Virus record (IMG/VR): IMGVR_UViG_3300009168_000006
Coordinates: 1 to 64,000 of that record
Source: a virus
Direction: 5' to 3' (one strand)
DNA: 64,000 bases
Each line of letters begins with the position of its first letter. Within the stretch, counting starts at the first letter, position 1. Below the pieces are notes generated by a model, which was not told the DNA's origin, ran no database searches, and saw nothing but the letters and a program-made list of their open reading frames with translations. This document shows, one piece after another, positions 1-64,000 of this stretch. The translations under genes and the position numbers were made by a program.

Positions 1-2
1 CC

Positions 3-1160
3 GTCGTGCTCTATACGAGTAACCCGGGCGGCCCCGGCCACCTCTACTTCAAGGACCACTTCGTCTCCTCCCACCCCGCGGGCGCCGTCTGGCGCGCCCG
101 CGACGAGGACGGCGGGATGGTGCGCGTCTTCCACCGGGCGGCCCTCAAGGACAACCCGGCCCTCTCCGACGAGTACCGCCGGAGGCTGGTGGGGATCAGG
201 GACGAGACCGTCCGCAAGTCCCTCCTGGAGGGGGACTGGAACATCGGCGGCAACTTCTTCTTCACCGAGTGGCGGGACGCCCGCCACACCATCCCTCCTT
301 TTCAGATACCGCCCGGCTGGCGCGAGCGCGCCATCGGGGTGGACTTCGGCTACGGCGCCCCCTGGTCGTGCCACTTCTACGTCCGCGACGAGGACTTGTG
401 GCGCACCGAGCGCGAGACCCGCTGGTTCGTCTACCGCGAGTTGTACGGCGCGGGCATCCGCGACGAGGAGCAGGCCCGCCTGATCAAGGAGGCCGTCCAG
501 CACGACCTCGACACCTACCAGCGCCGGGGCGGGACGAAGGTGCCCACCTTCACCCTCTTCTGCGACCCCGCCATCTGGAGCAAGAACCCCAATGGATTGT
601 CTGTGGCCGACGTCTACAAGTTCGTGCTCAGCGAGGTGGGCGTCGTTCCGCGCGCCGCCGACCACGACCGCCTCTCTGGCTGGCAGCGGGTCCGTGATTA
701 TCTGGCGCCTCAAGCGGACGGGTACCCCGCCGTCATGTGGTTCGACACCTGCACCCACGCCCTCCGCACCATCCCCTCGCTCCCCCGGTCGCGCCGCGAC
801 CCGGAGGACGCGGACAGCAGCGCCGAGGACCACGCCGCCGACGAACTCCGCTACGTCCTGATGGGCCTCGGCGCCCCCGCCCAGGCCATCGACCACCCCG
901 GCTACGAGGGCGACGGCGAGGAGCGCCAGTACAAGCTCTGGACCGGGGACAGCGCGACCGGGTTGCGGGATATGGCCGTCGCCACCTCCCCCCGCGCGCG
1001 CGTGCCCGACCTCCTGCGGGCCGCCTCCCAGCAGGGGCGCTTCGTCCCCCAGGCCCACGACCGCAGCGAGCGGGCCATGTGGGCCAGGTTCGCCGCCACC
1101 GTGCGCCGGGCCAACCTCGGCCAGGGCACCGACCCGTTCGGCAAGTTGGGCGGGCGTTAG
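3..1160 (+). CDS. terL: Terminase large subunit, C-terminal part (5' end outside window)
   Basis: The frame is open at the left window edge, so only the last 385 codons are present. The piece begins with a TSNPGG segment typical of the end of the packaging ATPase domain. An RNase H-like nuclease domain follows, with GVDFGYG (Asp about 113 of the visible part), LFCDPAIW (Asp about 187) and a late acidic cluster EDHAADELRY, the usual placement of the three metal-binding acids. The protein would pump DNA into the prohead and cut concatemers. The Walker motifs lie upstream of the window. The portal and capsid genes follow in the same direction. Confidence in family is high; the packaging type (cos or pac) cannot be judged. 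Confidence 0.9.
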   Translation, partial: VVLYTSNPGGPGHLYFKDHFVSSHPAGAVWRARDEDGGMVRVFHRAALKDNPALSDEYRRRLVGIRDETVRKSLLEGDWNIGGNFFFTEWRDARHTIPPFQIPPGWRERAIGVDFGYGAPWSCHFYVRDEDLWRTERETRWFVYRELYGAGIRDEEQARLIKEAVQHDLDTYQRRGGTKVPTFTLFCDPAIWSKNPNGLSVADVYKFVLSEVGVVPRAADHDRLSGWQRVRDYLAPQADGYPAVMWFDTCTHALRTIPSLPRSRRDPEDADSSAEDHAADELRYVLMGLGAPAQAIDHPGYEGDGEERQYKLWTGDSATGLRDMAVATSPRARVPDLLRAASQQGRFVPQAHDRSERAMWARFAATVRRANLGQGTDPFGKLGGR

Positions 1161-1182
1161 CCCGCGGGGAGGACGAGAGGAG

Positions 1183-1473
1183 GTGAGCGTCTTGCTCCTG
1201 AATAAGGACTGGATGGCCGTCTTCGAGAACCGGGCGGTCGGTCGCCTGACCGGCGAGGACAAGCAGTTGATCTGGCTCCAGGCGTGGACGGCCGTCCATA
1301 CGGGGACGGCCTGCTGGATGCAGCGGTGGCACGCCGTCACCTGGGGGGCTGGCCCCGAGGGCACCGACGAGCGGTTCAAGGACGGGCGCATGCAGCCCCA
1401 CATGATCGGCCGCAGAGGGAAGTCTGGGGGTGGGGGCGAAGCCAAGGCGTCTAGTCAGGTAGACGAACCGTAG
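1183..1473 (+). CDS. Small hypothetical phage protein between terminase and portal
   Basis: A 96-codon frame. The GTG at 1183 sits directly on an AGGAGG, so the in-frame TTG at 1192 (about 8 nt after AGGAGG) is an equally good start. The product is Trp-rich (LIWLQAWTAV, WMQRWHAVTW) with a glycine-rich basic tail. The last codons, ASSQVDEP, are encoded by the dispersed palindromic site at 1449-1464. Position between terL and portal suits a head-assembly accessory, but no family is recognised. Confidence 0.6.
   Translation: MSVLLLNKDWMAVFENRAVGRLTGEDKQLIWLQAWTAVHTGTACWMQRWHAVTWGAGPEGTDERFKDGRMQPHMIGRRGKSGGGGEAKASSQVDEP
1449..1464 (+). promoter_or_regulatory. Dispersed palindromic site, copy 1
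   Basis: GTCTAGTCAGGTAGAC. It lies in the last codons of the preceding gene and 10 bp upstream of a possible -10 box TACACT (1475-1480), i.e. where a -35 region would be. See the finding on the dispersed family. Confidence 0.7.
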
Positions 1474-1474
1474 C

Positions 1475-1480
1475 TACACT
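1475..1480 (+). promoter_or_regulatory. Possible -10 element upstream of portal gene
   Basis: TACACT, a hexamer also found at candidate start regions at 15838 (+), 50152 (-) and 53023 (-). No good -35 box is present; the palindromic site occupies that position. The gap 1474-1576 otherwise holds only the portal ribosome-binding region. Confidence 0.3.
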
Positions 1481-1576
1481 CCCTCTTGATGCCGGTATTC
1501 TGGCCCGAGACCAACCGGGTGCTCCTGGAGACGAAGCGTCTCCGGAACCTGCGGCGTCGGGAGGCGAGGGCACGCC

Positions 1577-3736
1577 GTGGCCAAGCCGAGTCGGGAGCCG
1601 CCGGACGAGAAGTACCTCCTCGACCTGAGGGAGGAGACCCGGGACGGGTACCAGCAGCAGGACGAGCAGATCGACCGGCTGCGCGAACTGCGGACGATGC
1701 AGCGCCCGGTGCCCGTCCCCCCGGAGTTGCGCCTCGTCCCGATTGAGATCAGAGACCCCACCGTCGCGGACGAGTGCCAGCGGGTGGTGGCCACCCTGGT
1801 CAACCAGCCCCCGCACCTGACGGTCACCCCCGGCAAGGAGGGGGTGGAATCCCTGCGCCGCAACGCCACCGACCGGGAGCACTGGACGGAGGAGTTGCTG
1901 CGGGTGGCCGGGGCGCGCGAGCCGGGGCCGGACACCCTGATGCGCTGCGCCGACGCGGTGGTCAGCGACGGGGGCGGGGTCACCAAGCTGACCTTCGCCC
2001 GCGACCTGTGGGACGAACGCTACGCCCTGCGCCTCTCCGGGTACGACGCCTACGACACCGCCGACGAGACCCCGTTCGAGGACCGAGAGGGGGAGACGGA
2101 CGAGGAGCGCGAGGACCGGGAGGCCCGCGCCCGGGCGCGCAAGGAGAACCGGCCCGAGGGGCGCAAGCCCCGCACCAGCAAGGACGGCTACGAGGGGGAC
2201 GATTACACCTCGGCGGCCGAGAGCGCCAAGAAGGACGCCGGGCCGCCCTTCCGCTGGGTCGCCCCCGACATCCGCACCGTCTACCCCGTCTTCCACGGCA
2301 ACGACATCGGGGAGGTGCTGGAGGTCACGTCGCGGCCGATCAACGCCACCTTCCGCCGCTACGGCCTCTCCCTGGACGGGGAGGGGCGGATCGTCTCGGC
2401 CGAGTACGGGGAGCGCAACCCCCAGGTCGAGGCCACCCAGGCGGGGTCGGGGAGCCTGGTCTGGCAGGACTACCCCTCCGGGAGCGTCGAGTTCCTGGAG
2501 CACTGGGACGACGAGTGGGTCACCTACTACGTGTGCGGGGAGCACAAGACCCACGGCTACAACGGCAAGATCGTCCAGCAGTGGAAGCACGGCTACGGCC
2601 GCCACCCGTACTTCTTCGCCCCCGGGCTGTGGATGGGCTGGTGGCGCAACCGCAAGATCGGCTGGTCGGTCTCGGAGACCAAACGCTGGCTGGTCGAGTA
2701 CCGCTCCTACCTGTGGACGATCCACGCCCAGCAGGCCGCGCGCGACATGCTCCCGCCCGTAGACGTGGAGGTGCCCGATGGGGCGGCGCCCATCCGCGGG
2801 GACGACGGCCGCCCCCGCACGGTGGAGCAGTACCAGATCGGGAAGATGTACTACGGGGCGCCCGGGACGAAGCGCACCCCGTGGCAGTTCCCCCAGGTGG
2901 CCGCCTCGCTGCGCGAGCAGATCACGCTGACCACCGAGGCCATCGACAAGCTGTCCATCCCCCGCATCGAGAGCAACCTGGGCGGGATCGAGGCGTCCGG
3001 CTTCGCCATCAACCAGGTGCTGGCCGAGGCGCGCATCCGCTACGACCCCATCGGCCAGAGCATCGAGCACATGCTGGACGAGGTGACCCGCTTCCTCTGG
3101 CACCTGGTGCGGACCAAGGTGCGGGAGAAGGTCTGGGTCTACGCCAGCGGCAAGCAGTCCGGGTGGAAGGGGCTCGGCCCCGACGACCTGAAGGCGGACG
3201 TCCGGCTCCAGTGGAAGCTGGACCCGACCCTGCCCAGCGCCGCCCTGATCGAGAGCCGGTACCACGTCGAGCAGGTCAAGGCCGGGTTCGAGAGCATGGA
3301 CCAGGCGATTGAGGCGCAGGGGCGCAACCCGGACGAGGTGCGCTACGGGATGGCCCTGGACGAGATGCGCCAGGCGGACTGGTACAAGAAGTACATGCAG
3401 GCGTACGTCCTGGCCGAGGTGGGCCAGGGCGACCTGATGGACCAGGCCGACGAGGCGCAGCAGGCCGAGGCCCTCGCCGCGCAGGGTGTCCCCCAGTTGC
3501 CGCCCCCGCAGGGGAACGGCGCGGCCGCGGGCGGGATCGGCACGGCCCCCGGCGGGATGGGCACCCCCCAGGTGCCCGACATGCAGAAGTTCCTCATGGC
3601 CCAGAACGGGGTGGGCGCGGAGGGCGTGCAGTTGGCCGGGGCCACCGAGGTGCCCGCCCAACCCGGTGGCGTCCCCGGCGCCCCGGTGGTGCCCACCCAG
3701 TCCGCGGCGGCTGGACTGGTCCAGCCCTTGAGGTGA
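1577..3736 (+). CDS. Portal protein
   Basis: A 719-aa protein following the terminase, the canonical portal position. It has the large size of podovirus portals, a charged linker (EGETDEEREDREARARARK, about residues 170-195), a long middle with many aromatic residues, and a C-terminal Pro/Gly/Gln-rich tail. Segments such as GWSVSETKRWLVEYRSYLWT and RIESNLGGIEASGFAINQ resemble the stem and clip helices of large portals. The GTG start at 1577 is preceded by GGAGGCGAGGG. Expected role: dodecameric DNA gate at one capsid vertex. The call rests on position, size and general appearance rather than a single signature. Confidence 0.75.
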   Translation: MAKPSREPPDEKYLLDLREETRDGYQQQDEQIDRLRELRTMQRPVPVPPELRLVPIEIRDPTVADECQRVVATLVNQPPHLTVTPGKEGVESLRRNATDREHWTEELLRVAGAREPGPDTLMRCADAVVSDGGGVTKLTFARDLWDERYALRLSGYDAYDTADETPFEDREGETDEEREDREARARARKENRPEGRKPRTSKDGYEGDDYTSAAESAKKDAGPPFRWVAPDIRTVYPVFHGNDIGEVLEVTSRPINATFRRYGLSLDGEGRIVSAEYGERNPQVEATQAGSGSLVWQDYPSGSVEFLEHWDDEWVTYYVCGEHKTHGYNGKIVQQWKHGYGRHPYFFAPGLWMGWWRNRKIGWSVSETKRWLVEYRSYLWTIHAQQAARDMLPPVDVEVPDGAAPIRGDDGRPRTVEQYQIGKMYYGAPGTKRTPWQFPQVAASLREQITLTTEAIDKLSIPRIESNLGGIEASGFAINQVLAEARIRYDPIGQSIEHMLDEVTRFLWHLVRTKVREKVWVYASGKQSGWKGLGPDDLKADVRLQWKLDPTLPSAALIESRYHVEQVKAGFESMDQAIEAQGRNPDEVRYGMALDEMRQADWYKKYMQAYVLAEVGQGDLMDQADEAQQAEALAAQGVPQLPPPQGNGAAAGGIGTAPGGMGTPQVPDMQKFLMAQNGVGAEGVQLAGATEVPAQPGGVPGAPVVPTQSAAAGLVQPLR

Positions 3737-3739
3737 CGC

Positions 3740-4603
3740 ATGGGCGTTGACCCCGCCGTCCTGGCGGCGATGCAGCAGATGGGGCTTCAGGTGCCCCAGG
3801 TGGCCGCGCCCGTGGTGCCGATGGCCCCCGTCCCCGGCGCGCCAGCGGCCCCCGCGCCCCCCGCGGGGCCGTCTGGTCCCCTGGCGCCGCCCATGGCGCC
3901 ACCCCAGATGCCGGGGTTGCCCGGCCCCCCGGGGCAACCGGGACAGCCGGGACAGCCGGGAGAGCAGCCCCAGGTTCCCCCACCGTTCCAGCCCCCTCCC
4001 GGGGTACCCGGGCAGCCCCCGATGCCCCAGCTTCCTGGGCAGCCCCCACCCCAGCCGCCCCCGTCCCCCGAGGAGTTGGCCGCCCAGGAGGGCCTCAAGG
4101 ACGGGGCCGAGGCGGCGCGCGAGGAGGGCACCGACGACACCCTCGGGCAGGGCGCGCGGCCCCGGCGCGGCTCCTCGATGGACAACCCCCTCGACCGGGC
4201 GGCCGCCGAACTCTCCAGCGAACTGCGGGGGATGGCCTCCCAGTTGGCCTCCGACCTGTTCCCCAACGGCCCGGCCGGGACGGTGCGCCCGAGCAACGAG
4301 GCGCTGGGTTCCTACATGCGCCGCCACTGGGACGACCCCGCCTTCCGCCAGGTGATGCTCGACCGGATGGCGCCCAAGGGGCCGGACGGCAAGCGCGTCC
4401 CGTGGGGGGTCAAGGCGTTCCTGAAGCTGTACAAGGAGAGCATCGCCCCCCGGGGCGTCTCCAACGACCTGACCCAGCCGGTGGTCGGGCCGACCGGCTT
4501 CACCTCCTTCCCGTCCAACCCGCCCCCGCAGCTAGAGGCCCCACCAGAACCTCCCGCCCAGGTCACCCAGATCACCGAAGTGCCGCCCGAAGAGGGGGAC
4601 TGA
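3740..4603 (+). CDS. Pro/Gly-rich virion-associated protein
   Basis: 287 aa. Residues 1-115 are low-complexity Pro/Gly/Gln with a collagen-like GQPGQPGQPGE run. A charged linker follows, then a compact C-terminal part (about 150-260) with SYMRRHWDDPAFRQVMLDRM. It starts 3 nt after the portal stop. This may be a portal-associated or scaffold-like component; no family is recognised. Confidence 0.75.
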   Translation: MGVDPAVLAAMQQMGLQVPQVAAPVVPMAPVPGAPAAPAPPAGPSGPLAPPMAPPQMPGLPGPPGQPGQPGQPGEQPQVPPPFQPPPGVPGQPPMPQLPGQPPPQPPPSPEELAAQEGLKDGAEAAREEGTDDTLGQGARPRRGSSMDNPLDRAAAELSSELRGMASQLASDLFPNGPAGTVRPSNEALGSYMRRHWDDPAFRQVMLDRMAPKGPDGKRVPWGVKAFLKLYKESIAPRGVSNDLTQPVVGPTGFTSFPSNPPPQLEAPPEPPAQVTQITEVPPEEGD

Positions 4604-4604
4604 G

Positions 4605-7600
4605 ATGCCGGTCATCAACATCCCGATCAAAGAGTGGGGCGCCGACATGGCCGAGCAGGCCAAGCGGAAGGCGCAGGCGGCCATGCAGGAGGTGCAGGAC
4701 ACCGGGGGCGCCGCCATCGAGGAGGCCCAGCGCAAGGCGCAGGCGGCCCGCGACGAGTGGCTGAAGCAGCAGATCGACCAGGCCATGGCCCCCATCCGGG
4801 AGGCCGGGCACAGCGCCGCCGAGGGGCTGGGCGCCCTGGCGCAGAACGCGGGCGAGAACCTCCAGCAGAACGTCGAGGCCGTGCAGCAGGCCCCCGCCGC
4901 CCAGGCCATCGGGGAGAAGGCGTCGGGGTTGGGCACCTTCGCGCAGGGGGTGCGCCAGGACTTGCGGAAAGGCGCGGACGCGGCCGTCGCCGCCGACACG
5001 GCGCTGGACACCGCCCTCTCCGAGCGAGACGCCGCCGACCGGGCCGCCCCCCCGACCATCCCGGAGGAGGTCTCCGCGCCCCCCAGTTTTCAGGTGCCCG
5101 GGGCGCTCCCGGCGATGACGGCGGACACCCTGCCCAACCCGGTCGAGTTCCCCACCAACGTGGCGAAGAACTACCTGGGGAGCCTGGGCCAGAGCGCCGA
5201 AGACCTGACCAGCCCCGACGAGTGGGGCAAGACGGCGGCGGCCGCCAAGGAGATCGCCCCCGAGGTCGTGAGCCCCGTCCAGACCGCGGCCCGCCTCGCC
5301 TCCGACCAGACGGCCCGCGACACCTTCATGGAGAAAGACCTCCCCGCGGCGGGCCAGGTGCTCAAGACGGTGGGGGACGTCGGCAACGTGGTGCCCCTGC
5401 CGGGCGAGCAACTGGAGAACCTCGCCGCCTCCGCGACCATGGAGGCGACGAAGGACACCGGGATGCCCGAGCCGGTGCGGGCGGGCCTCTCGATCCTCGC
5501 CGGAACGGGCCTCCCGACCGCGGTGGCTAAGCGCGCCTTCCGCGCCCCGGGGTCGCTGTCTAGCCGCCTAGACGAGGCGGGCCGGGCGGCGATGGGCGAC
5601 GGCAGGCTGTCCGTCAGCGACGGCACGCCGCCCGTTGGGGACGTCCCCGAACCGGAGCGGTTCCCGCCGTTCCACACCGACCCGGGGATGCGCCGCGCGC
5701 AGCCGGGGCCGGGGCCGGACAGCGACCCCGACCGCGCTCGTATCCCGTCCTTCGACCGGGAGGCGTTCCCGGGCCGGGCCGGCGGCCCGGCGCTGCCCCC
5801 CTCGGACGCCCCGGTGGAGGAGGGGTCGCTGCCGTTCACGCCCCCGCGCCGGGGCCTCAACCCGCCCGGCGGCTTCCCCGACCCCCACGCCCGGGGCGAG
5901 CGCGGACTTGGCGAGTTGGACATGCGCCGGGTGGACGAGCCGTACTGGGACAACGCCCTGGAGAACACCTTCACCCCGGAGGAGTTGGACGAGATCAACC
6001 TTGCTATCCAGAACGGGGAGATCGGGGACACCGACGAGCCGACCAACCGTCAGGTGCTGGGGTGGGTGCAGGAGAACTTCAACCGGCGCCGCGGGCCGGG
6101 GGAGACCCCCGATGCGGGGCGCCCGATTGAGCAGTGGCGGGGCGATCAGCCCGGGGCGACCGACGACTTCATCCCCGACTCCGCGCGGGTGGACCCCACG
6201 GAGGGGATGACCCAAGCGGAGAAGGACGAATACTGGTACGGCGGGTCGGACTTCCCGGGGCAGGAGCAGTCGCCCCTGATGCAGGCGTTCGAGGCGACCG
6301 GGCGGGAGCGCCGCCGGATCGCCCGCGAGCAGGGCCTGGAGGTGGACTGGCTGCCTAACGACGAACTGGGTCGCCTGGGCGAGGACGACTTCCAGCGCAT
6401 GCTGCGCGACCGGACGCACCGGCCATTCGTGGACGACCGCTTTACCCCGCGCGGGGAGCCGACCGAGCCGCCCTCCGGGATGAGCCAGGTGCCGGGGGAG
6501 ACCGGGCGCCTCACGGGGATGGAGCGGCTCCCCCGGGGGCCGCGTCCGGAGCCGGGGCCGAGCCTGCGCGACCAACGGCTCGCTGACAACCTCGACGCCT
6601 ACGAGGGGTTGTCACCCGCCGAGCAGCAGGTGATCGAGGACGCCTGGGCGTCCGGCGAACTGACCCGTGAGGCGACGGTCGGGGAGGCATTCGACCTAAT
6701 CGACCGGAGGTTTGCCGACCCGCTGGCGGACATGACCGTCAACGACGCCCTGGACGCCGCGGGCGACCTGATTGACGAGGGGGTCTCGCGCCCCAACGCC
6801 TACCGCGCGGCCGCCAGCAACCTGGGCACCAACCTCAACGAGTACGACGACGCCGACCTCGCCGGGATGCAGTGGGGCGAGATCGAGGACACCCTGAACC
6901 GGAAGCTGGGGCGGGGGAAGTACGGACCGGAGGGGGCCGACGATCTCTTCGGCAACCAAAGGCCGATCAGCGACACCGACCCGTGGGTGACGGGGGAGGG
7001 GGCGGAGACCATCGACCGCCTCCCTTCGGGGGGCACGCCACCCGGGGAGGAGAACGTCAACCTCCCGCCGTCCAGCGCCCAAGAGATGGCGGAAGGGCGC
7101 CGCTGGTGGCTCCGTCGCTTCGGGCTGGACGACATGGCGGACAACCTCTCCGACGAGGAACTCGCGGGGATGGACCCGGACCGGTGGTCGGAAATCTACG
7201 AGGACGGGATTCGCCGCACCCGACCCCCGGAGCCGGTGGAGCCGGGGCACCGCATCCCGGACGACGGTGAGGGGCCTGGGCCGCTCCCGGGCGCTCCCGA
7301 CCTGGAGATTGACGACGTCAGCCGCCTCCTGGATCAGCAGGCCCGCGACCGGGGAGAACCCCCACCGACCCTCCCCTACACCAAGTTCGAGGGGCCACGC
7401 CTGCCCCGTCCGGAGGGGCCGCTGCCCCCGGGGCGTGGCCTCGACGACACGAACTCGTCCCGGCTCGGCCCCGACGAACCCTACGACCGGGAGGGGATGC
7501 AGAACATCCTCGGCCGCACCGGGTCGCTGGCCGACCAGATCGCGGGCCGCACGGCGGGCGCCATCCAGGGTGGGGTCGCCGCCGACCGGATGGACGAGGA

Positions 7601-10600
7601 GGACACCGGCTTCGAGCGCGCCGGGCGCATCGCCACCGGGGCGGCGCTGGGCGCCGCCGCCAAGCCCGCGAATGTGCGCCTGGGCACCTTCGGCCGGGCG
7701 CTGCTGCGGGGGGCCGGTCGGCTAGACGCTGATGAGGCGGGGGTGCTGGGCGCCACCGATGGTGGGGGAACGCCGCCCCGGGGGCCAGGGCGCCCCCGCC
7801 GGTACAGCGAGGCCGACCGCACCCCGCCCTCCCGGCCGCCGAAGGACTACAGCGGCGACCTCCTCCTGCCCACCGACTACCCCCAAGGCATGGTGGCCGA
7901 GGAGGCGTTGCAGGTCGCGCGCATGGCCGGTGACCTGGCGAACGAGATGCGCGCGACGGCGCGGAAGTTTCCCGAGGGGACGCCCCGCCGCGCGGAGGCC
8001 GAGGCGGCGGCGCTGGCCCTCCAGCAGGACTACATCGCCGCCGTCAAGGCGCGCATGACCCCGGCGGAACTCCAACGCTACAACGTCGAGTACGCCCTCC
8101 AGCGGCAGGGGCGGGCGCGCCCGCCGAGCCAGGCAGAGGGAATCCGCGCCGCCAATTCCGGGGCGGACGCCCTGCCCGAGACCCCGCCGTCTAGCCGGGT
8201 AGACGAACCGACCACCCCCACTACCGCCACCACCGGGACCGGGGGGCCGGGGGAACCCGGTGGCGCACGGCGCACCCCGGCCCCCCGGACGCGGACGGCG
8301 TCGGAGGCCGCGGCCGACGTGACCGACGAGGGGGTCACCGTGACCGAGACCCCGGAAGAGGCGGCCGCGCGCAGGCGGGTGCGGGAGCGCGCCCTGGCCG
8401 AGCAGGAGGGGGCGACCCCCGAGGGCGGCACCGCGCCGGACGAGGGGCCGGTGACCCGGCAGCCGCAGCGGGACATGGGCCGGGCCGAGCAGCAGTCCCG
8501 CCAGCCGCTGCCGCTCACCGAGGAGGAGGCGGAAGCGGAGGCCGTCGCCAACGCGCAGCGGGCCGCCGAGGCCCGCGCCCGCGGTGAGACGGTGGAGGAG
8601 GTCGGCCCCACCGGGCAGGCGCTGGAGGGGGAGGCCCCGCAGCGTCGCGCGCCCCAAAAGGACATGACCCGGATCGAGGAGGAGTCCACCCGGCCCCTGC
8701 CCGAGGACGAGGGGGCGGACGTCCCGCCTCCTGGTCGGGGGGCGGAACCGGGGGAGGTCGGGCGCACCACCGAGGCGCCGCCCGCGCGGGCGCGGGTGAC
8801 GTCCGGGTCGGCCGACGAGCGCGCCCGGCAGGCCGCCGCCCGGCGCCGGGCGCGCCGCCCCGAGGCCCGGGCCGAGACGCCTGTGGTTACGGACAAGGAC
8901 GTCACGGCGCCGCCGCCCGCCCCCGACGCGGATAAAGCCCCCCACCTGGGGGATTGGTTGGAGGCCGTCCGCTACGGGGTGGGCCTGCTGGCCAACCCGG
9001 TCACGGCCGGGGCCGACGCCCTGGCCGGGGCGGCCGAGATTCCCTGGACGCGGATGCGGAACCGGCTGCTGGACGCGACGGACGCGGACGCGAAGTTCGT
9101 GCGCGCCGCCGAGCGGCGGGGCTACAAGGCCGGGGGCGCCGCCGGGCGGCGCAACGCGCGGGAGATCATGAGCACCGGCAAGGAGTTGCGTGAACTCCTG
9201 CCGGGGGCCGCGGCCGAGGACACCCCCCAGTCGCTGATGCGCCGCTACCGGGAGCGGGGGCAGGAGGGGTGGGCGCGGGCCGCGGGGGCGGTGGAGTTCG
9301 CCTCCCGGGGGCGCAACGCCCTGGACGCCCTGTCGCACGGGTCGCTCTACACCGGCCAGCTTTACCGGGAGGCGGCGCAGGCGGTCAACAAGACGAGCCT
9401 CCCCAAGGGCAGCGACCAGTGGTGGGAGGCGGTCGAGGACTTCGTGGACAAGGCCGAGTCGCCCGACCTGGCCAAGGACACCCCGGAGTTCAAGGCCCGC
9501 ACCAAGGCGCTGGAGCAGGCCGACCGGGCGCTGGGGCGCAACGACCCCGGCTACATCGGGACGCACGTCGCCAACGCCTTGAAGAACCCGGTCCTGCGCC
9601 CCTTCATCCCCCTCTTCCGCACCGGCTACAACATCTCGATGCGGGGCCTGGAGCGCAGCCCCCTCGGCGCCGGGGCCATCCTGTTCGACAAGGCGCTGGG
9701 GCGCGAGGTCACGCCCGAGCGGATCATGGACACCGCGATGGGGTCGTCGGTCACCCTGCCCCTGGCGGCGTACGCCGTCGCCTCGGGGAACATCACCGGG
9801 TACGGCCCGAACGACCAGAAGACCCGGGACGACTTGATGGCGCAGGGGTGGCGCCCCTTCTCCATCCGCACCCCGGACGGGCGCTACCGCTCGTACCTGC
9901 GCTTCGGGGCGACCGCCGCCCCGCTGGCGATGGCCGGGGCCATCGGGGACGCCTCCCGCTACCACGAACCGGACGAGCCGGTGGCGCAGCGGATGGCCCA
10001 CGCGGGCGGGAACTTCGGCCAGTGGTTCGGCAACCAGTTCCTGCTCCGCAGCCTGGGCAACATCAGCGACCTCTTCACCGACCCGGGGAAGGAGTTGCCG
10101 GGCTTCGCCGGGCGCACCATCGGCCAGTACGTCGGGGTCGGGTCGGGGACGGGCGCCCTCGCGAGCGCGGCCGACCCGTACCTGCGGGACACCGAGGTGG
10201 GCGGGGTGAACCCCTTCGTCAACGAGATGCTGAAGAACATCCCCGTCGCCCGCCAGTCCCTGGAACCCGAGTACGATGTCACCGGGGCGCCCAAGCCCAA
10301 CCCGGGATACGGACTCGGGGGGTTCCTCAACCCCTACACCGCGGGGCCGAGCGAGGACGAGGTCAACCCGGTCGCCTTGGACGAACGCCGCTACCGGGGC
10401 AGCGAGTCGGCCGCCGAGGACGCCCGCATCGCGGCGGCCATCGCCGCCTACGAGAAGTACCAGAGTCGCGAAGACCCGCGGGAGCCGGGGCCGGAGACGG
10501 AAGACCTCTACCGCCGCTTCGCCGGGCGGGAGAACGAGCGGTACACCAGCGCCCGGGAGAAGGCGCGCGCGGCGGAAGCGGAGCGCGAGCGGCTCCGTCT

Positions 10601-10610
10601 AGTCGGGTAG
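4605..10610 (+). CDS. Giant polyvalent-type virion protein (2001 aa)
   Basis: Starts at ATG 4605 overlapping the upstream TGA region, with GAGGGGGAC before it. The N-terminal 150 residues are helical (MAEQAKRKAQAAMQEVQDTG). About 300-1450 is a long disordered Pro/Glu/Arg-rich stretch with repeated RRVREPYWD- and LSDEELAGMDPDRW-like blocks. About 1450-1900 is an ordered helical region containing NPVLRPFIPLFRTGYNISMR and glycine-rich membrane-like helices. That C-terminal pattern resembles the large polyvalent proteins and internal virion proteins of short-tailed phages, which are ejected with the DNA and may form an envelope channel. The gene contains palindromic sites at 5558 and 8189 and a half site at 7717, and ends inside the site at 10597 (stop TAG is part of it). 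Confidence 0.8.
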   Translation: MPVINIPIKEWGADMAEQAKRKAQAAMQEVQDTGGAAIEEAQRKAQAARDEWLKQQIDQAMAPIREAGHSAAEGLGALAQNAGENLQQNVEAVQQAPAAQAIGEKASGLGTFAQGVRQDLRKGADAAVAADTALDTALSERDAADRAAPPTIPEEVSAPPSFQVPGALPAMTADTLPNPVEFPTNVAKNYLGSLGQSAEDLTSPDEWGKTAAAAKEIAPEVVSPVQTAARLASDQTARDTFMEKDLPAAGQVLKTVGDVGNVVPLPGEQLENLAASATMEATKDTGMPEPVRAGLSILAGTGLPTAVAKRAFRAPGSLSSRLDEAGRAAMGDGRLSVSDGTPPVGDVPEPERFPPFHTDPGMRRAQPGPGPDSDPDRARIPSFDREAFPGRAGGPALPPSDAPVEEGSLPFTPPRRGLNPPGGFPDPHARGERGLGELDMRRVDEPYWDNALENTFTPEELDEINLAIQNGEIGDTDEPTNRQVLGWVQENFNRRRGPGETPDAGRPIEQWRGDQPGATDDFIPDSARVDPTEGMTQAEKDEYWYGGSDFPGQEQSPLMQAFEATGRERRRIAREQGLEVDWLPNDELGRLGEDDFQRMLRDRTHRPFVDDRFTPRGEPTEPPSGMSQVPGETGRLTGMERLPRGPRPEPGPSLRDQRLADNLDAYEGLSPAEQQVIEDAWASGELTREATVGEAFDLIDRRFADPLADMTVNDALDAAGDLIDEGVSRPNAYRAAASNLGTNLNEYDDADLAGMQWGEIEDTLNRKLGRGKYGPEGADDLFGNQRPISDTDPWVTGEGAETIDRLPSGGTPPGEENVNLPPSSAQEMAEGRRWWLRRFGLDDMADNLSDEELAGMDPDRWSEIYEDGIRRTRPPEPVEPGHRIPDDGEGPGPLPGAPDLEIDDVSRLLDQQARDRGEPPPTLPYTKFEGPRLPRPEGPLPPGRGLDDTNSSRLGPDEPYDREGMQNILGRTGSLADQIAGRTAGAIQGGVAADRMDEEDTGFERAGRIATGAALGAAAKPANVRLGTFGRALLRGAGRLDADEAGVLGATDGGGTPPRGPGRPRRYSEADRTPPSRPPKDYSGDLLLPTDYPQGMVAEEALQVARMAGDLANEMRATARKFPEGTPRRAEAEAAALALQQDYIAAVKARMTPAELQRYNVEYALQRQGRARPPSQAEGIRAANSGADALPETPPSSRVDEPTTPTTATTGTGGPGEPGGARRTPAPRTRTASEAAADVTDEGVTVTETPEEAAARRRVRERALAEQEGATPEGGTAPDEGPVTRQPQRDMGRAEQQSRQPLPLTEEEAEAEAVANAQRAAEARARGETVEEVGPTGQALEGEAPQRRAPQKDMTRIEEESTRPLPEDEGADVPPPGRGAEPGEVGRTTEAPPARARVTSGSADERARQAAARRRARRPEARAETPVVTDKDVTAPPPAPDADKAPHLGDWLEAVRYGVGLLANPVTAGADALAGAAEIPWTRMRNRLLDATDADAKFVRAAERRGYKAGGAAGRRNAREIMSTGKELRELLPGAAAEDTPQSLMRRYRERGQEGWARAAGAVEFASRGRNALDALSHGSLYTGQLYREAAQAVNKTSLPKGSDQWWEAVEDFVDKAESPDLAKDTPEFKARTKALEQADRALGRNDPGYIGTHVANALKNPVLRPFIPLFRTGYNISMRGLERSPLGAGAILFDKALGREVTPERIMDTAMGSSVTLPLAAYAVASGNITGYGPNDQKTRDDLMAQGWRPFSIRTPDGRYRSYLRFGATAAPLAMAGAIGDASRYHEPDEPVAQRMAHAGGNFGQWFGNQFLLRSLGNISDLFTDPGKELPGFAGRTIGQYVGVGSGTGALASAADPYLRDTEVGGVNPFVNEMLKNIPVARQSLEPEYDVTGAPKPNPGYGLGGFLNPYTAGPSEDEVNPVALDERRYRGSESAAEDARIAAAIAAYEKYQSREDPREPGPETEDLYRRFAGRENERYTSAREKARAAEAERERLRLVG
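5558..5573 (+). promoter_or_regulatory. Dispersed palindromic site, copy 2 (intragenic)
   Basis: GTCTAGCCGCCTAGAC, read as SSRLDE in the giant virion protein frame. Confidence 0.65.
8189..8204 (+). promoter_or_regulatory. Dispersed palindromic site, copy 3 (intragenic)
   Basis: GTCTAGCCGGGTAGAC, the consensus itself, read as SSRVDE inside a disordered linker of the giant virion protein. Confidence 0.7.
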
Positions 10611-10612
10611 AC
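10597..10612 (+). promoter_or_regulatory. Dispersed palindromic site, copy 4
   Basis: GTCTAGTCGGGTAGAC. The TAG stop of the upstream gene lies within it, and the next gene starts 20 bp downstream. Confidence 0.7.
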
Positions 10613-10631
10613 GGGGGAAGCAGGGGGAGCG

Positions 10632-13625
10632 ATGGCCGAACGGATCAGCAAAGAGCGGGCCGAGGCGCTCATCCGGCAGACCGCCCGGGAGGCCGGGGCG
10701 GAAGACCTGGCGGACGTCCTGGTGGCCACCGCCATCGCGGAGACCGGGCTGGACATCTACAAACCCGGGGACAACGGCCACTCCTGGGGGCCGTTCCACG
10801 AGAACGACGGCGGCCGGGGGGCGGGGCTGTCGGTCGCGGAGCGGCAGGACGTCCCCGCCGCCACGCTGCGGGCGATCAAGGAGTTCCGCGAGCAGCAGCG
10901 CCTGCACCCCGACGCCAGCCCCGGGGAGTTGGCCGTCTTCGCCCAGCGCCCCGCCCAGCAGCACCGGCCGGGGTACGTCACCAAGGTCAACGGGATCGTC
11001 AACGACTACCAGGCCAACGGCGACCCCGGCCGGAACGCGGGGCCGACCCCGGCGAGGACGGTGAGCGTGGCCAACAGCGCCCAGAACCAGAACTACGCCT
11101 TCCCGATCCGCGGGTACCAGGGCGGGGACATCCCCGCCCACTGGGGCAGCGCCGACAAGGGCGCCCGGGGCGGGGCGGACATCTTCGCCCCGGTCGGCAC
11201 CCCCGTGCAGTCGATGGTCTCGGGCAACGTCCAGTGGGCGAACACCAACGACAGCGCGGGCGGGAACAACGTCGGCATCCTGGGGGACGACGGGAACACC
11301 TACTACTACGCCCACATGCGAGACGCCCCCCTGGTGAAGCCCGGGCAGCGGGTCTCGACCGGGCAAGACCTGGGGGTGGTCGGGAACACGGGGAACGCCA
11401 AGGGCACGCCGTCCCACCTCCACATCGGGATCGGCAAGGGCATCGCCACCGGCACCGGGCCGCTGGGCGGGCTGGGCCGGGACTTCGACGCGACGACGCT
11501 GCTGAACCAGGCCCTGAAGGGCGGGACGGGATTCACGCCAGTGAGCAACACGGCAGGCACCAAGCGCGCTCGCCCCCCGCAGGCAGAGATCGACGCGGAG
11601 ATCAAGGCGAAGGGGGACGCCGCGGTCGCCAACGACCCGACGCTCCAGAAGCTGCTCGCCTCGATCCGCACGGGCGACCCGAACGCCCCGGACGGCGACC
11701 TGGCGCAGGCGTACCTCCCCGGCAAGCAGCGGCTGGACGCGGCCCAGGAGACGCTCAAGCGGTTCCCCAACGGGGCGCCGCCGCGGACAATCGACAATCC
11801 GGACAACCCCACCCAGGTGGACATCCCCGGGTTCGGAGTCACGCCGGGCGTCCCGGCCAAGCTGCCCAACCCGGACTACAAGGCGTGGTCGGACGCCGAC
11901 AAGGTCGTCTCCGACCTGACCGGCGATAAGACCCCGGAGGGGCGCCTCTTCCAGACCCAGAAGAAGGCGTTCGAGGACGCCCAGAAGCTGGCCCGCGAGC
12001 AGGAGGAGAAACTCCGCAACGAGGCGCGCGACCAGGTCAACCGCCGGGTCGATACGGAGGCGGGCCGGACCGACCGCACCCAGGTCGTGGACGGCAACCT
12101 CATCGACATGGACGACGGGCACGTCATCGCCCCCGTCCCCCGGGACGCCAAACCCGGCTCGACCTTCACCGTCGCCGGGAAGGGCACCTACGTCCTGGGC
12201 GCGGACGGCCGGAGCGCCAGCCTGATCCCGGGCACGGAGGTGGCCGGGAACCGGCGCGAGATCGCCACGATGCAGGACGGGAAGCCGGTCACCATGCTGG
12301 TCGAGGACACCCCGACCGGCACCAAGGTGATCGGGGTCTACCCCCGCGTCCCCACGGCCAACGACCGCAACCGCACCCAGGTCATCGAGGCCGTAGACGC
12401 CAGCGGGAACACGATCTCCCAGTTGATCGACCTGGACGACAACGGGCGGGTCATCGCCACCTACCCCAAGGCCGGGCCGAAGGAGAACATCCAGCCGATC
12501 ACCGCGCCCAAGGACGCGGAGTTCATCTCCTACTACGACCCCAACCGGAAGCAGGTCGTCTTCGAGAAGAACCAGAACTACAACCCCGCCAGCGGCTCCA
12601 CCTACCGGGACACCAAGACCGGGCGGGTCGCGCGCTTCGACCAGAGCGGGAAGCTGCAAGAGGTCACCGACGTCCTCACCGCTGACGAGCGGAAGACGGC
12701 CGACCAGCTTTCGCAGGCCGAGTTGGGCAAGTCCCAGGCGGACACGGTCAAGACCCTGATCGACGCGGCCAAGTCGCTGCACGACCAGGAGATGGAGCGC
12801 CGCACCCAGGAACTCTGGGAGAACGCCCAGAAGGTCATGGCCGACCCGAACGCCAGCCGGGCGGACGTCATCGCCGCGATCCAGGCGGGGGCCAAGAGCG
12901 CCACCGAGTGGAGCACCGTCTTCCAGACCCACATCAACCAGAAGACCCAGGAGGAGGCCGCCCGCAACAACCGGGTCAAGGAGACCATCGACATCCAGAA
13001 CGCCGACCGCCAGTTGCGGGAGGGCCTCTACAAGGACATCAACGAGACCCGCAACCAGCGCACCCTCGCCCAGGCCCAGAGCAACGCCGCCATCTCCCAG
13101 AGCGGAATCATCGGGGAGGCCAACTCGATGAACGCGCTCGCCGCGATGGCCCCGCAAGTGGGCATGGACGGGATCACGCGGGCGGGCACCATCGGCCTGG
13201 GCGTCGGGGCGGGCGCCATCGAGCCGGTGAAGAAGACCTACCAGGAGCACCTGGACGAACTGGAGAACCTCCGCAAGCAGATGCCCAGCGTGCGGATGGC
13301 CAACGGGAACGTGACCACCCCCGACTTCTCGATGCCCCGGCCCTCGGCGGGGAGCGCGGTCAGCACCATCGCCAACAAGCCCAGCCCCACCAGCGGGCTG
13401 AGCACGGCGCTGACCGACAAGGCCAAGAGCATCATGGCGGGCACCCCCGATCCGGCCTCGAAGCCCATCGGCAACGGGGGCATCCCGATGGGCGGGAGCG
13501 GCGTCTCGGTCGCCACCGGGAAGACGGTGGATGAGATGGCCGAGGAAGAACGCAAGAAGAACGGGGCCGGGGGCTACCTCCCCCGGTTCCGGGTGCCGAA
13601 GCCGAAGTCGGGGAGGGCCGCATGA
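10632..13625 (+). CDS. Virion-associated lysin: transglycosylase-like plus M23 peptidase-like domains
   Basis: 997 aa, start ATG 10632 after CAGGGGGAGCG. Residues 1-125 look like a lytic transglycosylase (VATAIAETGLD with a candidate catalytic Glu37, then GHSWGPFHENDGG). Residues 155-270 form an M23/LytM fold: GGADIFAPVGTPV, YYYAHM, and SHLHIGIG near residue 264. The usual first zinc ligand in HxGxD is Arg here (R179-G-G-A-D183), so the peptidase may be inactive or use another ligand. The remaining 700 residues are coiled-coil and linker sequence. Podovirus internal-core proteins often carry such murein-degrading domains to help DNA entry. It overlaps the next gene by ATGA. Confidence 0.8.
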   Translation: MAERISKERAEALIRQTAREAGAEDLADVLVATAIAETGLDIYKPGDNGHSWGPFHENDGGRGAGLSVAERQDVPAATLRAIKEFREQQRLHPDASPGELAVFAQRPAQQHRPGYVTKVNGIVNDYQANGDPGRNAGPTPARTVSVANSAQNQNYAFPIRGYQGGDIPAHWGSADKGARGGADIFAPVGTPVQSMVSGNVQWANTNDSAGGNNVGILGDDGNTYYYAHMRDAPLVKPGQRVSTGQDLGVVGNTGNAKGTPSHLHIGIGKGIATGTGPLGGLGRDFDATTLLNQALKGGTGFTPVSNTAGTKRARPPQAEIDAEIKAKGDAAVANDPTLQKLLASIRTGDPNAPDGDLAQAYLPGKQRLDAAQETLKRFPNGAPPRTIDNPDNPTQVDIPGFGVTPGVPAKLPNPDYKAWSDADKVVSDLTGDKTPEGRLFQTQKKAFEDAQKLAREQEEKLRNEARDQVNRRVDTEAGRTDRTQVVDGNLIDMDDGHVIAPVPRDAKPGSTFTVAGKGTYVLGADGRSASLIPGTEVAGNRREIATMQDGKPVTMLVEDTPTGTKVIGVYPRVPTANDRNRTQVIEAVDASGNTISQLIDLDDNGRVIATYPKAGPKENIQPITAPKDAEFISYYDPNRKQVVFEKNQNYNPASGSTYRDTKTGRVARFDQSGKLQEVTDVLTADERKTADQLSQAELGKSQADTVKTLIDAAKSLHDQEMERRTQELWENAQKVMADPNASRADVIAAIQAGAKSATEWSTVFQTHINQKTQEEAARNNRVKETIDIQNADRQLREGLYKDINETRNQRTLAQAQSNAAISQSGIIGEANSMNALAAMAPQVGMDGITRAGTIGLGVGAGAIEPVKKTYQEHLDELENLRKQMPSVRMANGNVTTPDFSMPRPSAGSAVSTIANKPSPTSGLSTALTDKAKSIMAGTPDPASKPIGNGGIPMGGSGVSVATGKTVDEMAEEERKKNGAGGYLPRFRVPKPKSGRAA

Positions 13626-15544
13626 GCGCGACCGGCGGGATGGGCGGAATCCAGGGGCTGAACGACCTCATCGGGGGGTGGCTCCGGGGCGGGCAGCAGT
13701 CGGGGCAGGTCGTCGGCCAGGAGAACCCCGAGTGGGAGTTCCCCATGGGGCAGGACCGCGTGCCCGATTCGGTGCGCTCCCTGCTCCTGCGGGCGGACGC
13801 CGGGCCGACCGGCATCAACCAGTACCTCCAGCAGGAACTCCAGAAGAACCCGAAGCTGATCGACGAGATCAGGTCGGCCATCAACATGGGCGTGCTGCGC
13901 CCGAAGAACCAGGCCGCCCAGAACATCACCACCGGGTACGGCGGCTACCGCGCGGGCGACATGACGCCCCTCGGCCCCCTGATCAACGGGATGCCGAGCG
14001 GCCTCAACGAAAACCAACTCAACACCCTGGCCAACATCCTCAACACGGCCGCCGACTACCAGATCGAATTGCTGAAGCAGACCGGCTACTTCAACGGGAT
14101 GCCGACGCAGGACGCCATCAAGCAGCAGCAGGAGTTGGCGCAGGGCTGGAAGGACCGCGCGACCAACGAGTTCATCGCGATGGAGACCCAGCGGTCGAAC
14201 CAGGCGACCGAGGGTCTCAAGGGCGAGGAACTCACCAACCAGAACATCCAGAAGATGGCCGAGTTGTTCGGGGGCCAGATGGTCACCGACCCGGCCACGG
14301 GCCAGTCCACCTGGGCGCCGACCGAGGCGGCCCAGGAGTTCGCCACCCAACAGTCCGGCTACCTCAACGGGCAGGCCACCCTCACCCGCGAGCAGCAGGC
14401 GTTCCAGCAGGCCAAGGACGTCGCCGCCCTGGCCAGCAACCCCCGCAACTACATCGAGGCCCAGATGCTGGGCAACGCCCGGGGCGGCCTCGGAGGGATG
14501 CAGCCGAACAACCAGATTCAGCAGACCACCTTCGGCCCGGCCACCTCCGCGGGGCAGCAGTTCCAGGTGCCCGGCGGGGCCAACAACCAGTTGCAGAACT
14601 GGCAGACCATGCTGGGCAACTCGGTCGCCGGGCGGGGCGCGGCCACCTCGGCCTACGGCCAGCCGGGCGGCCCGCCCGCGCCCAACCCCCAGGCCGCCAC
14701 CCAGCCCCCCCAGACCCCCGGGTCGGACGGGACGATGCGGGCACCGGAGGCGACCGCCACTCCCGAACAGCAGGCGCAGCGGCAGGCCGCGCTGGGTGGG
14801 AACCTCAACGACCCGGCCGCCTGGCAGAACTGGATCAACCAGGCCAACACCCAGTGGCAGGGCGCGCAGCAGGGGATGGCCGGGCTGAACGGCAGCCCCG
14901 CCTGGGGCAACCTGGTCAGTACCATCCAGAACTACCAGAAGGGCGGCACGACCCCCGGCTGGCAGACGCCGCAGAACGGGCAGGGCGGGGCGCCCGAGCC
15001 GATGATGTTCGGCCCCTTCAACGAGCAGGCCGGGCAGCAGTCGATCAGCCCCGTCAATCCGGCGACCGGGATGCGCTTTGACGAGAGCACCGGGCAGTAC
15101 ACCAGCGCGCCGATGCCCACCGCGCAGGAGAACTACGCCCGGCGGGCCGCCTTGATGGGCCAGCAGGCGCAGCCGGGGGCGGGGGCGCAGCAGCCACAGC
15201 CTGGGCAGCCGTTCAACCGGGGGCAGGACGTGGCCTCGGTGCAGAACATGCCGATCCCGACCAGCGCCTTTTCTCAAGCCCTGCTCACCAACCGGGTGGT
15301 GCCCCAGTCCGGGGCGCTTCAGAACAACGGCGGGTGGACGACCCCCCAGGCGCTCCAGACCGGCCCCAACGCCTTCAACCCCAACAAGGTCAGGGCGCAG
15401 GACTACCTGCGCGGGCGCAACTCCGAGCAGGCCGGGTTCCGCGCGGTGGGGTCGCAGGCCGGGTACAGCGACGAGGACTTGCAGGGGATCATGAAGAACA
15501 ACCTGCCGAAGTTCAACGCCCCCGGCGCGGGGAAGATGATCTGA
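13622..15544 (+). CDS. Gln/Asn/Gly-rich structural protein
   Basis: 640 aa; the ATG overlaps the upstream stop (ATGA). The sequence is rich in Gln, Asn, Gly and Pro throughout, with helical stretches (NQLNTLANILNTAADYQIEL) and a QQQELAQGWKDRATNEF segment. Co-translation with the preceding lysin suggests an internal virion or ejection protein. No family recognised. Confidence 0.75.
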   Translation: MSATGGMGGIQGLNDLIGGWLRGGQQSGQVVGQENPEWEFPMGQDRVPDSVRSLLLRADAGPTGINQYLQQELQKNPKLIDEIRSAINMGVLRPKNQAAQNITTGYGGYRAGDMTPLGPLINGMPSGLNENQLNTLANILNTAADYQIELLKQTGYFNGMPTQDAIKQQQELAQGWKDRATNEFIAMETQRSNQATEGLKGEELTNQNIQKMAELFGGQMVTDPATGQSTWAPTEAAQEFATQQSGYLNGQATLTREQQAFQQAKDVAALASNPRNYIEAQMLGNARGGLGGMQPNNQIQQTTFGPATSAGQQFQVPGGANNQLQNWQTMLGNSVAGRGAATSAYGQPGGPPAPNPQAATQPPQTPGSDGTMRAPEATATPEQQAQRQAALGGNLNDPAAWQNWINQANTQWQGAQQGMAGLNGSPAWGNLVSTIQNYQKGGTTPGWQTPQNGQGGAPEPMMFGPFNEQAGQQSISPVNPATGMRFDESTGQYTSAPMPTAQENYARRAALMGQQAQPGAGAQQPQPGQPFNRGQDVASVQNMPIPTSAFSQALLTNRVVPQSGALQNNGGWTTPQALQTGPNAFNPNKVRAQDYLRGRNSEQAGFRAVGSQAGYSDEDLQGIMKNNLPKFNAPGAGKMI

Positions 15545-15545
15545 C

Positions 15546-15561
15546 GTCTAGCCGGATAGAC
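15546..15561 (+). promoter_or_regulatory. Dispersed palindromic site, copy 5
   Basis: GTCTAGCCGGATAGAC, in the 20-bp gap between the stop at 15544 and the start at 15565. Confidence 0.7.
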
Positions 15562-15564
15562 ACC

Positions 15565-15702
15565 ATGCCACTTAAGCGCGGCGCCTCGAAGAAGACTCGC
15601 GAGGACAACATCGAGGAGATGATCAAGGCCGGTCATCCCCCGAAGCAGGCGGTCGCGGCGGCCTACGACCAGCAGCGCAAGGCCAAGAAAGGGAAGAAGT
15701 AG
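15565..15702 (+). CDS. Small basic conserved phage protein (45 aa)
   Basis: MPLKRGASKKT followed by NIEEMIKAGHPPKQAVAAAY and a Lys-rich end. This pattern (MPLK.G.S.KTI..NI.EM..AG.P.KQAVA.A) is a well-known small phage protein type found near capsid genes. Its function is unknown. The upstream spacer is filled by the palindromic site. It abuts the next small gene. Confidence 0.75.
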   Translation: MPLKRGASKKTREDNIEEMIKAGHPPKQAVAAAYDQQRKAKKGKK

Positions 15703-15816
15703 GTGCCACTGAAGCGGCCGTTCCCCCCGAAGAAGTCGTCAAGCAAGGACGACGAGAAGGACGACAAGGCCAAGTCCAAGAGCCTTCCGCCCTGGCTGCG
15801 GAAGGGCAAGAAGTAA
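15703..15816 (+). CDS. Small Lys/Asp-rich protein (37 aa)
   Basis: GTG start immediately after the previous TAG. It begins VPLKRPFPPKKSSSKDDEK and ends LPPWLRKGKK, echoing the start of the preceding gene. Too short to classify; tight spacing and GC-rich third positions favour a real gene. Confidence 0.55.
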   Translation: MPLKRPFPPKKSSSKDDEKDDKAKSKSLPPWLRKGKK

Positions 15817-15837
15817 AGCAAGTCAAGAACCAGGGTA

Positions 15838-15843
15838 TACACT
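15838..15843 (+). promoter_or_regulatory. Candidate -10 box upstream of capsid module
   Basis: GGGTATACACTAG context; TACACT at 15838-15843 matches other candidate -10 boxes in the window. It lies in one of the few real gaps of the rightward module, just before scaffold and capsid genes. No clear -35. Confidence 0.35.
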
Positions 15844-15881
15844 AGCCCGCAGACGGGCGCCGAACCGACCGAAGCCACTCC

Positions 15882-15913
15882 CTCCCGGACCGCTGGCAGG
15901 CCGCCCGGGAGGC
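15882..15913 (+). promoter_or_regulatory. Leader hairpin before scaffold gene
   Basis: CTCCCGG and CCGGGAG arms enclose about 17 nt in the leader ahead of the scaffold start. It could be a processing or stability element of the capsid transcript. There is no U-tract, so a terminator is unlikely. Confidence 0.35.
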
Positions 15914-15956
15914 ACGGTGTAGGGCAGCGACCCCCGTACGGGCAGAAGGACAAGCG

Positions 15957-16829
15957 ATGGCTACAGGTGAGGCTCCCGAGGGAGTCCAGGCGCCGGTTGC
16001 AGAGCCGACCCCGGGACAACCGCAGGAGGCCGGGCAGGAGCCGCCGGAAGCACCACAGGAACTCCCAGACCTCGACGCCCTCCTGGAGCGGTACGACCCC
16101 GACACCTTGCGGAAGAACCGCAAGCTGATGGGGATCGCCGGGTCGATGGCCGACCGCCTCGCGCAGACCCGCGCGGAGCAGATGGCCGACGAGCGGGCGA
16201 ACCGACTCGTGGAGGAACGCTGGGAGCGGGAGCAAGCCGAACGGTCGCGGAAGGCCGCTCTTGAGGCGGCGCGCCGGGGAGACTACCAGCGCCTGGGTGA
16301 GATGCGCGCCCGGGAGGTGCTGACGGACGACCAGCGTCGGTACGTCGATACCTTCCGGCAGAAGGCCACGAACGACGCCTACGGGTCGGTGCAGCGAACC
16401 ATTGACGAGATCGCCTCGGGCTTCCCGCAGGAGGTGGTCGCCGCCGCGGCCGAGAAGCTGGGCGAGATGCCCGGCAACATGCGGTTCGAGGACGGGCTGA
16501 AGCGGTGGCTCCCCGCGCTGATCGAGGCGCGGGCCGAGCACATGGCCAGCGCGCCCGAGACGCAGAAGAAGGTCGAGGCGAAGATCACCCCGGCCCTGAA
16601 ATCGAGGTTGATCGCGGAGATGAACGGGACCGAACCGGTGGCCGACAGCGGCGGGGGCAAGGCGCCCCGCCAGCGCCAGATCACCGACGAGCAGATCGCG
16701 GAGATGTCGCCCGAGGAGTGGGTCCAGGTCTACGACGTGAAGGCGGGGAAGTTCAAGCCCGGGGTGGCCTACAAGCCGACCCGGGCGGTCGATCCCGCCG
16801 CGATGCGCCTCGTCGGCCGGTCGGGCTGA
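15957..16829 (+). CDS. Capsid scaffolding-type protein
   Basis: 290 aa immediately upstream of the coat gene. Residues 1-45 are acidic Pro/Glu/Gln-rich. Residues 50-130 form a long charged helix (ERYDPDTLRKNRKLMGIAG, ERWEREQAERSRKAALEA), and a basic C-terminus ends KPGVAYKPTRAV. Composition, length and place before the coat gene match head scaffolds, which template prohead assembly and then leave. Start ATG after AGAAGGACAAGCG. Confidence 0.75.
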   Translation: MATGEAPEGVQAPVAEPTPGQPQEAGQEPPEAPQELPDLDALLERYDPDTLRKNRKLMGIAGSMADRLAQTRAEQMADERANRLVEERWEREQAERSRKAALEAARRGDYQRLGEMRAREVLTDDQRRYVDTFRQKATNDAYGSVQRTIDEIASGFPQEVVAAAAEKLGEMPGNMRFEDGLKRWLPALIEARAEHMASAPETQKKVEAKITPALKSRLIAEMNGTEPVADSGGGKAPRQRQITDEQIAEMSPEEWVQVYDVKAGKFKPGVAYKPTRAVDPAAMRLVGRSG

Positions 16830-16858
16830 CCGGACCGCCGAGCCAGGAGTGAGTGGTC

Positions 16859-17752
16859 ATGGCTACCGGGGTAGCAGAGTTCATCGACCAGACCATCGCC
16901 AACGCCAGCGGGACGGGTTACAGCGGCCTGTTCTCCCCTGACGTGTGGAGCAAGAACGTCCTCGTCAAGCAGGAAGCGAACCTCATCCTCGCGCAGCACG
17001 TGAACCGCGAGTACGAGAAGGACGCCAAGGTCGGCAAGAGCGTCATCATCGCGAGCATCTCCGACCTCAACGCGCGGGCGAAGACCGAGAACACCGCGAT
17101 CACCTACGAGACGGTGGCCGAGACCCCGGTCGTGTTGGTCCTGAATATTTGGGACTACGCGGCCTTCGGGATTGAAGACATCGTCCAGGTGCAGAGCCAC
17201 ATCAACCTGCGCTCCGCGTACGAGGACAAGGTCGCCTACGCCCTGGCGAAGGACGTGGACACCAAGCTGTCCACCGGGGTCTCGCTGGCCTCGCGCAGCT
17301 TCGGCACCCTCGGCACCCCGTTCACCGACGACGACGTGCGCGACGCCGTCCAGGCCCTGGACGACAGCAACGTCAGCGACTCGGGGCGGGTGCTGATCAT
17401 GACCCCGGCCGAGAAGAACGACAAGCTGGGGCTGGAGAAGTGGACGTCCGTCCTCTACCGCGGGGACAGCATGCCCAACGGCGGGGGCAACCAGGTCAAC
17501 AACGGCCAGATCGGCCGGGACATCTACGGCCTCACCCCCTACGTGACCACCAACCTGTTCAAGCCCGCCGCGGGGCAGGGCAACAACGTGGTCATGCACA
17601 AGGACTCCTACGCCCTCGTCATGCAGCGGTCGCCCAAGATGCACCTCTTCTACGACATCGACTACTTCACCTGGAAGATCGCCTCGGAGCAAATCTTCGG
17701 CCACGGCGAACTCCGCGACGACCACTGGGTCTGGCTCAAGGGAGTTAGCTGA
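16859..17752 (+). CDS. Major capsid protein
   Basis: 297 aa from ATG 16859 (AGGAGTGAG seven bases upstream; the GTG at 16853 is less well placed). Residues run VAEFIDQTIANASGTGYSGLF, then FSPDVWSKNVLVKQEANLIL, KVGKSVIIASISDLNARAK, and NIWDYAAFGIEDIVQVQS with AYEDKVAYALAKDVD. This is the typical plan of HK97-fold coat proteins of the type seen in many non-siphovirus phages. It stops by overlapping the ATG of the next gene. Codon usage is strongly biased to G/C-ending codons, as expected for the most expressed gene. Confidence 0.85.
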   Translation: MATGVAEFIDQTIANASGTGYSGLFSPDVWSKNVLVKQEANLILAQHVNREYEKDAKVGKSVIIASISDLNARAKTENTAITYETVAETPVVLVLNIWDYAAFGIEDIVQVQSHINLRSAYEDKVAYALAKDVDTKLSTGVSLASRSFGTLGTPFTDDDVRDAVQALDDSNVSDSGRVLIMTPAEKNDKLGLEKWTSVLYRGDSMPNGGGNQVNNGQIGRDIYGLTPYVTTNLFKPAAGQGNNVVMHKDSYALVMQRSPKMHLFYDIDYFTWKIASEQIFGHGELRDDHWVWLKGVS

Positions 17753-18765
17753 TGCCTCGCGCCCCCCGCGCCATCCCGCCCCCGAACGGGGCCGTGCCCG
17801 CCGCCCGGCGGGGCACCTTCCTCGCGGACGATCCGCGCCGGGCAGAGACGGCCACGGCGGTGGCGGACGAACCCGATCCCACGACGGGAGCGATGGCCGC
17901 GAGCAACCCGGTGCTGACCGAACCGGCCGAACCCGAGAGCGCCGCGTCTAGCGGGCTAGACGGGCAACCGCTGGTCGGCTCCACCGGGGGCGTGGTCGGT
18001 GCGGTGGGGCGTCCCGAGATGCTCCCCGACACCATCGAGGCGGTCGGCCCCAACGGGGAGTTGATCACCCTCAAGCGGGACGAGCACGGGCAGTACGTCA
18101 CGATCAACACCAACATCCCCCCGCCCCCCATCTCGGCCGAGGTGGACCACCCCATCCTCCAGCAGCTTCGGAGCCGGACGAGCAAGCCCAAGGGCCTCGT
18201 CCAGCGGGCGCCCGCCTACAACCACCGGATGCTCTGGTACATGAAGCTGGACGGGGAGATCGTCCCCGGCCAGGGCGACCCGGGGAACCGGGCCTACTAC
18301 GAGGACAAGGGGTACGTCGTCCTGCGCGACGACGAGGAGAAGATGTGGCTGCGCGGCGACCCGGGGCGGGGCATCCCCCCGATCCGGCGGATGGTCATCG
18401 CGGAGCAGCGGCGGCGGGCGCAGTTGATCACCGTCATCCGCTCCATCGCCAAGCGCAACCCCTCGGTGGAGATGACCGGCGACCTGTCGATCACCCCGAC
18501 CGAGGAACTGGAGGAGATGCTGACCGAACTGCGCGGCGCGCAGGGGGTCAACTTCCGGCTCCTGGAGGCGCGCCAGCGGGGCATCAACAACCAGGACGAG
18601 AAGGACGATCAGGTGCTCAGCGGCCTGGAGGTGGGGATCGGCCACGACCTCTACCGGAAGATGGCCCGCAGCCGGGAGCAGTCGCGCATCGGGGGGCTGA
18701 ACCGTCAGCCCTCGGAGGGCGCACTTGAGATGTCCACCAGCGGGCAGATGATGCCCGGGGAGTAA
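17752..18765 (+). CDS. Virion protein downstream of capsid (337 aa)
   Basis: The ATG overlaps the capsid stop. The N-terminal 110 residues are Pro/Ala-rich and disordered and contain the palindromic site at 17946 (read SSGLDG). A compact middle reads HPILQQLRSRTSKPKG and YNHRMLWYMKLDGEIVPGQGDPGNR, followed by a helical C-terminus. Possibly a capsid decoration or head-completion protein; no family recognised. Confidence 0.75.
   Translation: MPRAPRAIPPPNGAVPAARRGTFLADDPRRAETATAVADEPDPTTGAMAASNPVLTEPAEPESAASSGLDGQPLVGSTGGVVGAVGRPEMLPDTIEAVGPNGELITLKRDEHGQYVTINTNIPPPPISAEVDHPILQQLRSRTSKPKGLVQRAPAYNHRMLWYMKLDGEIVPGQGDPGNRAYYEDKGYVVLRDDEEKMWLRGDPGRGIPPIRRMVIAEQRRRAQLITVIRSIAKRNPSVEMTGDLSITPTEELEEMLTELRGAQGVNFRLLEARQRGINNQDEKDDQVLSGLEVGIGHDLYRKMARSREQSRIGGLNRQPSEGALEMSTSGQMMPGE
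17946..17961 (+). promoter_or_regulatory. Dispersed palindromic site, copy 6 (intragenic)
   Basis: GTCTAGCGGGCTAGAC with 7-bp arms, read as SSGLDG in a disordered linker. An identical copy lies at 36533. Confidence 0.7.
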
Positions 18766-18770
18766 CGAGC

Positions 18771-19295
18771 ATGGACACCTGGGGCTACTACAACCGCACC
18801 GACAAGGGCGCGGACGGCGAGGACACCGAGTCCGAAATCCTGGCCCAGGCCGACCCGATCAACAAGGCGCGGGCCGAGCGCAAGGGCTTCAAGTTCCTGC
18901 GCTACGCCACGCCCCCGGGCGTGACCCCGGCCCTCGTCCCCTGCAACGTGGGCGTCAGCGCGGGCGAGCAAATCTTCGGCTTCCTCCCCGAGGAGCGCGA
19001 AGACCTGGACGCCTCCGAGATCGTCAAGCAGGCCGCCGAGGTGGCCCTCCGCAAGATGACCGGCACCTGGACCGAGGCCGAGGCCCAGGCCGAGGAGGTC
19101 GCCCACGCCGAGGGGCGCTACATGCCCGAGGAGACGGAGTTCGCCATCGTGCAGGGCAACCCGCTCGCCGGGTACGAGGCGCTCTCCGCGGACGGCGCGG
19201 GCACGGCGGCGGTCATGCCCCCGGCGACCACGTCCACGGGCGCGGGCACCACCGGCACCGGCACCGAGGCCCCGGCGCCGCCGCCCGCACCGTAA
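18771..19295 (+). CDS. Hypothetical virion protein (174 aa)
   Basis: Begins MDTWGYYNRTDKGADGED, has a small globular part (GFKFLRYATPPGVTPALVPC), a Glu/Ala-rich helix and a Pro/Ala-rich end. The stop overlaps the next start (TAATG). Structural by context only. Confidence 0.7.
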   Translation: MDTWGYYNRTDKGADGEDTESEILAQADPINKARAERKGFKFLRYATPPGVTPALVPCNVGVSAGEQIFGFLPEEREDLDASEIVKQAAEVALRKMTGTWTEAEAQAEEVAHAEGRYMPEETEFAIVQGNPLAGYEALSADGAGTAAVMPPATTSTGAGTTGTGTEAPAPPPAP

Positions 19296-20008
19296 TGCCC
19301 GACCCCGGCGAACTCAACCCGTCCGCCTGGAAGGACGTGAACGAGGCGCTGGAGGCCCAGATCGGTCCGCCCCCCGATCCGGTGCAGGACGGCCCCCCGC
19401 CGGGGGCCGCCCCGCACGGCACCTCCGGCCCGAAGCTGATCCAGGGCAAGGGCTACGACACGGTCGGCATGGACGAGACGACCGAGCCGTACACCGCGCC
19501 CAAGCTGGAAGACAACGGCGTCCGCTACCAGATGGTGACGGCGCGGGACGCGGCCCAGCTTGCGGCCGAGGAGCGGCTGAAGAAGCTGCAAGCCGAGGTC
19601 GAGCAGCGCAACCGGGACATCGCCGCCCAGGCCCACCCCGCCTTCACCCGGGACGGCTCCCTCGCCGGGGAGTACGCGCCGCTGGGCGGGGAGGCCACCA
19701 CCCCCGACACGGTGGACGCCATCTGGTGGCTGGGCCTGCCCAAGGCGCAGGCCATCTGGGAACTCGGTTTGAACAACGAGGAGGAGTACGCCCGCGTCCA
19801 CCGGGACGTCGAGGCGGTCGCCTACCAGGTCGAGAACCGGCGACGGCAGATGATGCAGAACGGCCTGGAGCCGGACTTCGTACCGATGGTCATCAAGCGC
19901 CGGAAGCGCAGGGTAAACTCGGCCCTGTTCCACGGGGGGAAGGTCACCCGCATCAAGCCGATGACCGACCCGAACAAGTACCCCAAACCGAAGCGTCTAC
20001 CCGACTAG
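19295..20008 (+). CDS. Hypothetical virion protein (237 aa)
   Basis: Start ATG in TAATG overlap. It contains the helical segment RLKKLQAEVEQRNRDIAAQ and a conserved-looking AIWWLGLPKAQAIWELGLNN block, then a basic end (KRRKRRV). The stop TAG is part of the palindromic site at 19995. Perhaps a head-tail joining component; not recognised. Confidence 0.7.
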   Translation: MPDPGELNPSAWKDVNEALEAQIGPPPDPVQDGPPPGAAPHGTSGPKLIQGKGYDTVGMDETTEPYTAPKLEDNGVRYQMVTARDAAQLAAEERLKKLQAEVEQRNRDIAAQAHPAFTRDGSLAGEYAPLGGEATTPDTVDAIWWLGLPKAQAIWELGLNNEEEYARVHRDVEAVAYQVENRRRQMMQNGLEPDFVPMVIKRRKRRVNSALFHGGKVTRIKPMTDPNKYPKPKRLPD

Positions 20009-20010
20009 AC
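19995..20010 (-). promoter_or_regulatory. Dispersed palindromic site, copy 7
   Basis: GTCTACCCGACTAGAC on the top strand, i.e. the consensus on the bottom strand. It is one of few copies oriented against transcription. It supplies the upstream stop codon and precedes the first tail-fibre gene by 12 bp. Confidence 0.65.
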
Positions 20011-20021
20011 AAGGGGGGAGC

Positions 20022-23021
20022 ATGGCCCGCAGCCTCTTTCGGGACACCATTTGCCTGAGGGGGCCAGCGGGCCTGATCCCCCTGGCCGGTGCCCAGGTCT
20101 GGTTCTACGAGCCGAACGGCGCGGGCGTCCCCGGTCCGCCCATCGCCTACCCCCTCTACCCGGACGCCCACTCCACCGACCACCTCCCCGTCCCCTACGT
20201 GACGGGGGCGCTTGGCGAGTTGGAGGTGTGGGCCGATCTGCCCCACCGGACGCAGATCGTGGCCGTGAAGCCGGGCTACGCCCAGGTCAGCGAGACCATC
20301 GACCTGGAGTACCCGCCCGAACTGACGGCCACCACCGACGACATCGCCAGCGCCATCCTGGTACACGAGGCGAAGGACGACCCCCACGACCAGTACCTGA
20401 CCCAGGACGAGGGTGACCTCCGCTACCTCTCGATCACCTACACGCCCGACCTCTCCAACTACTACACCAAGGCCGAGTCGGACACCGCCTTCCTCGACCA
20501 GAGCGAGGGCGACCTCCGCTACGAGCAACTCTCCCGGAAGGGGGCGGCCAACGGGTACGTCCCCCTCGACGCGGGGGCGCTGATCCCCAACGCCTACCTC
20601 CCGCCCCTGGCGATCACGAACACCTTCGTGGTCGTCAGTCAGGCCGAGATGCTGGCCCTAGACGCCCAGGTCGGGGACGTGTGCGTCCGGCTGGACACCA
20701 CCGAGAACTACATCCTCGCCGTCGAACCGGCCACCGTCCTGGGCAACTGGACGAAGCTGGCCGCCTCCACGGTGTCGGGCAACACCACGGTCGTCCGGCG
20801 CGAGGAGTTCGCCCCCGCGGCGGCGGCCACCACCGTGACCCTGGTTGCGGTGCCCACCACCATCCTGTCGTGCTCCCGCAACGGCGTGGAGCAGTCGGCC
20901 GCGGCCGGGCACTTCTCCGTCGCCGGGGTGACCCTCACCTTCACCGACGCCTTCGTGGCCGGGGAGCGGGTGAGCGTGGTCTACGAGGTGGGCAGCAGCG
21001 CCCCGGCCCCGATCAACGGCTACACCAAGGCCGAGTCGGACGCCCGCTACCTCCCCCTGATCGGGGGCACGATCACCGGGGACTTGATCCGGGACGGGGC
21101 CGACCTGACCGACCGCACCATCCAATTCCGCACGGCCGGGGCGCTCCGCTGGCGGCTGGGGATCATCGACACCCAGGCCGAGGGGATACCCGACACCGGG
21201 GGCGACTTCAAGCTTCAGTATTACTGGAGCGACGGCGCCCCCCACGACTTGCTCACCCTCGACCGCGACGTGGGCGGGGTGGAGTGGAACCTCGCCAACG
21301 GGGCGATGACGTACCGCCCCGGGGGCGTGGGGACGAGCATCGCCCGGGTCTTCGTGGGGGCCAACCCGTACACCCGCTTCAACCTCAAGGCGGACGGCAC
21401 GATGGAGTGGGGGACGGGGACGGCCATCCCCGACGTGACCCTCTACCGCCAGGGCGGCCCCGCCGGGCTGGCCCTGACCGGCGACTTCCGCCCCAACACC
21501 ACCAACACCTACGACCTGGGCCTGTCGGCCGCCCGCTGGAAGAAGCTGTGGGCGACGGACGCCGACTTCACCAACGCCCCCACCGTGGGAGGCTCCCCGC
21601 TGCCCTACCTCCCCCTCGCCGGGGGCACGCTGACCGGGGCGCTCATCATGAGCGGGGCGGGCGTTGGGGTGAGCCACGCCGCGGGCAGCCCCGCCTTCGC
21701 CGCGGGCGTCACCGGGGACACCTTTACCCGCACCCAACTCAGCGCCGGGGGCGTCTTCTCGTTCGGGCCGGGGAACGCCGCCCTCGACACCACCCTCCAG
21801 CGGACGAGCGCGGGGGCGCTCAAGCTGGACAACTTCCTGGGGGTACGGGCGACACCGGGGGCGTGGCGCACCGATCTGGCCGCGATCCAGTACGGCACCA
21901 CCGCGGCCGTCATGTGCGATACCGGCGGCGGGATCGCCAACTATCTGCTCTCCAACGTCATGTGGGGGGCCACCCGCAAGGCGATTGTGACCGGCACCGG
22001 GGCCATCCTCCAGTTCGACGGCACCAGCGGGATGCTCTTTCTGGCCGCGCCCTCGGTCGCCGCCGGGGCCGATCAGACCTTCACCACCCGCTTCACGCTC
22101 ACCCCGGCGGGCAACGTGGGGGTGGGAGTCACACCGGGGGCCTGGGGGTCGGCGTTCAAGGCCGTTCAGGTGGCCGGGGGCGCGGCCCTGTGGGGAAACG
22201 ACGGCGCCTCTGGGATGTGGCTCACGTCCAACTCCATCTTCAACGGCACCAACCGCGTCGCCTACCAGGGCGGCGTCGTCGGGATGGAGATGACCCTCGG
22301 CAGCAGCGGGATGACCGTCTTGCAGTATCCGGCGGTAACTGTCGGGGCCACCCAAACACCGACCAGCCGGATGAACCTCGGCACCAACGGCGACTTCCTT
22401 ATCTACCCGGACAGCGTTTCGCAGGGATTCAAGGCCGCGACGAACGGGGCGACGATGGGCTGCATCAACCCCTCCGCGGTGGGCAACCTGTTCATCCAGA
22501 CCGGGATCGGCGGGGGGTACGCCGGGAGCGTCTACTTCAACGCGGCCGGGGGCATGGTCGCCTCGCAGGCCGATGGGGGGAACAACCTCGGCGGGGCGAG
22601 CAATCGGTGGGGGCAGATTTACTCCGTCGTCGCCACCATCAGTACCAGCCACGTCTCGCTCAAGCAGGACTTCGCCCCGCTCGATCCGGCGGCCTGCGTC
22701 CAAGCCGTGCTGGACACCGACTGGCTGTCCTTTGAGTACAAGCCCAAGCCGTGGGTCGAGCCGGACATCCAGGCGGACGACCCGGAGCGGGACGCCAAAG
22801 TGGCCTCGTACCGTGACCTGTACGCGCAGGAGGTCATCGACTCGAAACCCGGCCGCCAGCAGAAGGGGTACGTCCTGGGGTCTGACGAGTACACGACCGC
22901 TGACCTGTTCGGGCAGGCCGACCGCTACAGCGCCAGCACCCACGCCGACCTGGCGGTGGTCGCCTGTGCGCTTCAAGAGGTGCTGCACCGTCTGGCGGTG
23001 GTCGAGGGGAAGGTGTCCTGA
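20022..23021 (+). CDS. Tail fibre 1 with C-terminal S74-type chaperone
   Basis: 999 aa. The N-terminal 100 residues form a beta-rich head-binding-like domain. Fibre shaft repeats follow: DDPHDQYLTQDEGDLRYL, DLSNYYTKAESDTAF and TKAESDARYLPLIGGTITG, the short motifs typical of phage fibres. The shaft continues with many GG-TLTG beta segments. Residues 880-999 form an S74-type intramolecular chaperone, starting near STSHVSLKQDFAPLDP with Ser and Lys in the expected Ser-Lys dyad region, and ending in a coiled coil. In S74 proteins the chaperone trimerises the fibre and then cuts itself off. This is the first of three related tandem genes. Confidence 0.85.
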   Translation: MARSLFRDTICLRGPAGLIPLAGAQVWFYEPNGAGVPGPPIAYPLYPDAHSTDHLPVPYVTGALGELEVWADLPHRTQIVAVKPGYAQVSETIDLEYPPELTATTDDIASAILVHEAKDDPHDQYLTQDEGDLRYLSITYTPDLSNYYTKAESDTAFLDQSEGDLRYEQLSRKGAANGYVPLDAGALIPNAYLPPLAITNTFVVVSQAEMLALDAQVGDVCVRLDTTENYILAVEPATVLGNWTKLAASTVSGNTTVVRREEFAPAAAATTVTLVAVPTTILSCSRNGVEQSAAAGHFSVAGVTLTFTDAFVAGERVSVVYEVGSSAPAPINGYTKAESDARYLPLIGGTITGDLIRDGADLTDRTIQFRTAGALRWRLGIIDTQAEGIPDTGGDFKLQYYWSDGAPHDLLTLDRDVGGVEWNLANGAMTYRPGGVGTSIARVFVGANPYTRFNLKADGTMEWGTGTAIPDVTLYRQGGPAGLALTGDFRPNTTNTYDLGLSAARWKKLWATDADFTNAPTVGGSPLPYLPLAGGTLTGALIMSGAGVGVSHAAGSPAFAAGVTGDTFTRTQLSAGGVFSFGPGNAALDTTLQRTSAGALKLDNFLGVRATPGAWRTDLAAIQYGTTAAVMCDTGGGIANYLLSNVMWGATRKAIVTGTGAILQFDGTSGMLFLAAPSVAAGADQTFTTRFTLTPAGNVGVGVTPGAWGSAFKAVQVAGGAALWGNDGASGMWLTSNSIFNGTNRVAYQGGVVGMEMTLGSSGMTVLQYPAVTVGATQTPTSRMNLGTNGDFLIYPDSVSQGFKAATNGATMGCINPSAVGNLFIQTGIGGGYAGSVYFNAAGGMVASQADGGNNLGGASNRWGQIYSVVATISTSHVSLKQDFAPLDPAACVQAVLDTDWLSFEYKPKPWVEPDIQADDPERDAKVASYRDLYAQEVIDSKPGRQQKGYVLGSDEYTTADLFGQADRYSASTHADLAVVACALQEVLHRLAVVEGKVS

Positions 23022-24634
23022 TGGCTCGCCAGGTACTGACCTACCCCGACATCCCCCCGGTGCTGACCCAGGCGGTGGCGGACGGGCGCTACGAGCCGCT
23101 CGACAGCGCCTACACCAAGGCCGAGAGCGATGCGAAGTATCTGACCCAGGCGCTGGGGGACGCCCGCTACTTGCAGCCCGCCACAGCCGCGGCCACCTAC
23201 CTGCCGCTGACGGGGGGCACGCTGACCGGGGCGCTGCGGCTGAACGCGGGGATGAACTTCGCGGGGGACACCACGCTCACCCGGACTGGTGCGGGGTCAC
23301 TGAACCTTGACCGGCTCCTGCGACTCTCCGGGGCGGGCGAGGGGAGCCTCGTCATCAACTCCCCGGCGGGGAACTGGACGACTCTGAAGTTCCAGAAGGA
23401 CGCGGTGGACAAGTTCTGGTGGGGGTTAGCCCCCGACAGCTTGTCGTTCGTCATGTGGCGGGAACCGGGAACGAAGAACACGGCGCAGTGGGGGAGTAAC
23501 GGCACCCTCACCCTGACCCCGGATGTGGGATCACGCGCCATCGACATGTCTGGTGACCTCTGGATCGGAAGCGCATCTCGGGCAGGGCAGTTCCTCCTCC
23601 GTGATTGGTCAAACAACCTGCGTTGGGGGTTAGGGCAGATTGCGGCCAGCCCGAACAACGATTTCTACCTGTGGGATTTCCCGGCGAGTAAGGGGCGGCT
23701 CCACATCGGCACCACCGGCACCCTCACCCTGGAGCCGGATGCGGGTGCCCCGGCGATTGAGTACGGGCGAACCGGCCAGGTCTGGCAGACCGACTACCGC
23801 AGCATCCAGTTGGGGATGGGCGGGTCGCTCTACGCCCACATGGGCTACCCCCAGGTGGGCATCGCGGCCAACATCTACTACCCGTCCGCCGGGGGCACCC
23901 GGTACGTCGCCAACGGCTACGGGGCCACGCTCCTCGTCGGCCAGGACGGCTGCCTGTACTTCGACGTGGCCCCCAACGGGACGGCCGGGGCGACCGCCAC
24001 CACCAGCCAGCGCATGAAGGTGGATGGGGCCAGCCTCATCTGGAACCACGCCGGGGGGCCGTCGCTGATCTGCGGGGCCGGGGCGGCGAACCAGAACGTC
24101 CGGGTGGGGTCGGGTGCGGGCAACTCCCGCCTGGAAGCCTACGGCACCGGCCTCGTCCCCTTCGCGGACGGCTTCATGTTCCTGGGCGAAGGGGCCTACC
24201 GCTGGTCAACGGTGTACGCCACCTCGCCCACGATCAGCACCAGCCACGTCAGCCAGAAGCACGGTTTCGCCCGCCTTGATCCCACCGCCTGCGTCGAGGC
24301 GGTTCTGGAGACGGACTGGCTCAGCTTCACCTACAACGACCCCGCCCCGCCCACCCCCATCCCGGCCCCCGAGGACGAGAGCGAGGAGGCCAAGGCGCAG
24401 CGGGAGCAGATGAACGCCAATATGCAGGCGTCCTACGAGGCCACCGTGGAGGAGACGGCCGCGTCCCGCCAGCAGAAGGGCTACGTCCTGGGCAGCGAGG
24501 AGTACCACACCGCCGACCTGTTCGGGATGGCCGACCGCTACAGCGCCTCGACCCACGCCGACCTGGCCGTGGTCGCCTGCGCCCTCCAGCACTGCCTGCT
24601 GGAGATCGCGGAACTGAAGGCGAGGCTGGTCTGA
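23021..24634 (+). CDS. Tail fibre 2 with C-terminal S74-type chaperone
   Basis: 537 aa, ATG overlapping the previous stop. It shares YTKAESDAKYLTQALGDARY and LPLTGGTLTGALRL with fibre 1, has a beta-rich middle, and ends with STSHVSQKHGFARLDP and a chaperone-like tail (QQKGYVLGSEEYHTADLFGM). It lacks the N-terminal domain of fibre 1, so it may attach through fibre 1 or be an alternative receptor-binding tip. Confidence 0.85.
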   Translation: MARQVLTYPDIPPVLTQAVADGRYEPLDSAYTKAESDAKYLTQALGDARYLQPATAAATYLPLTGGTLTGALRLNAGMNFAGDTTLTRTGAGSLNLDRLLRLSGAGEGSLVINSPAGNWTTLKFQKDAVDKFWWGLAPDSLSFVMWREPGTKNTAQWGSNGTLTLTPDVGSRAIDMSGDLWIGSASRAGQFLLRDWSNNLRWGLGQIAASPNNDFYLWDFPASKGRLHIGTTGTLTLEPDAGAPAIEYGRTGQVWQTDYRSIQLGMGGSLYAHMGYPQVGIAANIYYPSAGGTRYVANGYGATLLVGQDGCLYFDVAPNGTAGATATTSQRMKVDGASLIWNHAGGPSLICGAGAANQNVRVGSGAGNSRLEAYGTGLVPFADGFMFLGEGAYRWSTVYATSPTISTSHVSQKHGFARLDPTACVEAVLETDWLSFTYNDPAPPTPIPAPEDESEEAKAQREQMNANMQASYEATVEETAASRQQKGYVLGSEEYHTADLFGMADRYSASTHADLAVVACALQHCLLEIAELKARLV

Positions 24635-26112
24635 TGCCCCGCCAGATCGTCCCCGTCTCGGACGTGGCGGCCATCCTGCTCACCCAGGACGAGGGAGACC
24701 TCCGCTACCTGCCGATCAGCTACACCCCGCCCCCTACCGACCTGTCCAACTATTGGACGAAGGCGCAGGCCGATGGGCGGTACGAACCCATCGACACGAT
24801 GTACACGAAGGGGGAGTCGGACGCCCGGTACTACACCCAGGCGCAGTCGGACGCCCGCTTCCAGCCGGTGGGCAGCTACTCCCTCACCAGCCACAACCAC
24901 GACGCCGCCTACGTGAATGCCACCGGGGACACCATGACCGGGGCGCTGATCCTCACCCCGACCAACCCGAACTACGCGCTCGACGTGACCGGGAACGTCA
25001 TGATCAAAACCGGGTACGGCATCCACTTCGCTAACCCGGCGCAGACCCTCAGCCACGGTTGGGCGACCGACGCGAGCAACCTGTTCAAGCACCTCGTCAA
25101 CGGCGCCGCGACCGGTACCTACCTCGCCACCGGGGGCGACCTCTACGTCAAGGGCGCCGTCAACATCGTGCCGGGGGCCGAGAACCTCTCCGGGGAGTGG
25201 CTCTACAACAACGGCGGCGCCCGCTCCGGGTTCTGCGGGCTGGAGGGGGACTACACCACCTGGCGGGTTTACGGGAACATCGGGACGCCGGGTAACCGCC
25301 TCTCCATCAACCTCAGCACCGGCTACGTCTTGATCCCCGGCGGGCTGGGCGTCAGCGGGGACATTACGACTACCGGCGCCTATGTGGGGAACGGCAGCGT
25401 GCTGACCCTCAACGCCACCGGCAACATCCAACTGAACCCTGCGGGCACCTACATCCACCCGCCCAGCAACAACACCATCAACCTGGGGCACCCCGGGCTG
25501 AACTGGGTCTACGTGTGGACGTACAACGTGAACAGCCCCGGGGGCGCCCAACTCGGGATCAACGGCGGGTTCCACCTGATCCTCACCGCGTCCAACGGGG
25601 GCTGGATTTACCACCGCTCGACCGGGCACACCTTCTTCGACGGGAGCCAGGGCGCCGTCGTGGCCCCCGAGATCGACAACAAGCTGATCCTCGGGGGGAC
25701 GGGCAACCGCTGGGTCTACGTGGCGGCCGTGCAGGGGTCGATCAACACCAGCGCCGCCATCTACAAGAAGAACTTCACCCCCCTCGATCCGGTGGCCTGC
25801 ACCCAGGCCGTGCTGGAGACGGACTGGCTCAGCTTCGACTACCTCCCGCCGCCGCCCCCCGAGCCGGAGGAGGGGGAGACGCCGCAGGAGCGGATCGCCA
25901 CGCTGGGCGAGTACACCAAGGCGCAGGAGAAGGACGCCTTCATCCGGCGCCAGAACGGCTACGTCCTGGGGCACCCCACCCACAAGACCCACAACCTCTT
26001 CGGGCTGGCCGACCGGGAGCACGCCAGCCCGTCCGCCGACCTCGGTATCCTGGCCTGCGCGCTACAGGCCGCGCTCAAGCGCATCGCCGCCCTCGAAGGA
26101 GTCACGCCATGA
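24634..26112 (+). CDS. Tail fibre 3 with C-terminal S74-type chaperone
   Basis: 492 aa, again ATG/stop overlap. It carries LTQDEGDLRYLPISYTPP, SNYWTKAQADGRYEPI and FQPVGSYSLTSHNHDAAYV repeats, a beta-rich centre, and an end with NTSAAIYKKNFTPLDP and GYVLGHPTHKTHNLFGLADR. The chaperone start is more divergent than in the two paralogues. Three tandem fibre paralogues suggest duplication and receptor diversification. Confidence 0.85.
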   Translation: MPRQIVPVSDVAAILLTQDEGDLRYLPISYTPPPTDLSNYWTKAQADGRYEPIDTMYTKGESDARYYTQAQSDARFQPVGSYSLTSHNHDAAYVNATGDTMTGALILTPTNPNYALDVTGNVMIKTGYGIHFANPAQTLSHGWATDASNLFKHLVNGAATGTYLATGGDLYVKGAVNIVPGAENLSGEWLYNNGGARSGFCGLEGDYTTWRVYGNIGTPGNRLSINLSTGYVLIPGGLGVSGDITTTGAYVGNGSVLTLNATGNIQLNPAGTYIHPPSNNTINLGHPGLNWVYVWTYNVNSPGGAQLGINGGFHLILTASNGGWIYHRSTGHTFFDGSQGAVVAPEIDNKLILGGTGNRWVYVAAVQGSINTSAAIYKKNFTPLDPVACTQAVLETDWLSFDYLPPPPPEPEEGETPQERIATLGEYTKAQEKDAFIRRQNGYVLGHPTHKTHNLFGLADREHASPSADLGILACALQAALKRIAALEGVTP

Positions 26113-26408
26113 CCGAACGGCCGCCGACCACGCACGACGAGGAGGCCGCGTCTAGCCAGCTAGACGCCCTCCAGCGGGAGCCGGAGAAGCTGGTCATCCC
26201 CGCGCAGGCGGTGATGTGGCTGCTGATGAAGGCGTTCCAGTCTCCCGAGGGGGACGCCTGGATGCGGGGGTTCGTCACCGCCCATGGGGAACCGTCCTGG
26301 ATCGTGAACAACCGGTGGGGGATCAGGGCGGGGGCGGCCGAGATCGTCCAGGCCGAGCGCCTCAACGGAACCCCCGGCATCCCCGGCACCAACGGGGTAG
26401 CGGGGTAG
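26109..26408 (+). CDS. Hypothetical protein after tail fibres (99 aa)
   Basis: ATG overlaps the fibre stop (ATGA). The N-terminus reads AASSQLDAL from the palindromic site at 26150. The core is AVMWLLMKAFQSPEGDAWM and PSWIVNNRWGIRAGAAEIVQ; the C-terminus is glycine-rich. Function unknown. Confidence 0.7.
   Translation: MTERPPTTHDEEAASSQLDALQREPEKLVIPAQAVMWLLMKAFQSPEGDAWMRGFVTAHGEPSWIVNNRWGIRAGAAEIVQAERLNGTPGIPGTNGVAG
26150..26165 (+). promoter_or_regulatory. Dispersed palindromic site, copy 8 (intragenic)
   Basis: GTCTAGCCAGCTAGAC, read as SSQLDA near the start of a 99-aa gene. Confidence 0.65.
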
Positions 26409-26412
26409 CGCC

Positions 26413-27384
26413 GTGCCGATCATCCTGACGCCGGTCGCACCCCCGCCGGTCGTCGGCCTCTCCTCGCTGGGCGCGAGCGTGGGGATGTACCGGCGGCGTA
26501 TCGCGGAGGAGACGGGGAACTTCGTCGCCTCCGTGGTGGCGACCGCCTCGACCACCTTCCTCCAGGACCGGCGCTACCCGGTGCGGAGCAGCCTCGACCA
26601 GAGCGACCTCTACGCCGGGAAGTGGCTGCTGCGCCCCCGGGCGGCGAGTGAGGACGACCGGGTGCGCGTCGTCCAGGAGCGGGGCTACTCCCCCTCGACG
26701 GGAGAGTTGCGGCCGGACAGCCCGTGGGTCAACGTGCCGGTGACCGGCGAGCCGTACGAGTTGCACGGCGTGATCGAGCCGTGGGGGCAGATGCTCGACC
26801 TGATCAACGAGGCGCTCAAGCGGTGCATGCTCGTTGACCACCTGGTGCTGCCCCTCGCCCCGGACACCAACACCATCGACCTCACCCCCTACGCGCCGTG
26901 GCTCCTCGACCGGCGCTGGGTGCGGGGCGCCGCCTTCGTGGACCCCACCCAGTTCAACGACCCCTCCGAGGTGGACATGAGCCAGCCCACCTTCCGGGGA
27001 TTCGTGGAGCAGCACGGGCGGTCGATGCTGCTGCGCTGGCAGAACATCCCGTGGCAGGCCCAGCAAGTCTTGGTCGTCCGCTGCATCCGGCGCAGCTTCG
27101 ACTACTGCCGGGAGAACGACCAGGGTGTATTCGGGGAACGCTCTGGTGTGGTGGCTGAGGACAACGAGAGTCTCGCTGCTGAGGATTGGGTGGCGGCCGC
27201 CGCGATGGTGGACTTTTGGAATGAGTTCGGGGACGTGGTGGCGGCGGGGAACCGGCAGGAGTCGGAGGCGAACCAGGGGAAGTGGGCGCAGGTCTTCACC
27301 AGCCTGACCCAGCAATACTTCAGCCTGCCGCCGTACACCCTCCTGGCCCCGATCAAGGCGGGCTGGGGGGCGGGCTGGTACTGA
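26413..27384 (+). CDS. Connector/adaptor-type structural protein (323 aa)
   Basis: GTG start 4 nt after the previous stop. A middle helical block (QMLDLINEALKRCMLVDHLVLPL) sits between beta-rich parts, and an acidic C-terminal helical block reads AAEDWVAAAAMVDFWNEFGD. The plan resembles head-tail adaptor or connector proteins, and the size and place between fibres and a large beta protein fit a tail-stump component. Inference only. Its stop overlaps the next ATG. Confidence 0.7.
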   Translation: MPIILTPVAPPPVVGLSSLGASVGMYRRRIAEETGNFVASVVATASTTFLQDRRYPVRSSLDQSDLYAGKWLLRPRAASEDDRVRVVQERGYSPSTGELRPDSPWVNVPVTGEPYELHGVIEPWGQMLDLINEALKRCMLVDHLVLPLAPDTNTIDLTPYAPWLLDRRWVRGAAFVDPTQFNDPSEVDMSQPTFRGFVEQHGRSMLLRWQNIPWQAQQVLVVRCIRRSFDYCRENDQGVFGERSGVVAEDNESLAAEDWVAAAAMVDFWNEFGDVVAAGNRQESEANQGKWAQVFTSLTQQYFSLPPYTLLAPIKAGWGAGWY

Positions 27385-29564
27385 TGGCCACGAAGACGCT
27401 GGCCCCGGCGCACAGCCTGCTGGTCTACAAGCGGGGCCTCGCCCGGGTGCGGCCCTACCCCTTCCACGCCGTCATTGACGAGATGGGGGTCATCCTCGGG
27501 GCCACCTCCAAGAAGGGGGCGCCGGGCGTCCAGACCCAAAAGCCGGAGGACCAGGCCCAGGTCGCGCCCACCGACTTCGGGGAGAACGCCACCAACCCCG
27601 TCTTCGGGCGCACCCAGTCCTGGCGCACCTTCCACCTGGGGATGGGCCTCGCCGTCGAGGACGCCGACCCGACCAAGGCCGAGGGGCGCTACCGCTGGGC
27701 GGTGAACTACGACGCCTCCATCTCCTCGCGGATCGGGATGAAGGGGCCGGACATCCCCTTGATCACCCCGCCCGTGATCGACGACCACTGGGGCGTACCC
27801 AAGTTCTTCGACCTGAAGGGCAACCTCTACTGGATCAACGGGCGCTACCTGATGCGCCTGGACGACGACCAGAACGCCACGATGGTGGGCGATTTCGGGG
27901 CGAACCACGTCGGGGTGGACGTCAGCGTCTTCGCCAGCAACGGGCTGGGCGGGGCGATCTACGCCTACATCGCCGTGGTGGATACCACGGGACTGGTGGC
28001 TTCGCCGCCCCCGCTCGACCCGGAGGCCAAGCCGATCCCGCCCGGCCCGATCCCCATCTCCCCCTACGTGGACACCCTGCTGTGGCGTTTCGACGGCACC
28101 ACCCTGGTGCAGAACACCAGCCCGCTCCTGCTGGCCCGCAACGTGGTCGCCATCGGGCGCCAGTTCTACCGCGCGAACAACGTGAACCAGATCAGCGTGG
28201 TGGACGTGGACACCGACCCGTGGGTCTTCGACAACTGGGGTCCGGAGAACCAGTTCATCATCGGGGACAAGTCCAGCGCGATCATGGCCTTGATCGAGAC
28301 GGCGACCGGGGTGCTGCTGGTGCTCAAGACGGACGGGGTCTACTCCGTCCCGGCCGACCCGACCCAAGCCGAGAGCATCCGCTACTTCCCCTTCCTCAAG
28401 TTCGGCCGGTCGTACGACAACGGGGTGACCTGGGGCGTCTTCATGAACGACGTCTACGTCCGGTACGGGGAGAGCCTCTACCGGATCACCCCGGACATGA
28501 CCATCCAGGAGGTGGGGCCGAACCGGGCGGGCACCATCGACGGCCCGGTGCGCGGGCGCACCACGGCGTTCGCCGGGCACGGCAACTTCCACGGCTACAC
28601 GGGGATGTGGAACCCCGACTTCGACACCGCCTTCCTGATGAAGTACGGCGCCCACCAGACCAACGAGCGGGGGGAGCCGGAGCGGATCGAGGCGTGGCAC
28701 GGCTCCATCTCGGTGCCGTTCCCTGACGACCGGATCACCCAGTTGTACGTGTCCGGCCACCGCGCCCCCCAGGCGCACAACCGGATGTACATCGGCTTCC
28801 GCTCCGGGAGGGTGGGTTTCTTCGTCCTCCCCTGCGTGCCCGACCCGGCGGGCTGCGACGAGTACCACTTCTCCTCGCCCGCCGAGGAGAGTTACCTGGT
28901 CATGCCCAACTGGCACGGCGGGTTCCCCTCCAGCCCCAAGACCCTGCGCTACGCGGCCGTGGGCGGGGACAACCTGGCCACGGAGAACAACGTCACCCTG
29001 GACTACCGGCTCAACCCGGTGGCCCCGGCCACGCTGGGCGACCCGTGGACGACGCTGGCCGGGCGCTTCGACACCACCCCCATCGAGCGCATCGACTTCC
29101 CGGACGGGACGCAGTGCCTGATGGCCGCGTTCCGGATCGTGCTGCACAACAGCGTGGTCGAGGACTCCCCGCTGGCGACCAGCTTCTCCCTGCGCTGGCG
29201 CCTGATCTCGGACTTCACCCAGGTCTACTCGATGATCATCCTGGCCGAGGACGGGCTGATCTGCCGGGACGGGACGCCCCTGCGCCGGGGGGCGCTGCGA
29301 ATCCGGGAGCACGTCCGCGGCATCGTGGCGGACGGGCGCATCGTGCGCCTCATCCTGCCCGACGAGGACATCAAGCTGGTCTCCATCATCGGCTACGGGG
29401 AGGCCATCGGCTGGTACGAACGCCAGGAGCGGTGGGCCTCGGGGATCAAAATCCAGGTGGCCGAGGACAGTGCGGGCGGGGAGTACGGGAAGTACAAGCG
29501 CCTCAACGGGCGAAAGTACCGCGACCTGAACGGGCTGAAGTACCGGGAGTTGAACTCGCTATGA
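27384..29564 (+). CDS. Large beta-rich tail/stump protein (726 aa)
   Basis: Start ATG 27384 overlapping the upstream TGA. The sequence is almost wholly beta-like with repeated blades (NLYWINGRYLMRLDDDQNAT, FYRANNVNQISVVDVDTDPW, LLVLKTDGVYSVPADPTQ), suggesting a propeller, and ends with the reiterated KYKRLNGRKYRDLNGLKYRE. Size and position suit a tail-tube or nozzle protein of a short-tailed phage. That reading is an inference; no signature motif is recognised. Confidence 0.75.
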   Translation: MATKTLAPAHSLLVYKRGLARVRPYPFHAVIDEMGVILGATSKKGAPGVQTQKPEDQAQVAPTDFGENATNPVFGRTQSWRTFHLGMGLAVEDADPTKAEGRYRWAVNYDASISSRIGMKGPDIPLITPPVIDDHWGVPKFFDLKGNLYWINGRYLMRLDDDQNATMVGDFGANHVGVDVSVFASNGLGGAIYAYIAVVDTTGLVASPPPLDPEAKPIPPGPIPISPYVDTLLWRFDGTTLVQNTSPLLLARNVVAIGRQFYRANNVNQISVVDVDTDPWVFDNWGPENQFIIGDKSSAIMALIETATGVLLVLKTDGVYSVPADPTQAESIRYFPFLKFGRSYDNGVTWGVFMNDVYVRYGESLYRITPDMTIQEVGPNRAGTIDGPVRGRTTAFAGHGNFHGYTGMWNPDFDTAFLMKYGAHQTNERGEPERIEAWHGSISVPFPDDRITQLYVSGHRAPQAHNRMYIGFRSGRVGFFVLPCVPDPAGCDEYHFSSPAEESYLVMPNWHGGFPSSPKTLRYAAVGGDNLATENNVTLDYRLNPVAPATLGDPWTTLAGRFDTTPIERIDFPDGTQCLMAAFRIVLHNSVVEDSPLATSFSLRWRLISDFTQVYSMIILAEDGLICRDGTPLRRGALRIREHVRGIVADGRIVRLILPDEDIKLVSIIGYGEAIGWYERQERWASGIKIQVAEDSAGGEYGKYKRLNGRKYRDLNGLKYRELNSL

Positions 29565-30523
29565 CGACCCCCCTGCCGCCGTACCCCGGACCCACCAAGG
29601 AACTCTCCGTCAACTACACGGCGAACGGGCAGCCCTTCGCCATCGGGGACGAGGGCGAGGACGACCTGGACGAGCGCGACCTGTACCGCCTCTCCCGCGC
29701 CACCGAGGACCACAACCACGGCGTCGGGCGGGGCCTGCCGGTGAACCGCATCGGCACGACCACCACCCCCCAGGCGGCGGGCGACATCGGGGTGGAGGGG
29801 GACGACTTCACCTGGTGGGGCGACGTCAGCAACCAGGCGCTGGCCGCCGTCAACACCTCGACCGACCAGACGGTCAACGGGATCAAGCGGATCAACGCCC
29901 CGGTGCTGATCCCCCGCCAGGTCAGCACCCCGCCCGCCCCGGGCAGCGGGCTGGCCTACGTCTACCTCGGCCCGGGCGACCGGCTCTACCTGCGCGCGGG
30001 GACGAACCAGCCCACCCCCGTGGGCACGCCCACCCTCCTGGGCGCCGCCCTCGCCTGGCAGAACAACGACCCCCCGGCCGGGTACACCCCCAGCCAGTTG
30101 ACCCAGGTGCTCACCACCAGTGGGCCGCTGTGGGTGCAGGCGTTCCGCGCCGCCAACCTGGACGCCTGCACGCTGGCCACCGTCGCCCCGCCCGCCTACG
30201 GGGGCACCCCGATCACGGTCGTCGCGGACTGGCTGGCCATGATCGACACCCCCGGCAAGATCAACTTCACCCTGCTCTGCACCGTGGTCACCCCGGGGGG
30301 CGGGATCGGCTCGACGGCCCCCACGGCGCGCGCCTCGGTGACGGTGGACTTCCCGGGGCCGGGGGCCTACACCCGCACCACGCTGAACTGGGTCGCGGGG
30401 ATGCCCCAGCCGGGCGACCTCCTCCAGTTCACGTTCGCCCGCAACAAGGACACCGAGACGGCCGCCGGGACACCCTACCCGAACACGGTCAGCGTCATCA
30501 GCATCGACCTCACCTACGGCTGA
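29561..30523 (+). CDS. Tail/fibre-associated protein (320 aa)
   Basis: ATG overlaps the previous stop. It has an acidic N-terminal helix (DEGEDDLDERDLYRLSRATE), a HNHGVGRGLPV motif like fibre attachment regions, then beta sandwich sequence. Probably an accessory fibre or receptor-binding protein; no family assigned. Confidence 0.7.
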   Translation: MTTPLPPYPGPTKELSVNYTANGQPFAIGDEGEDDLDERDLYRLSRATEDHNHGVGRGLPVNRIGTTTTPQAAGDIGVEGDDFTWWGDVSNQALAAVNTSTDQTVNGIKRINAPVLIPRQVSTPPAPGSGLAYVYLGPGDRLYLRAGTNQPTPVGTPTLLGAALAWQNNDPPAGYTPSQLTQVLTTSGPLWVQAFRAANLDACTLATVAPPAYGGTPITVVADWLAMIDTPGKINFTLLCTVVTPGGGIGSTAPTARASVTVDFPGPGAYTRTTLNWVAGMPQPGDLLQFTFARNKDTETAAGTPYPNTVSVISIDLTYG

Positions 30524-30526
30524 GCC

Positions 30527-30550
30527 GTCTAGTCAGGTAGACAGGTAGAC
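30527..30550 (+). promoter_or_regulatory. Dispersed palindromic site, copy 9, plus adjacent half site
   Basis: GTCTAGTCAGGTAGAC (30527-30542) followed directly by another AGGTAGAC half. It fills the gap between the stop at 30523 and the start at 30561. Confidence 0.7.
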
Positions 30551-30560
30551 AGGACGCCAC

Positions 30561-33068
30561 ATGCCACTACCCGCCGGGCTGACTCCTTCCACGGGCGCGG
30601 ACGGCGACCTCACGGTCGCCGGTACCCAGCGCCTCACCGGGGACAAGAACTACCGCACGTTGACCGTCCCCAACGGGGCGGTGGCCCAGTTCGACTCCGA
30701 CGCCGTCATCGCCTCGAACACGCTGAACGTCCCGACCGGGGGGGTCGTGGAGTTCGTCCCGGCGGGCGGGGCGACCGGCACCGAGGGCGGGGCGGGCGGC
30801 GTCCCGGGCAACAAGAACGGCGGCGGGGGTGGGGGTGGGGGTGGCCACGGCGCCGCGGGGGCCAGCGGCGGGAACGGGACGGGCGGGACGGGTGGCGGGG
30901 GAGGAGGGACGCACGACGCGCTCTCCCCCCTCACCATCAACGCCCGACCGCCTGCCTCCGCTCGGGGGGCATCCGGGGGACCAGGCGGCGCGGGCAAAGA
31001 TAACACGCTGGACTACGGCGACGGGAGCGGCGGGGCCTGGTTGGGCGGGGGCACCATCCCCAACGGCGTCCGCCAGTACACCACCTTCATCGTCCGCAAC
31101 GGCGAGGTGGTGACGGTCAACACCCCGGCGTGGCTCAAGGCCAACGGGTACTTCGACATCCAACCCGGGGCCGTCATCCAGGTGACGGGCGGCGACCCGC
31201 ATGCAACCCCTTACAAGGGAGGGGTCGGCGCTCAGCCCGGGGCCGGGCCTGGTTCTGGCGGTGGTGGCGGGGGCCACAGCGCGAACGGAACCGCGGGCGG
31301 CGGGGCGCCCAACGTCAACGGCGGGGCGGGCGGTGTCCCCTTCGACAACCTCTCGGGGTGGGCGCAGAACGACTACAGCCCCGCTCAGGGGGGCGCAGCC
31401 GGTGGGACTGGGGGGCAGGGGATCGCCGCCGGGGTGTACGGGGGAGACGGCTCCAACGGGGCCGGGGTGGCCGGGTCGGGCTACGACTACACCAACGGCA
31501 CCTGGCAGTACACCACCCTGACCATTAACAACGGGGCCGTCTTCGGGGGCACCTCTCACATCTACGTGCAAGGCGACCTCACGATCAACGGCGACTTCAT
31601 CGGCAGTGGTCGGGGCCACGCGGGCGGGGTGCCGACCGCCGACAATGTTCCGGCGAGGACGCGGGGCGGCCCTGGACAGGGGCCTGGTGGCGGGCAGGGC
31701 GGGGAGAGCATCCAGGTCGCCGGGGGGTCTGGTGGGCAGGCTGCCGGTGGTGGTGGCGGTGGGCACGGCGGAACCGGGGGCGCGGGCGTCACGGTCACCC
31801 CGGGCGGTACGCCGTACTACGGCGGGGCCGGGGGCGCCGCCTACGACGCCGCCAGCACCTCCTCGCCACAGCCCGGCTCCGGTGGCGGGGCAGGGGGCGC
31901 GAACAACAACCCCGGCACTCGGAACGTGGGCGGGGCCGGTGGCCCTGGTGGAGCGTCGATCTACTTCCACGTCGGGGGCCGTGTCCTCGGCAACGGGCGG
32001 GTCTTCGCGGACGGCGGGGACGGGGCGCACGGGGTCAAGGGCGCGGGTCTAGGATCGGGCGCCGGGGGTGGTGGGGCGGGCGGCTTCATCCGGTGGGAGG
32101 CCACCGTGATGCAGTGCAGCATCGCCTGCTACGCCCGGGGCGGGCGCGGCGGCGACAGCGCCCCGCCGCCCAACGACTGGGCGCCGTCGCAGTCCTCCGG
32201 TGGCCCGGGGGGCGGGGGCGCGGGCGGGATCATCTACGTCTACTACGGACAGAACGCGGGCTTCCTCAGCGTGGCCGACACCTCCCCCGGCGGGGGCGGG
32301 ATCACCGGCCAGGGCAACCCGATGGGGAACGGCACTCCCGGCAACGGCGGGCAGTGGTCGTACGCCCAGACCGCCCTCACCGCGGTCGCTGGCGGGGCGG
32401 CTGGTCTCGGGGGCGGGGTGCTCAAGCTGACGGCGCCCATCGTCCAGAACAACGGAACCGTGCGAGCGCGTGGTGGCGACGGAGGTCCGGGTGGCACCAA
32501 TGGCAGCGTCGGCGGCGGCGGCGGAGGTGCGGGTGCTGGTGGCGCGGCCTGGCGTCAGGCCGAGGGCAATCAGGGAGGTGGCGCCTGGGACGTGGCGGCT
32601 GGGGCCGCCGGGGGCGGTGGCACCGGGGCCGGGCCGGGCGGCGCCGCGGCCGCGGGCCGCACTCGGAACGACGTGCTGCCCCTACAGACGACGGGTGGGG
32701 GCGCCGCTGGCCTTGGCGGCGCTGCTGGCAAACTCGTTTTCGGGCAGGCCCAGGTCAACGGCACCGTCCGCTGGAACGGGGCCGCCGGGCAGGCCGGGGC
32801 AACCGGCGCCGGGGGACGGGGCACGGGCGGCGGTGGAGGTGGTTCGGGCGGTGGCGGTTGGCTCGCAGGCGGATCGCTGGGCGGCGCTGGCGCGTTGCAG
32901 GCCCTTGGTGCTGGTGGCGGCGCCGCGGGCGGCCTCGCCGGGGCCGGGGGCACCGGGGGCCTCGGGCGGCTCCGCTTCGACGTCACCGCCGACGCCTTCA
33001 CCGGGGCCAGGCAGGGCGTCGTGACGACCAAGGCGGCACCAGCGGGCGTCGTCCCGATGCTGGTCTAG
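30561..33068 (+). CDS. Very glycine-rich virion protein, likely adhesin
   Basis: 835 aa. The first 75 residues are beta-like (TVAGTQRLTGDKNYRTLTVP). After that the protein is dominated by glycine, with many runs such as NGGGGGGGGGHGAAGASGGN separated by beta insertions (WQYTTLTINNGAVFGGTSH, GDLTINGDF). Glycine-rich repeats of this kind form polyglycine-II bundles in receptor-binding tips of some phages, so a host-recognition role is likely. The stop TAG lies within the site at 33063. The repeats could also be recombination-prone. Confidence 0.8.
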   Translation: MPLPAGLTPSTGADGDLTVAGTQRLTGDKNYRTLTVPNGAVAQFDSDAVIASNTLNVPTGGVVEFVPAGGATGTEGGAGGVPGNKNGGGGGGGGGHGAAGASGGNGTGGTGGGGGGTHDALSPLTINARPPASARGASGGPGGAGKDNTLDYGDGSGGAWLGGGTIPNGVRQYTTFIVRNGEVVTVNTPAWLKANGYFDIQPGAVIQVTGGDPHATPYKGGVGAQPGAGPGSGGGGGGHSANGTAGGGAPNVNGGAGGVPFDNLSGWAQNDYSPAQGGAAGGTGGQGIAAGVYGGDGSNGAGVAGSGYDYTNGTWQYTTLTINNGAVFGGTSHIYVQGDLTINGDFIGSGRGHAGGVPTADNVPARTRGGPGQGPGGGQGGESIQVAGGSGGQAAGGGGGGHGGTGGAGVTVTPGGTPYYGGAGGAAYDAASTSSPQPGSGGGAGGANNNPGTRNVGGAGGPGGASIYFHVGGRVLGNGRVFADGGDGAHGVKGAGLGSGAGGGGAGGFIRWEATVMQCSIACYARGGRGGDSAPPPNDWAPSQSSGGPGGGGAGGIIYVYYGQNAGFLSVADTSPGGGGITGQGNPMGNGTPGNGGQWSYAQTALTAVAGGAAGLGGGVLKLTAPIVQNNGTVRARGGDGGPGGTNGSVGGGGGGAGAGGAAWRQAEGNQGGGAWDVAAGAAGGGGTGAGPGGAAAAGRTRNDVLPLQTTGGGAAGLGGAAGKLVFGQAQVNGTVRWNGAAGQAGATGAGGRGTGGGGGGSGGGGWLAGGSLGGAGALQALGAGGGAAGGLAGAGGTGGLGRLRFDVTADAFTGARQGVVTTKAAPAGVVPMLV

Positions 33069-33078
33069 CCGGATAGAC
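33063..33078 (+). promoter_or_regulatory. Dispersed palindromic site, copy 10
   Basis: GTCTAGCCGGATAGAC, identical to copy 5. It contains the upstream stop and ends directly before the endolysin ATG (33079). Confidence 0.7.
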
Positions 33079-34005
33079 ATGAACCGACAAGAGCACCACC
33101 ACGCGCCCGTCCCGGGCGAACCGCAGCCGCTCAGCGGGCGGCGGCCCGTGGGCCGCCGCCGCAGCCAGAAGGGCGGGGGCGCCGGGTTCGTCACCGTCAA
33201 CAACCGCCTCTTCGCCCCGCTCCAAGGACTGGCCGCGAACAACATCTTGCAGGGCGGGTACGGCTGGCTGGATAAGACGGATGGGGGGATGACGTACCAC
33301 CCCGGCCTGGACTTGAACTCGGGAGGCTCCTGCAATGCGGACGAGGGGGCGGGCGTCGTGGCGCCGCTGGCGGGGATCGTCCGCGCCGTCTTCTACTGGA
33401 ACGGCACCAGCATGGGGGAGGGCACCCACGCCTGGGTCGAACTCGACGACCCCTGCCTCCCCGGTGCTACCTGGTGGCACACCGACCACCTCCTGGACGT
33501 CTCGGTGGGCGTGGGGCAGCGCCTGGTTCCCGGTCAACCCATCGGCCTCTGCGGCCGGACGGGTGGGTGGGACTGCGCCCACGCCCACACCGAACTCCTG
33601 ACCGGCCCGCCCGCGCAGGGCTACTGGCAGTGGCCGTACGGTTGGTCACGTGCCCAGGTCGAGGCGGCGTACTGGAGCCCGCGCACCTGGTGGGACGCGG
33701 CGACCGCGCTCGTCCTGGCCGAGGGCAACCAACCCATCCCCCCGGAGGTGGTCAAGGCGATGAGCGACTGGGAGTTGACCAACTACGTCCTGAAGCAGCT
33801 TTACGACTGGGCGGGGATCGCCTTCAACCCGGAGGGCGGGATGGCGAAGACCTGGGTGGCCGCCATGCGGGCGGGCCACTACCCGGGGCGCCCCCGGACG
33901 GACGACCGGCGCTACGGAGAGGGCGAGGGGGACGGGTGGTGGGCCGAGTTCGAGAGCGGCCTGCTGATCTACAAGCGGGACGGCACCATGTCCTGGACGG
34001 GATGA
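33079..34005 (+). CDS. M23-family endolysin (peptidoglycan endopeptidase)
   Basis: 308 aa. The N-terminal 35 residues are basic and flexible. The M23 domain spans about 40-185 with HPGLDL (His74, Asp78), WWHTDHL and the HAH pair (His168, His170), i.e. all zinc ligands expected for a LytM-type metallopeptidase that cuts peptide cross-links. A C-terminal region (about 190-308) with RAQVEAAYWSPRTWWDA may bind the cell wall. It heads a chain of membrane-protein genes joined by ATGA overlaps, as in a lysis cassette. No signal peptide, so it would rely on a holin. Confidence 0.88.
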   Translation: MNRQEHHHAPVPGEPQPLSGRRPVGRRRSQKGGGAGFVTVNNRLFAPLQGLAANNILQGGYGWLDKTDGGMTYHPGLDLNSGGSCNADEGAGVVAPLAGIVRAVFYWNGTSMGEGTHAWVELDDPCLPGATWWHTDHLLDVSVGVGQRLVPGQPIGLCGRTGGWDCAHAHTELLTGPPAQGYWQWPYGWSRAQVEAAYWSPRTWWDAATALVLAEGNQPIPPEVVKAMSDWELTNYVLKQLYDWAGIAFNPEGGMAKTWVAAMRAGHYPGRPRTDDRRYGEGEGDGWWAEFESGLLIYKRDGTMSWTG

Positions 34006-34217
34006 ACCCGAAGGTCAGGCTCTACCTGGCGTGGGCGCTGCTGGTGGGAAGCCTGATCCTCTGGCCGATCAGCATCTTCACCTTCGCCAAGTCGGAGCCT
34101 CCGGTGGTGCTGAGCCTGTCCTGGTTCGCCATCGCCCTCACCGCGTGGGACGTGGTGAGTACGGCGTCGGTGCGAGTCAAGCAGGAAGAGGAAGGGGACG
34201 AGGGGGGAGACGAATGA
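34002..34217 (+). CDS. Small membrane protein, holin candidate (71 aa)
   Basis: ATG overlaps the endolysin stop (ATGA). Two membrane helices (LYLAWALLVGSLILWPISIF and LSLSWFAIALTAWDVV) and an acidic tail EEEGDEGGDE. Place and topology suit a class II-like holin. Confidence 0.7.
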   Translation: MNPKVRLYLAWALLVGSLILWPISIFTFAKSEPPVVLSLSWFAIALTAWDVVSTASVRVKQEEEGDEGGDE

Positions 34218-34375
34218 GCATCTTCGTGGTGATCTGCTTCGCCGTGGCCGCCGTGCTCGCCGCCATCGCGGCGGCGTACCACCCGCCCGCCCCGCCCCGC
34301 TACAACCTACTGGCGGGGGCCGTGTTCTTCATGGCCCTGGCGTTCACCATCGAGCGCATCGCCCTCCCCGGATGA
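34214..34375 (+). CDS. Small membrane protein (53 aa)
   Basis: ATGA overlap with the upstream gene. Two hydrophobic segments (FVVICFAVAAVLAAIAAAY and LLAGAVFFMALAFTIERIAL). Part of the lysis-type cassette; could be holin or antiholin. Confidence 0.65.
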   Translation: MSIFVVICFAVAAVLAAIAAAYHPPAPPRYNLLAGAVFFMALAFTIERIALPG

Positions 34376-34509
34376 AGAGGCCAGCCGAAGACGCCTTGTG
34401 GTTCGTGATCGGCTACGCGGCCTGGGTCGTCGTCATCTCCTCGCTCTGGTGGCTGGGCTGCTGGCTCTGGGATCGCCTGCCCCGGTGGCGGCGCAACCAG
34501 TCCGGGTGA
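34372..34509 (+). CDS. Small Trp-rich membrane protein (45 aa)
   Basis: Again an ATGA overlap. One long hydrophobic stretch (ALWFVIGYAAWVVVISSLWW) and a basic end (RWRRNQSG). The signal peptide of the 433-codon frame (34398 start) is encoded in another frame of the same DNA. Confidence 0.55.
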   Translation: MKRPAEDALWFVIGYAAWVVVISSLWWLGCWLWDRLPRWRRNQSG

Positions 34510-35699
34510 CCGTCTGCCACGCCGCGGGCGGGCGCTACACACCGTTGTCGCTGCCCCCGTCCGCGGCCGATGCACACCGCGCACACCCGCTCGACCTGTT
34601 CGATCCGCCCGGCGGGGAGTGCCCTACACTGGTGGCGACATGGACACCAACCCCGACCAACAGCCCGACCCCCAGCCCAGGTCCGACGCCGAGCGCGCCG
34701 CCTACGCCGAGCGCCTCGTCCTCGACACCGTCGCCCGGCTCAACGCCCAGCGAAACCCCGACCCCCCCGCCTTCGACCTCTCCGACCGGGTCACCAACCT
34801 CGTCGTCCACGCCGGGGACCACCTCTACTACTCCCGCCACGACAACGGCGCCGTCGAGTACCGCCTCATCGACCAGGACGGCTGCCACTACGCTACCTTC
34901 CACGGCCACGGCGACCCCGCCAGCCCCGGCGAGTTCGTCATCGACGCCATCGCCTACCACCCCTCCCCAGACGGGGGGCGGCGGGTGCTGCCCGTTCGTC
35001 CCGAGCCGGACGCCCAGTCCGTCCCCGTCCCCCTCACCCTCAGCGCCTCCGTCCCCAATGCCGTCCACCAGTCCGGCACCCCCTACCACCTCTCCCTCAC
35101 CCACGCCCACCAGCACGGCCACGTCGGAGTCGGGGGCGACCGCTACACCCACGACCACCCCCACCCCCACGCCGGGGACGAGTTCTACCGAGCCGGAACT
35201 TTCGGCCACGCCAGCGACCCCCACACCCACGGCCACTGAGGCCGACGGTGATTCCGCTCCCGATCTGGCTGCGGATCAAACGCCAGCACCAACCCCATCG
35301 ACCCCCGCTTCGACCGATGCCGGACTACCAGATCGAGTCGCACCTGAGGCACGACTACCCGCGCCACCTCCCGTGGTGGTTACGGTGGTTGTCCTGGTTC
35401 CGGTGGAGGTGACCCGTGTGGTGGTGGAGGCGGCAGTACGTCCGCCTGCTGTGGTGGATGTACCGGCGCCCGATCACGGGCAACCCGGCCCTGAACGAAG
35501 TCCTGACCCTGCGACTCCTACTCCTGGCCCTGTCCGTGATTGTGCTTGTGGAGACGCTGCTGCTGCTGGTGTCTCCCTGCGTGCCGCTCATGATCGGGTA
35601 GCGTGGCTGAGCACCACGCTCAAAGCGACGATCCTGGGGGCGGCGGCGGTGGTGGGGGTGCTCCTCGGTATCCTCCGAGCGGCGACCGGACCGCGCTGA
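34398..35699 (+). CDS. Secreted/anchored mucin-like protein in an overlapping frame (433 codons)
   Basis: GTG start. Residues 1-33 form a signal peptide (LLALVAGLLALGS core, then PVAAQ). Residues 36-75 match a known extracellular pattern: VTVCHAAG, HRAHPLDLFD, CP. About 80-290 is Thr/Pro/Ser-rich, and residues 405-425 form a membrane helix (GAAAVVGVLLGILRAATG). A spanin-like or surface-anchored protein is possible. Caution: the low-complexity part lies opposite a gene whose third codon positions are almost all C, which by itself forces NCN (Ser/Pro/Thr/Ala) codons here. No ribosome-binding site is seen. The signal peptide, Cys/His domain and final helix lie partly outside that shadow and argue that the frame is real. 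Confidence 0.45.
   Translation: MVRDRLRGLGRRHLLALVAGLLALGSPAPVAAQPVRVTVCHAAGGRYTPLSLPPSAADAHRAHPLDLFDPPGGECPTLVATWTPTPTNSPTPSPGPTPSAPPTPSASSSTPSPGSTPSETPTPPPSTSPTGSPTSSSTPGTTSTTPATTTAPSSTASSTRTAATTLPSTATATPPAPASSSSTPSPTTPPQTGGGGCCPFVPSRTPSPSPSPSPSAPPSPMPSTSPAPPTTSPSPTPTSTATSESGATATPTTTPTPTPGTSSTEPELSATPATPTPTATEADGDSAPDLAADQTPAPTPSTPASTDAGLPDRVAPEARLPAPPPVVVTVVVLVPVEVTRVVVEAAVRPPAVVDVPAPDHGQPGPERSPDPATPTPGPVRDCACGDAAAAGVSLRAAHDRVAWLSTTLKATILGAAAVVGVLLGILRAATGPR
34640..35239 (+). CDS. His-rich hypothetical protein overlapping the 433-codon frame (199 aa)
   Basis: ATG 34640, weak GGTGG upstream. It looks like a normal folded protein: a helix SDAERAAYAERLVLDTVARL, then beta segments (HLYYSRHDNGAVEYRLIDQD), and a His-rich end (THAHQHGHVG, THDHPHPHAG). 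Third positions are nearly all C, as in well-expressed genes nearby. Which of the two overlapping frames is selected, or both, cannot be decided from one sequence. Confidence 0.5.
   Translation: MDTNPDQQPDPQPRSDAERAAYAERLVLDTVARLNAQRNPDPPAFDLSDRVTNLVVHAGDHLYYSRHDNGAVEYRLIDQDGCHYATFHGHGDPASPGEFVIDAIAYHPSPDGGRRVLPVRPEPDAQSVPVPLTLSASVPNAVHQSGTPYHLSLTHAHQHGHVGVGGDRYTHDHPHPHAGDEFYRAGTFGHASDPHTHGH
35248..35412 (+). CDS. Small Trp/His/Arg-rich protein (54 aa)
   Basis: GTG start after GGCCGACG. VIPLPIWLRIKRQHQPH at the start and LPWWLRWLSWFRWR at the end, an amphipathic membrane-interacting tail. The end contains the GGAGGTGA used by the next gene. Function unknown. Confidence 0.45.
   Translation: MIPLPIWLRIKRQHQPHRPPLRPMPDYQIESHLRHDYPRHLPWWLRWLSWFRWR
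35416..35601 (+). CDS. Small membrane protein (61 aa)
   Basis: GTG start with a very good GGAGGTGA five to six bases upstream. Basic Trp-rich N-terminus (WWWRRQYVRLLWWMYRRP), then one membrane helix LLLLALSVIVLVETLLLLV. Overlaps the 433-codon frame. Confidence 0.6.
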   Translation: MWWWRRQYVRLLWWMYRRPITGNPALNEVLTLRLLLLALSVIVLVETLLLLVSPCVPLMIG

Positions 35700-35908
35700 T
35701 CGTCTTCCTGGTGCGGGAGGCGGTGGCGGTCGGCTTCGTCCTGATCTGGCTGGCGCTGCTGCTGGCGGACGTGGTGACCGAGAACTACCGCGTCCCCTTC
35801 TGGCTGAACACCGTGGGGATCGGCGTGCTGGCGTATGCGCTGGGACTCAACGCCGCCGACCTCGCGTCGTACCGGTCGTCCCTGCGCGCCAAGCGGCCGC
35901 CGGGGTAG
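35603..35908 (+). CDS. Two-helix membrane protein (up to 101 aa)
   Basis: The convincing part begins after 35690: ALIVFLVREAVAVGFVLIWL and FWLNTVGIGVLAYALGLNAA, two membrane helices, ending in SLRAKRPPG. The first 25 residues from GTG 35603 contain a glycine run that is out of frame with the membrane helix of the 433-codon gene, so the true start may be an internal GTG near 35711. Holin-like. Confidence 0.55.
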   Translation: MAEHHAQSDDPGGGGGGGGAPRYPPSGDRTALIVFLVREAVAVGFVLIWLALLLADVVTENYRVPFWLNTVGIGVLAYALGLNAADLASYRSSLRAKRPPG

Positions 35909-35930
35909 TCGGGGGAGTACCCTACCCCCC

Positions 35931-36026
35931 GTGTGGGCCGAGGTGGGGCGGTGGCTGCGGCTCCTGTTCTGGATGCTGGTGGCCGTGTTCCTGATCTGGT
36001 TGGTGCTGACCGTGGGTCGGCCGTAG
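35931..36026 (+). CDS. Small single-helix membrane protein (31 aa)
   Basis: GTG start after GGGGGAGTAC. VWAEVGRWLRLLFWMLVAVF followed by LIWLVLTVGRP: one membrane helix with an amphipathic start. Stop is 12 nt before the next gene. Confidence 0.5.
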   Translation: MWAEVGRWLRLLFWMLVAVFLIWLVLTVGRP

Positions 36027-36038
36027 AAGGAGTGAACG

Positions 36039-36899
36039 ATGCCAATCTCGCCGTCGCCCGGCCGGGGTGTCTCCACCGCGGGGATCGACAAGACCAGCGG
36101 CTGGGGGTCGAAGGACGCGAACGGAAACCTGCTCGTCGGGCACGAGGCCGACCAGGGGATCAACCACATCGCCGGGCTGAGCGAGGGCGGGCTGGACACC
36201 TCGACCGCCCCGTACGCCAGGCCCCTGGCCCCGACCGGGATGACCACCACCGCGGTGGCGGTGAACTGGCAGACCGTCCCCGCCTGCCCCGCCGGGACGA
36301 TCAAGTACCGCCTCGCCGGGAGCACCGGGGCCTGGACGACCGTGGCCGAGGCGGCCGGGACGAAGACGGCGCACTCCATCCCCCTCTCCGGGTTGGCGGC
36401 GGCCAAGACCTACGAGTACCTCATCACCCAACCGTCCTGGATCGTGGGCGGGGTGGCCGTCGAGTTCGGCGGGCGCGTCCACACCACGGGCGGCACGGGC
36501 TTCGAGGAACCGGAGGGGGTGGTGGCCCCGCTGTCTAGCGGGCTAGACGGGGCGGCCACCCCGGTCCCCGCGCCCGCACCGGCTCCGGAGCCGACCGCCG
36601 AGGAGACCGGGAGCGCATCGGGGCTGGCCATCAGCGCCGTGACCCTCGACCCCGACCCCGAGGAGATCGTGGTGCTCTGGCGCACCGACGCCTACGCGGA
36701 CGGGGTGGTGGAGTACATCAACACGGCGACCAACGAGTCGCGCACCGCGACCGAGCCGGGGAACAAGCGGATGAACCACGAGGTGGTGCTGACCGGCCTC
36801 GAACCGGAGACCACCTACCTGGTGCGGATCACCAGCACCGACGCGGCGGGCGACCAGGCGGTCAGCGGGCCGGAGGAGGTGACGACCCTGGCGCTGTAG
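36039..36899 (+). CDS. Protein with two fibronectin type III-like domains
   Basis: 286 aa; start ATG with AGAAGGAGTGAACG. Two FN3-like sandwiches, about 60-165 (KYRLAGSTGAWTTV, GLAAAKTYEYLI) and 195-285 (VVLWRTDAYADGVVEYINTA, LTGLEPETTYLVRITSTDAA), joined by a Pro/Ala-rich linker that carries the palindromic site at 36533. FN3 domains on phage particles are thought to aid weak surface binding. Last gene of the rightward module; its end overlaps the end of the convergent gene. Confidence 0.8.
   Translation: MPISPSPGRGVSTAGIDKTSGWGSKDANGNLLVGHEADQGINHIAGLSEGGLDTSTAPYARPLAPTGMTTTAVAVNWQTVPACPAGTIKYRLAGSTGAWTTVAEAAGTKTAHSIPLSGLAAAKTYEYLITQPSWIVGGVAVEFGGRVHTTGGTGFEEPEGVVAPLSSGLDGAATPVPAPAPAPEPTAEETGSASGLAISAVTLDPDPEEIVVLWRTDAYADGVVEYINTATNESRTATEPGNKRMNHEVVLTGLEPETTYLVRITSTDAAGDQAVSGPEEVTTLAL
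36533..36548 (+). promoter_or_regulatory. Dispersed palindromic site, copy 11 (intragenic)
   Basis: GTCTAGCGGGCTAGAC, identical to copy 6, read as SSGLDG in the linker between FN3 domains. Confidence 0.7.
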
Positions 36900-37698
36900 C
36901 CTGCGCTACGCGCTCCAGGTCCGTCCACTCGTTGACGTAGGACTGGACGTCCGCGTTCCGCCAGGGGCGGGCGGGCAGGCGCATGTGGTGCCCGCCCTGC
37001 GTCCGCCCCAACACCCGCCACCCCCGCATGGGGGCCAGGTCGGAGAGGAACCGCTTGAACGCCCCGTCGTTCCAGGCGGGCGACCAGGCCCCCGACCGGC
37101 AGACATGCACCCGGGTGAACGGCTCGCCAGAGGGGGCGACGATCTCGCCCCCCGTGTCCACCGCGCGCTTGGCGGTGAGCCAGTTCGCCTCCTGCTCCCG
37201 CATCCCCTTCCACCGGGGGTAGACCACCCGGTAGTCCACCCCGGAGAGCAGGTACTTCTCGGCCCAGTTGCCGCAGTCGAGCCGCTTGGGCAACTCGGGC
37301 GGGATAGACCGCCGCCAGCGGGGGTTGTCCGCCCAGTCGGACGGCCGGTTGTACCCGGCGTCGTGGTGGGCGTCCACGTTCACCACCTCGTCCACCCCGG
37401 TGGCGATGCGGTTGTGCCCCGCCATGACGTGGCTCTCGGACAGGAAGAGTTGGGCGTCCGGGGCGATCCGGCACCTGGCCCAGAAGCCCCCCTCCTCCCC
37501 GGTGGTGCCGGGGAGGGGCAGGCCCTGGCGGACGAACGAGGCGGCGCGGATCAGCCAGATGTCGAAGATGAAGAAGAGGGCCTCGCGGTGGCCCCAGTCG
37601 TAGAGCATCACCAGCTTGCGCTCCTCGTCCGTCTTCTCCTCGCACTCCAGGATGTTGCGGAAGAAGAAGTCCCAATCCACGGTGAGCAGCGCCGTCAT
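36862..37698 (-). CDS. Arginase-fold-like (UPF0489-like) protein, 278 aa
   Basis: Start ATG 37698, coupled to the upstream small gene by ATGA. LTVDWDFFFRN near the start and VNVDAHHDAGY at about 107-117 match the metal-site logic of ureohydrolase/UPF0489-type proteins (Asp/His clusters at strand ends). WRVLGRTQGGHHMRLPARPW lies near the end. The substrate is unknown. Last gene of the leftward module, overlapping the FN3 gene tail-to-tail by 38 bp. Confidence 0.6.
   Translation of the reverse strand: MTALLTVDWDFFFRNILECEEKTDEERKLVMLYDWGHREALFFIFDIWLIRAASFVRQGLPLPGTTGEEGGFWARCRIAPDAQLFLSESHVMAGHNRIATGVDEVVNVDAHHDAGYNRPSDWADNPRWRRSIPPELPKRLDCGNWAEKYLLSGVDYRVVYPRWKGMREQEANWLTAKRAVDTGGEIVAPSGEPFTRVHVCRSGAWSPAWNDGAFKRFLSDLAPMRGWRVLGRTQGGHHMRLPARPWRNADVQSYVNEWTDLERVAQATAPGSSPPPAR
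36891..36913. terminator. Hairpin between convergent modules
   Basis: GTAGC-CTGC-GCTAC stem extended by GCGC on both sides, placed at the end of the FN3 gene and inside the end of the opposing gene. It has no T-tract, so intrinsic termination is uncertain. Confidence 0.35.
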
Positions 37699-37835
37699 CG
37701 GGTCACCGCCTGGTGGGCGCGGACGGCGTTCTGCGCCACCCGGTGCTCCTCCTCGTCGCGCCGCCACGCCTCGCTCCTCCCGAGGGCGAGGGGGAGGACG
37801 AAGACGAAGAGGGTGAAGATCAGCAGTTCAAGCAT
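37695..37835 (-). CDS. Small membrane protein (46 aa)
   Basis: ATG at 37835 with AAAGGAGTACGCGC upstream. MLELLIFTLFVFVLPLALGR is a single membrane helix; a charged tail with RRDEEEHRVAQNAVRAHQ follows. The stop overlaps the next ATG. Function unknown. Confidence 0.65.
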   Translation of the reverse strand: MLELLIFTLFVFVLPLALGRSEAWRRDEEEHRVAQNAVRAHQAVTR

Positions 37836-37852
37836 GCGCGTACTCCTTTGGT

Positions 37853-37868
37853 GTCTATCCGACTAGTC
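37853..37868 (-). promoter_or_regulatory. Dispersed palindromic site, copy 12 (imperfect)
   Basis: GTCTATCCGACTAGTC; contains the TAG stop of the upstream (103-aa) gene and precedes the next start. Confidence 0.5.
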
Positions 37869-38174
37869 GGGATCGTTTCCCTCGATCCACTCGGCGCAGG
37901 CCCGTTGGACGGCCCGCACCAGGTCGCGGTCGTGCTTCCAGTTGCGCCGGAATACGCCCAACCGCACGGCCTTGAGGAAGGCCCCGGCCGTGCCCCAGTA
38001 CCAACTCCGTTGGCGGTCGGTCAGCGCCTCGGTGGTCTGGGGCCGGTCGTCCTCCATCGCCTCGGCCAGCTTGCGGAGCAGGCGCTCCTCCCGCCCCTCT
38101 GGGGGGGACGGGACCGGCGGGGGCTTGCGCCGCTTCCGGCGCACCCCCGCGCGGATGTCTTCGGGATCACTCAC
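37863..38174 (-). CDS. Basic hypothetical protein (103 aa)
   Basis: GTG at 38174 preceded by AAAGGAGTACGCC, the module's standard site, so the longer upstream reading into the repeat array is rejected. It has a basic N-terminus (GVRRKRRKPPP), then helical WYWGTAGAFLKAVRLGVFRR and DRDLVRAVQRACAEWIEG. Possibly nucleic-acid binding. It is the first gene downstream (leftward) of the 3-kb repeat array. Confidence 0.65.
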   Translation of the reverse strand: MSDPEDIRAGVRRKRRKPPPVPSPPEGREERLLRKLAEAMEDDRPQTTEALTDRQRSWYWGTAGAFLKAVRLGVFRRNWKHDRDLVRAVQRACAEWIEGNDPD

Positions 38175-38220
38175 GGCGTACTCCTTTCTCTTCCACCGGA
38201 TGGTCTGGCTTGGGAAGGGT

Positions 38221-41160
38221 GGGTAAGGGGTGGCATGCCACGGGTAGTCGGCGCCGGGCTGGAGAGGAGCGACGGGGGAAGGGACGGGTAGTCGGGTATG
38301 CGCTGGGGCGTCCCGGTGTTGGGCGGCCTCGTCGGGGCGTGCTGCGGTGGGCTGTCGGGGGAAGCGCGGAGAAGTCGGGCCGGGGTGGCAAGCGAGGGCC
38401 GGGGTAGTCGGTGGGGGAACGGGTAGGGTGGTCTGGTCCGGGCTTGTCGGGCGGGTATGTGGAGAGGTGCGCTGCACCGGATTGTCGGGGGTGCGCCGCG
38501 CTGGTGCGCGTGGGGTAGGACTGAGAAGTCGGCTCTGTGGCGGGACGGCTAGGGTTGGGATGAGAAGTCGGCTCGGTGTGGGGTGCGAGGGCGCGCCCGG
38601 TGAGGGGATGGCTCGGGAGGTCGGCGTGACGACGTCGAGGGCTGGCCGGGGACGGGCTGACTAGTCGGGTAGACGAGGTCTGCGCTGGTTAGGACTGGGA
38701 AGTCGGTGAGTGCGGTGGTGGCCAGCAAAGGCGCGTCTAGGCGAGTCGGTGGAGACGAGACCTGGCTGGGCGAGGTCTGGAAAGTCGGGCAGCGGCGACC
38801 TGGGTGGACGCGGCGAGGGTGGTCGCTTCGGTCTGCACTGGGTTGTCGTGGGCGGACTTGTCGCGGTGACCTGGGCTGGTCTGGATCGGTGAGCGGGGGG
38901 CGAGGGCTGTCGAGTCGGGGAGGGGGTGACAAGGTCGGGTGAGCAGCGACGAGGGATGGGGAGTCGGACGCGACCTGGGCGGACGAGCGTGGGGGAGGGT
39001 TGGCAAGTCGGGTAGACACGGGCAGGGCGGGGCCGGAGTGACAAGTCGGTGCGGTCTGCTCGGGGGTGCGAAGGCTTGGGCTGCCCAGCAGAGTCGGGGC
39101 GGGCTTGGTACGGGTGGTGCGCCCAGGCGAGGGCTGTCGGGGCGAGGGTGGGCAGCGCGGCGATGGCCGGGTAAGTCGTGTCGGAGATGGCTCGGTGTTG
39201 GCATGGCGTGGGGCGGGAAGTCGGATGGGGTGGCGTGGCGTTCGTCGGTCGGGGTGGGCGAGAGAAGTCGGGCAGGGACGTGGCGTGGCGCGGTGGCGAG
39301 GAGTGGCAAGTCGGTAGGGGTTGGGTCGGTTTGGTGAGGGGATGAGGCGTCGGCGTTGGGAAGGAGCGGTGCGGGATGGGATTGGGGCGCCCATGTCGGT
39401 TCGGAGTGGCCTGTGATGGGATGCGGTTGGCGAGACGAGGGGCGTCGGGGTGGGCTAGACGGGACCGGGATGCGGGCTGAGGAGTCGGGCCGGATAGGGT
39501 CGGCTTGGGGTCGGCGCGAAGTGAGAAGTCGGAGTCGCGATGACACGGCGCGGACCGGAAGGGGCTGAGAAGTCGGACTCGGATTGAGCCGACTGGGATT
39601 GGTCAGCCTCGTCGGGGGGCGGGTGTTGGCATGGGTCGCCTGGACTAGGCTCGTCGGCGCGGCTTGTGGTGGCGAGGGATGTCACGACCGAGACAAGGCG
39701 TGCCCCTGGCGAGGCAAGTCGGGTCTGGGTCGGGCCGCTCAGGCTAGGGATGGGTTGTCGGTGACGGCTGGGTTCGGGCCGGATCGAGCGTGGGTTGGGT
39801 AGTCGTCGTGGCGAGGGCAGGGCTGGTGAGGCTTAGTTAGTCGCTCGGCGTTGGCTTGCTCCGGGATGGCGTGGGACGGGCAGTCGGGGAGGCCAGGGGT
39901 GGCCTGCGGTACGGCGAGGGATGGCAAGGCTTGTCGGGAGGACACGGAATGGGGTGTCGGTGCTCTGGGTAGTCTCGTCGTGGTGACGAGGTTAGGGTTG
40001 CGCTGACAGGACGAGGCACGTCGGCACGGCGTGGGATGGCTGGACGATGGGACGGGTAGTCGGCTGGCTTGGACAGGCGAGCCGATGGCAAGGCCGGGAA
40101 AGGCGCGAGAAGTCGGGCAGCGGTGGCTGGCGACGGCGTGCGTCGGTTCGTGAAGGGGGGTCGGTACGGCTCGGGCAGAGGGCGGCTTGGGTAGGCATGT
40201 CGGTACGTCGCGGCGCGGGGCGCTCTGCGGGAGGTCGAGTGCTGACCTGGTGAGACAAGTCGGGCGTGATGGGTAGCTTTGGGTCGCCTCGGGTTAGGTA
40301 GTCGGGGAGCGCAGGGCCGGGCTGGGTCGGGCTGGGATCGGGGCGACGAGGTTAGTCGGCTCGCGTGGGCTTGGGTTGGGTGGACCTGACGTGAGTAGTC
40401 GGCTCGGGGGGGGCGGGGTGGGCGAGGGAAGAGTCGTCGGCATGGCTTGTCATGGCCAGACGGGACAAGGTAAGCGGACGTCGGGGTAGGCCCGGGCCGT
40501 GCGGTCTAGGTCAGAGCGGGCGGGACTTGTCGGCGGGGCCGGGACTGGCTTGCAGCCTGGCACGGTGGGGGTTGTCGGGCCGGGCAGCAACGGGGAGGTC
40601 TGCCTCGGTGAGGGGTGACCTGTCGAGCGGGCTTGAGGTGGCAGGGGACGGCTGGTGAAGTCGGACGAGCGATGGATGGGGTGGGGTTGACCAGGATCGC
40701 GTAGTCGTGGCGACTGGGTAGGGGAAGGGATGGTGCGGATGGAGAAGTCGGGGCGGGCGGGCATGGCACGGCCGGTCACGATGGGCGGGTCAGGGTTGTC
40801 GGCATGACCTGAGGCGCCGTGGGCGGGGCCAGACATGGCACGTCGGCAGGGGAGGGGAGCGCAGCCCGGGGCCGGGGTGACAGGTCGGGACGGGGCAGAG
40901 ATGCCTTGGTTCGGACGAGACCTGGCAAGTCGGGAAGGCGGGGCAGGGATCGGCGGGGGTAGAAAAGTCGGGGCGGGTAGGGCGGGAGTGCGCGGGGCGA
41001 GACGAGTGCTGACAAGTCGGGTTGACGAGGCATGCGGATGACCGGGGTCGGGCCGGTTTGTCGGATGGGGGTGACCCGGAGAGTTGAGCGGTGACCTGGG
41101 AAGTCGTCGTGGCGGGACGGGGCTGGCGGATGGCGAGGGTAGACATGTCGGGTACCGGGA
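38221..41160. repeat. Gene-free 3-kb array of short GTCGG-core repeats spaced about 40 bp
   Basis: No gene is supported between 38175 and 41217. The stretch holds dozens of copies of a core GTCGG, usually preceded by AA, TT or TA, often as TGACAAGTCGG, TGAGAAGTCGG or TGGCAAGTCGGG. Successive cores are mostly 38-39, 42-45 or 48-51 bp apart (for example 40660, 40704, 40747, 40798, 40842, 40884, 40929, 40967, 41016, 41060, 41103, 41147). The roughly 30 bp between cores differ from unit to unit. The top strand is strikingly G-rich and C-poor. Cores fall in all reading frames, so the pattern is not coding. It sits inside the leftward operon, so it would be transcribed as C-rich RNA with CCGACTT boxes. 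Candidates are a guide-type RNA array, a protein-binding (partition, origin or packaging) array, or a long structural RNA. Confidence 0.8.
38659..38674 (+). promoter_or_regulatory. Palindromic site variant inside the array
   Basis: GACTAGTCGGGTAGAC; its centre is also an array core, showing overlap between the two motif families. Confidence 0.45.
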
Positions 41161-41174
41161 GACTGCGCCGGACT

Positions 41175-41190
41175 GTCTCGCTGGGTAGAC
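41175..41190. promoter_or_regulatory. Palindromic site variant at the array border
   Basis: GTCTCGCTGGGTAGAC, between the last array unit and the stop of the 90-aa gene. A second looser copy (GTCTCGCCCGGGTAG) starts at 41203. Confidence 0.45.
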
Positions 41191-41217
41191 AGCCCGGCCT
41201 TTGTCTCGCCCGGGTAG

Positions 41218-41490
41218 TTAGACCAGGGTGAGCGAGCGGGTCGGCTCGGCGTCGGGGGCAGGAGTGCCCTCGATCACCATGTGCCGGGTCCGGGCCGCCT
41301 CAGCAGCGGCCTTGGCCTCGGCGGCCTTGCGGCGCCGGGTCTCCCACGCCTTGAGGGCAATGGCCCGCCCCCGGCGGGACACGTCGTACCCCCTCGACCC
41401 GGTCACGTAGTAGCTGTGGGGGTTGGTCCCCTCGCCCACAGCGTGGCGGGGGAACATAGCGCGGTTGGGCGTGCAGTAGCAGTAGGGCAT
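41218..41490 (-). CDS. Hypothetical protein flanking the array (90 aa)
   Basis: ATG 41490 after AAGGAGTGCGTC. The N-terminus MPYCYCTPNRAMFPRHAVG has two Cys; a basic helix follows (RGRAIALKAWETRRRKAAEA) and an Ala-rich stretch. It may bind nucleic acid. It lies directly upstream of the array in the direction of transcription. Confidence 0.65.
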   Translation of the reverse strand: MPYCYCTPNRAMFPRHAVGEGTNPHSYYVTGSRGYDVSRRGRAIALKAWETRRRKAAEAKAAAEAARTRHMVIEGTPAPDAEPTRSLTLV

Positions 41491-41520
41491 GACGCACTCC
41501 TTCTCGGTTGACTGCCTGGG

Positions 41521-42387
41521 TTAACGGCCCCGGCGCCCGTTCGCCGCCCCAGCGGCGGCGGCCTGGGCGACGGCGGCCTCCAGGTCCACCGCCTCGGCCT
41601 CGGTGGCCGGGGCGGCGTACGCTGGCTGGAGCGTGGAGAGGGGGACGGCCTCGGCGTCCTCCCACTCGATCACCTCGAAGCGCCCTGCGTCCTGCGAGCG
41701 CAGCGCCCCGAAGCCGAGGTTCTCCAGGAGCGACCAGATGGACGGCCACTCCTTGAGGATGACGCTGTCCTGCACCGTGGCCACCAGGAACTGGATGCGC
41801 GGCTGCTCCACGTACTGGTAGTAGGTCAGCGTCGAGCGCGGCCCCTGCGGCCCGGTGACGTGGCCGACGAACAGGTCGAGGTCGGTCGGCTCCTTGGCCG
41901 GGGCCAACTCGCCGTCTACCCCGGGGACGTTCAGGTAGATGCGCTCGGGGCCGACGAACACCCGCTCGGCCAGCCAGGACTTCGGCCCCTTCTTGGTCTG
42001 CCCCCAGCGGTCGCCCGCGTAGAGGATGTTGGTCGCCTCCCGCAGCCCCGCCTTGATCTGCCGGGACTCGATGAACAGCCCCGTGTTGTCCCGCTTGAAG
42101 CCGACGCTGCTCTGGCTGGTGGCCAGCTTCTCGGACGCCAGCTTCATCAGGTCGTAGGCGCTCATCGTCTTGGCCTGCTCGGCCAACTCCGGGTCCAGTT
42201 CCAGGATGGTGCGCCGCACCACGGCGGCCAACTCCTGCTTCTGGTCGATGCCCGTCCCCTTCCTGATCCACGCCTCGATGACGTCGGGGCGCAGGGGGAC
42301 GCCCCCGTAGATGCGGCTGGTGAACTGCACCGTCACCCGGCGGTACTTGTAGACGGCGGACAGGTGGTTCGCGAACACGGATGCCAT
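41521..42387 (-). CDS. Possible RAMP-fold protein next to the repeat array (288 aa)
   Basis: ATG 42387 after AAGGGAGTAGGGCT. Not assigned to a family with certainty. What can be seen: an opening strand YRRVTVQFTSRIYGGVP (15-31) like the first strand of RAMP domains; RQIKAGLREATNIL (109-122) like the helix after strand one in Cas7-type proteins; RSTLTYYQYVEQPRIQFLV (184-202) as a central strand pair; and LGFGALRSQDAGRFEVIEW (224-242), resembling the C-terminal glycine-rich loop of RAMPs. The last 45 residues are Ala-rich. If the fold is right, it would bind RNA, and its position beside the array would be meaningful. No other Cas-like gene is seen. Confidence 0.45.
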   Translation of the reverse strand: MASVFANHLSAVYKYRRVTVQFTSRIYGGVPLRPDVIEAWIRKGTGIDQKQELAAVVRRTILELDPELAEQAKTMSAYDLMKLASEKLATSQSSVGFKRDNTGLFIESRQIKAGLREATNILYAGDRWGQTKKGPKSWLAERVFVGPERIYLNVPGVDGELAPAKEPTDLDLFVGHVTGPQGPRSTLTYYQYVEQPRIQFLVATVQDSVILKEWPSIWSLLENLGFGALRSQDAGRFEVIEWEDAEAVPLSTLQPAYAAPATEAEAVDLEAAVAQAAAAGAANGRRGR

Positions 42388-42399
42388 AGCCCTACTCCC

Positions 42400-43053
42400 T
42401 TACTTCCCGGCGGGGGCGCCGGACTGGTTCGACGGGTTGTTCTGGTTGCCGTTCGGGTACAGGATGCGACGGAGCGCCTCGTCGGCCCCCGACATGATCC
42501 CCTCCATGCGGGCGTTGACCGCGTCGGTGGCGCTCTCGTACGCCTCCTCCACCTGGAGCGCGGTGTACCGCTCCTCCACGGTCTGCCCCTCGTCCATCCC
42601 GGTGGCCAGCATGCGGAACCACCGGGCGTGGCCCAGGTCGCGCTTCGCGCGGGTCTCCCGCTCCTGCGCCGCCAGGAGCAACTCCTCGGCGGTCATCGCC
42701 CCCAACCGGACGTAGCCCACCTGGGGGTTGACGTGCTCCCGCCGGTCGAGCCACCGCTGGAGCGCCTCGCGCTTGGTCTCCTCGGACTCGTCCGCCACCT
42801 CGGTGAACCGCTTCACCCGGCGGGTCTCCAGCATCACCGCCCGCACGATCTCGGCGGTCGTGTTGAAGACCTGCTCGTACAGGAAGCGGTCGAGGAGTTC
42901 CGGCGTCTCCTGCAACCAGGCCACCGCCCCCTCCGCGATCCGCGGGGTCGCGCCCCTGTCGCTCGGGTCGATGCGGTCCCTGATCCACTCCCGGACCTGC
43001 GTGGTTGCCGACCGGGTGCGCCCATCGCGACCCGGCTCGGCCTCGTCGGCCAT
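42400..43053 (-). CDS. Helical hypothetical protein (217 aa)
   Basis: ATG 43053 after AAAGGAGTACGC, 12 bp upstream of the RAMP-like gene. Almost all helical: TTQVREWIRDRIDP, PELLDRFLYEQVFNTTAEIV, EALQRWLDRREHVNPQVGYV, ending in an Asn/Gly tail. It is co-transcribed with the RAMP-like gene and could be its partner; function unknown. Confidence 0.65.
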   Translation of the reverse strand: MADEAEPGRDGRTRSATTQVREWIRDRIDPSDRGATPRIAEGAVAWLQETPELLDRFLYEQVFNTTAEIVRAVMLETRRVKRFTEVADESEETKREALQRWLDRREHVNPQVGYVRLGAMTAEELLLAAQERETRAKRDLGHARWFRMLATGMDEGQTVEERYTALQVEEAYESATDAVNARMEGIMSGADEALRRILYPNGNQNNPSNQSGAPAGK

Positions 43054-43063
43054 GCGTACTCCT

Positions 43064-43079
43064 TTCTCGTCGGCTAGAC
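43064..43079 (-). promoter_or_regulatory. Dispersed palindromic site variant
   Basis: TTCTCGTCGGCTAGAC, differing by one base from the copy at 55148. It lies directly upstream of the ribosome-binding site of the 217-aa gene. Confidence 0.5.
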
Positions 43080-43116
43080 ACCCACCGGCTCCCGTTGGTC
43101 GATCCGGTCAGTGCTG

Positions 43117-43140
43117 CTTATATGGTAGCAATTGTCAGAA
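43117..43140 (-). promoter_or_regulatory. Candidate promoter for the array-side operon
   Basis: Leftward reading gives CAATTGCTACCATATAAGCA with a TATAAG -10-like box (43122-43117) in an AT-rich island, just after a strong hairpin. No good -35 box. It would drive the 217-aa, RAMP-like and 90-aa genes and the array. Confidence 0.4.
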
Positions 43141-43142
43141 AC

Positions 43143-43178
43143 GAGGGCCACCCGGGGTGCAGGCCCCGGGTGGCCCTC
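43143..43178 (-). terminator. Strong 15-bp hairpin after the 86-aa gene
   Basis: Perfect arms GAGGGCCACCCGGGG and its inverse with a 6-nt loop. It lies between the stop at 43204 and the next candidate promoter, so it is a transcription boundary or processing site. No long U-tract follows. Confidence 0.55.
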
Positions 43179-43203
43179 GCCTGGAGAGGGGGAAGGGAAG
43201 GGG

Positions 43204-43464
43204 TCAGGCCGTGACGGGCACCTTCTCCGGGGTGGTGGTCGCGGTGACCGTGCCGGTGACGGTGATGGTCATGGTCATGGTGGTGGCACGGGCGGGAGCG
43301 AACTCACCGGCCTTGACGGTCTCCCAGGCCCGGGCGCGATCAGCCTGCACGGCCCGCACCCGCGCGCACCACTCCTCGAAGCGGGCGCGCTCCTCCCGCT
43401 GGCGTAGCCGGGTCTCGGTCAGGGTGTTCCCGTTCAGGCGCTTCCAGTGGCTGTCGCAGCACAT
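43204..43464 (-). CDS. Hypothetical protein with Thr-rich tail (86 aa)
   Basis: ATG 43464 overlaps the upstream stop (TGATG), with AAAGGAGTACGGAAC upstream. A charged helix (LRQREERARFEEWCARVRAV) is followed by a Thr/Val-rich end (TMTMTITVTGTVTATTT). Function unknown. Confidence 0.6.
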   Translation of the reverse strand: MCCDSHWKRLNGNTLTETRLRQREERARFEEWCARVRAVQADRARAWETVKAGEFAPARATTMTMTITVTGTVTATTTPEKVPVTA

Positions 43465-43778
43465 CAGTTCCGTACTCCTTTGGGCATCGGCTTGGCGTAG
43501 TGCTCCGTCGTCAGACGCTGGATGTCGGCCTGCACCATCTGTCGCAGCGTCCCCAGAACGGCCAGGTAGTAACTCTCCCGCTGCTCGGGGGAGAGGCCCA
43601 TGCGGTCGCACTGGTCGCCCAGCACGTCCGTCACGAAGTTGGTCAGCCCCATCAGGGCGTCGGGGAAGGGCGTCCCCGGGTGCTTGCGGAGGTAGCCGTT
43701 GTAGCTGCGGAGGAGATGGTTGGTGATCTCCCGCACAGCCCGCTCGTCCGCGTCGATGGTCGTCCGCATGTCCACCAT
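43464..43778 (-). CDS. Helical hypothetical protein (104 aa)
   Basis: ATG 43778 after AAGGAGTACGCCG. All-helical: ADERAVREITNHLLRSYNGY, DALMGLTNFVTDVLGDQCDR, SPEQRESYYLAVLGTLRQMV. No family recognised. Confidence 0.65.
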   Translation of the reverse strand: MVDMRTTIDADERAVREITNHLLRSYNGYLRKHPGTPFPDALMGLTNFVTDVLGDQCDRMGLSPEQRESYYLAVLGTLRQMVQADIQRLTTEHYAKPMPKGVRN

Positions 43779-43795
43779 CGGCGTACTCCTTCTGT

Positions 43796-43811
43796 GTCTA
43801 GCTGCGTAGAC
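43796..43811. promoter_or_regulatory. Dispersed palindromic site
   Basis: GTCTAGCTGCGTAGAC; contains the stop of the 70-aa gene and lies before the next ribosome-binding site. Confidence 0.6.
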
Positions 43812-44010
43812 GGGTGTGGTAGTTGGTCCCGCCCTGCCACCCGAGGGTGAAGGCCATCTTGATCCGCGCCCGCTGCGCGCTGGTCAGGTCGTCCAGGTGG
43901 AGGAAGACCTCGGCGCCCTTCCAGGCGTCCTCCAGCGCCTTGTACTCCAGCCGCCGTCGCGAGGCGGCGGCGTGCTCATTCAGGCTGAGGTTGCGCGGCA
44001 GTTGAGGCAT
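43798..44010 (-). CDS. Hypothetical protein (70 aa)
   Basis: MPQLPRNLSLNEHAAASRRR, then LEDAWKGAEVFLHLDDLTSA and RARIKMAFTLGWQGGTNYH. It starts inside the end of the upstream gene (35-bp overlap) with only a weak ribosome-binding site. Function unknown. Confidence 0.55.
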   Translation of the reverse strand: MPQLPRNLSLNEHAAASRRRLEYKALEDAWKGAEVFLHLDDLTSAQRARIKMAFTLGWQGGTNYHTRLRS

Positions 44011-44263
44011 CGGTCACCAGCTTCGGGGTGCTGTCGTCGGCCAGGCTTTCCTTGATGTCCGCCCCCCACTGCTGGGCGGCGGTGTAGATTTCCTTGAGGG
44101 TGTGCTCGTCCAGCCCCAGGTACCGGCACGCCTCCTCCCAGGTGATGGCGTCGTCCGCGAGGGCGAAGCACACCGCGAGGCGCCGGTTGGTGCGGTAGGT
44201 GCCCACCAACCCCTCGCTGTTGTCCCGGCTGAGCAAACTCTCGGGCATCTTGATCGTCCACAT
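43976..44263 (-). CDS. Hypothetical protein with HTH-like segment (95 aa)
   Basis: ATG 44263 (MWTIKMPESLL), chosen because the longer reading would run through a strong intergenic hairpin. DDAITWEEACRYLGLDEHTL looks like a helix-turn-helix. Possible small DNA-binding regulator. Confidence 0.6.
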   Translation of the reverse strand: MWTIKMPESLLSRDNSEGLVGTYRTNRRLAVCFALADDAITWEEACRYLGLDEHTLKEIYTAAQQWGADIKESLADDSTPKLVTDASTAAQPQPE

Positions 44264-44307
44264 CCTTCTTCGGGCAACGTCCGGGGGGATCGGGCGGGTC
44301 GGGGTGG

Positions 44308-44336
44308 GCCGGGCCGCCCACGTCGGGCGGCCCGGC
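44308..44336 (-). terminator. 12-bp hairpin between leftward genes
   Basis: Arms GCCGGGCCGCCC and inverse, 5-nt loop. Lies after the stop at 44362 and before the 95-aa gene; terminator, attenuator or processing site. No U-tract. Confidence 0.5.
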
Positions 44337-44351
44337 TTGGGCGTCGGCACC

Positions 44352-44367
44352 GTCTCGCTGGCTAGAC
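44352..44367 (-). promoter_or_regulatory. Dispersed palindromic site
   Basis: GTCTCGCTGGCTAGAC, overlapping the stop of the 137-aa gene. Confidence 0.6.
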
Positions 44368-44775
44368 GAGGGCCTCCAGCTTGGCCATCGCCTCCTCGAA
44401 GGTGTCGATGGCGTCCTGCGCGCGGACGGGATCGACGGGGGCGATCTGGTAGACGGAGTTGGGCTTGACCGCGCCGTAGAAGAGGCGGCGGGTCTTGGCC
44501 ACGACCTCGTTGATCACCTGGCGGCGGTGGTCCTGGACGTCCTCGGTGTTGTCGGTGACGAAGACGCCACCGCCGGGGCCGCGCCAGGTGACGATGGAGT
44601 CCTTGCGCTCCGGGTCTTCCCGCAGCACCTCCAGCCCGCCCGAGACCTGGGCCGCGGAGAGGGTGGCGAGGGACGCGAGGGCGGTGATGCCGAGGGCCGT
44701 GCCCTTGTGGGCGAGCAGGACGTCGTAGACCCGGTCTGCGATAATCTGACGGCGGCGCGAGTAACGAATAGCCAA
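44362..44775 (-). CDS. Winged-helix-like hypothetical protein (137 aa)
   Basis: TTG start at 44775 with AAGGAGAAAGTCC. IIADRVYDVLLAHKGTALGI, TALASLATLSAAQVSGGLEV and IVTWRGPGGGVFVTDN look like a winged helix with its wing. A helical C-terminus follows. Possibly a DNA-binding regulator. Confidence 0.6.
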   Translation of the reverse strand: MAIRYSRRRQIIADRVYDVLLAHKGTALGITALASLATLSAAQVSGGLEVLREDPERKDSIVTWRGPGGGVFVTDNTEDVQDHRRQVINEVVAKTRRLFYGAVKPNSVYQIAPVDPVRAQDAIDTFEEAMAKLEALV

Positions 44776-44798
44776 GGACTTTCTCCTTGTCGGTTGAG

Positions 44799-44823
44799 GC
44801 CGGTGGTGCCCATCACCACCGGC
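44799..44823 (-). promoter_or_regulatory. Intergenic hairpin (9-bp stem)
   Basis: GCCGGTGGT and ACCACCGGC around a 7-nt loop, between the stop at 44856 and the TTG start at 44775. Same class as the other intergenic hairpins of this module. Confidence 0.4.
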
Positions 44824-44855
44824 TCACTGATTCCTCGGGCGGCTGGCGGGGCCGA

Positions 44856-45716
44856 CTACGCTTTCCCTCCGTTGCTCTCCGACAGCACCTTGGCAAAGAA
44901 GTCGTCCACGTCCCCGCCCACCTTGCCCGTGGAGAGCAGGGACTCGATGCGGTCGATGACGGTGCGGGCCGAGGCGAGGCGCGAGCGCAGGAACTGCGCG
45001 GTCGCCCACGGGTCGTGCGCCGGATCGGGGAGCGAGGTGATCCGGGGGAGCACGGCCGCCGCGTCCCGGATGAAGCGGTCGAGCATCGCCTCCATCTGCG
45101 CGCGGGCCTGCCACAGGTCCAGCTTCTGCTCCACCCGGGTGGTGTCTACCCCGCTAGGCACGTCCTCCGCAGCGGGGGGCCGGGCCAGCGCCTCCTCCTG
45201 GCGCCTGACCTCCTGGCGCACCTCCGGGTCGAGGCGCAGGGCGTCGAGGGCCGCCACCCGCTCGGCCAGGGGCGCGGTCTGGATGCGCTGGGCGAGCGGC
45301 TCGGAGCCGGTGTGCTGGATGGGGGGACGCCCCATCTCCACCCGCAGGCTGGTGACCGTCCACCGCCCCCGCTCGTTGGTCGGGTGCGGCTGCGCCACCA
45401 GGTCCAGCAGGCGCGCCCGCTCCTCCGCGATGCCCTCGTTGGCGATCTCCCGGTAGACCGACCAGGACACGCCTACCACACGTGAGGTAGGCGGCACCCG
45501 GCTGGAGGTGAACCGCCGCTGCTCCAACTGGGTGAGGGTCAGACCGGAGGCGTCGGCCATCCGCTCCAGCTTGTCCTGGCTCCCGTTGTTCACGCCGTCC
45601 AGGGCGTACGGCACCTGGTCGAGGGCGATGTCACCCATCTCGAACCGGGTCAGCTTCTCCTGCTGGGCGAGGTCGGCCAGTCTCGCCAGCGCCTGGGCGA
45701 AGGTCATCCTGGGCAT
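44856..45716 (-). CDS. DUF6192/RacO-like protein (286 aa)
   Basis: ATG 45716 after GAAGGAGTGACCG. The N-terminal half resembles the DUF6192 type known from actinobacterial elements: MTFAQALARLADLAQQEKLT, GLTLTQLEQRRFTSSRVPP, VVGVSWSVYREIANEG, LVAQPHPTNERGRWTV. The second half has coiled-coil helices (EVRQEVRRQEEALARPP). In such proteins the first half is HTH-containing, so DNA binding is likely. The family assignment is from memory of the pattern. Confidence 0.55.
   Translation of the reverse strand: MPRMTFAQALARLADLAQQEKLTRFEMGDIALDQVPYALDGVNNGSQDKLERMADASGLTLTQLEQRRFTSSRVPPTSRVVGVSWSVYREIANEGIAEERARLLDLVAQPHPTNERGRWTVTSLRVEMGRPPIQHTGSEPLAQRIQTAPLAERVAALDALRLDPEVRQEVRRQEEALARPPAAEDVPSGVDTTRVEQKLDLWQARAQMEAMLDRFIRDAAAVLPRITSLPDPAHDPWATAQFLRSRLASARTVIDRIESLLSTGKVGGDVDDFFAKVLSESNGGKA
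45144..45159 (-). promoter_or_regulatory. Dispersed palindromic site (intragenic)
   Basis: GTCTACCCCGCTAGGC, inside the DUF6192-like gene (read SGVDT on the coding strand). Confidence 0.5.
45471..45492 (-). repeat. Intragenic inverted repeat GCCTACC ... GGTAGGC
   Basis: GCCTACC, 8-nt centre ACACGTGA, GGTAGGC, inside the DUF6192-like gene. It resembles the hairpin at 60111 more than the 16-bp site family. Confidence 0.4.
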
Positions 45717-45921
45717 CGGTCACTCCTTCTGCGGTGGTGGCCCCCTCACCGGGGGCCTGGGATGATGCTACCAAATCGACAGAACCTACGCAAGCGTCCT
45801 CCTCCCAGATGGGGAACATGGACAACTGCTCGTAGCCGTACGCCTCACGCCACACCTTCTGGGTGTCCTCGGGCGGGCGGGGACGGCCCCGGAACTCGTA
45901 GGGATCGGCTCGTTGCGGCAC
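45631..45921 (-). CDS. Hypothetical protein overlapping the next gene (96 aa)
   Basis: GTG 45921 after GAGGAGGCCCCG. The N-terminal part looks real (DPYEFRGRPRPPEDTQKVWR, EAYGYEQLSMFPIWEEDAC). The C-terminal third runs through a hairpin (GGCCCCC at 45739, GGGGGCC at 45751) and overlaps the following gene by 86 bp, which is unusual here. Confidence 0.45.
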   Translation of the reverse strand: MPQRADPYEFRGRPRPPEDTQKVWREAYGYEQLSMFPIWEEDACVGSVDLVASSQAPGEGATTAEGVTDAQDDLRPGAGETGRPRPAGEADPVRDG

Positions 45922-45952
45922 CGGGGCCTCCTCGAAAAACCCGCGCTGGGTT

Positions 45953-45968
45953 GGCTAGCCAGCTAGAC
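45953..45968 (-). promoter_or_regulatory. Dispersed palindromic site
   Basis: GGCTAGCCAGCTAGAC, between the stop at 45972 and the GTG at 45921. Confidence 0.5.
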
Positions 45969-45971
45969 GGT

Positions 45972-46253
45972 TTAGACGGTGGGCGTGGGCTTGGTCTCGA
46001 TGAACAGGGGGTGCCCCCACCGGTCGATGGTGAGCAGGCCGTGGCCCATCCGCTGGGCGGCGGGGCCGCTCTCCTCCACGCCGTGCTCCCGCATCTGGGC
46101 GAGCAGCTTGTCCAGTTCCCAGTCGGCCCCGATCAGGACGCCCTGCGGGTTGCGGAAGGTGTGGACGTAGTTGCCGTCCTCATCCTTGCGGATGTTCAGG
46201 CGGTCCACCGCCTGGTCGTAGGGGACTTCGTACTCCGGGTGCTTGATCGGCAC
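45972..46253 (-). CDS. Hypothetical protein (93 aa)
   Basis: ATG 46253 with AAGGAGTACC further upstream. MPIKHPEYEVPYDQAVDRLN, NYVHTFRNPQGVLIGADWEL, DKLLAQMREHGVEESG and HGLLTIDRWGHPLF. Small alpha/beta protein, function unknown; overlaps the nuclease gene. Confidence 0.65.
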   Translation of the reverse strand: MPIKHPEYEVPYDQAVDRLNIRKDEDGNYVHTFRNPQGVLIGADWELDKLLAQMREHGVEESGPAAQRMGHGLLTIDRWGHPLFIETKPTPTV

Positions 46254-46665
46254 GGGCGGTACTCCTTAGACAGACCCCGAGGGGGTCGAAGAACAAGGCG
46301 GACAGGGCGGGCCAGTCGGCCGGTCGCGCCAGCCCCGTCACCATGACGTTCACTCGGCTCAGCTTCTCCAGCCACAACTCCTGGTCTTCCGACGTCACCC
46401 CCTTCCGGGTCTTCAACTCGATCATCAGCAGGACGATGGTGTCGTCGTCCTGCGGGCGGGACACGGCGACGAGGTCGGGCAGGCCCTTGTCGCTCTTGCG
46501 GCTGTCGGTCTCGTGGTAGACCGTCCACCCGTACCTGCGGAGGACGTCCTCGCAGACGGTCTGGAAGTCGGCCTCCCCCATGGCGGCGGGCAACTCGGAG
46601 GGGAAGCCGTTCATGGTGGCCCACTCGGCGTTGCCGTCGATGGTCTCGGGGCGGACGATCTTCAC
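46180..46665 (-). CDS. VRR-NUC family nuclease (about 161 aa)
   Basis: Catalytic pattern: EADFQTVCEDVLRRYGW, then GLPDLVAVSR (Asp about 64), LLMIELKTRKG (Glu83, Lys85) and EDQELWLEKL (Gln95), the D...ExK...Q arrangement of VRR-NUC enzymes found beside phage replication genes and often acting on junction or flap DNA. The GTG at 46665 follows the upstream stop closely; ATG 46614 is an alternative. The C-terminal 25 residues overlap the next gene. Confidence 0.75.
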   Translation of the reverse strand: MKIVRPETIDGNAEWATMNGFPSELPAAMGEADFQTVCEDVLRRYGWTVYHETDSRKSDKGLPDLVAVSRPQDDDTIVLLMIELKTRKGVTSEDQELWLEKLSRVNVMVTGLARPADWPALSALFFDPLGVCLRSTARADQAPGVRSPLRPGGGPPEHPQG

Positions 46666-46672
46666 CCGGCGC

Positions 46673-47098
46673 CTAGTCGGCGGGTGCGGTGGTTTCGGAC
46701 TCCTCGGCGGCACGCGCGTTCTCCTCGGCAACGATGATGTGGACCTGGTGGTAGAGGCGCTGTTCGGGGGTGTCCCCCTCGGTCATGTCGCTGACGTAGG
46801 CGACGTAGACCGACCAGCACCGCTGGCAGAAGATGTCGCCCGTGTCCTGCCCCTGCCCCGGGTTCCCGCACCAGAGGCAGAGGTCGGGCTGGTCGGGGCG
46901 CGTCCACCCCCCGACGCACGTCAGACAGGTGAGCACCGGGGACTCGTCGTCCCGGCGGTTGACCAGGAAGACGGCGACGTCGCGCTCGATGTGCTTGTGG
47001 CAGTGGTAGCAGAACTGCCCCCGCCACTCCTCGGGGTGGCGGATCGGGATCGGCCTCCGGTGGACGGGCGACACGACGACGAGCATGCGCGGCGGCAC
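46673..47098 (-). CDS. Zinc-ribbon protein (141 aa)
   Basis: GTG 47098 after AAGGAGTACGCC. Four CxxC-type knuckles: FCYHCHKHIE, LTCLTCVGGW, LCLWCGNPGQ and IFCQRCWSVY, i.e. two zinc ribbons. The C-terminal helix is acidic. Likely a nucleic-acid or protein adaptor. It is the first gene downstream of the operator-like repeat cluster. Confidence 0.7.
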   Translation of the reverse strand: MPPRMLVVVSPVHRRPIPIRHPEEWRGQFCYHCHKHIERDVAVFLVNRRDDESPVLTCLTCVGGWTRPDQPDLCLWCGNPGQGQDTGDIFCQRCWSVYVAYVSDMTEGDTPEQRLYHQVHIIVAEENARAAEESETTAPAD

Positions 47099-47136
47099 GG
47101 CGTACTCCTTGGGGGCGGCGTTTTGATTCCCGTTTC

Positions 47137-47243
47137 TCTATGCCTCTAGGCGTCTATGCGTCTATGCAATCTAGATCGTTTTGACTTGACAGAACGTCTA
47201 GTCGCATAGACAACATAGAAACATAGACGCCTAGAGACATAGA
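47137..47243. promoter_or_regulatory. Operator-like cluster: 22-bp inverted repeat plus palindromic site
   Basis: Arms at 47137-47158 and 47222-47243 are inverse copies with one mismatch (TCTATGCCTCTAGGCGTCT on the left). Between them are further GTCTATGC copies, ATCTAGAT, and the site GTCTAGTCGCATAGAC (47196-47211). The stretch is AT-rich relative to its surroundings and lies between the helicase stop (47254) and the zinc-ribbon gene start (47098). Best read as a promoter/operator region for the downstream leftward genes; exact -35/-10 boxes cannot be assigned. Confidence 0.65.
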
Positions 47244-47253
47244 CGGAGCAGAT

Positions 47254-48732
47254 TCAAACTGAGCCGGTCGGCTTGGTGCGGGCGTACTCGGAGGGGTGCT
47301 GGTAGGTGCCGTCGCCCATGTCCACGATCTGGGGCGGCTTGTGGTACTTCATCTCATGGATCAGGTTGTCGATCTGCTTGATGTTGGTGCCGGGCATCCG
47401 CTCCATGATCTCCTTGCGTCGGAGCGGTCGGCCCGCTTCCTGGATCGTGTCCAGCAGTTGCTGCCGTCTATGCGGCATCTTCGACGTTACCTTCTGCTGG
47501 ATGCTCTCCCCTTCCCACTGCCAGCCGTGGAGGAAGTCGTCCCAGGTGACCTGGTACTGGCTGAGCGCCGTGTCCCGGCCGCTGATGGTGACCCGGCGGG
47601 TGTCGGGCTGCTCCTGGAGCACGGGGTGGAAGGTGAGCCACGCATCGACGGCGCCCTGCACGGCCATGCTCCCGCTCACCGCCTGGGCGGGGTCGAAGTC
47701 CTGCCCGGCGCCCTGACCCTGCTTGTTGGTGTGGTGGACGACGAGCACGCCGACGCCGTAGGTGTGGGCCATGTCGGCCAGCGGGCCGAGGGCGGCGTAG
47801 TCGCTCTCGTAGATGCCGCCCAGCCGGACGGGGCGGATGCGCTCCAGGAGGTCGATGACGACGACCCCGTCCGGGTGCCGCTCGCACCAGTCGATGAGCA
47901 TCCCCTCGCCGCCCCGGTCGATGGGGGGCCAGCGGTGGGCGAACTCCAGGGCCTCGGGGTACTGCTCGTCCGGATAGGCGGCGAGCATGTAGTTGGCCCG
48001 GGCCTTGACCCGGCTGGGCTTGTCGTCCAGGTTCAGGTAGAGGACGGGGCGCACCTTGTCCACCTGGATCGCCCCCAGCGCCAGCCCCCCGGCGGCGATG
48101 GCCATCGCCAGTTGCAGGGCGAACACGGACTTGCCCGCCTTGGCGTTGCCGACGATGAGCACGCAGTCCCCGGCGTACAGGATCGGCTCCACGATGGGCA
48201 CCTGGGGCGGGAACTCCTGCGCCATCAACTCCCGGAAGGTCTGGGTGTTGACGGTGTGCAGCAGGGCCTCCCGGTCGAGGGTCACCGACAGTTCCTTGAG
48301 GCGGGCGCGGATGCGGGAGGCGTCGGTGGTGGTCTCCACGAACCGGCGGAACTCCAGCGCCGCCTGGATGGCGTCCCGGTACTCTCCGAGGGCGCGGACC
48401 TGCATCGCCTGCTCGGCGGGGACGAGGGGCAGGACGCGCGACCCCTCGGACTGCATCTGCTCCAGGTCGAAGCGGGTGATCGAGCCGTTGAGGCGGCCCC
48501 GCTTGTCGAGCACCGAGTAGACGGCCTCTAACCCGAAGTGGAGGTGCTTCCGGTCGAGGGCGAGGATGGCGTTGAAGATGTGGCGGTGGTCTTCGGTGAA
48601 GTCCCGGGGGCGGACGATCCCCAGCGCCCGCTTGACGGCCTCGGAGTCGTCCGCCTCGGAGAGGATCATCAGCATCCCCAGAAGCTGACGCTCCAGATCG
48701 AGGTTGTTGAGGGGGATGTCACCGGCCAACAT
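47254..48732 (-). CDS. Replicative helicase, DnaB/RepA-like (492 aa)
   Basis: ATG 48732 chosen (LAGDIPLNNLDLERQLLGML is a DnaB-type N-terminal domain). An AAA_25/RecA-like core follows: Walker A VGNAKAGKS (about 194-202), NLDDKPSRVKARANYML, Walker B VVVIDLLER (290-298) and VLVVHHTNKQGQGAG. The C-terminal 90 residues form a winged helix (PLRRKEIMERMPGTNIKQID). It should unwind DNA at the fork. Upstream lies a 138-bp gap with a hairpin. Confidence 0.85.
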   Translation of the reverse strand: MLAGDIPLNNLDLERQLLGMLMILSEADDSEAVKRALGIVRPRDFTEDHRHIFNAILALDRKHLHFGLEAVYSVLDKRGRLNGSITRFDLEQMQSEGSRVLPLVPAEQAMQVRALGEYRDAIQAALEFRRFVETTTDASRIRARLKELSVTLDREALLHTVNTQTFRELMAQEFPPQVPIVEPILYAGDCVLIVGNAKAGKSVFALQLAMAIAAGGLALGAIQVDKVRPVLYLNLDDKPSRVKARANYMLAAYPDEQYPEALEFAHRWPPIDRGGEGMLIDWCERHPDGVVVIDLLERIRPVRLGGIYESDYAALGPLADMAHTYGVGVLVVHHTNKQGQGAGQDFDPAQAVSGSMAVQGAVDAWLTFHPVLQEQPDTRRVTISGRDTALSQYQVTWDDFLHGWQWEGESIQQKVTSKMPHRRQQLLDTIQEAGRPLRRKEIMERMPGTNIKQIDNLIHEMKYHKPPQIVDMGDGTYQHPSEYARTKPTGSV

Positions 48733-48819
48733 CGGAACCCCCCGATGTTGCGCTCGTAATATCGGGCTGGTATAGCTGGACTGGGGAGGGACTGGGCATG
48801 ACAGTCTCCGAACCTTTCT

Positions 48820-48852
48820 GGTAGCCCCCGGGTTCACGGCCTGGGGGCTACC
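48820..48852. terminator. 10-bp hairpin upstream of helicase gene
   Basis: GGTAGCCCCC ... GGGGGCTACC with a 13-nt loop; rightward it is followed by GCTTTTCTG, leftward by AGAAAGG. It separates the annealing-type gene from the helicase gene. Confidence 0.45.
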
Positions 48853-48860
48853 GCTTTTCT

Positions 48861-48876
48861 GTCTACCTGGCTAGGC
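48861..48876 (-). promoter_or_regulatory. Dispersed palindromic site
   Basis: GTCTACCTGGCTAGGC, containing the stop of the gene that ends at 48871. Confidence 0.55.
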
Positions 48877-49626
48877 GCTCCCGCTGTTCCCGTTGGGCTT
48901 GCGCTGGACGGCGGTGTTGATGCGGGCGAGTAGCCGCTGGCACGCGGCTTCGATGTCGGCCTCGGTCGCATCCTCCGTGAACGGGGCGATCAGGGCGTCG
49001 TCGCGGACGAGGGCGTGGGCGTTGGCCAGCTTGAGGTAGGTGTCCTTGAGCCTGGTGAACTTATCCAGCAAGGCGGGCTTGCCGCCAGTCCGGACGGGGG
49101 GCGCGGGCCGGTCGTTCCTGTCCGGCGGCGCAGGCTGCGCGGGGCGGCGCAGGCGGGGAGGCTCGTCGTCGTCCGCCTCGGCCGCCTCCTTGTCGGAGGG
49201 TAGCGAGGTCATCTCCTCGACGGCGACCATGCCGACGTTCAGTGCATCCCGCAACGCCCGGGCCTTGGCCCGGGTTTCGGCCATCCTGATCTTGTGGGCC
49301 ACGATCATGCGGCCCACGTTGCCGTCGTCGGCGTCCCCGATCCCGGTGTAGCTGCCCCACGGGAACTCGACCGTGGCGTGGACGATGGCGATGCCCCCGT
49401 TGGTGGAGGTGGGGGCCTGCACCAGGTTGGTGTAGATGGACGTCATCCCCGCCCGGTGGGCGGCGTCGAGCAGCCCGGCGTAGAGTACGAACTGCTTCCC
49501 CTGCCGGGTGATGACGTGGTCCTGGTTGACCACCACGGTGGGCTTCTCGCTGGCGTACCGCTTGACGTGCCAGGGGGCACCCTGGTCGGACAGAACGTCC
49601 GGGTTGACCTCGTCGGTGCTGGTCAT
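48871..49626 (-). CDS. Possible single-strand annealing/recombination protein (251 aa)
   Basis: ATG 49626 after AGGAGTATAGCG. Segments QFVLYAGLLDAAHRAGMTSI and AIVHATVEFPWGSYTGIGDA lead into MAETRAKARALRDALNVGMV, which resembles the Arg/Ala-rich helix of Rad52/ERF-type annealing proteins. A disordered Pro-rich linker and a helical C-terminus follow. Its place beside a helicase supports a role in recombination or replication. Family is inferred. Confidence 0.5.
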   Translation of the reverse strand: MTSTDEVNPDVLSDQGAPWHVKRYASEKPTVVVNQDHVITRQGKQFVLYAGLLDAAHRAGMTSIYTNLVQAPTSTNGGIAIVHATVEFPWGSYTGIGDADDGNVGRMIVAHKIRMAETRAKARALRDALNVGMVAVEEMTSLPSDKEAAEADDDEPPRLRRPAQPAPPDRNDRPAPPVRTGGKPALLDKFTRLKDTYLKLANAHALVRDDALIAPFTEDATEADIEAACQRLLARINTAVQRKPNGNSGSA

Positions 49627-49765
49627 CGCGCTATACTCCTGGTCGTACCCCTCTCCCTCCTCCTCCCTTGCGGGCGGCGCAGGCCAGGGGCGTACTCCTT
49701 CTGCGAGGCCCCGGCCAGGGGGGTGTTGGTCCCCCCCTGGAACCCCCGGGGCTTCGTGGTGTCTG

Positions 49766-49791
49766 CCGCCTGTGACACGTGTCACAGGCGG
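49766..49791. repeat. Perfect 26-bp palindrome between leftward genes
   Basis: CCGCCTGTGACAC and its exact inverse, next to the stop at 49796. A second hairpin (CCAGGGGGG at 49715, CCCCCCTGG at 49732) follows. Terminator-like pair or protein-binding palindrome (TGTGACACGTGTCACA core). Confidence 0.5.
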
Positions 49792-49795
49792 GGGG

Positions 49796-50095
49796 CTAGG
49801 TGCGGTCGGGGATGGCGTCCACCGGACCGGCGAGGCCGTCCAGGGGATCGGGCACCCGGCTCTGCGGGTCGCGGATCGGGTGCCGGTAGGGCGCGAGCAC
49901 CGGCTCGATCTCGTCGCGCCGGAACCGGCGCCGCCCCGAGGGCACGGTGTAGTAGGGCAGGCGCCCCTTCTGGCACAGGTCGTAGATGGTCTGGCGGGAG
50001 AGGTTGTACTCCCGGGCGACCTCCATCACGGTCAGCCACTGCTGCTTGGGCGACACCTTCTTCTGCTTGCGAACGTGCTCTGCGGTCACGGGCAT
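49796..50095 (-). CDS. Excisionase-type HTH DNA-binding protein (99 aa)
   Basis: ATG 50095 after CAGGAGTACGACCC. Residues 21-67 form an HTH_17/MerR-like winged helix: TVMEVAREYNLSRQTIYDLC, then GRLPYYTVPSGRRRFRRDEI. Such proteins are excisionases or small regulators; this one is a candidate to recognise the dispersed palindromes, but nothing shows that directly. Confidence 0.75.
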   Translation of the reverse strand: MPVTAEHVRKQKKVSPKQQWLTVMEVAREYNLSRQTIYDLCQKGRLPYYTVPSGRRRFRRDEIEPVLAPYRHPIRDPQSRVPDPLDGLAGPVDAIPDRT

Positions 50096-50135
50096 GGGTC
50101 GTACTCCTGGGTTTGATGAGACCTCCACTCCTGGA

Positions 50136-50154
50136 GGTCTGTCATTAGTGTACC
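50136..50154 (-). promoter_or_regulatory. Candidate promoter, family GGTACACTA
   Basis: Leftward: GGTACACTAATGACAGACC, -10-like TACACT at 50152-50147. It shares 17 of 19 bases with the element at 53007-53025. It precedes the HTH gene by about 50 nt. Confidence 0.45.
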
Positions 50155-50163
50155 AATGGTGGT

Positions 50164-51387
50164 TTAGGACGGAGCGGCGTCACGGGGGCGGGACTGGTAG
50201 GGCAACTGGGCGCCGGACGACCAGGCCCCGTTGGGCTTGGCCCCGATGTGGCCCCCCGGTTCGTGGGCGGTGACCCACTGGCGGGCATAGCGCCGGACGA
50301 GGGCGCTGTGCCGGGTGGGACTCTCGATGCTGAAGGGGGGCAGGGCGTCCCCGACCTTCATGCGGTAGTTGTAGAGGTAGTGCAGGGCGCCGCAGGCGGC
50401 GGCCCCGTTGCTGGAGTTGATGCTGTTCTTGTGCTCGGCGGTGAGGCCGTCCAGGGCGTGGCTGTCGGTCTGCTTGCGGAGCACATCGACCAGGCGGTCT
50501 CTCCGCAGCAGCCCGTCGTAGCGCAGCAGGAACTGCCACATCCCGGCCAGCAGGAAGTCCCGGTACCAGTCCGGGTCGGTGCCGCCCACGTCCCGCAGCA
50601 CGGAGAGCACGGCCCGGGCGCTACTCGCCCCGCCCTGCTTGATCATGTACTCCACCGTGCGGCAGGCCACCACGGTGGCCGGGGTGCCCCGGTTCTCGCC
50701 CGGCCACAGGGGCCGCATGCCCACCTCCTTGAGGAGGAGGAGCACCTGGAGGCTGTCGGCGTCCCGGGCGTGCACGCGCGCGCGGAAGGCGGCGTTGTAG
50801 TTGAGGGTGCGCCGCTCGGTGTTGACGGCGTCGAAGTCCCCCGCCTCCTCGACGGTGGTCTCGACGTGGGTCAGGAGCACCGGGATCATCACGTCCTGAC
50901 CGAAGCACCGCTGCGCCGCCCAGATGCGGTGCTGCCCGTCCACGGCGACGAGGGTGCCGTCCGGGCGGCGGTTGATCTGGGGGGCCTGGAACCGGCGCCA
51001 CTTGAAGCGCATCGCGATGCCCTCGGCGCGGGGCTGGTCGAAGATGCGCTGGTACTCCTCGGGGACGAGGATGTCGGACGCCTTCACGTAGACCTGCTCG
51101 ATGTGGTCCTTCGGGTCGCCCGCCGCCTCGGCGGCCGCCGCAATCGCCGCATCCCGCTCGGCCTGCCGCTGTCCGCGCCGCTTCTCCAGGGCCTGCCGGA
51201 TGATGGCCGTGCGCCGCCGCCTCACCTCGGCGGCCCGCGCCTGCACGGTGTTGCGCCGGGCCGCCTCTCTGGGGGACGGCCCCTTGGCGGGGGTGACGAT
51301 GGCCCGCTCCTCGATGGGCGTGACCTCGGTCACCACCCGCTGCGCGTCCACGGTGACGTCGAGTGTCGTCTTCTTGCGGCTGGTCAT
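50164..51387 (-). CDS. ParB-like (DGQHR-type) protein (407 aa)
   Basis: ATG 51387 after AAGGAGTACCA. A basic N-terminal helix region (about 40-95) precedes a ParB/sulfiredoxin-fold domain: VPEEYQRIFDQPRAEGIAMR, then TLVAVDGQHRIWAAQ (DGQHR at 150-154). A long helical C-terminus follows. Related phage proteins bind DNA or act as nucleases/NTPases; partition or regulation is possible. It is a second candidate to bind one of the repeated site families. Confidence 0.75.
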   Translation of the reverse strand: MTSRKKTTLDVTVDAQRVVTEVTPIEERAIVTPAKGPSPREAARRNTVQARAAEVRRRRTAIIRQALEKRRGQRQAERDAAIAAAAEAAGDPKDHIEQVYVKASDILVPEEYQRIFDQPRAEGIAMRFKWRRFQAPQINRRPDGTLVAVDGQHRIWAAQRCFGQDVMIPVLLTHVETTVEEAGDFDAVNTERRTLNYNAAFRARVHARDADSLQVLLLLKEVGMRPLWPGENRGTPATVVACRTVEYMIKQGGASSARAVLSVLRDVGGTDPDWYRDFLLAGMWQFLLRYDGLLRRDRLVDVLRKQTDSHALDGLTAEHKNSINSSNGAAACGALHYLYNYRMKVGDALPPFSIESPTRHSALVRRYARQWVTAHEPGGHIGAKPNGAWSSGAQLPYQSRPRDAAPS

Positions 51388-51422
51388 TGGTACTCCTTCT
51401 GCTTGAATGGGGCGTACCCAGC

Positions 51423-51438
51423 GTCTAGCCGGGTGGAC
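51423..51438 (+). promoter_or_regulatory. Dispersed palindromic site (reverse to transcription)
   Basis: GTCTAGCCGGGTGGAC, in the gap between the DUF932-like stop (51474) and the ParB-like start. Confidence 0.5.
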
Positions 51439-51473
51439 AGTGGCGGGGGCAACGACGCCCCCGCCGCCGTCAC

Positions 51474-52733
51474 CTACCGGACGTTGACGTAGCGGTTCAG
51501 CAGGCCGCCGACCTTCTGCTCGAACCCGACCCGGACGTCGGCGTAGACCATCTCCCGGGCATAGGCCGTCCCGGCCTGCACCAAGTCCCAAATGGACGTG
51601 GGGTCGCCGGACGAGCCGATGTCGGCGGCGCGCTCGGCCAGGAGGGGGATGACCTTGGCCTCGGCCTGTCCGAAGCCCTGCTCCCGGAGGAACTTCTCGG
51701 CCCCCTCCAGGTCTTCGGCCACGGTGGTCTGCTTGGCCTTGGCGATGTGCTGGGTGATGCCGGAGACCGAGGCGTTGGAGTAGGCGGCCAGCGCGGGGAC
51801 GGCGCCCTCCAGGAACTTGCGGGGGGCCTGCCGGTTGTGGCGGATGGACAACTCCCGCATCCCGATGGCGTCCCAGATCATCCGGTTCTGGCACACCTTG
51901 TTCAGGTAGAAGGAGAGCACCTTGAACCGGGCGTCCCCGACCTCCGAGTTGGTGACGATGAAGCCCCGGAAGTAGGTCTCCCCCTCGATGTCGATGGGGT
52001 GGGTCTCGTCCACCAGGAAGACCCAGATGTCCCGGTCGGAGGCGTACAGGGTGGTGTTGTGCTTGGTGACCTCGGTCATGGCGTCGTTCATGCCCTGCCC
52101 GGCGATCTTGCCCGGCACCACCCAGCGCCCCTGCGCCTGCTCGTTGATGAGCATGATCGTGCGGACGATGTCGGCGTCCCAGATGCGCCCGTAGTCGGGA
52201 CCGGTGACGGCGCGCAGGACGGCGGGTTCGTCGCCCACGGCCGGGGCGGCCAGCAGCTTGACCCGGCTGTCCCCGTCCACCCGCTGGCGGTATTCCAGGC
52301 TGGCGTTCAGCGCCACCTTGGCGATGGGGGCGGGCATGTCCCGCAGCCAGCGGATGTCGGGGCCGCCGATGACGCTGTTGTACTGGGCGAAGGACCAGTT
52401 GGTGAAGATGGCCGGGCTGTCGCCGTAGCTGACGGTGTAGAGGTTCCCGGCCAGCGGGCCGCTCTCGATGTACTTGGCGTCCAGGTTCCCCTGCACCGGG
52501 ACGTTGGGGAACTCGTCGCTGCGGTCCCGGCGGGCCTCGGTCACGGCCAGCAGGGCCTCCAGGCTGGTGTACCGCTCGTCGTCGGGGCGGCTGGCCCACT
52601 GGTGCGAGGCGAGGGAGAGGTTGCGCCCGCCCTGGCGGGTGACGGGCGGCTTGGCGTAGCCGATGATCTGCTGCGCGGACAGGGTGCCCCCGGCGGGGAT
52701 GGGGATGATCTCGGCGCCGTTGCGGTTGGTCAT
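51474..52733 (-). CDS. DUF932-like protein (419 aa)
   Basis: ATG 52733; AAGGAGTAC upstream. The pattern matches DUF932/plasmid-phage proteins: ASDRDIWVFLVDETHPIDIE, YFRGFIVTNSEVGDARFKVL, SFYLNKVCQNRMIWDAIG, RHNRQAPRKFLEGA. These are common beside replication genes; the molecular role is not established. Confidence 0.7.
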   Translation of the reverse strand: MTNRNGAEIIPIPAGGTLSAQQIIGYAKPPVTRQGGRNLSLASHQWASRPDDERYTSLEALLAVTEARRDRSDEFPNVPVQGNLDAKYIESGPLAGNLYTVSYGDSPAIFTNWSFAQYNSVIGGPDIRWLRDMPAPIAKVALNASLEYRQRVDGDSRVKLLAAPAVGDEPAVLRAVTGPDYGRIWDADIVRTIMLINEQAQGRWVVPGKIAGQGMNDAMTEVTKHNTTLYASDRDIWVFLVDETHPIDIEGETYFRGFIVTNSEVGDARFKVLSFYLNKVCQNRMIWDAIGMRELSIRHNRQAPRKFLEGAVPALAAYSNASVSGITQHIAKAKQTTVAEDLEGAEKFLREQGFGQAEAKVIPLLAERAADIGSSGDPTSIWDLVQAGTAYAREMVYADVRVGFEQKVGGLLNRYVNVR

Positions 52734-52747
52734 GTCGGTCGTACTCC

Positions 52748-52990
52748 TTACTTGGCTGCGGGCTTCTTGCTGCGCGGGGCTTTGGCGACCGGGGTCTCAG
52801 CCCGTTCGAGACTGAGTTGCTCTCCTCGCTTCCTGGCCTCACCGGCCATCACTTCGAGCAGTCCCTGCGTGGCGAGCCAGTTTTTGGGGTCGGTGGCGAA
52901 CTGGCCTCGCTTGGTGAGGAAGTCGTAGGCGCACCAGTGCGTGCCGATCCTGATGACCTCGAAACGGGGCAGCATGCGGAGCGCGGGCAT
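52748..52990 (-). CDS. Small hypothetical protein (80 aa)
   Basis: ATG 52990 after AGGAGAAGG. MPALRMLPRFEVIRIGTHWC, then ATDPKNWLATQGLLEVMAGE and a Lys/Pro-rich tail. Function unknown. A candidate promoter lies 28 nt upstream. Confidence 0.6.
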   Translation of the reverse strand: MPALRMLPRFEVIRIGTHWCAYDFLTKRGQFATDPKNWLATQGLLEVMAGEARKRGEQLSLERAETPVAKAPRSKKPAAK

Positions 52991-53006
52991 CCTTCTCCTC
53001 TCTGGT

Positions 53007-53025
53007 GGTCTGTCTATAGTGTACC
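53007..53025 (-). promoter_or_regulatory. Candidate promoter, family GGTACACTA
   Basis: Leftward: GGTACACTATAGACAGACC, nearly identical to 50136-50154. Confidence 0.45.
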
Positions 53026-53050
53026 AGTTGGACGGATTGGACGCCACGGT

Positions 53051-53066
53051 GTCTACCCGGCTAGGC
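53051..53066 (-). promoter_or_regulatory. Dispersed palindromic site
   Basis: GTCTACCCGGCTAGGC, followed by a further AGCTAGGC half; lies at the stop of the 51-aa gene and upstream of the candidate promoter. Confidence 0.55.
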
Positions 53067-53068
53067 AG

Positions 53069-53224
53069 CTAGGCGGTGAGCACGAGGACGGCGAGGAGGA
53101 GGAGGGTGAAGCCGAAGAAGAGGTGCTCTCCGGTGGCGAACATGGCGACGGTGGGGGCAAAGAGGCACCAGACGGCGAGCATCGGGTCCGGTCCGGTCGG
53201 TCTTCGGGGCGGGGGCGCCCTCAC
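53069..53224 (-). CDS. Small membrane protein (51 aa)
   Basis: GTG 53224 in a GTGA overlap with the upstream stop and GGAG eight bases before. MLAVWCLFAPTVAMFATGEH and FFGFTLLLLAVLVLTA form two membrane helices. Function unknown. Confidence 0.55.
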   Translation of the reverse strand: MRAPPPRRPTGPDPMLAVWCLFAPTVAMFATGEHLFFGFTLLLLAVLVLTA

Positions 53225-53547
53225 AGGGGGGTCTCCTCGATGGACACCCACTCGACGGCGTCCTCCTCCTGCACCAGGTTCTGGAGGGTGGCGATGAGGC
53301 GTTTGGCGTCCGCGACGGTGAGGTTGGCCGTCGCCAGGACGGGGACGCGGGCCAGGGTGTCGGCGTCGAACCGCTCGGAGATGTTGAGGGTCATCAGGCT
53401 GGCCAGCACCACCTCGCCGTGGATGCCCTGGACGCAACCGTTGTGGGCGACGACGGTGAGCGACGTCGCGGCGTTGGTCGGGTCGCCCAGGCGCAGCACC
53501 TCCTCGGGGCGGGGCGTTTCTTCCAGGTAGTCGCTGTTCAGAGGCAT
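53221..53547 (-). CDS. Hypothetical protein (108 aa)
   Basis: ATG 53547 after AAGGAGTACCG. Alpha/beta pattern: NAATSLTVVAHNGCVQGIHG, EVVLASLMTLNISERFDADT, ATANLTVADAKRLIATLQNL. Function unknown. Confidence 0.65.
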   Translation of the reverse strand: MPLNSDYLEETPRPEEVLRLGDPTNAATSLTVVAHNGCVQGIHGEVVLASLMTLNISERFDADTLARVPVLATANLTVADAKRLIATLQNLVQEEDAVEWVSIEETPL

Positions 53548-53556
53548 CGGTACTCC

Positions 53557-53961
53557 TTACTTGCACCACCCATGCACGGTGCTCACGGACACGCCCAACT
53601 CCTGGGCGATGTCGCGGTAGCTGAAGCCCTTCCCCTTGAGGAAGTTGGCTTTGGGCTTCAGGTACCGGTGGAACTGCTTCCCCCGGCTCGGGATGCGCTC
53701 CTCCTTGGGCGCGGCCTTGCTCGGGGGGCGCAGCACCTCGTACTCCACGGGGTGGGCGATGTGCCACAGCCGGTGGTGGCTGTCGCACAGCCAGCGGACG
53801 TCGAGTTGCTTGGTGTAGTCGTCGTGGTGCCCGACCGTGACGGGTGCCCCGCACTCCTCGCACGGGGTGGGCACCAGCGCGCCGCGCTTCACGGCGCGGG
53901 ACACGGACGCATGCGCCAGGTGCGCGTCCCAGTGGCGATCCGCCCACCTCAGCCCGGCCAA
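53557..53961 (-). CDS. HNH-like zinc protein fused to HTH (134 aa)
   Basis: TTG start at 53961 with GGGAAGTGG. Residues 30-70 form an HNH-type zinc site: CEECGAPVTVGHHDDY, WLCDSHHRLWH. The C-terminus is a helix-turn-helix, GFSYRDIAQELGVSVSTVHG. It may be a homing-type nuclease remnant or a DNA-binding protein. Confidence 0.65.
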   Translation of the reverse strand: MAGLRWADRHWDAHLAHASVSRAVKRGALVPTPCEECGAPVTVGHHDDYTKQLDVRWLCDSHHRLWHIAHPVEYEVLRPPSKAAPKEERIPSRGKQFHRYLKPKANFLKGKGFSYRDIAQELGVSVSTVHGWCK

Positions 53962-54002
53962 AGTACCACTTCCCTGTTCGGCTTACTAGGTAGCATCACG
54001 CT

Positions 54003-54012
54003 ATTGTACCTG
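54003..54012 (-). promoter_or_regulatory. Candidate promoter -10 (GGTACAATAG)
   Basis: Leftward GGTACAAT with TACAAT at 54008-54003, 42 nt upstream of the HNH/HTH start and just after a palindromic site. No clear -35. Confidence 0.45.
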
Positions 54013-54037
54013 GCCGCGCGCCGGGTAGGTGTCGCGC

Positions 54038-54053
54038 GTCTACCTGGCTAGAA
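54038..54053 (-). promoter_or_regulatory. Dispersed palindromic site
   Basis: GTCTACCTGGCTAGAA, containing the stop of the 86-aa membrane protein gene. Confidence 0.5.
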
Positions 54054-54308
54054 ACCCATCTGCCACTGCCAGACGCGGAAGTGGATGACGACGAGCACGG
54101 CGTTGAGCACGGCCCCGGCGCAGCACCAGAGGGCGCTGGTCCGGAGCGGGGCGTCGGCGCGGAGGTCGAGGTAGTTGGCGAGGCGGTGGGAGCGGATGGC
54201 CAGGGCGACGAGCCACATGGCGCAGGCGAGGTTGGCGTGGGCCAGCCCGTCGCTGACCCACGCGCTCCAGTGGTCGGGGGCGTACATCAGCGCCACCCCC
54301 GCCGCCAC
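54048..54308 (-). CDS. Membrane protein (about 86 aa)
   Basis: Start overlaps the upstream gene end and GGAGGTGA precedes the GTG at 54308; an internal ATG at 54287 is possible. LAHANLACAMWLVALAIRSH and LWCCAGAVLNAVLVVIHFRV are membrane helices. Confidence 0.6.
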   Translation of the reverse strand: MAAGVALMYAPDHWSAWVSDGLAHANLACAMWLVALAIRSHRLANYLDLRADAPLRTSALWCCAGAVLNAVLVVIHFRVWQWQMGF

Positions 54309-54688
54309 TCACCTCCACCCCCCTCGCGCGCCCGCACCAGGTTGAGTTGGACGTAGGCGACGATGCGGGCGGACGGGGGTTCGTCACTGTCCTGGTTGAT
54401 CCTCCAGCGCGCGGACCCCCTGGCCTGGCGCAGCGCCAGGGTGTCCCCCTCCCGCGCCCGCCACGCCCGCCACCCGGTGGCGAACTCGTGGATGATGGCG
54501 ATGGTGTCGGTGTGCGGGTCTTTGAAGGTGGCCATGGGCGAGGTCAGGGCGCCCGTGTCCAGCATCGGGACGTAGTAGTAGGTTTCGGTGTCGTAGGGTT
54601 CGCGGTAGTCGCCGCCCCAGTAGAGGCGGTCGAGCCACCCGCGGGCGGTGGTGCCCACGGGTGGCCAGCCGGTGAACGGCTCAGTCAT
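54287..54688 (-). CDS. Hypothetical protein (133 aa)
   Basis: ATG 54688 overlapping the upstream stop. MTEPFTGWPPVG, YYYVPMLDTGALTSPMATFK, IAIIHEFATGWRAWRAREGD. Beta-rich; function unknown. Confidence 0.65.
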   Translation of the reverse strand: MTEPFTGWPPVGTTARGWLDRLYWGGDYREPYDTETYYYVPMLDTGALTSPMATFKDPHTDTIAIIHEFATGWRAWRAREGDTLALRQARGSARWRINQDSDEPPSARIVAYVQLNLVRAREGGGGEWRRGWR

Positions 54689-55133
54689 CCAGGTCGAGCA
54701 CCCGGTCGGCGCCAACCACGGCCAGGGCCGGGGCGGGAGCGGGCCACAGCCGCTCGGGGTACGCCAACTCAGCGGCGTCCCGCTCGCTCCGCACCACCAC
54801 GTCGCCCGCCTCGTTGACGGCGACGGCCATCCCCTCGCTGCGCCAGCGCCGGATGAGGACGGCGGCGCGGTGGACGCACAGGGGCATGTGGCCGAACGCC
54901 TCGCACGTGCATTCGAGGGGGACGTCGGTGCCGTGGACGGTATGCACCAGCCCCGACCGGCTGGTGCTGGGCACCCGGTAGACCCCGTGCTGGAGGCGCT
55001 CCACCTGGTCGGGCACGCCCATCTCCAGCGCCTTCTTCATGGTGCGCTGGAGGTGGGCGCGTAGCTGGGCGGCGGTCATCGGGCGCTTCACCCGCTCGTT
55101 CCTCGGGGGTACCACTCTCGGACTGGCAACCAT
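54681..55133 (-). CDS. SWIM zinc-finger protein (150 aa)
   Basis: ATG 55133 after CAAGGAGACGCCACG. The SWIM pattern CxC...CxH is clear: ECTCEAFGHMPLCVHRAAVL, preceded by the strand YRVPSTSRSGLVHTVHG. SWIM domains bind DNA or proteins and occur with recombination factors. Confidence 0.75.
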   Translation of the reverse strand: MVASPRVVPPRNERVKRPMTAAQLRAHLQRTMKKALEMGVPDQVERLQHGVYRVPSTSRSGLVHTVHGTDVPLECTCEAFGHMPLCVHRAAVLIRRWRSEGMAVAVNEAGDVVVRSERDAAELAYPERLWPAPAPALAVVGADRVLDLDD

Positions 55134-55147
55134 CGTGGCGTCTCCTT

Positions 55148-55163
55148 GTCTCGTCGGCTAGAC
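55148..55163 (-). promoter_or_regulatory. Dispersed palindromic site
   Basis: GTCTCGTCGGCTAGAC, in the gap between the stop at 55178 and the SWIM gene start. Confidence 0.55.
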
Positions 55164-55177
55164 GTTGGTCGGTCGGG

Positions 55178-55558
55178 TCAGTCGTCGGCCAGCAGCAGGT
55201 CCACCTGGAGGGCGAGGCGCCGGAGGTGGCGGGCGCACTCCAGGCGCGCCCGCCGCTCCCCCTTGAACTCGGACGCCCGCTCCCGGTCGAAGCGGTCCCG
55301 CAGCGAGCCGAGTTGCTGCTCGTTCACCCGGGCGGCGGCCTCGAACTCCTCGGCCGCCTGGGTGAGCACGGTGGCCAGGGTGTGGGCGGCGTTGCGCTCC
55401 AACGCCGTCGCCAACTCGTCGGGGCGGACGAACTCCCGCAGGGTGGTGATCACCGGGGGCACCTCCCCCCGGTGATCGGCGCACGTCTGGTCGATGCGCG
55501 GGGTGCCCCGCACCACCCGCGCCTCCTTCCCGCAGAGGATGCACTTGACTTCCTCCAT
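55178..55558 (-). CDS. Zinc-ribbon plus coiled-coil protein (126 aa)
   Basis: ATG 55558 after CAGGAGACGAGC. MEEVKCILCGKEARVV with a Cys pair, a later Cys/His pair (QTCADHRG), then a long coiled coil (NEQQLGSLRDRFDRERASEF). Function unknown. Confidence 0.6.
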   Translation of the reverse strand: MEEVKCILCGKEARVVRGTPRIDQTCADHRGEVPPVITTLREFVRPDELATALERNAAHTLATVLTQAAEEFEAAARVNEQQLGSLRDRFDRERASEFKGERRARLECARHLRRLALQVDLLLADD

Positions 55559-55583
55559 GCTCGTCTCCTGGTCGCTCCTTTCC

Positions 55584-57038
55584 TCAGACTGCCACGCCCA
55601 GGTCGATCTCCTCGGCGTCGATCTCCTCGGCCTCCGCGATGTCGTCGGCCTCGCTGCTCTCCTCCTCCTCGGCCTCCTCGTCCAGCTTGTCCTCGGTCAG
55701 CTTCTGGAGCAGGGCGTCGGCGCGGTTGACCTGCGTCCCGGTGACGGGGCGCTTGCCCTTGCTACCCGCCTCCTTCCACTCCCGGCTGGCGTCGAGGATG
55801 GCGTACGCCTCGGCGGCGGTGGTGGGGTTGGCGACCAGGGCCACGGCCTCCCCGGCCTCGGCCTCGGTGGCGGGAGCGGTGGCGGCGACGGTCGCCTCGT
55901 TCTTGGCGACCTGGGCGGCCTGCTCCCCGGTCAGGGCGGCCTGCGCCTTGGCCTTGCCCTGCGCCTTCTTCAGCCCGCGCACGATCTCCTTGGCCTGGGC
56001 GATGGAGATGACGTACTCGGGCTGCACCTTCGGCGGGGCGCCGTGCCAGTCCTGCGCCAGGTAGGACAGGCACATGGCGGCCAGCTTCTGGATGGCGCTC
56101 TTGGTCTCGCCCGCCATGTCCACGTAGGCGCCCGTGCGGAGGGCGTCGAGCACCGTGGTCAGGGACTGCGGGGTCACCTTCTCCTCGGCCTTGAGGGCGG
56201 CCGGGCTGGCGCGCCGGACGGTGGTGGTGGCGCCGTTGGCGGGAGGCGTGGTGGTCTCGGCCTCGCCCTCCTCCTCGTCGTCGTCGCCCTCGTCCTGGGC
56301 GGCGGCCTCGATGTCGGCGTCGGACACCGTCGCGCGCTCGCCCGTGGGCGTGGCGCTCAGGTCGCCGCCGTTGGTCGGGCCAGCGGGCACGGGCGGAGCG
56401 GCGGGCGTCTTGCCCAGCGCCTCGTCGGCGGCCGCCTTGACCGCACCCTTCGGGGCGTCGGCCACGTCGCCCGTCTCCGTCGTCGCCGCCACCTTGTCGG
56501 CCACGGCGACGAGCAGCTTCGGGTCGCCCTTCAGGATGGAGAACTCGGACAGGCGGGAGGCGATGGACGGCAGGCCCCGGCCGTTGGCGGTGAGGATGGC
56601 GGCCACCATGGCCTGGTCGATCAACTGGTAGACGCGCGGGCGGGAGATGCCCAGCCGGTCCATCGCGTAGGCCCCGAAGGAGGCGTACCCGGCGTCGGCC
56701 CACAGCTTGCGCTCCCGGATTTCCAGCAGCGCCTCGCCCGCCAGGATGTACTTCTCCATCCCCTCCTTGACGATGGCCTCCAGGGCGTCGAGCGTGCGGT
56801 CGGTGAAGGTGACGTAGTTGATGGCCTTGTCGCCGTCGATGGTGGTGGACAGGTAGCGGCCCTTCTGGTTGGTGCCGCCCTTGATGTCCTCGCCCACCAC
56901 GCCCGCCAGGTTGCGGACGTCGCTCGCCTTGATGGGCACGATCTGCTGCTTGGTCTCGTCCACGGGCGTCTCCTCCTTGGTGCTGGTGTCCACGGCTGCG
57001 GCTGCGGTCGCGTTGGTCTCGGCCTGCTGCTTCGCCAT
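55584..57038 (-). CDS. DUF3102/ParB-accessory-like protein (484 aa)
   Basis: ATG 57038 after CAAGGAGTACGCCGG. Residues 80-155 resemble the domain found beside ParB proteins: EKYILAGEALLEIRERKLWA, FGAYAMDRLGISRPRVYQLI. The centre is an acidic linker (DEGDDDEEEGEAE), and a second helical domain lies near 280-370. The C-terminus is very acidic. Possibly DNA-binding through the HTH-like first domain. Confidence 0.65.
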   Translation of the reverse strand: MAKQQAETNATAAAAVDTSTKEETPVDETKQQIVPIKASDVRNLAGVVGEDIKGGTNQKGRYLSTTIDGDKAINYVTFTDRTLDALEAIVKEGMEKYILAGEALLEIRERKLWADAGYASFGAYAMDRLGISRPRVYQLIDQAMVAAILTANGRGLPSIASRLSEFSILKGDPKLLVAVADKVAATTETGDVADAPKGAVKAAADEALGKTPAAPPVPAGPTNGGDLSATPTGERATVSDADIEAAAQDEGDDDEEEGEAETTTPPANGATTTVRRASPAALKAEEKVTPQSLTTVLDALRTGAYVDMAGETKSAIQKLAAMCLSYLAQDWHGAPPKVQPEYVISIAQAKEIVRGLKKAQGKAKAQAALTGEQAAQVAKNEATVAATAPATEAEAGEAVALVANPTTAAEAYAILDASREWKEAGSKGKRPVTGTQVNRADALLQKLTEDKLDEEAEEEESSEADDIAEAEEIDAEEIDLGVAV

Positions 57039-57091
57039 CCGGCGTACTCCTTGTGCGGCGTCGGCTCGCTGGCTGACTGCCGCCTGCTGCC

Positions 57092-57107
57092 GTCTATCTG
57101 GCTAGAC
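57092..57107 (-). promoter_or_regulatory. Dispersed palindromic site
   Basis: GTCTATCTGGCTAGAC, upstream of the 484-aa gene. Confidence 0.6.
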
Positions 57108-57188
57108 GGCAGAGGGCGATGGTCAGGGTTGGTCGGAGCGGACGGTTCGGTAATGGTAGCACAAGCACGTAGCTAGTGCCAGGTACTG

Positions 57189-57524
57189 TCAACCTCTGGG
57201 CGGGTGCGCCTCCTCGCACCGCACCACCAGGTCGGCTACTCGGGCGAGGCTGCGGGTGTGGCGGGAGGTGGTGGGCGAGTAGTCGCAGAGGTAGGCGACC
57301 TTCTTCCCGGTGGGCGAGGTCTCCCCGACCCGGTGCCAGTAGGAGTAGACGTTCTGCCCGTCCGTCCGGAGGCTGGAGTTGGGGGCGTTGTAGGGCTGGC
57401 CCCCGCGCCAGTGGTAGGCCACCTGGTCCACCGTCCACCGGCTGCGGTGGAGGGCGGCCAGGTACTGACCGGTGGGCGGGGCCTGGAGTCGGGGCAGTGC
57501 GGGCGGCGCGCTCTTGGTCGGCAA
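57189..57524 (-). CDS. Hypothetical protein (111 aa)
   Basis: TTG start 57524 with AAGGAGACCAACCC. Contains DQVAYHWRGGQPYNAPNSSL, NVYSYWHRVGETSPTGKKVA, YLCDYSPTTSRHTRSLARVA; reads like a small beta-rich protein. Function unknown. Confidence 0.6.
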   Translation of the reverse strand: MPTKSAPPALPRLQAPPTGQYLAALHRSRWTVDQVAYHWRGGQPYNAPNSSLRTDGQNVYSYWHRVGETSPTGKKVAYLCDYSPTTSRHTRSLARVADLVVRCEEAHPPRG

Positions 57525-57599
57525 GGGTTGGTCTCCTTCCGAGGGTTGAGATCGGTTGGCGGCAACAGTGATCTGCTGCCGAATGGTTGGCGGCCGCAA

Positions 57600-58394
57600 C
57601 TACCTGGGGGTGGGCTTCTGGCTGTCCCGGTAGACGGACAGCCAGACGTTCAGCACCCCGCGCGCCTGGGCGACGGTGATGCTGCTGTTGCGGAACTCGG
57701 GGCGGACGTCCAGCTTGCGGCGCACGTCGCGCATGAAGGTGTTGTCCCCGGCGTAGCGGTCGAGGTACTCGACGGCGGCCACCTTGAGGCGGGGGTTGCG
57801 CTCGACGTGGGCGTCGGTGAACTTCTGCCCCGCCTGCATGAGGGTGGACATCGCCTTCTCCACCCCCCGGGCCAGCGCCTGGTCGTACGCCTTGGCCGGG
57901 GCGGGGGCCACCGAGGAGACCGGGGCGGCGTCGGCCGTGGGCGGCAGCCCGTTCATGCGCCGGATGCGGGCGTCCTTCTCCTGGCTGGTGCGGGCGGCGG
58001 CGTCCCGGTCGAGCATCAGGTCGTGGGCCAGGGCGACGGCCTCGACCACGGCCTCCTCGTCGGCGGCCAGCACCGGGTTGTAGGTGGCGAAGGACACGGC
58101 CGCCAGGTACAGCCAGTGGCGGCGGCGCACCTCGACGGTGCGGGGCGAGGCGCCCGGCGCGTCGGCGGGCAGGCTGTCCGAGTAGGCGATGTCGAGGGCG
58201 GCGCTGAGCACCACCTCCAACTGGTTCCACGCCTCCCGGTGGGCGTCCTTGCCGGTGGCGACGGGGGCGACGACGGCGACGGGCATCGGGGTGTTGGTCA
58301 CGGGCTTCTCCTCCTTGCGGACAACCTGGGCGGCCACGGCGGGGCGCAGGACGCCGGTCTGCTTGGTGGTGCGCTGCGTCTTGCTCAAGTCCAA
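57600..58394 (-). CDS. Hypothetical protein (264 aa)
   Basis: TTG start 58394 with AAGGAGCACGCAC. Largely helical: KDAHREAWNQLEVVLSAALD, VEVRRRHWLYLAAVSFAT, EAVALAHDLMLDRDAAART, and a second helical block after a Pro/Ala linker. No family recognised. Confidence 0.65.
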   Translation of the reverse strand: MDLSKTQRTTKQTGVLRPAVAAQVVRKEEKPVTNTPMPVAVVAPVATGKDAHREAWNQLEVVLSAALDIAYSDSLPADAPGASPRTVEVRRRHWLYLAAVSFATYNPVLAADEEAVVEAVALAHDLMLDRDAAARTSQEKDARIRRMNGLPPTADAAPVSSVAPAPAKAYDQALARGVEKAMSTLMQAGQKFTDAHVERNPRLKVAAVEYLDRYAGDNTFMRDVRRKLDVRPEFRNSSITVAQARGVLNVWLSVYRDSQKPTPR

Positions 58395-58435
58395 GTGCGT
58401 GCTCCTTGTGTGGTGCGGTGTGGGTGTTGGTCACC

Positions 58436-58512
58436 CCCCGGGGTACGTCCCCAGGCATCGCCACACACCACCGCTGGTGTGTGGCGTGGCCTACTGACTA
58501 CCCGTGGTGTGG
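58436..58512 (-). ncRNA. Intergenic two-hairpin module, copy 1
   Basis: 11-bp hairpin GCCACACACCA/TGGTGTGTGGC (58460-58485) followed leftward by CCTGGGG-acgta-CCCCGGGG. Same arrangement as copies at 59.28, 60.09, 60.69 and 61.04 kb, including CTACTGACTAC next to the upstream stop. Confidence 0.55.
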
Positions 58513-58513
58513 G

Positions 58514-58801
58514 CTAGCGGCTGGCGATGGCGTTGCTGGCGGCGGTGAGCGTCTCGTCCACCTCACGCACTACCTTGTTGTGCTGGTCCTTCAGGGCGCT
58601 CTCCCGCTGGGCGAGGTCGTAGATCGTGGTCTCGGTGCGCTCCAGCATGGCGAGCACCTCGGCCATCGGCAGGTTGGCGGCGGCGTGCTTCACGTTGCGA
58701 ACAAGGTGCATGGCCTGGGCGTAGGCTGCCTCCTTGCCCTGGTGGAAGCACGCAGCCTGCGTGTGGTGGACGAGCATCTCGGCGGCGTGGCTTGCGCTCA
58801 T
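58514..58801 (-). CDS. Helical hypothetical protein (95 aa)
   Basis: ATG 58801 after AAGGAGACCAACACCT. All-helical: HAAEMLVHHTQAACFHQGKE, HLVRNVKHAAANLPMAEVLA, ETTIYDLAQRESALKDQHNK. Function unknown. Confidence 0.65.
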   Translation of the reverse strand: MSASHAAEMLVHHTQAACFHQGKEAAYAQAMHLVRNVKHAAANLPMAEVLAMLERTETTIYDLAQRESALKDQHNKVVREVDETLTAASNAIASR

Positions 58802-58825
58802 AGGTGTTGGTCTCCTTGTGCTTGG

Positions 58826-59239
58826 TTACTCAGCGACACAGCCGAGTGAGGGGGCACCTTCCTCGGGCTTCTCTCCCGGGTAGGCGGCCTCGCCCCGGAC
58901 CCAGGCGCGGAACGCCTGGCTCCAGGGATCGGGCCGGTACTGGAGCACCTCGATACGGGGGCGCACCAGCCCGTCGTTGCACGGCTCGGGGCGGTAGTCG
59001 GCGCCCGCCCCGGCGACGTCGGTGGGGACGACCCCGTGCAGGGACTCGACGGTGATCCCGGCGGCGGCCGGGCCGTTGGCAGCGGTGACGCGGAAGCCCC
59101 GGCCCTCGCCCATGTCGAGCCAGATTTCCGGCTCGCCGTTGGGGAACAGCGTCACCTTGACGCCAGGGAACAGGGAGTACGGGTCATCGAAGAGGCGGGC
59201 GTAGGCGGCCTTGGTGCGGCGGCGCAGGCGTACACGCAT
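58826..59239 (-). CDS. Hypothetical protein (137 aa)
   Basis: ATG 59239 after AAGGAGACCAACACCG. VKVTLFPNGEPEIWLDMGEG, FRVTAANGPAAAGITVESLH, PRIEVLQYRPDPWSQAFRAW. Beta-rich. Function unknown. Confidence 0.65.
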   Translation of the reverse strand: MRVRLRRRTKAAYARLFDDPYSLFPGVKVTLFPNGEPEIWLDMGEGRGFRVTAANGPAAAGITVESLHGVVPTDVAGAGADYRPEPCNDGLVRPRIEVLQYRPDPWSQAFRAWVRGEAAYPGEKPEEGAPSLGCVAE

Positions 59240-59269
59240 CGGTGTTGGTCTCCTTCTGCGGGCGTGGTG

Positions 59270-59340
59270 TGCTGGGTAATTCCCAGCCATCGCCCGTCTA
59301 CCTGGGTAGACAGGCGTGGGCTGCCAATTACTCGGCGTGC
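59270..59340 (-). ncRNA. Intergenic two-hairpin module, copy 2 (with palindromic site 59296-59311)
   Basis: GTCTACCTGGGTAGAC with flanking GCCC/GGGC forms the first hairpin; GCTGGGAATTACCCAGC forms the second. Lies between two small genes. Confidence 0.55.
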
Positions 59341-59345
59341 GTGGT

Positions 59346-59516
59346 TTACGTGGTGTGCAGGAGTCGGCAGGCGTCGGGCCAGTACCACCCGACCGGGCAG
59401 CACGTGGCCATGACGTCGTCGTTGAACAGGTCCGCCACCGGGGCGAACACGCGCCGGGAGCGGACGGGGCGGACGCACAGGTTGGACGGGTTGGAGCGGC
59501 GGCGGCGGCGGCGCAT
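59346..59516 (-). CDS. Small Arg-rich protein (56 aa)
   Basis: ATG 59516 with GAGGAGGCCAACGC. Starts MRRRRRRSNPSNLCVRPVR and ends MATCCPVGWYWPDACRLLHT; four Cys near the end could bind metal. Function unknown. Confidence 0.6.
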   Translation of the reverse strand: MRRRRRRSNPSNLCVRPVRSRRVFAPVADLFNDDVMATCCPVGWYWPDACRLLHTT

Positions 59517-59528
59517 GCGTTGGCCTCC

Positions 59529-59750
59529 TCAGTCCTGGTAATCGTGGCGGCAGCGGGCGTTGCAGAACGGCGGGCTCCAGCGCAGCCCGCGGAAGCGCGG
59601 CCCGGTCTCGCCGTCGCTGACCCAGGCGTAGCGGTACAGGGTGCGGCGGACCTGGCCGCACCAGGCGCAGGTGAGTCCCGTGCCGGACTCGGACTGGCGG
59701 AGGTACTCCCCGCGGGCGAACGGATCGCGGCCGACGCTGACGATTGGCAT
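59529..59750 (-). CDS. Small zinc-binding-type protein (73 aa)
   Basis: ATG 59750 after AAGGAGTACGC. TCAWCGQVRRTLYRYAW and FCNARCRHDYQD supply two CxxC/CxxxC pairs like a small treble-clef finger. Confidence 0.6.
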   Translation of the reverse strand: MPIVSVGRDPFARGEYLRQSESGTGLTCAWCGQVRRTLYRYAWVSDGETGPRFRGLRWSPPFCNARCRHDYQD

Positions 59751-59759
59751 GCGTACTCC

Positions 59760-64000: not shown

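Follow-up and report, generated by a model that had tools for sequence, protein, structure and literature searches.

A block of short repeats was found within the window (the whole stretch of viral DNA analysed, 64,000 nucleotides), with genes on the minus strand on both sides and its G-rich strand as the plus strand (Table 1). An HMM of the repeat grammar placed the block at 38202-41155 with a score of 690, marking 68 GTCs and a G at the first position of 91% of the words. Within these limits no ORF showed the codon signature typical of the adjoining phage genes, which bore out an earlier note's description of a gene-free block. The same note had pointed to a repeated GTCGG core and a strong excess of G on one strand, and both were recovered, with 71 copies of GTCGG, 91 of GTCG, and a plus strand composed of 50% G and 20% C. 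Tandem Repeats Finder reported nothing in the block, and neither known RNA families nor tRNAs were found in the window; eleven related loci contained two tRNAs in all and no hammerhead ribozyme.

Table 1. Features at the repeat locus, in window coordinates.
Feature	Position	Strand	Description or basis
Putative guide array	38202..41155	+ (G-rich strand shown)	~68 GTC-delimited units of GNNNN words; 5-nt periodicity, segmentation, HMM
Last GTC and hairpin after array	41146..41207	+	Possible plus-strand transcript terminator, weak
ORF, 103 aa, from GTG at 38174	37863..38174	-	Past the array in operon direction; AAAGGAG before start
Small ORF, 90 aa	41218..41490	-	Between RAMP gene and array; ORF and coding signature
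Predicted Vipr-like RAMP protein, family A, 288 aa	41521..42387	-	Family profile, PDB matches, SUSP1 Vipr alignment
Family B protein, 217 aa, candidate accessory gene (vap)	42400..43053	-	Upstream of RAMP gene in 51 of 79 loci

Ten neighbouring proteins were compared with Pfam and PHROGs and none was Nop- or Tas-like, in agreement with the earlier note, which had seen no Nop-domain protein. Neither of the two ORFs flanking the block matched a Pfam or PHROGs family, and the family B protein contained no known domain. Two operon neighbours on the minus strand did match known families, one at 44856-45716 with a weak match to DUF6192 (E 8e-5, under the curated cut-off) and one at 51474-52733 with a match to DUF932 and phrog_1362 (E 2e-28).

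The repeats follow a five-base ruler. Autocorrelation of the block peaked at a lag of 5 (z = 10.4 against Markov shuffles with the same dinucleotides), with further peaks at lags 10, 15 and 20 and then at 38/39, 43/44 and 49. The period near 40 bp reported earlier was thus visible above shuffled sequence, but as a by-product of the 5-nt register. A G was observed at positions -5, -10, -15 and -20 relative to GTCG in 80-89% of the window copies, and when the block was cut leftwards from each GTC into fives the plus strand read as (GNNNN)n-GTC(G), usually with 6-10 five-base words per unit and, in this block, most often 7-10. Each unit holds a whole number of pentamers plus GTC or GTCG, so that unit length seems irregular and spacings fall mostly at 5n+3 or 5n+4. 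Spacings between GTCG copies were 3 or 4 modulo 5 in 40 of the 57 of at least 28 nt in the window, and in 1624 of 2223 spacings of 28-60 nt when all arrays were pooled. Unit lengths do vary, as had been noted, but by this rule.

Entropy at the five word positions in the window was 0.56, 1.65, 1.79, 1.99 and 1.96 bits, i.e. one fixed letter, two biased and two free. Across the arrays compared, positions 4 and 5 were likewise the most variable (1.9-2.0 bits) and position 1 ranged from 0.1 to 0.9. The word consensus on the G strand is GG-S-NN, with GG nearly strict in the arrays of two loci (L010 and L127). The last word ahead of GTC is usually G-R-S-W-W, its two free letters being A/T-rich, and this accounts for TGRNAAGTCGG, the best-conserved form given in the earlier note. 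Other readings of the block were considered on the same observations. The 5-nt periodicity and the lack of a coding-type ORF ruled out a protein-coding sequence, and a G-quadruplex array was rejected because only the first G of the word is strict in the window. CRISPR-type repeats, with constant sequence and constant length between spacers, were without support, GTC(G) being the sole constant part.

Written as an exact gapped pattern, the grammar matched at least 120 stretches in a viral sequence collection, and in well over half of these the HMM detected a clear array. An all-versus-all comparison of the proteins flanking the arrays yielded two families directly beside them, family A, which includes the product of 41521-42387 in the window, and family B, which includes that of 42400-43053. 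A search of viral contigs with the window's family A protein as a single-sequence query returned no match. The family A alignment alone retrieved 80 viral loci; an array was observed within 3 kb of the family A gene in 73 of the 79 of these protein-fetched loci examined, and in 51 the family B gene lay upstream of A within one operon. Overall, family A was found in 119 loci, 109 of which had an array within 3 kb. The same locus was thus recovered in relatives, and a conserved protein-coding gene in place of the array was not observed in them. One such relative is Microcystis phage Mae-JY09 (PP395641), in which the family A protein was 43% identical and an array of the same grammar lay on the opposite strand just beyond its gene.

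A stricter pattern was also run on bacteria and archaea (84,980 species, one genome each). Most of the 99 matches were short repeats or other sequence, and array and protein were observed together in one locus, on a contig of an Acidimicrobiaceae MAG (L285; array at 1789-2941 on the plus strand, Vipr-like protein at 2907-3554 on the minus strand). In a 153-kb phage record (G005, comprising loci L341-L347, L364 and also L059), several GTC-punctuated arrays lay apart from one another, and the largest of them had 74 GTC marks. The search pattern also caught a different element at L004:2194-2463, a 9-bp GTCGGCTNG repeat in about 30 tandem copies.

Family A had no convincing relative in Pfam or PHROGs. 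A family A profile searched against all PDB chains gave 13 matches at E < 10, of which nine were CRISPR RAMPs, namely Csm4 (five sequences), Cas7, Cas5 and Cmr6 (two). These matches were singly weak (best E 0.016 in one profile search and 0.06 in another), and we assign family A to the RAMPs because the matches concentrate on them; the alignments shown pass through the C-terminal glycine-rich loop. The Vipr protein of Escherichia phage SUSP1 (PDB 36pp, "SUSP1 Vipr protein") provided a second line of evidence. When the profile of family A, built from 81 sequences, was aligned with that of the SUSP1-Vipr family (17 sequences), the probability was 79.8% and the E-value 1.5e-5 over 176 columns, a result that rests on the larger alignment set and a single control, family B, which scored 3.2%; comparisons based on smaller alignments scored low. 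Judged by these profiles, the product of the window gene is RAMP-like and probably homologous to Vipr. The glycine-rich loop of family A is a likeness to the class 1 CRISPR RAMPs (Csm4, Cas5, Cas7, Cmr6), as is their assembly on a guide RNA, given the role proposed below. The differences are the absence of CRISPR repeats and of a Cas operon, the weak sequence similarity, and a register of 5 nt in place of 6 nt.

VIPR (Viral Interference Programmable Repeat) was described in a recent preprint (PMC13142463, doi 10.64898/2026.04.26.720920). According to its main text, VIPR combines a RAMP protein made by the phage with an accessory gene and with guide RNAs built from tandem pentanucleotides, in which GGY is constant and NN variable, and these guides bind double-stranded DNA as NN-x-NN-x, skipping one target base that is usually at the wobble position (PMC13142463). 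The main text also mentions seven types, with "a related consensus" and with array plans that vary and can be staggered and overlapping, and gives the vrRNAs as G-rich with 9-16 repeats and a 3' tail, the tail being described for the SUSP1 clade, type II (PMC13142463). The locus studied here resembles this system in having a phage-encoded, Vipr-like RAMP protein and a small candidate accessory gene beside a pentanucleotide array whose NN letters vary. At the level of the array family, it also shares with VIPR the 1-nt-skip matches in genes of other phages, with the wobble base skipped, and guides that in some cases are directed against other VIPR systems. It differs in its relaxed GG-S-NN word as compared to GGYNN in SUSP1, in the GTC(G) that alone separates the units where type II has a conserved 3' tail (no tail is visible here), in its shorter units (usually 6-10 words against 9-16 as published) and in their number, up to about 68.

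The variable parts change rapidly, a point that the earlier note had proposed to test. Loci with vipr genes 96% identical had one of nine units in common, and loci with vipr genes 90-92% identical had none of 11-19 in common, an almost complete turnover of guides between phages with vipr genes 90-96% identical.

If these units are guides, their NN letters, spaced by one free base, should be found in other phages. We searched both DNA strands of 4.3 Mb of viral DNA, with arrays masked, using 662 strict units and 40 shuffles of word order. With a 1-nt skip, nine units had at least eight consecutive perfect words (2.05 +/- 1.18 in shuffles, maximum 5) and four had at least nine (0.08 in shuffles). 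Perfect matches over a full unit of 8-10 words numbered four with the 1-nt skip and zero with skips of 0, 2 and 3, for which no excess past tandem-repeat artefacts was observed. A looser decoding score of at least 16 was reached 30 times against 9.5 +/- 3.2. The skipped base was the position of highest GC (wobble) in all four full-unit matches, compared to 26 of 82 shuffled matches of at least eight words. In composition, the NN letters diverged least from codon positions 1-2 when both strands were read, but a correlation test did not separate the frames.

Two of the four full-unit matches fell in the vipr genes of rival phages, one from a unit of L090 (LAERVFVDE) and one from a unit of L096 (KVAEGWLK); vipr loci are abundant in the searched collection, which makes such matches likelier, but the shuffles were run on the same collection. 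The L096 unit fits the KVAEGWLK motif in at least 12 loci that differ at wobble bases. The vipr gene of L096 itself departs from this guide at the last word alone, and that of L090 departs from its own guide in several words. A unit of L174 matched VRGPHGLGK; this Walker-A-like, terminase-like ATPase motif occurs in large ORFs resembling terminases. A unit of L066 agreed at 20 of 20 bases with a 421-aa ORF from another phage. No excess of self-targeting was observed on the window's own genome or on the own DNA of other loci. In L168 (plus strand, unit ending near 5629; likewise L046), a 12-word guide agreed with its own locus at 20 of 24 bases (GAGCAGCACTACGCCGCCTTACGTACCAAAGTGATG), as though directed against the form that a gene carried by this phage takes in a rival.

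The units of the window were also decoded. Local decoding gave nothing above chance, the best match spanning two units with no clean guide, and four exact scans against the viral collection gave 0, 1, 0 and 2 matches, all three of them off the wobble frame and thus at the level of chance. Near-matches to the window's own genome were no more frequent than in shuffles. Because its own units yielded no convincing target, we infer the function of the window array from its array family, and on this basis the block is very probably the guide-RNA array of a VIPR system. The earlier note, which had compared the block to guide-RNA arrays, was in this sense right in kind.

In the proposed mechanism, Vipr (41521-42387) would coat the array RNA with one subunit per five nucleotides, holding the first letters of each G-G/x-S-N-N word and leaving the last two (NN) to face the target. 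A unit delimited by GTC marks would be one guide, or the core of one. Such a guide would read double-stranded DNA as NN-x-NN-x, so that a word of 5 nt in the RNA would cover 3 nt of DNA and in most cases skip the codon wobble position. Targets would be conserved genes of rival phages, including their vipr, which would be silenced or blocked, and the guides of the window may act in the same way.

The strand of the working RNA bears on this mechanism. The G-rich strand is the probable guide, by analogy, since it is there that the words match published guides, even though the array is mostly antisense to its genes, which is a difference from SUSP1. An unlikely alternative is a VIPR-type array whose working RNA is the C-rich strand, transcribed with the operon, with the protein holding C and not G. 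In its favour, 128 of 139 arrays were antisense to the RAMP gene, and the stretch upstream of each array on the G strand belongs to the coding part of the next gene and showed no promoter; decoding covers both DNA strands and so does not distinguish between them. At the window array we detected neither a promoter nor a terminator or structured tail, the terminator-like site at 41180-41198 being matched in count by shuffles (fold z = -1.3), and hairpins or terminators were not enriched after arrays in general. Against the C-rich strand, the vrRNAs in the preprint's main text are G-rich GGY/NN (PMC13142463), the guides of the SUSP1 locus itself read GGTNN on the RNA strand, and the words observed here have their GG on the G strand.

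The remaining alternatives depart further from a VIPR array. The strict 5-nt register, the strand asymmetry and the single conserved adjoining protein would also suit a binding scaffold for a filament-forming protein, such as a partition, origin or packaging site with no guide role, as the earlier note had suggested. However, fixed sites should be conserved, yet the units turn over between close relatives, and a scaffold leaves unexplained the matches in other phages' genes under the 1-nt-skip rule alone and in wobble phase; we regard it as improbable. TIGR-Tas systems are compact phage guide arrays, and the alternation of short constant with variable parts in this phage DNA had led the earlier note to compare the block with them. 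They have a Nop-domain Tas protein and an edge/spacer/loop repeat plan, neither of which was found in the window (ten neighbours scanned), and with five-base words and a RAMP protein in their place a TIGR array is hardly conceivable. Equally far-fetched is a compositional artefact of a functionless G-rich spacer, since, though half of the block is G, the lag-5 peak lies far above same-dinucleotide shuffles and 185 arrays with this grammar were found next to a single protein family.

Taken as a VIPR array, the block extends an RNA-guided mechanism only months old to a large and mostly metagenomic set of phages, and the noncontiguous 1-nt-skip code is supported, by sequence alone, in a branch with another word consensus and array plan. 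With VIPR systems, phages appear to shut down the genes of rival phages, and the matches above suggest that they aim guides at one another's vipr genes. The roughly 68 candidate guides in this one phage would then be a record of past rivals that can be decoded without knowing the host.

The array may also represent an undescribed VIPR type, with long, tail-less, GTC-punctuated arrays of short guides antisense to the operon, in which GTC and the A/T-rich last word would serve as a processing mark and a check on the end of the target. We hold this only tentatively and think it somewhat doubtful, and a cutting role for GTC is guesswork; bearing on this reading, it is the last word alone that spares the vipr gene of L096. 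GTC-punctuated arrays may instead belong to one of the published types, given the related consensuses and staggered arrays in the preprint's main text. Relatives of the SUSP1 Vipr protein were observed in L036, L042, L047, L076, L079, L080, L100, L103, L106 and L108, and several of these loci had arrays of the GGTNN/GGCNN type. In L036 and L080 a recurring stretch, for example TTTCTCTGGCGAGAAATTTTTAT, interrupted the arrays; it may be the guide tail.
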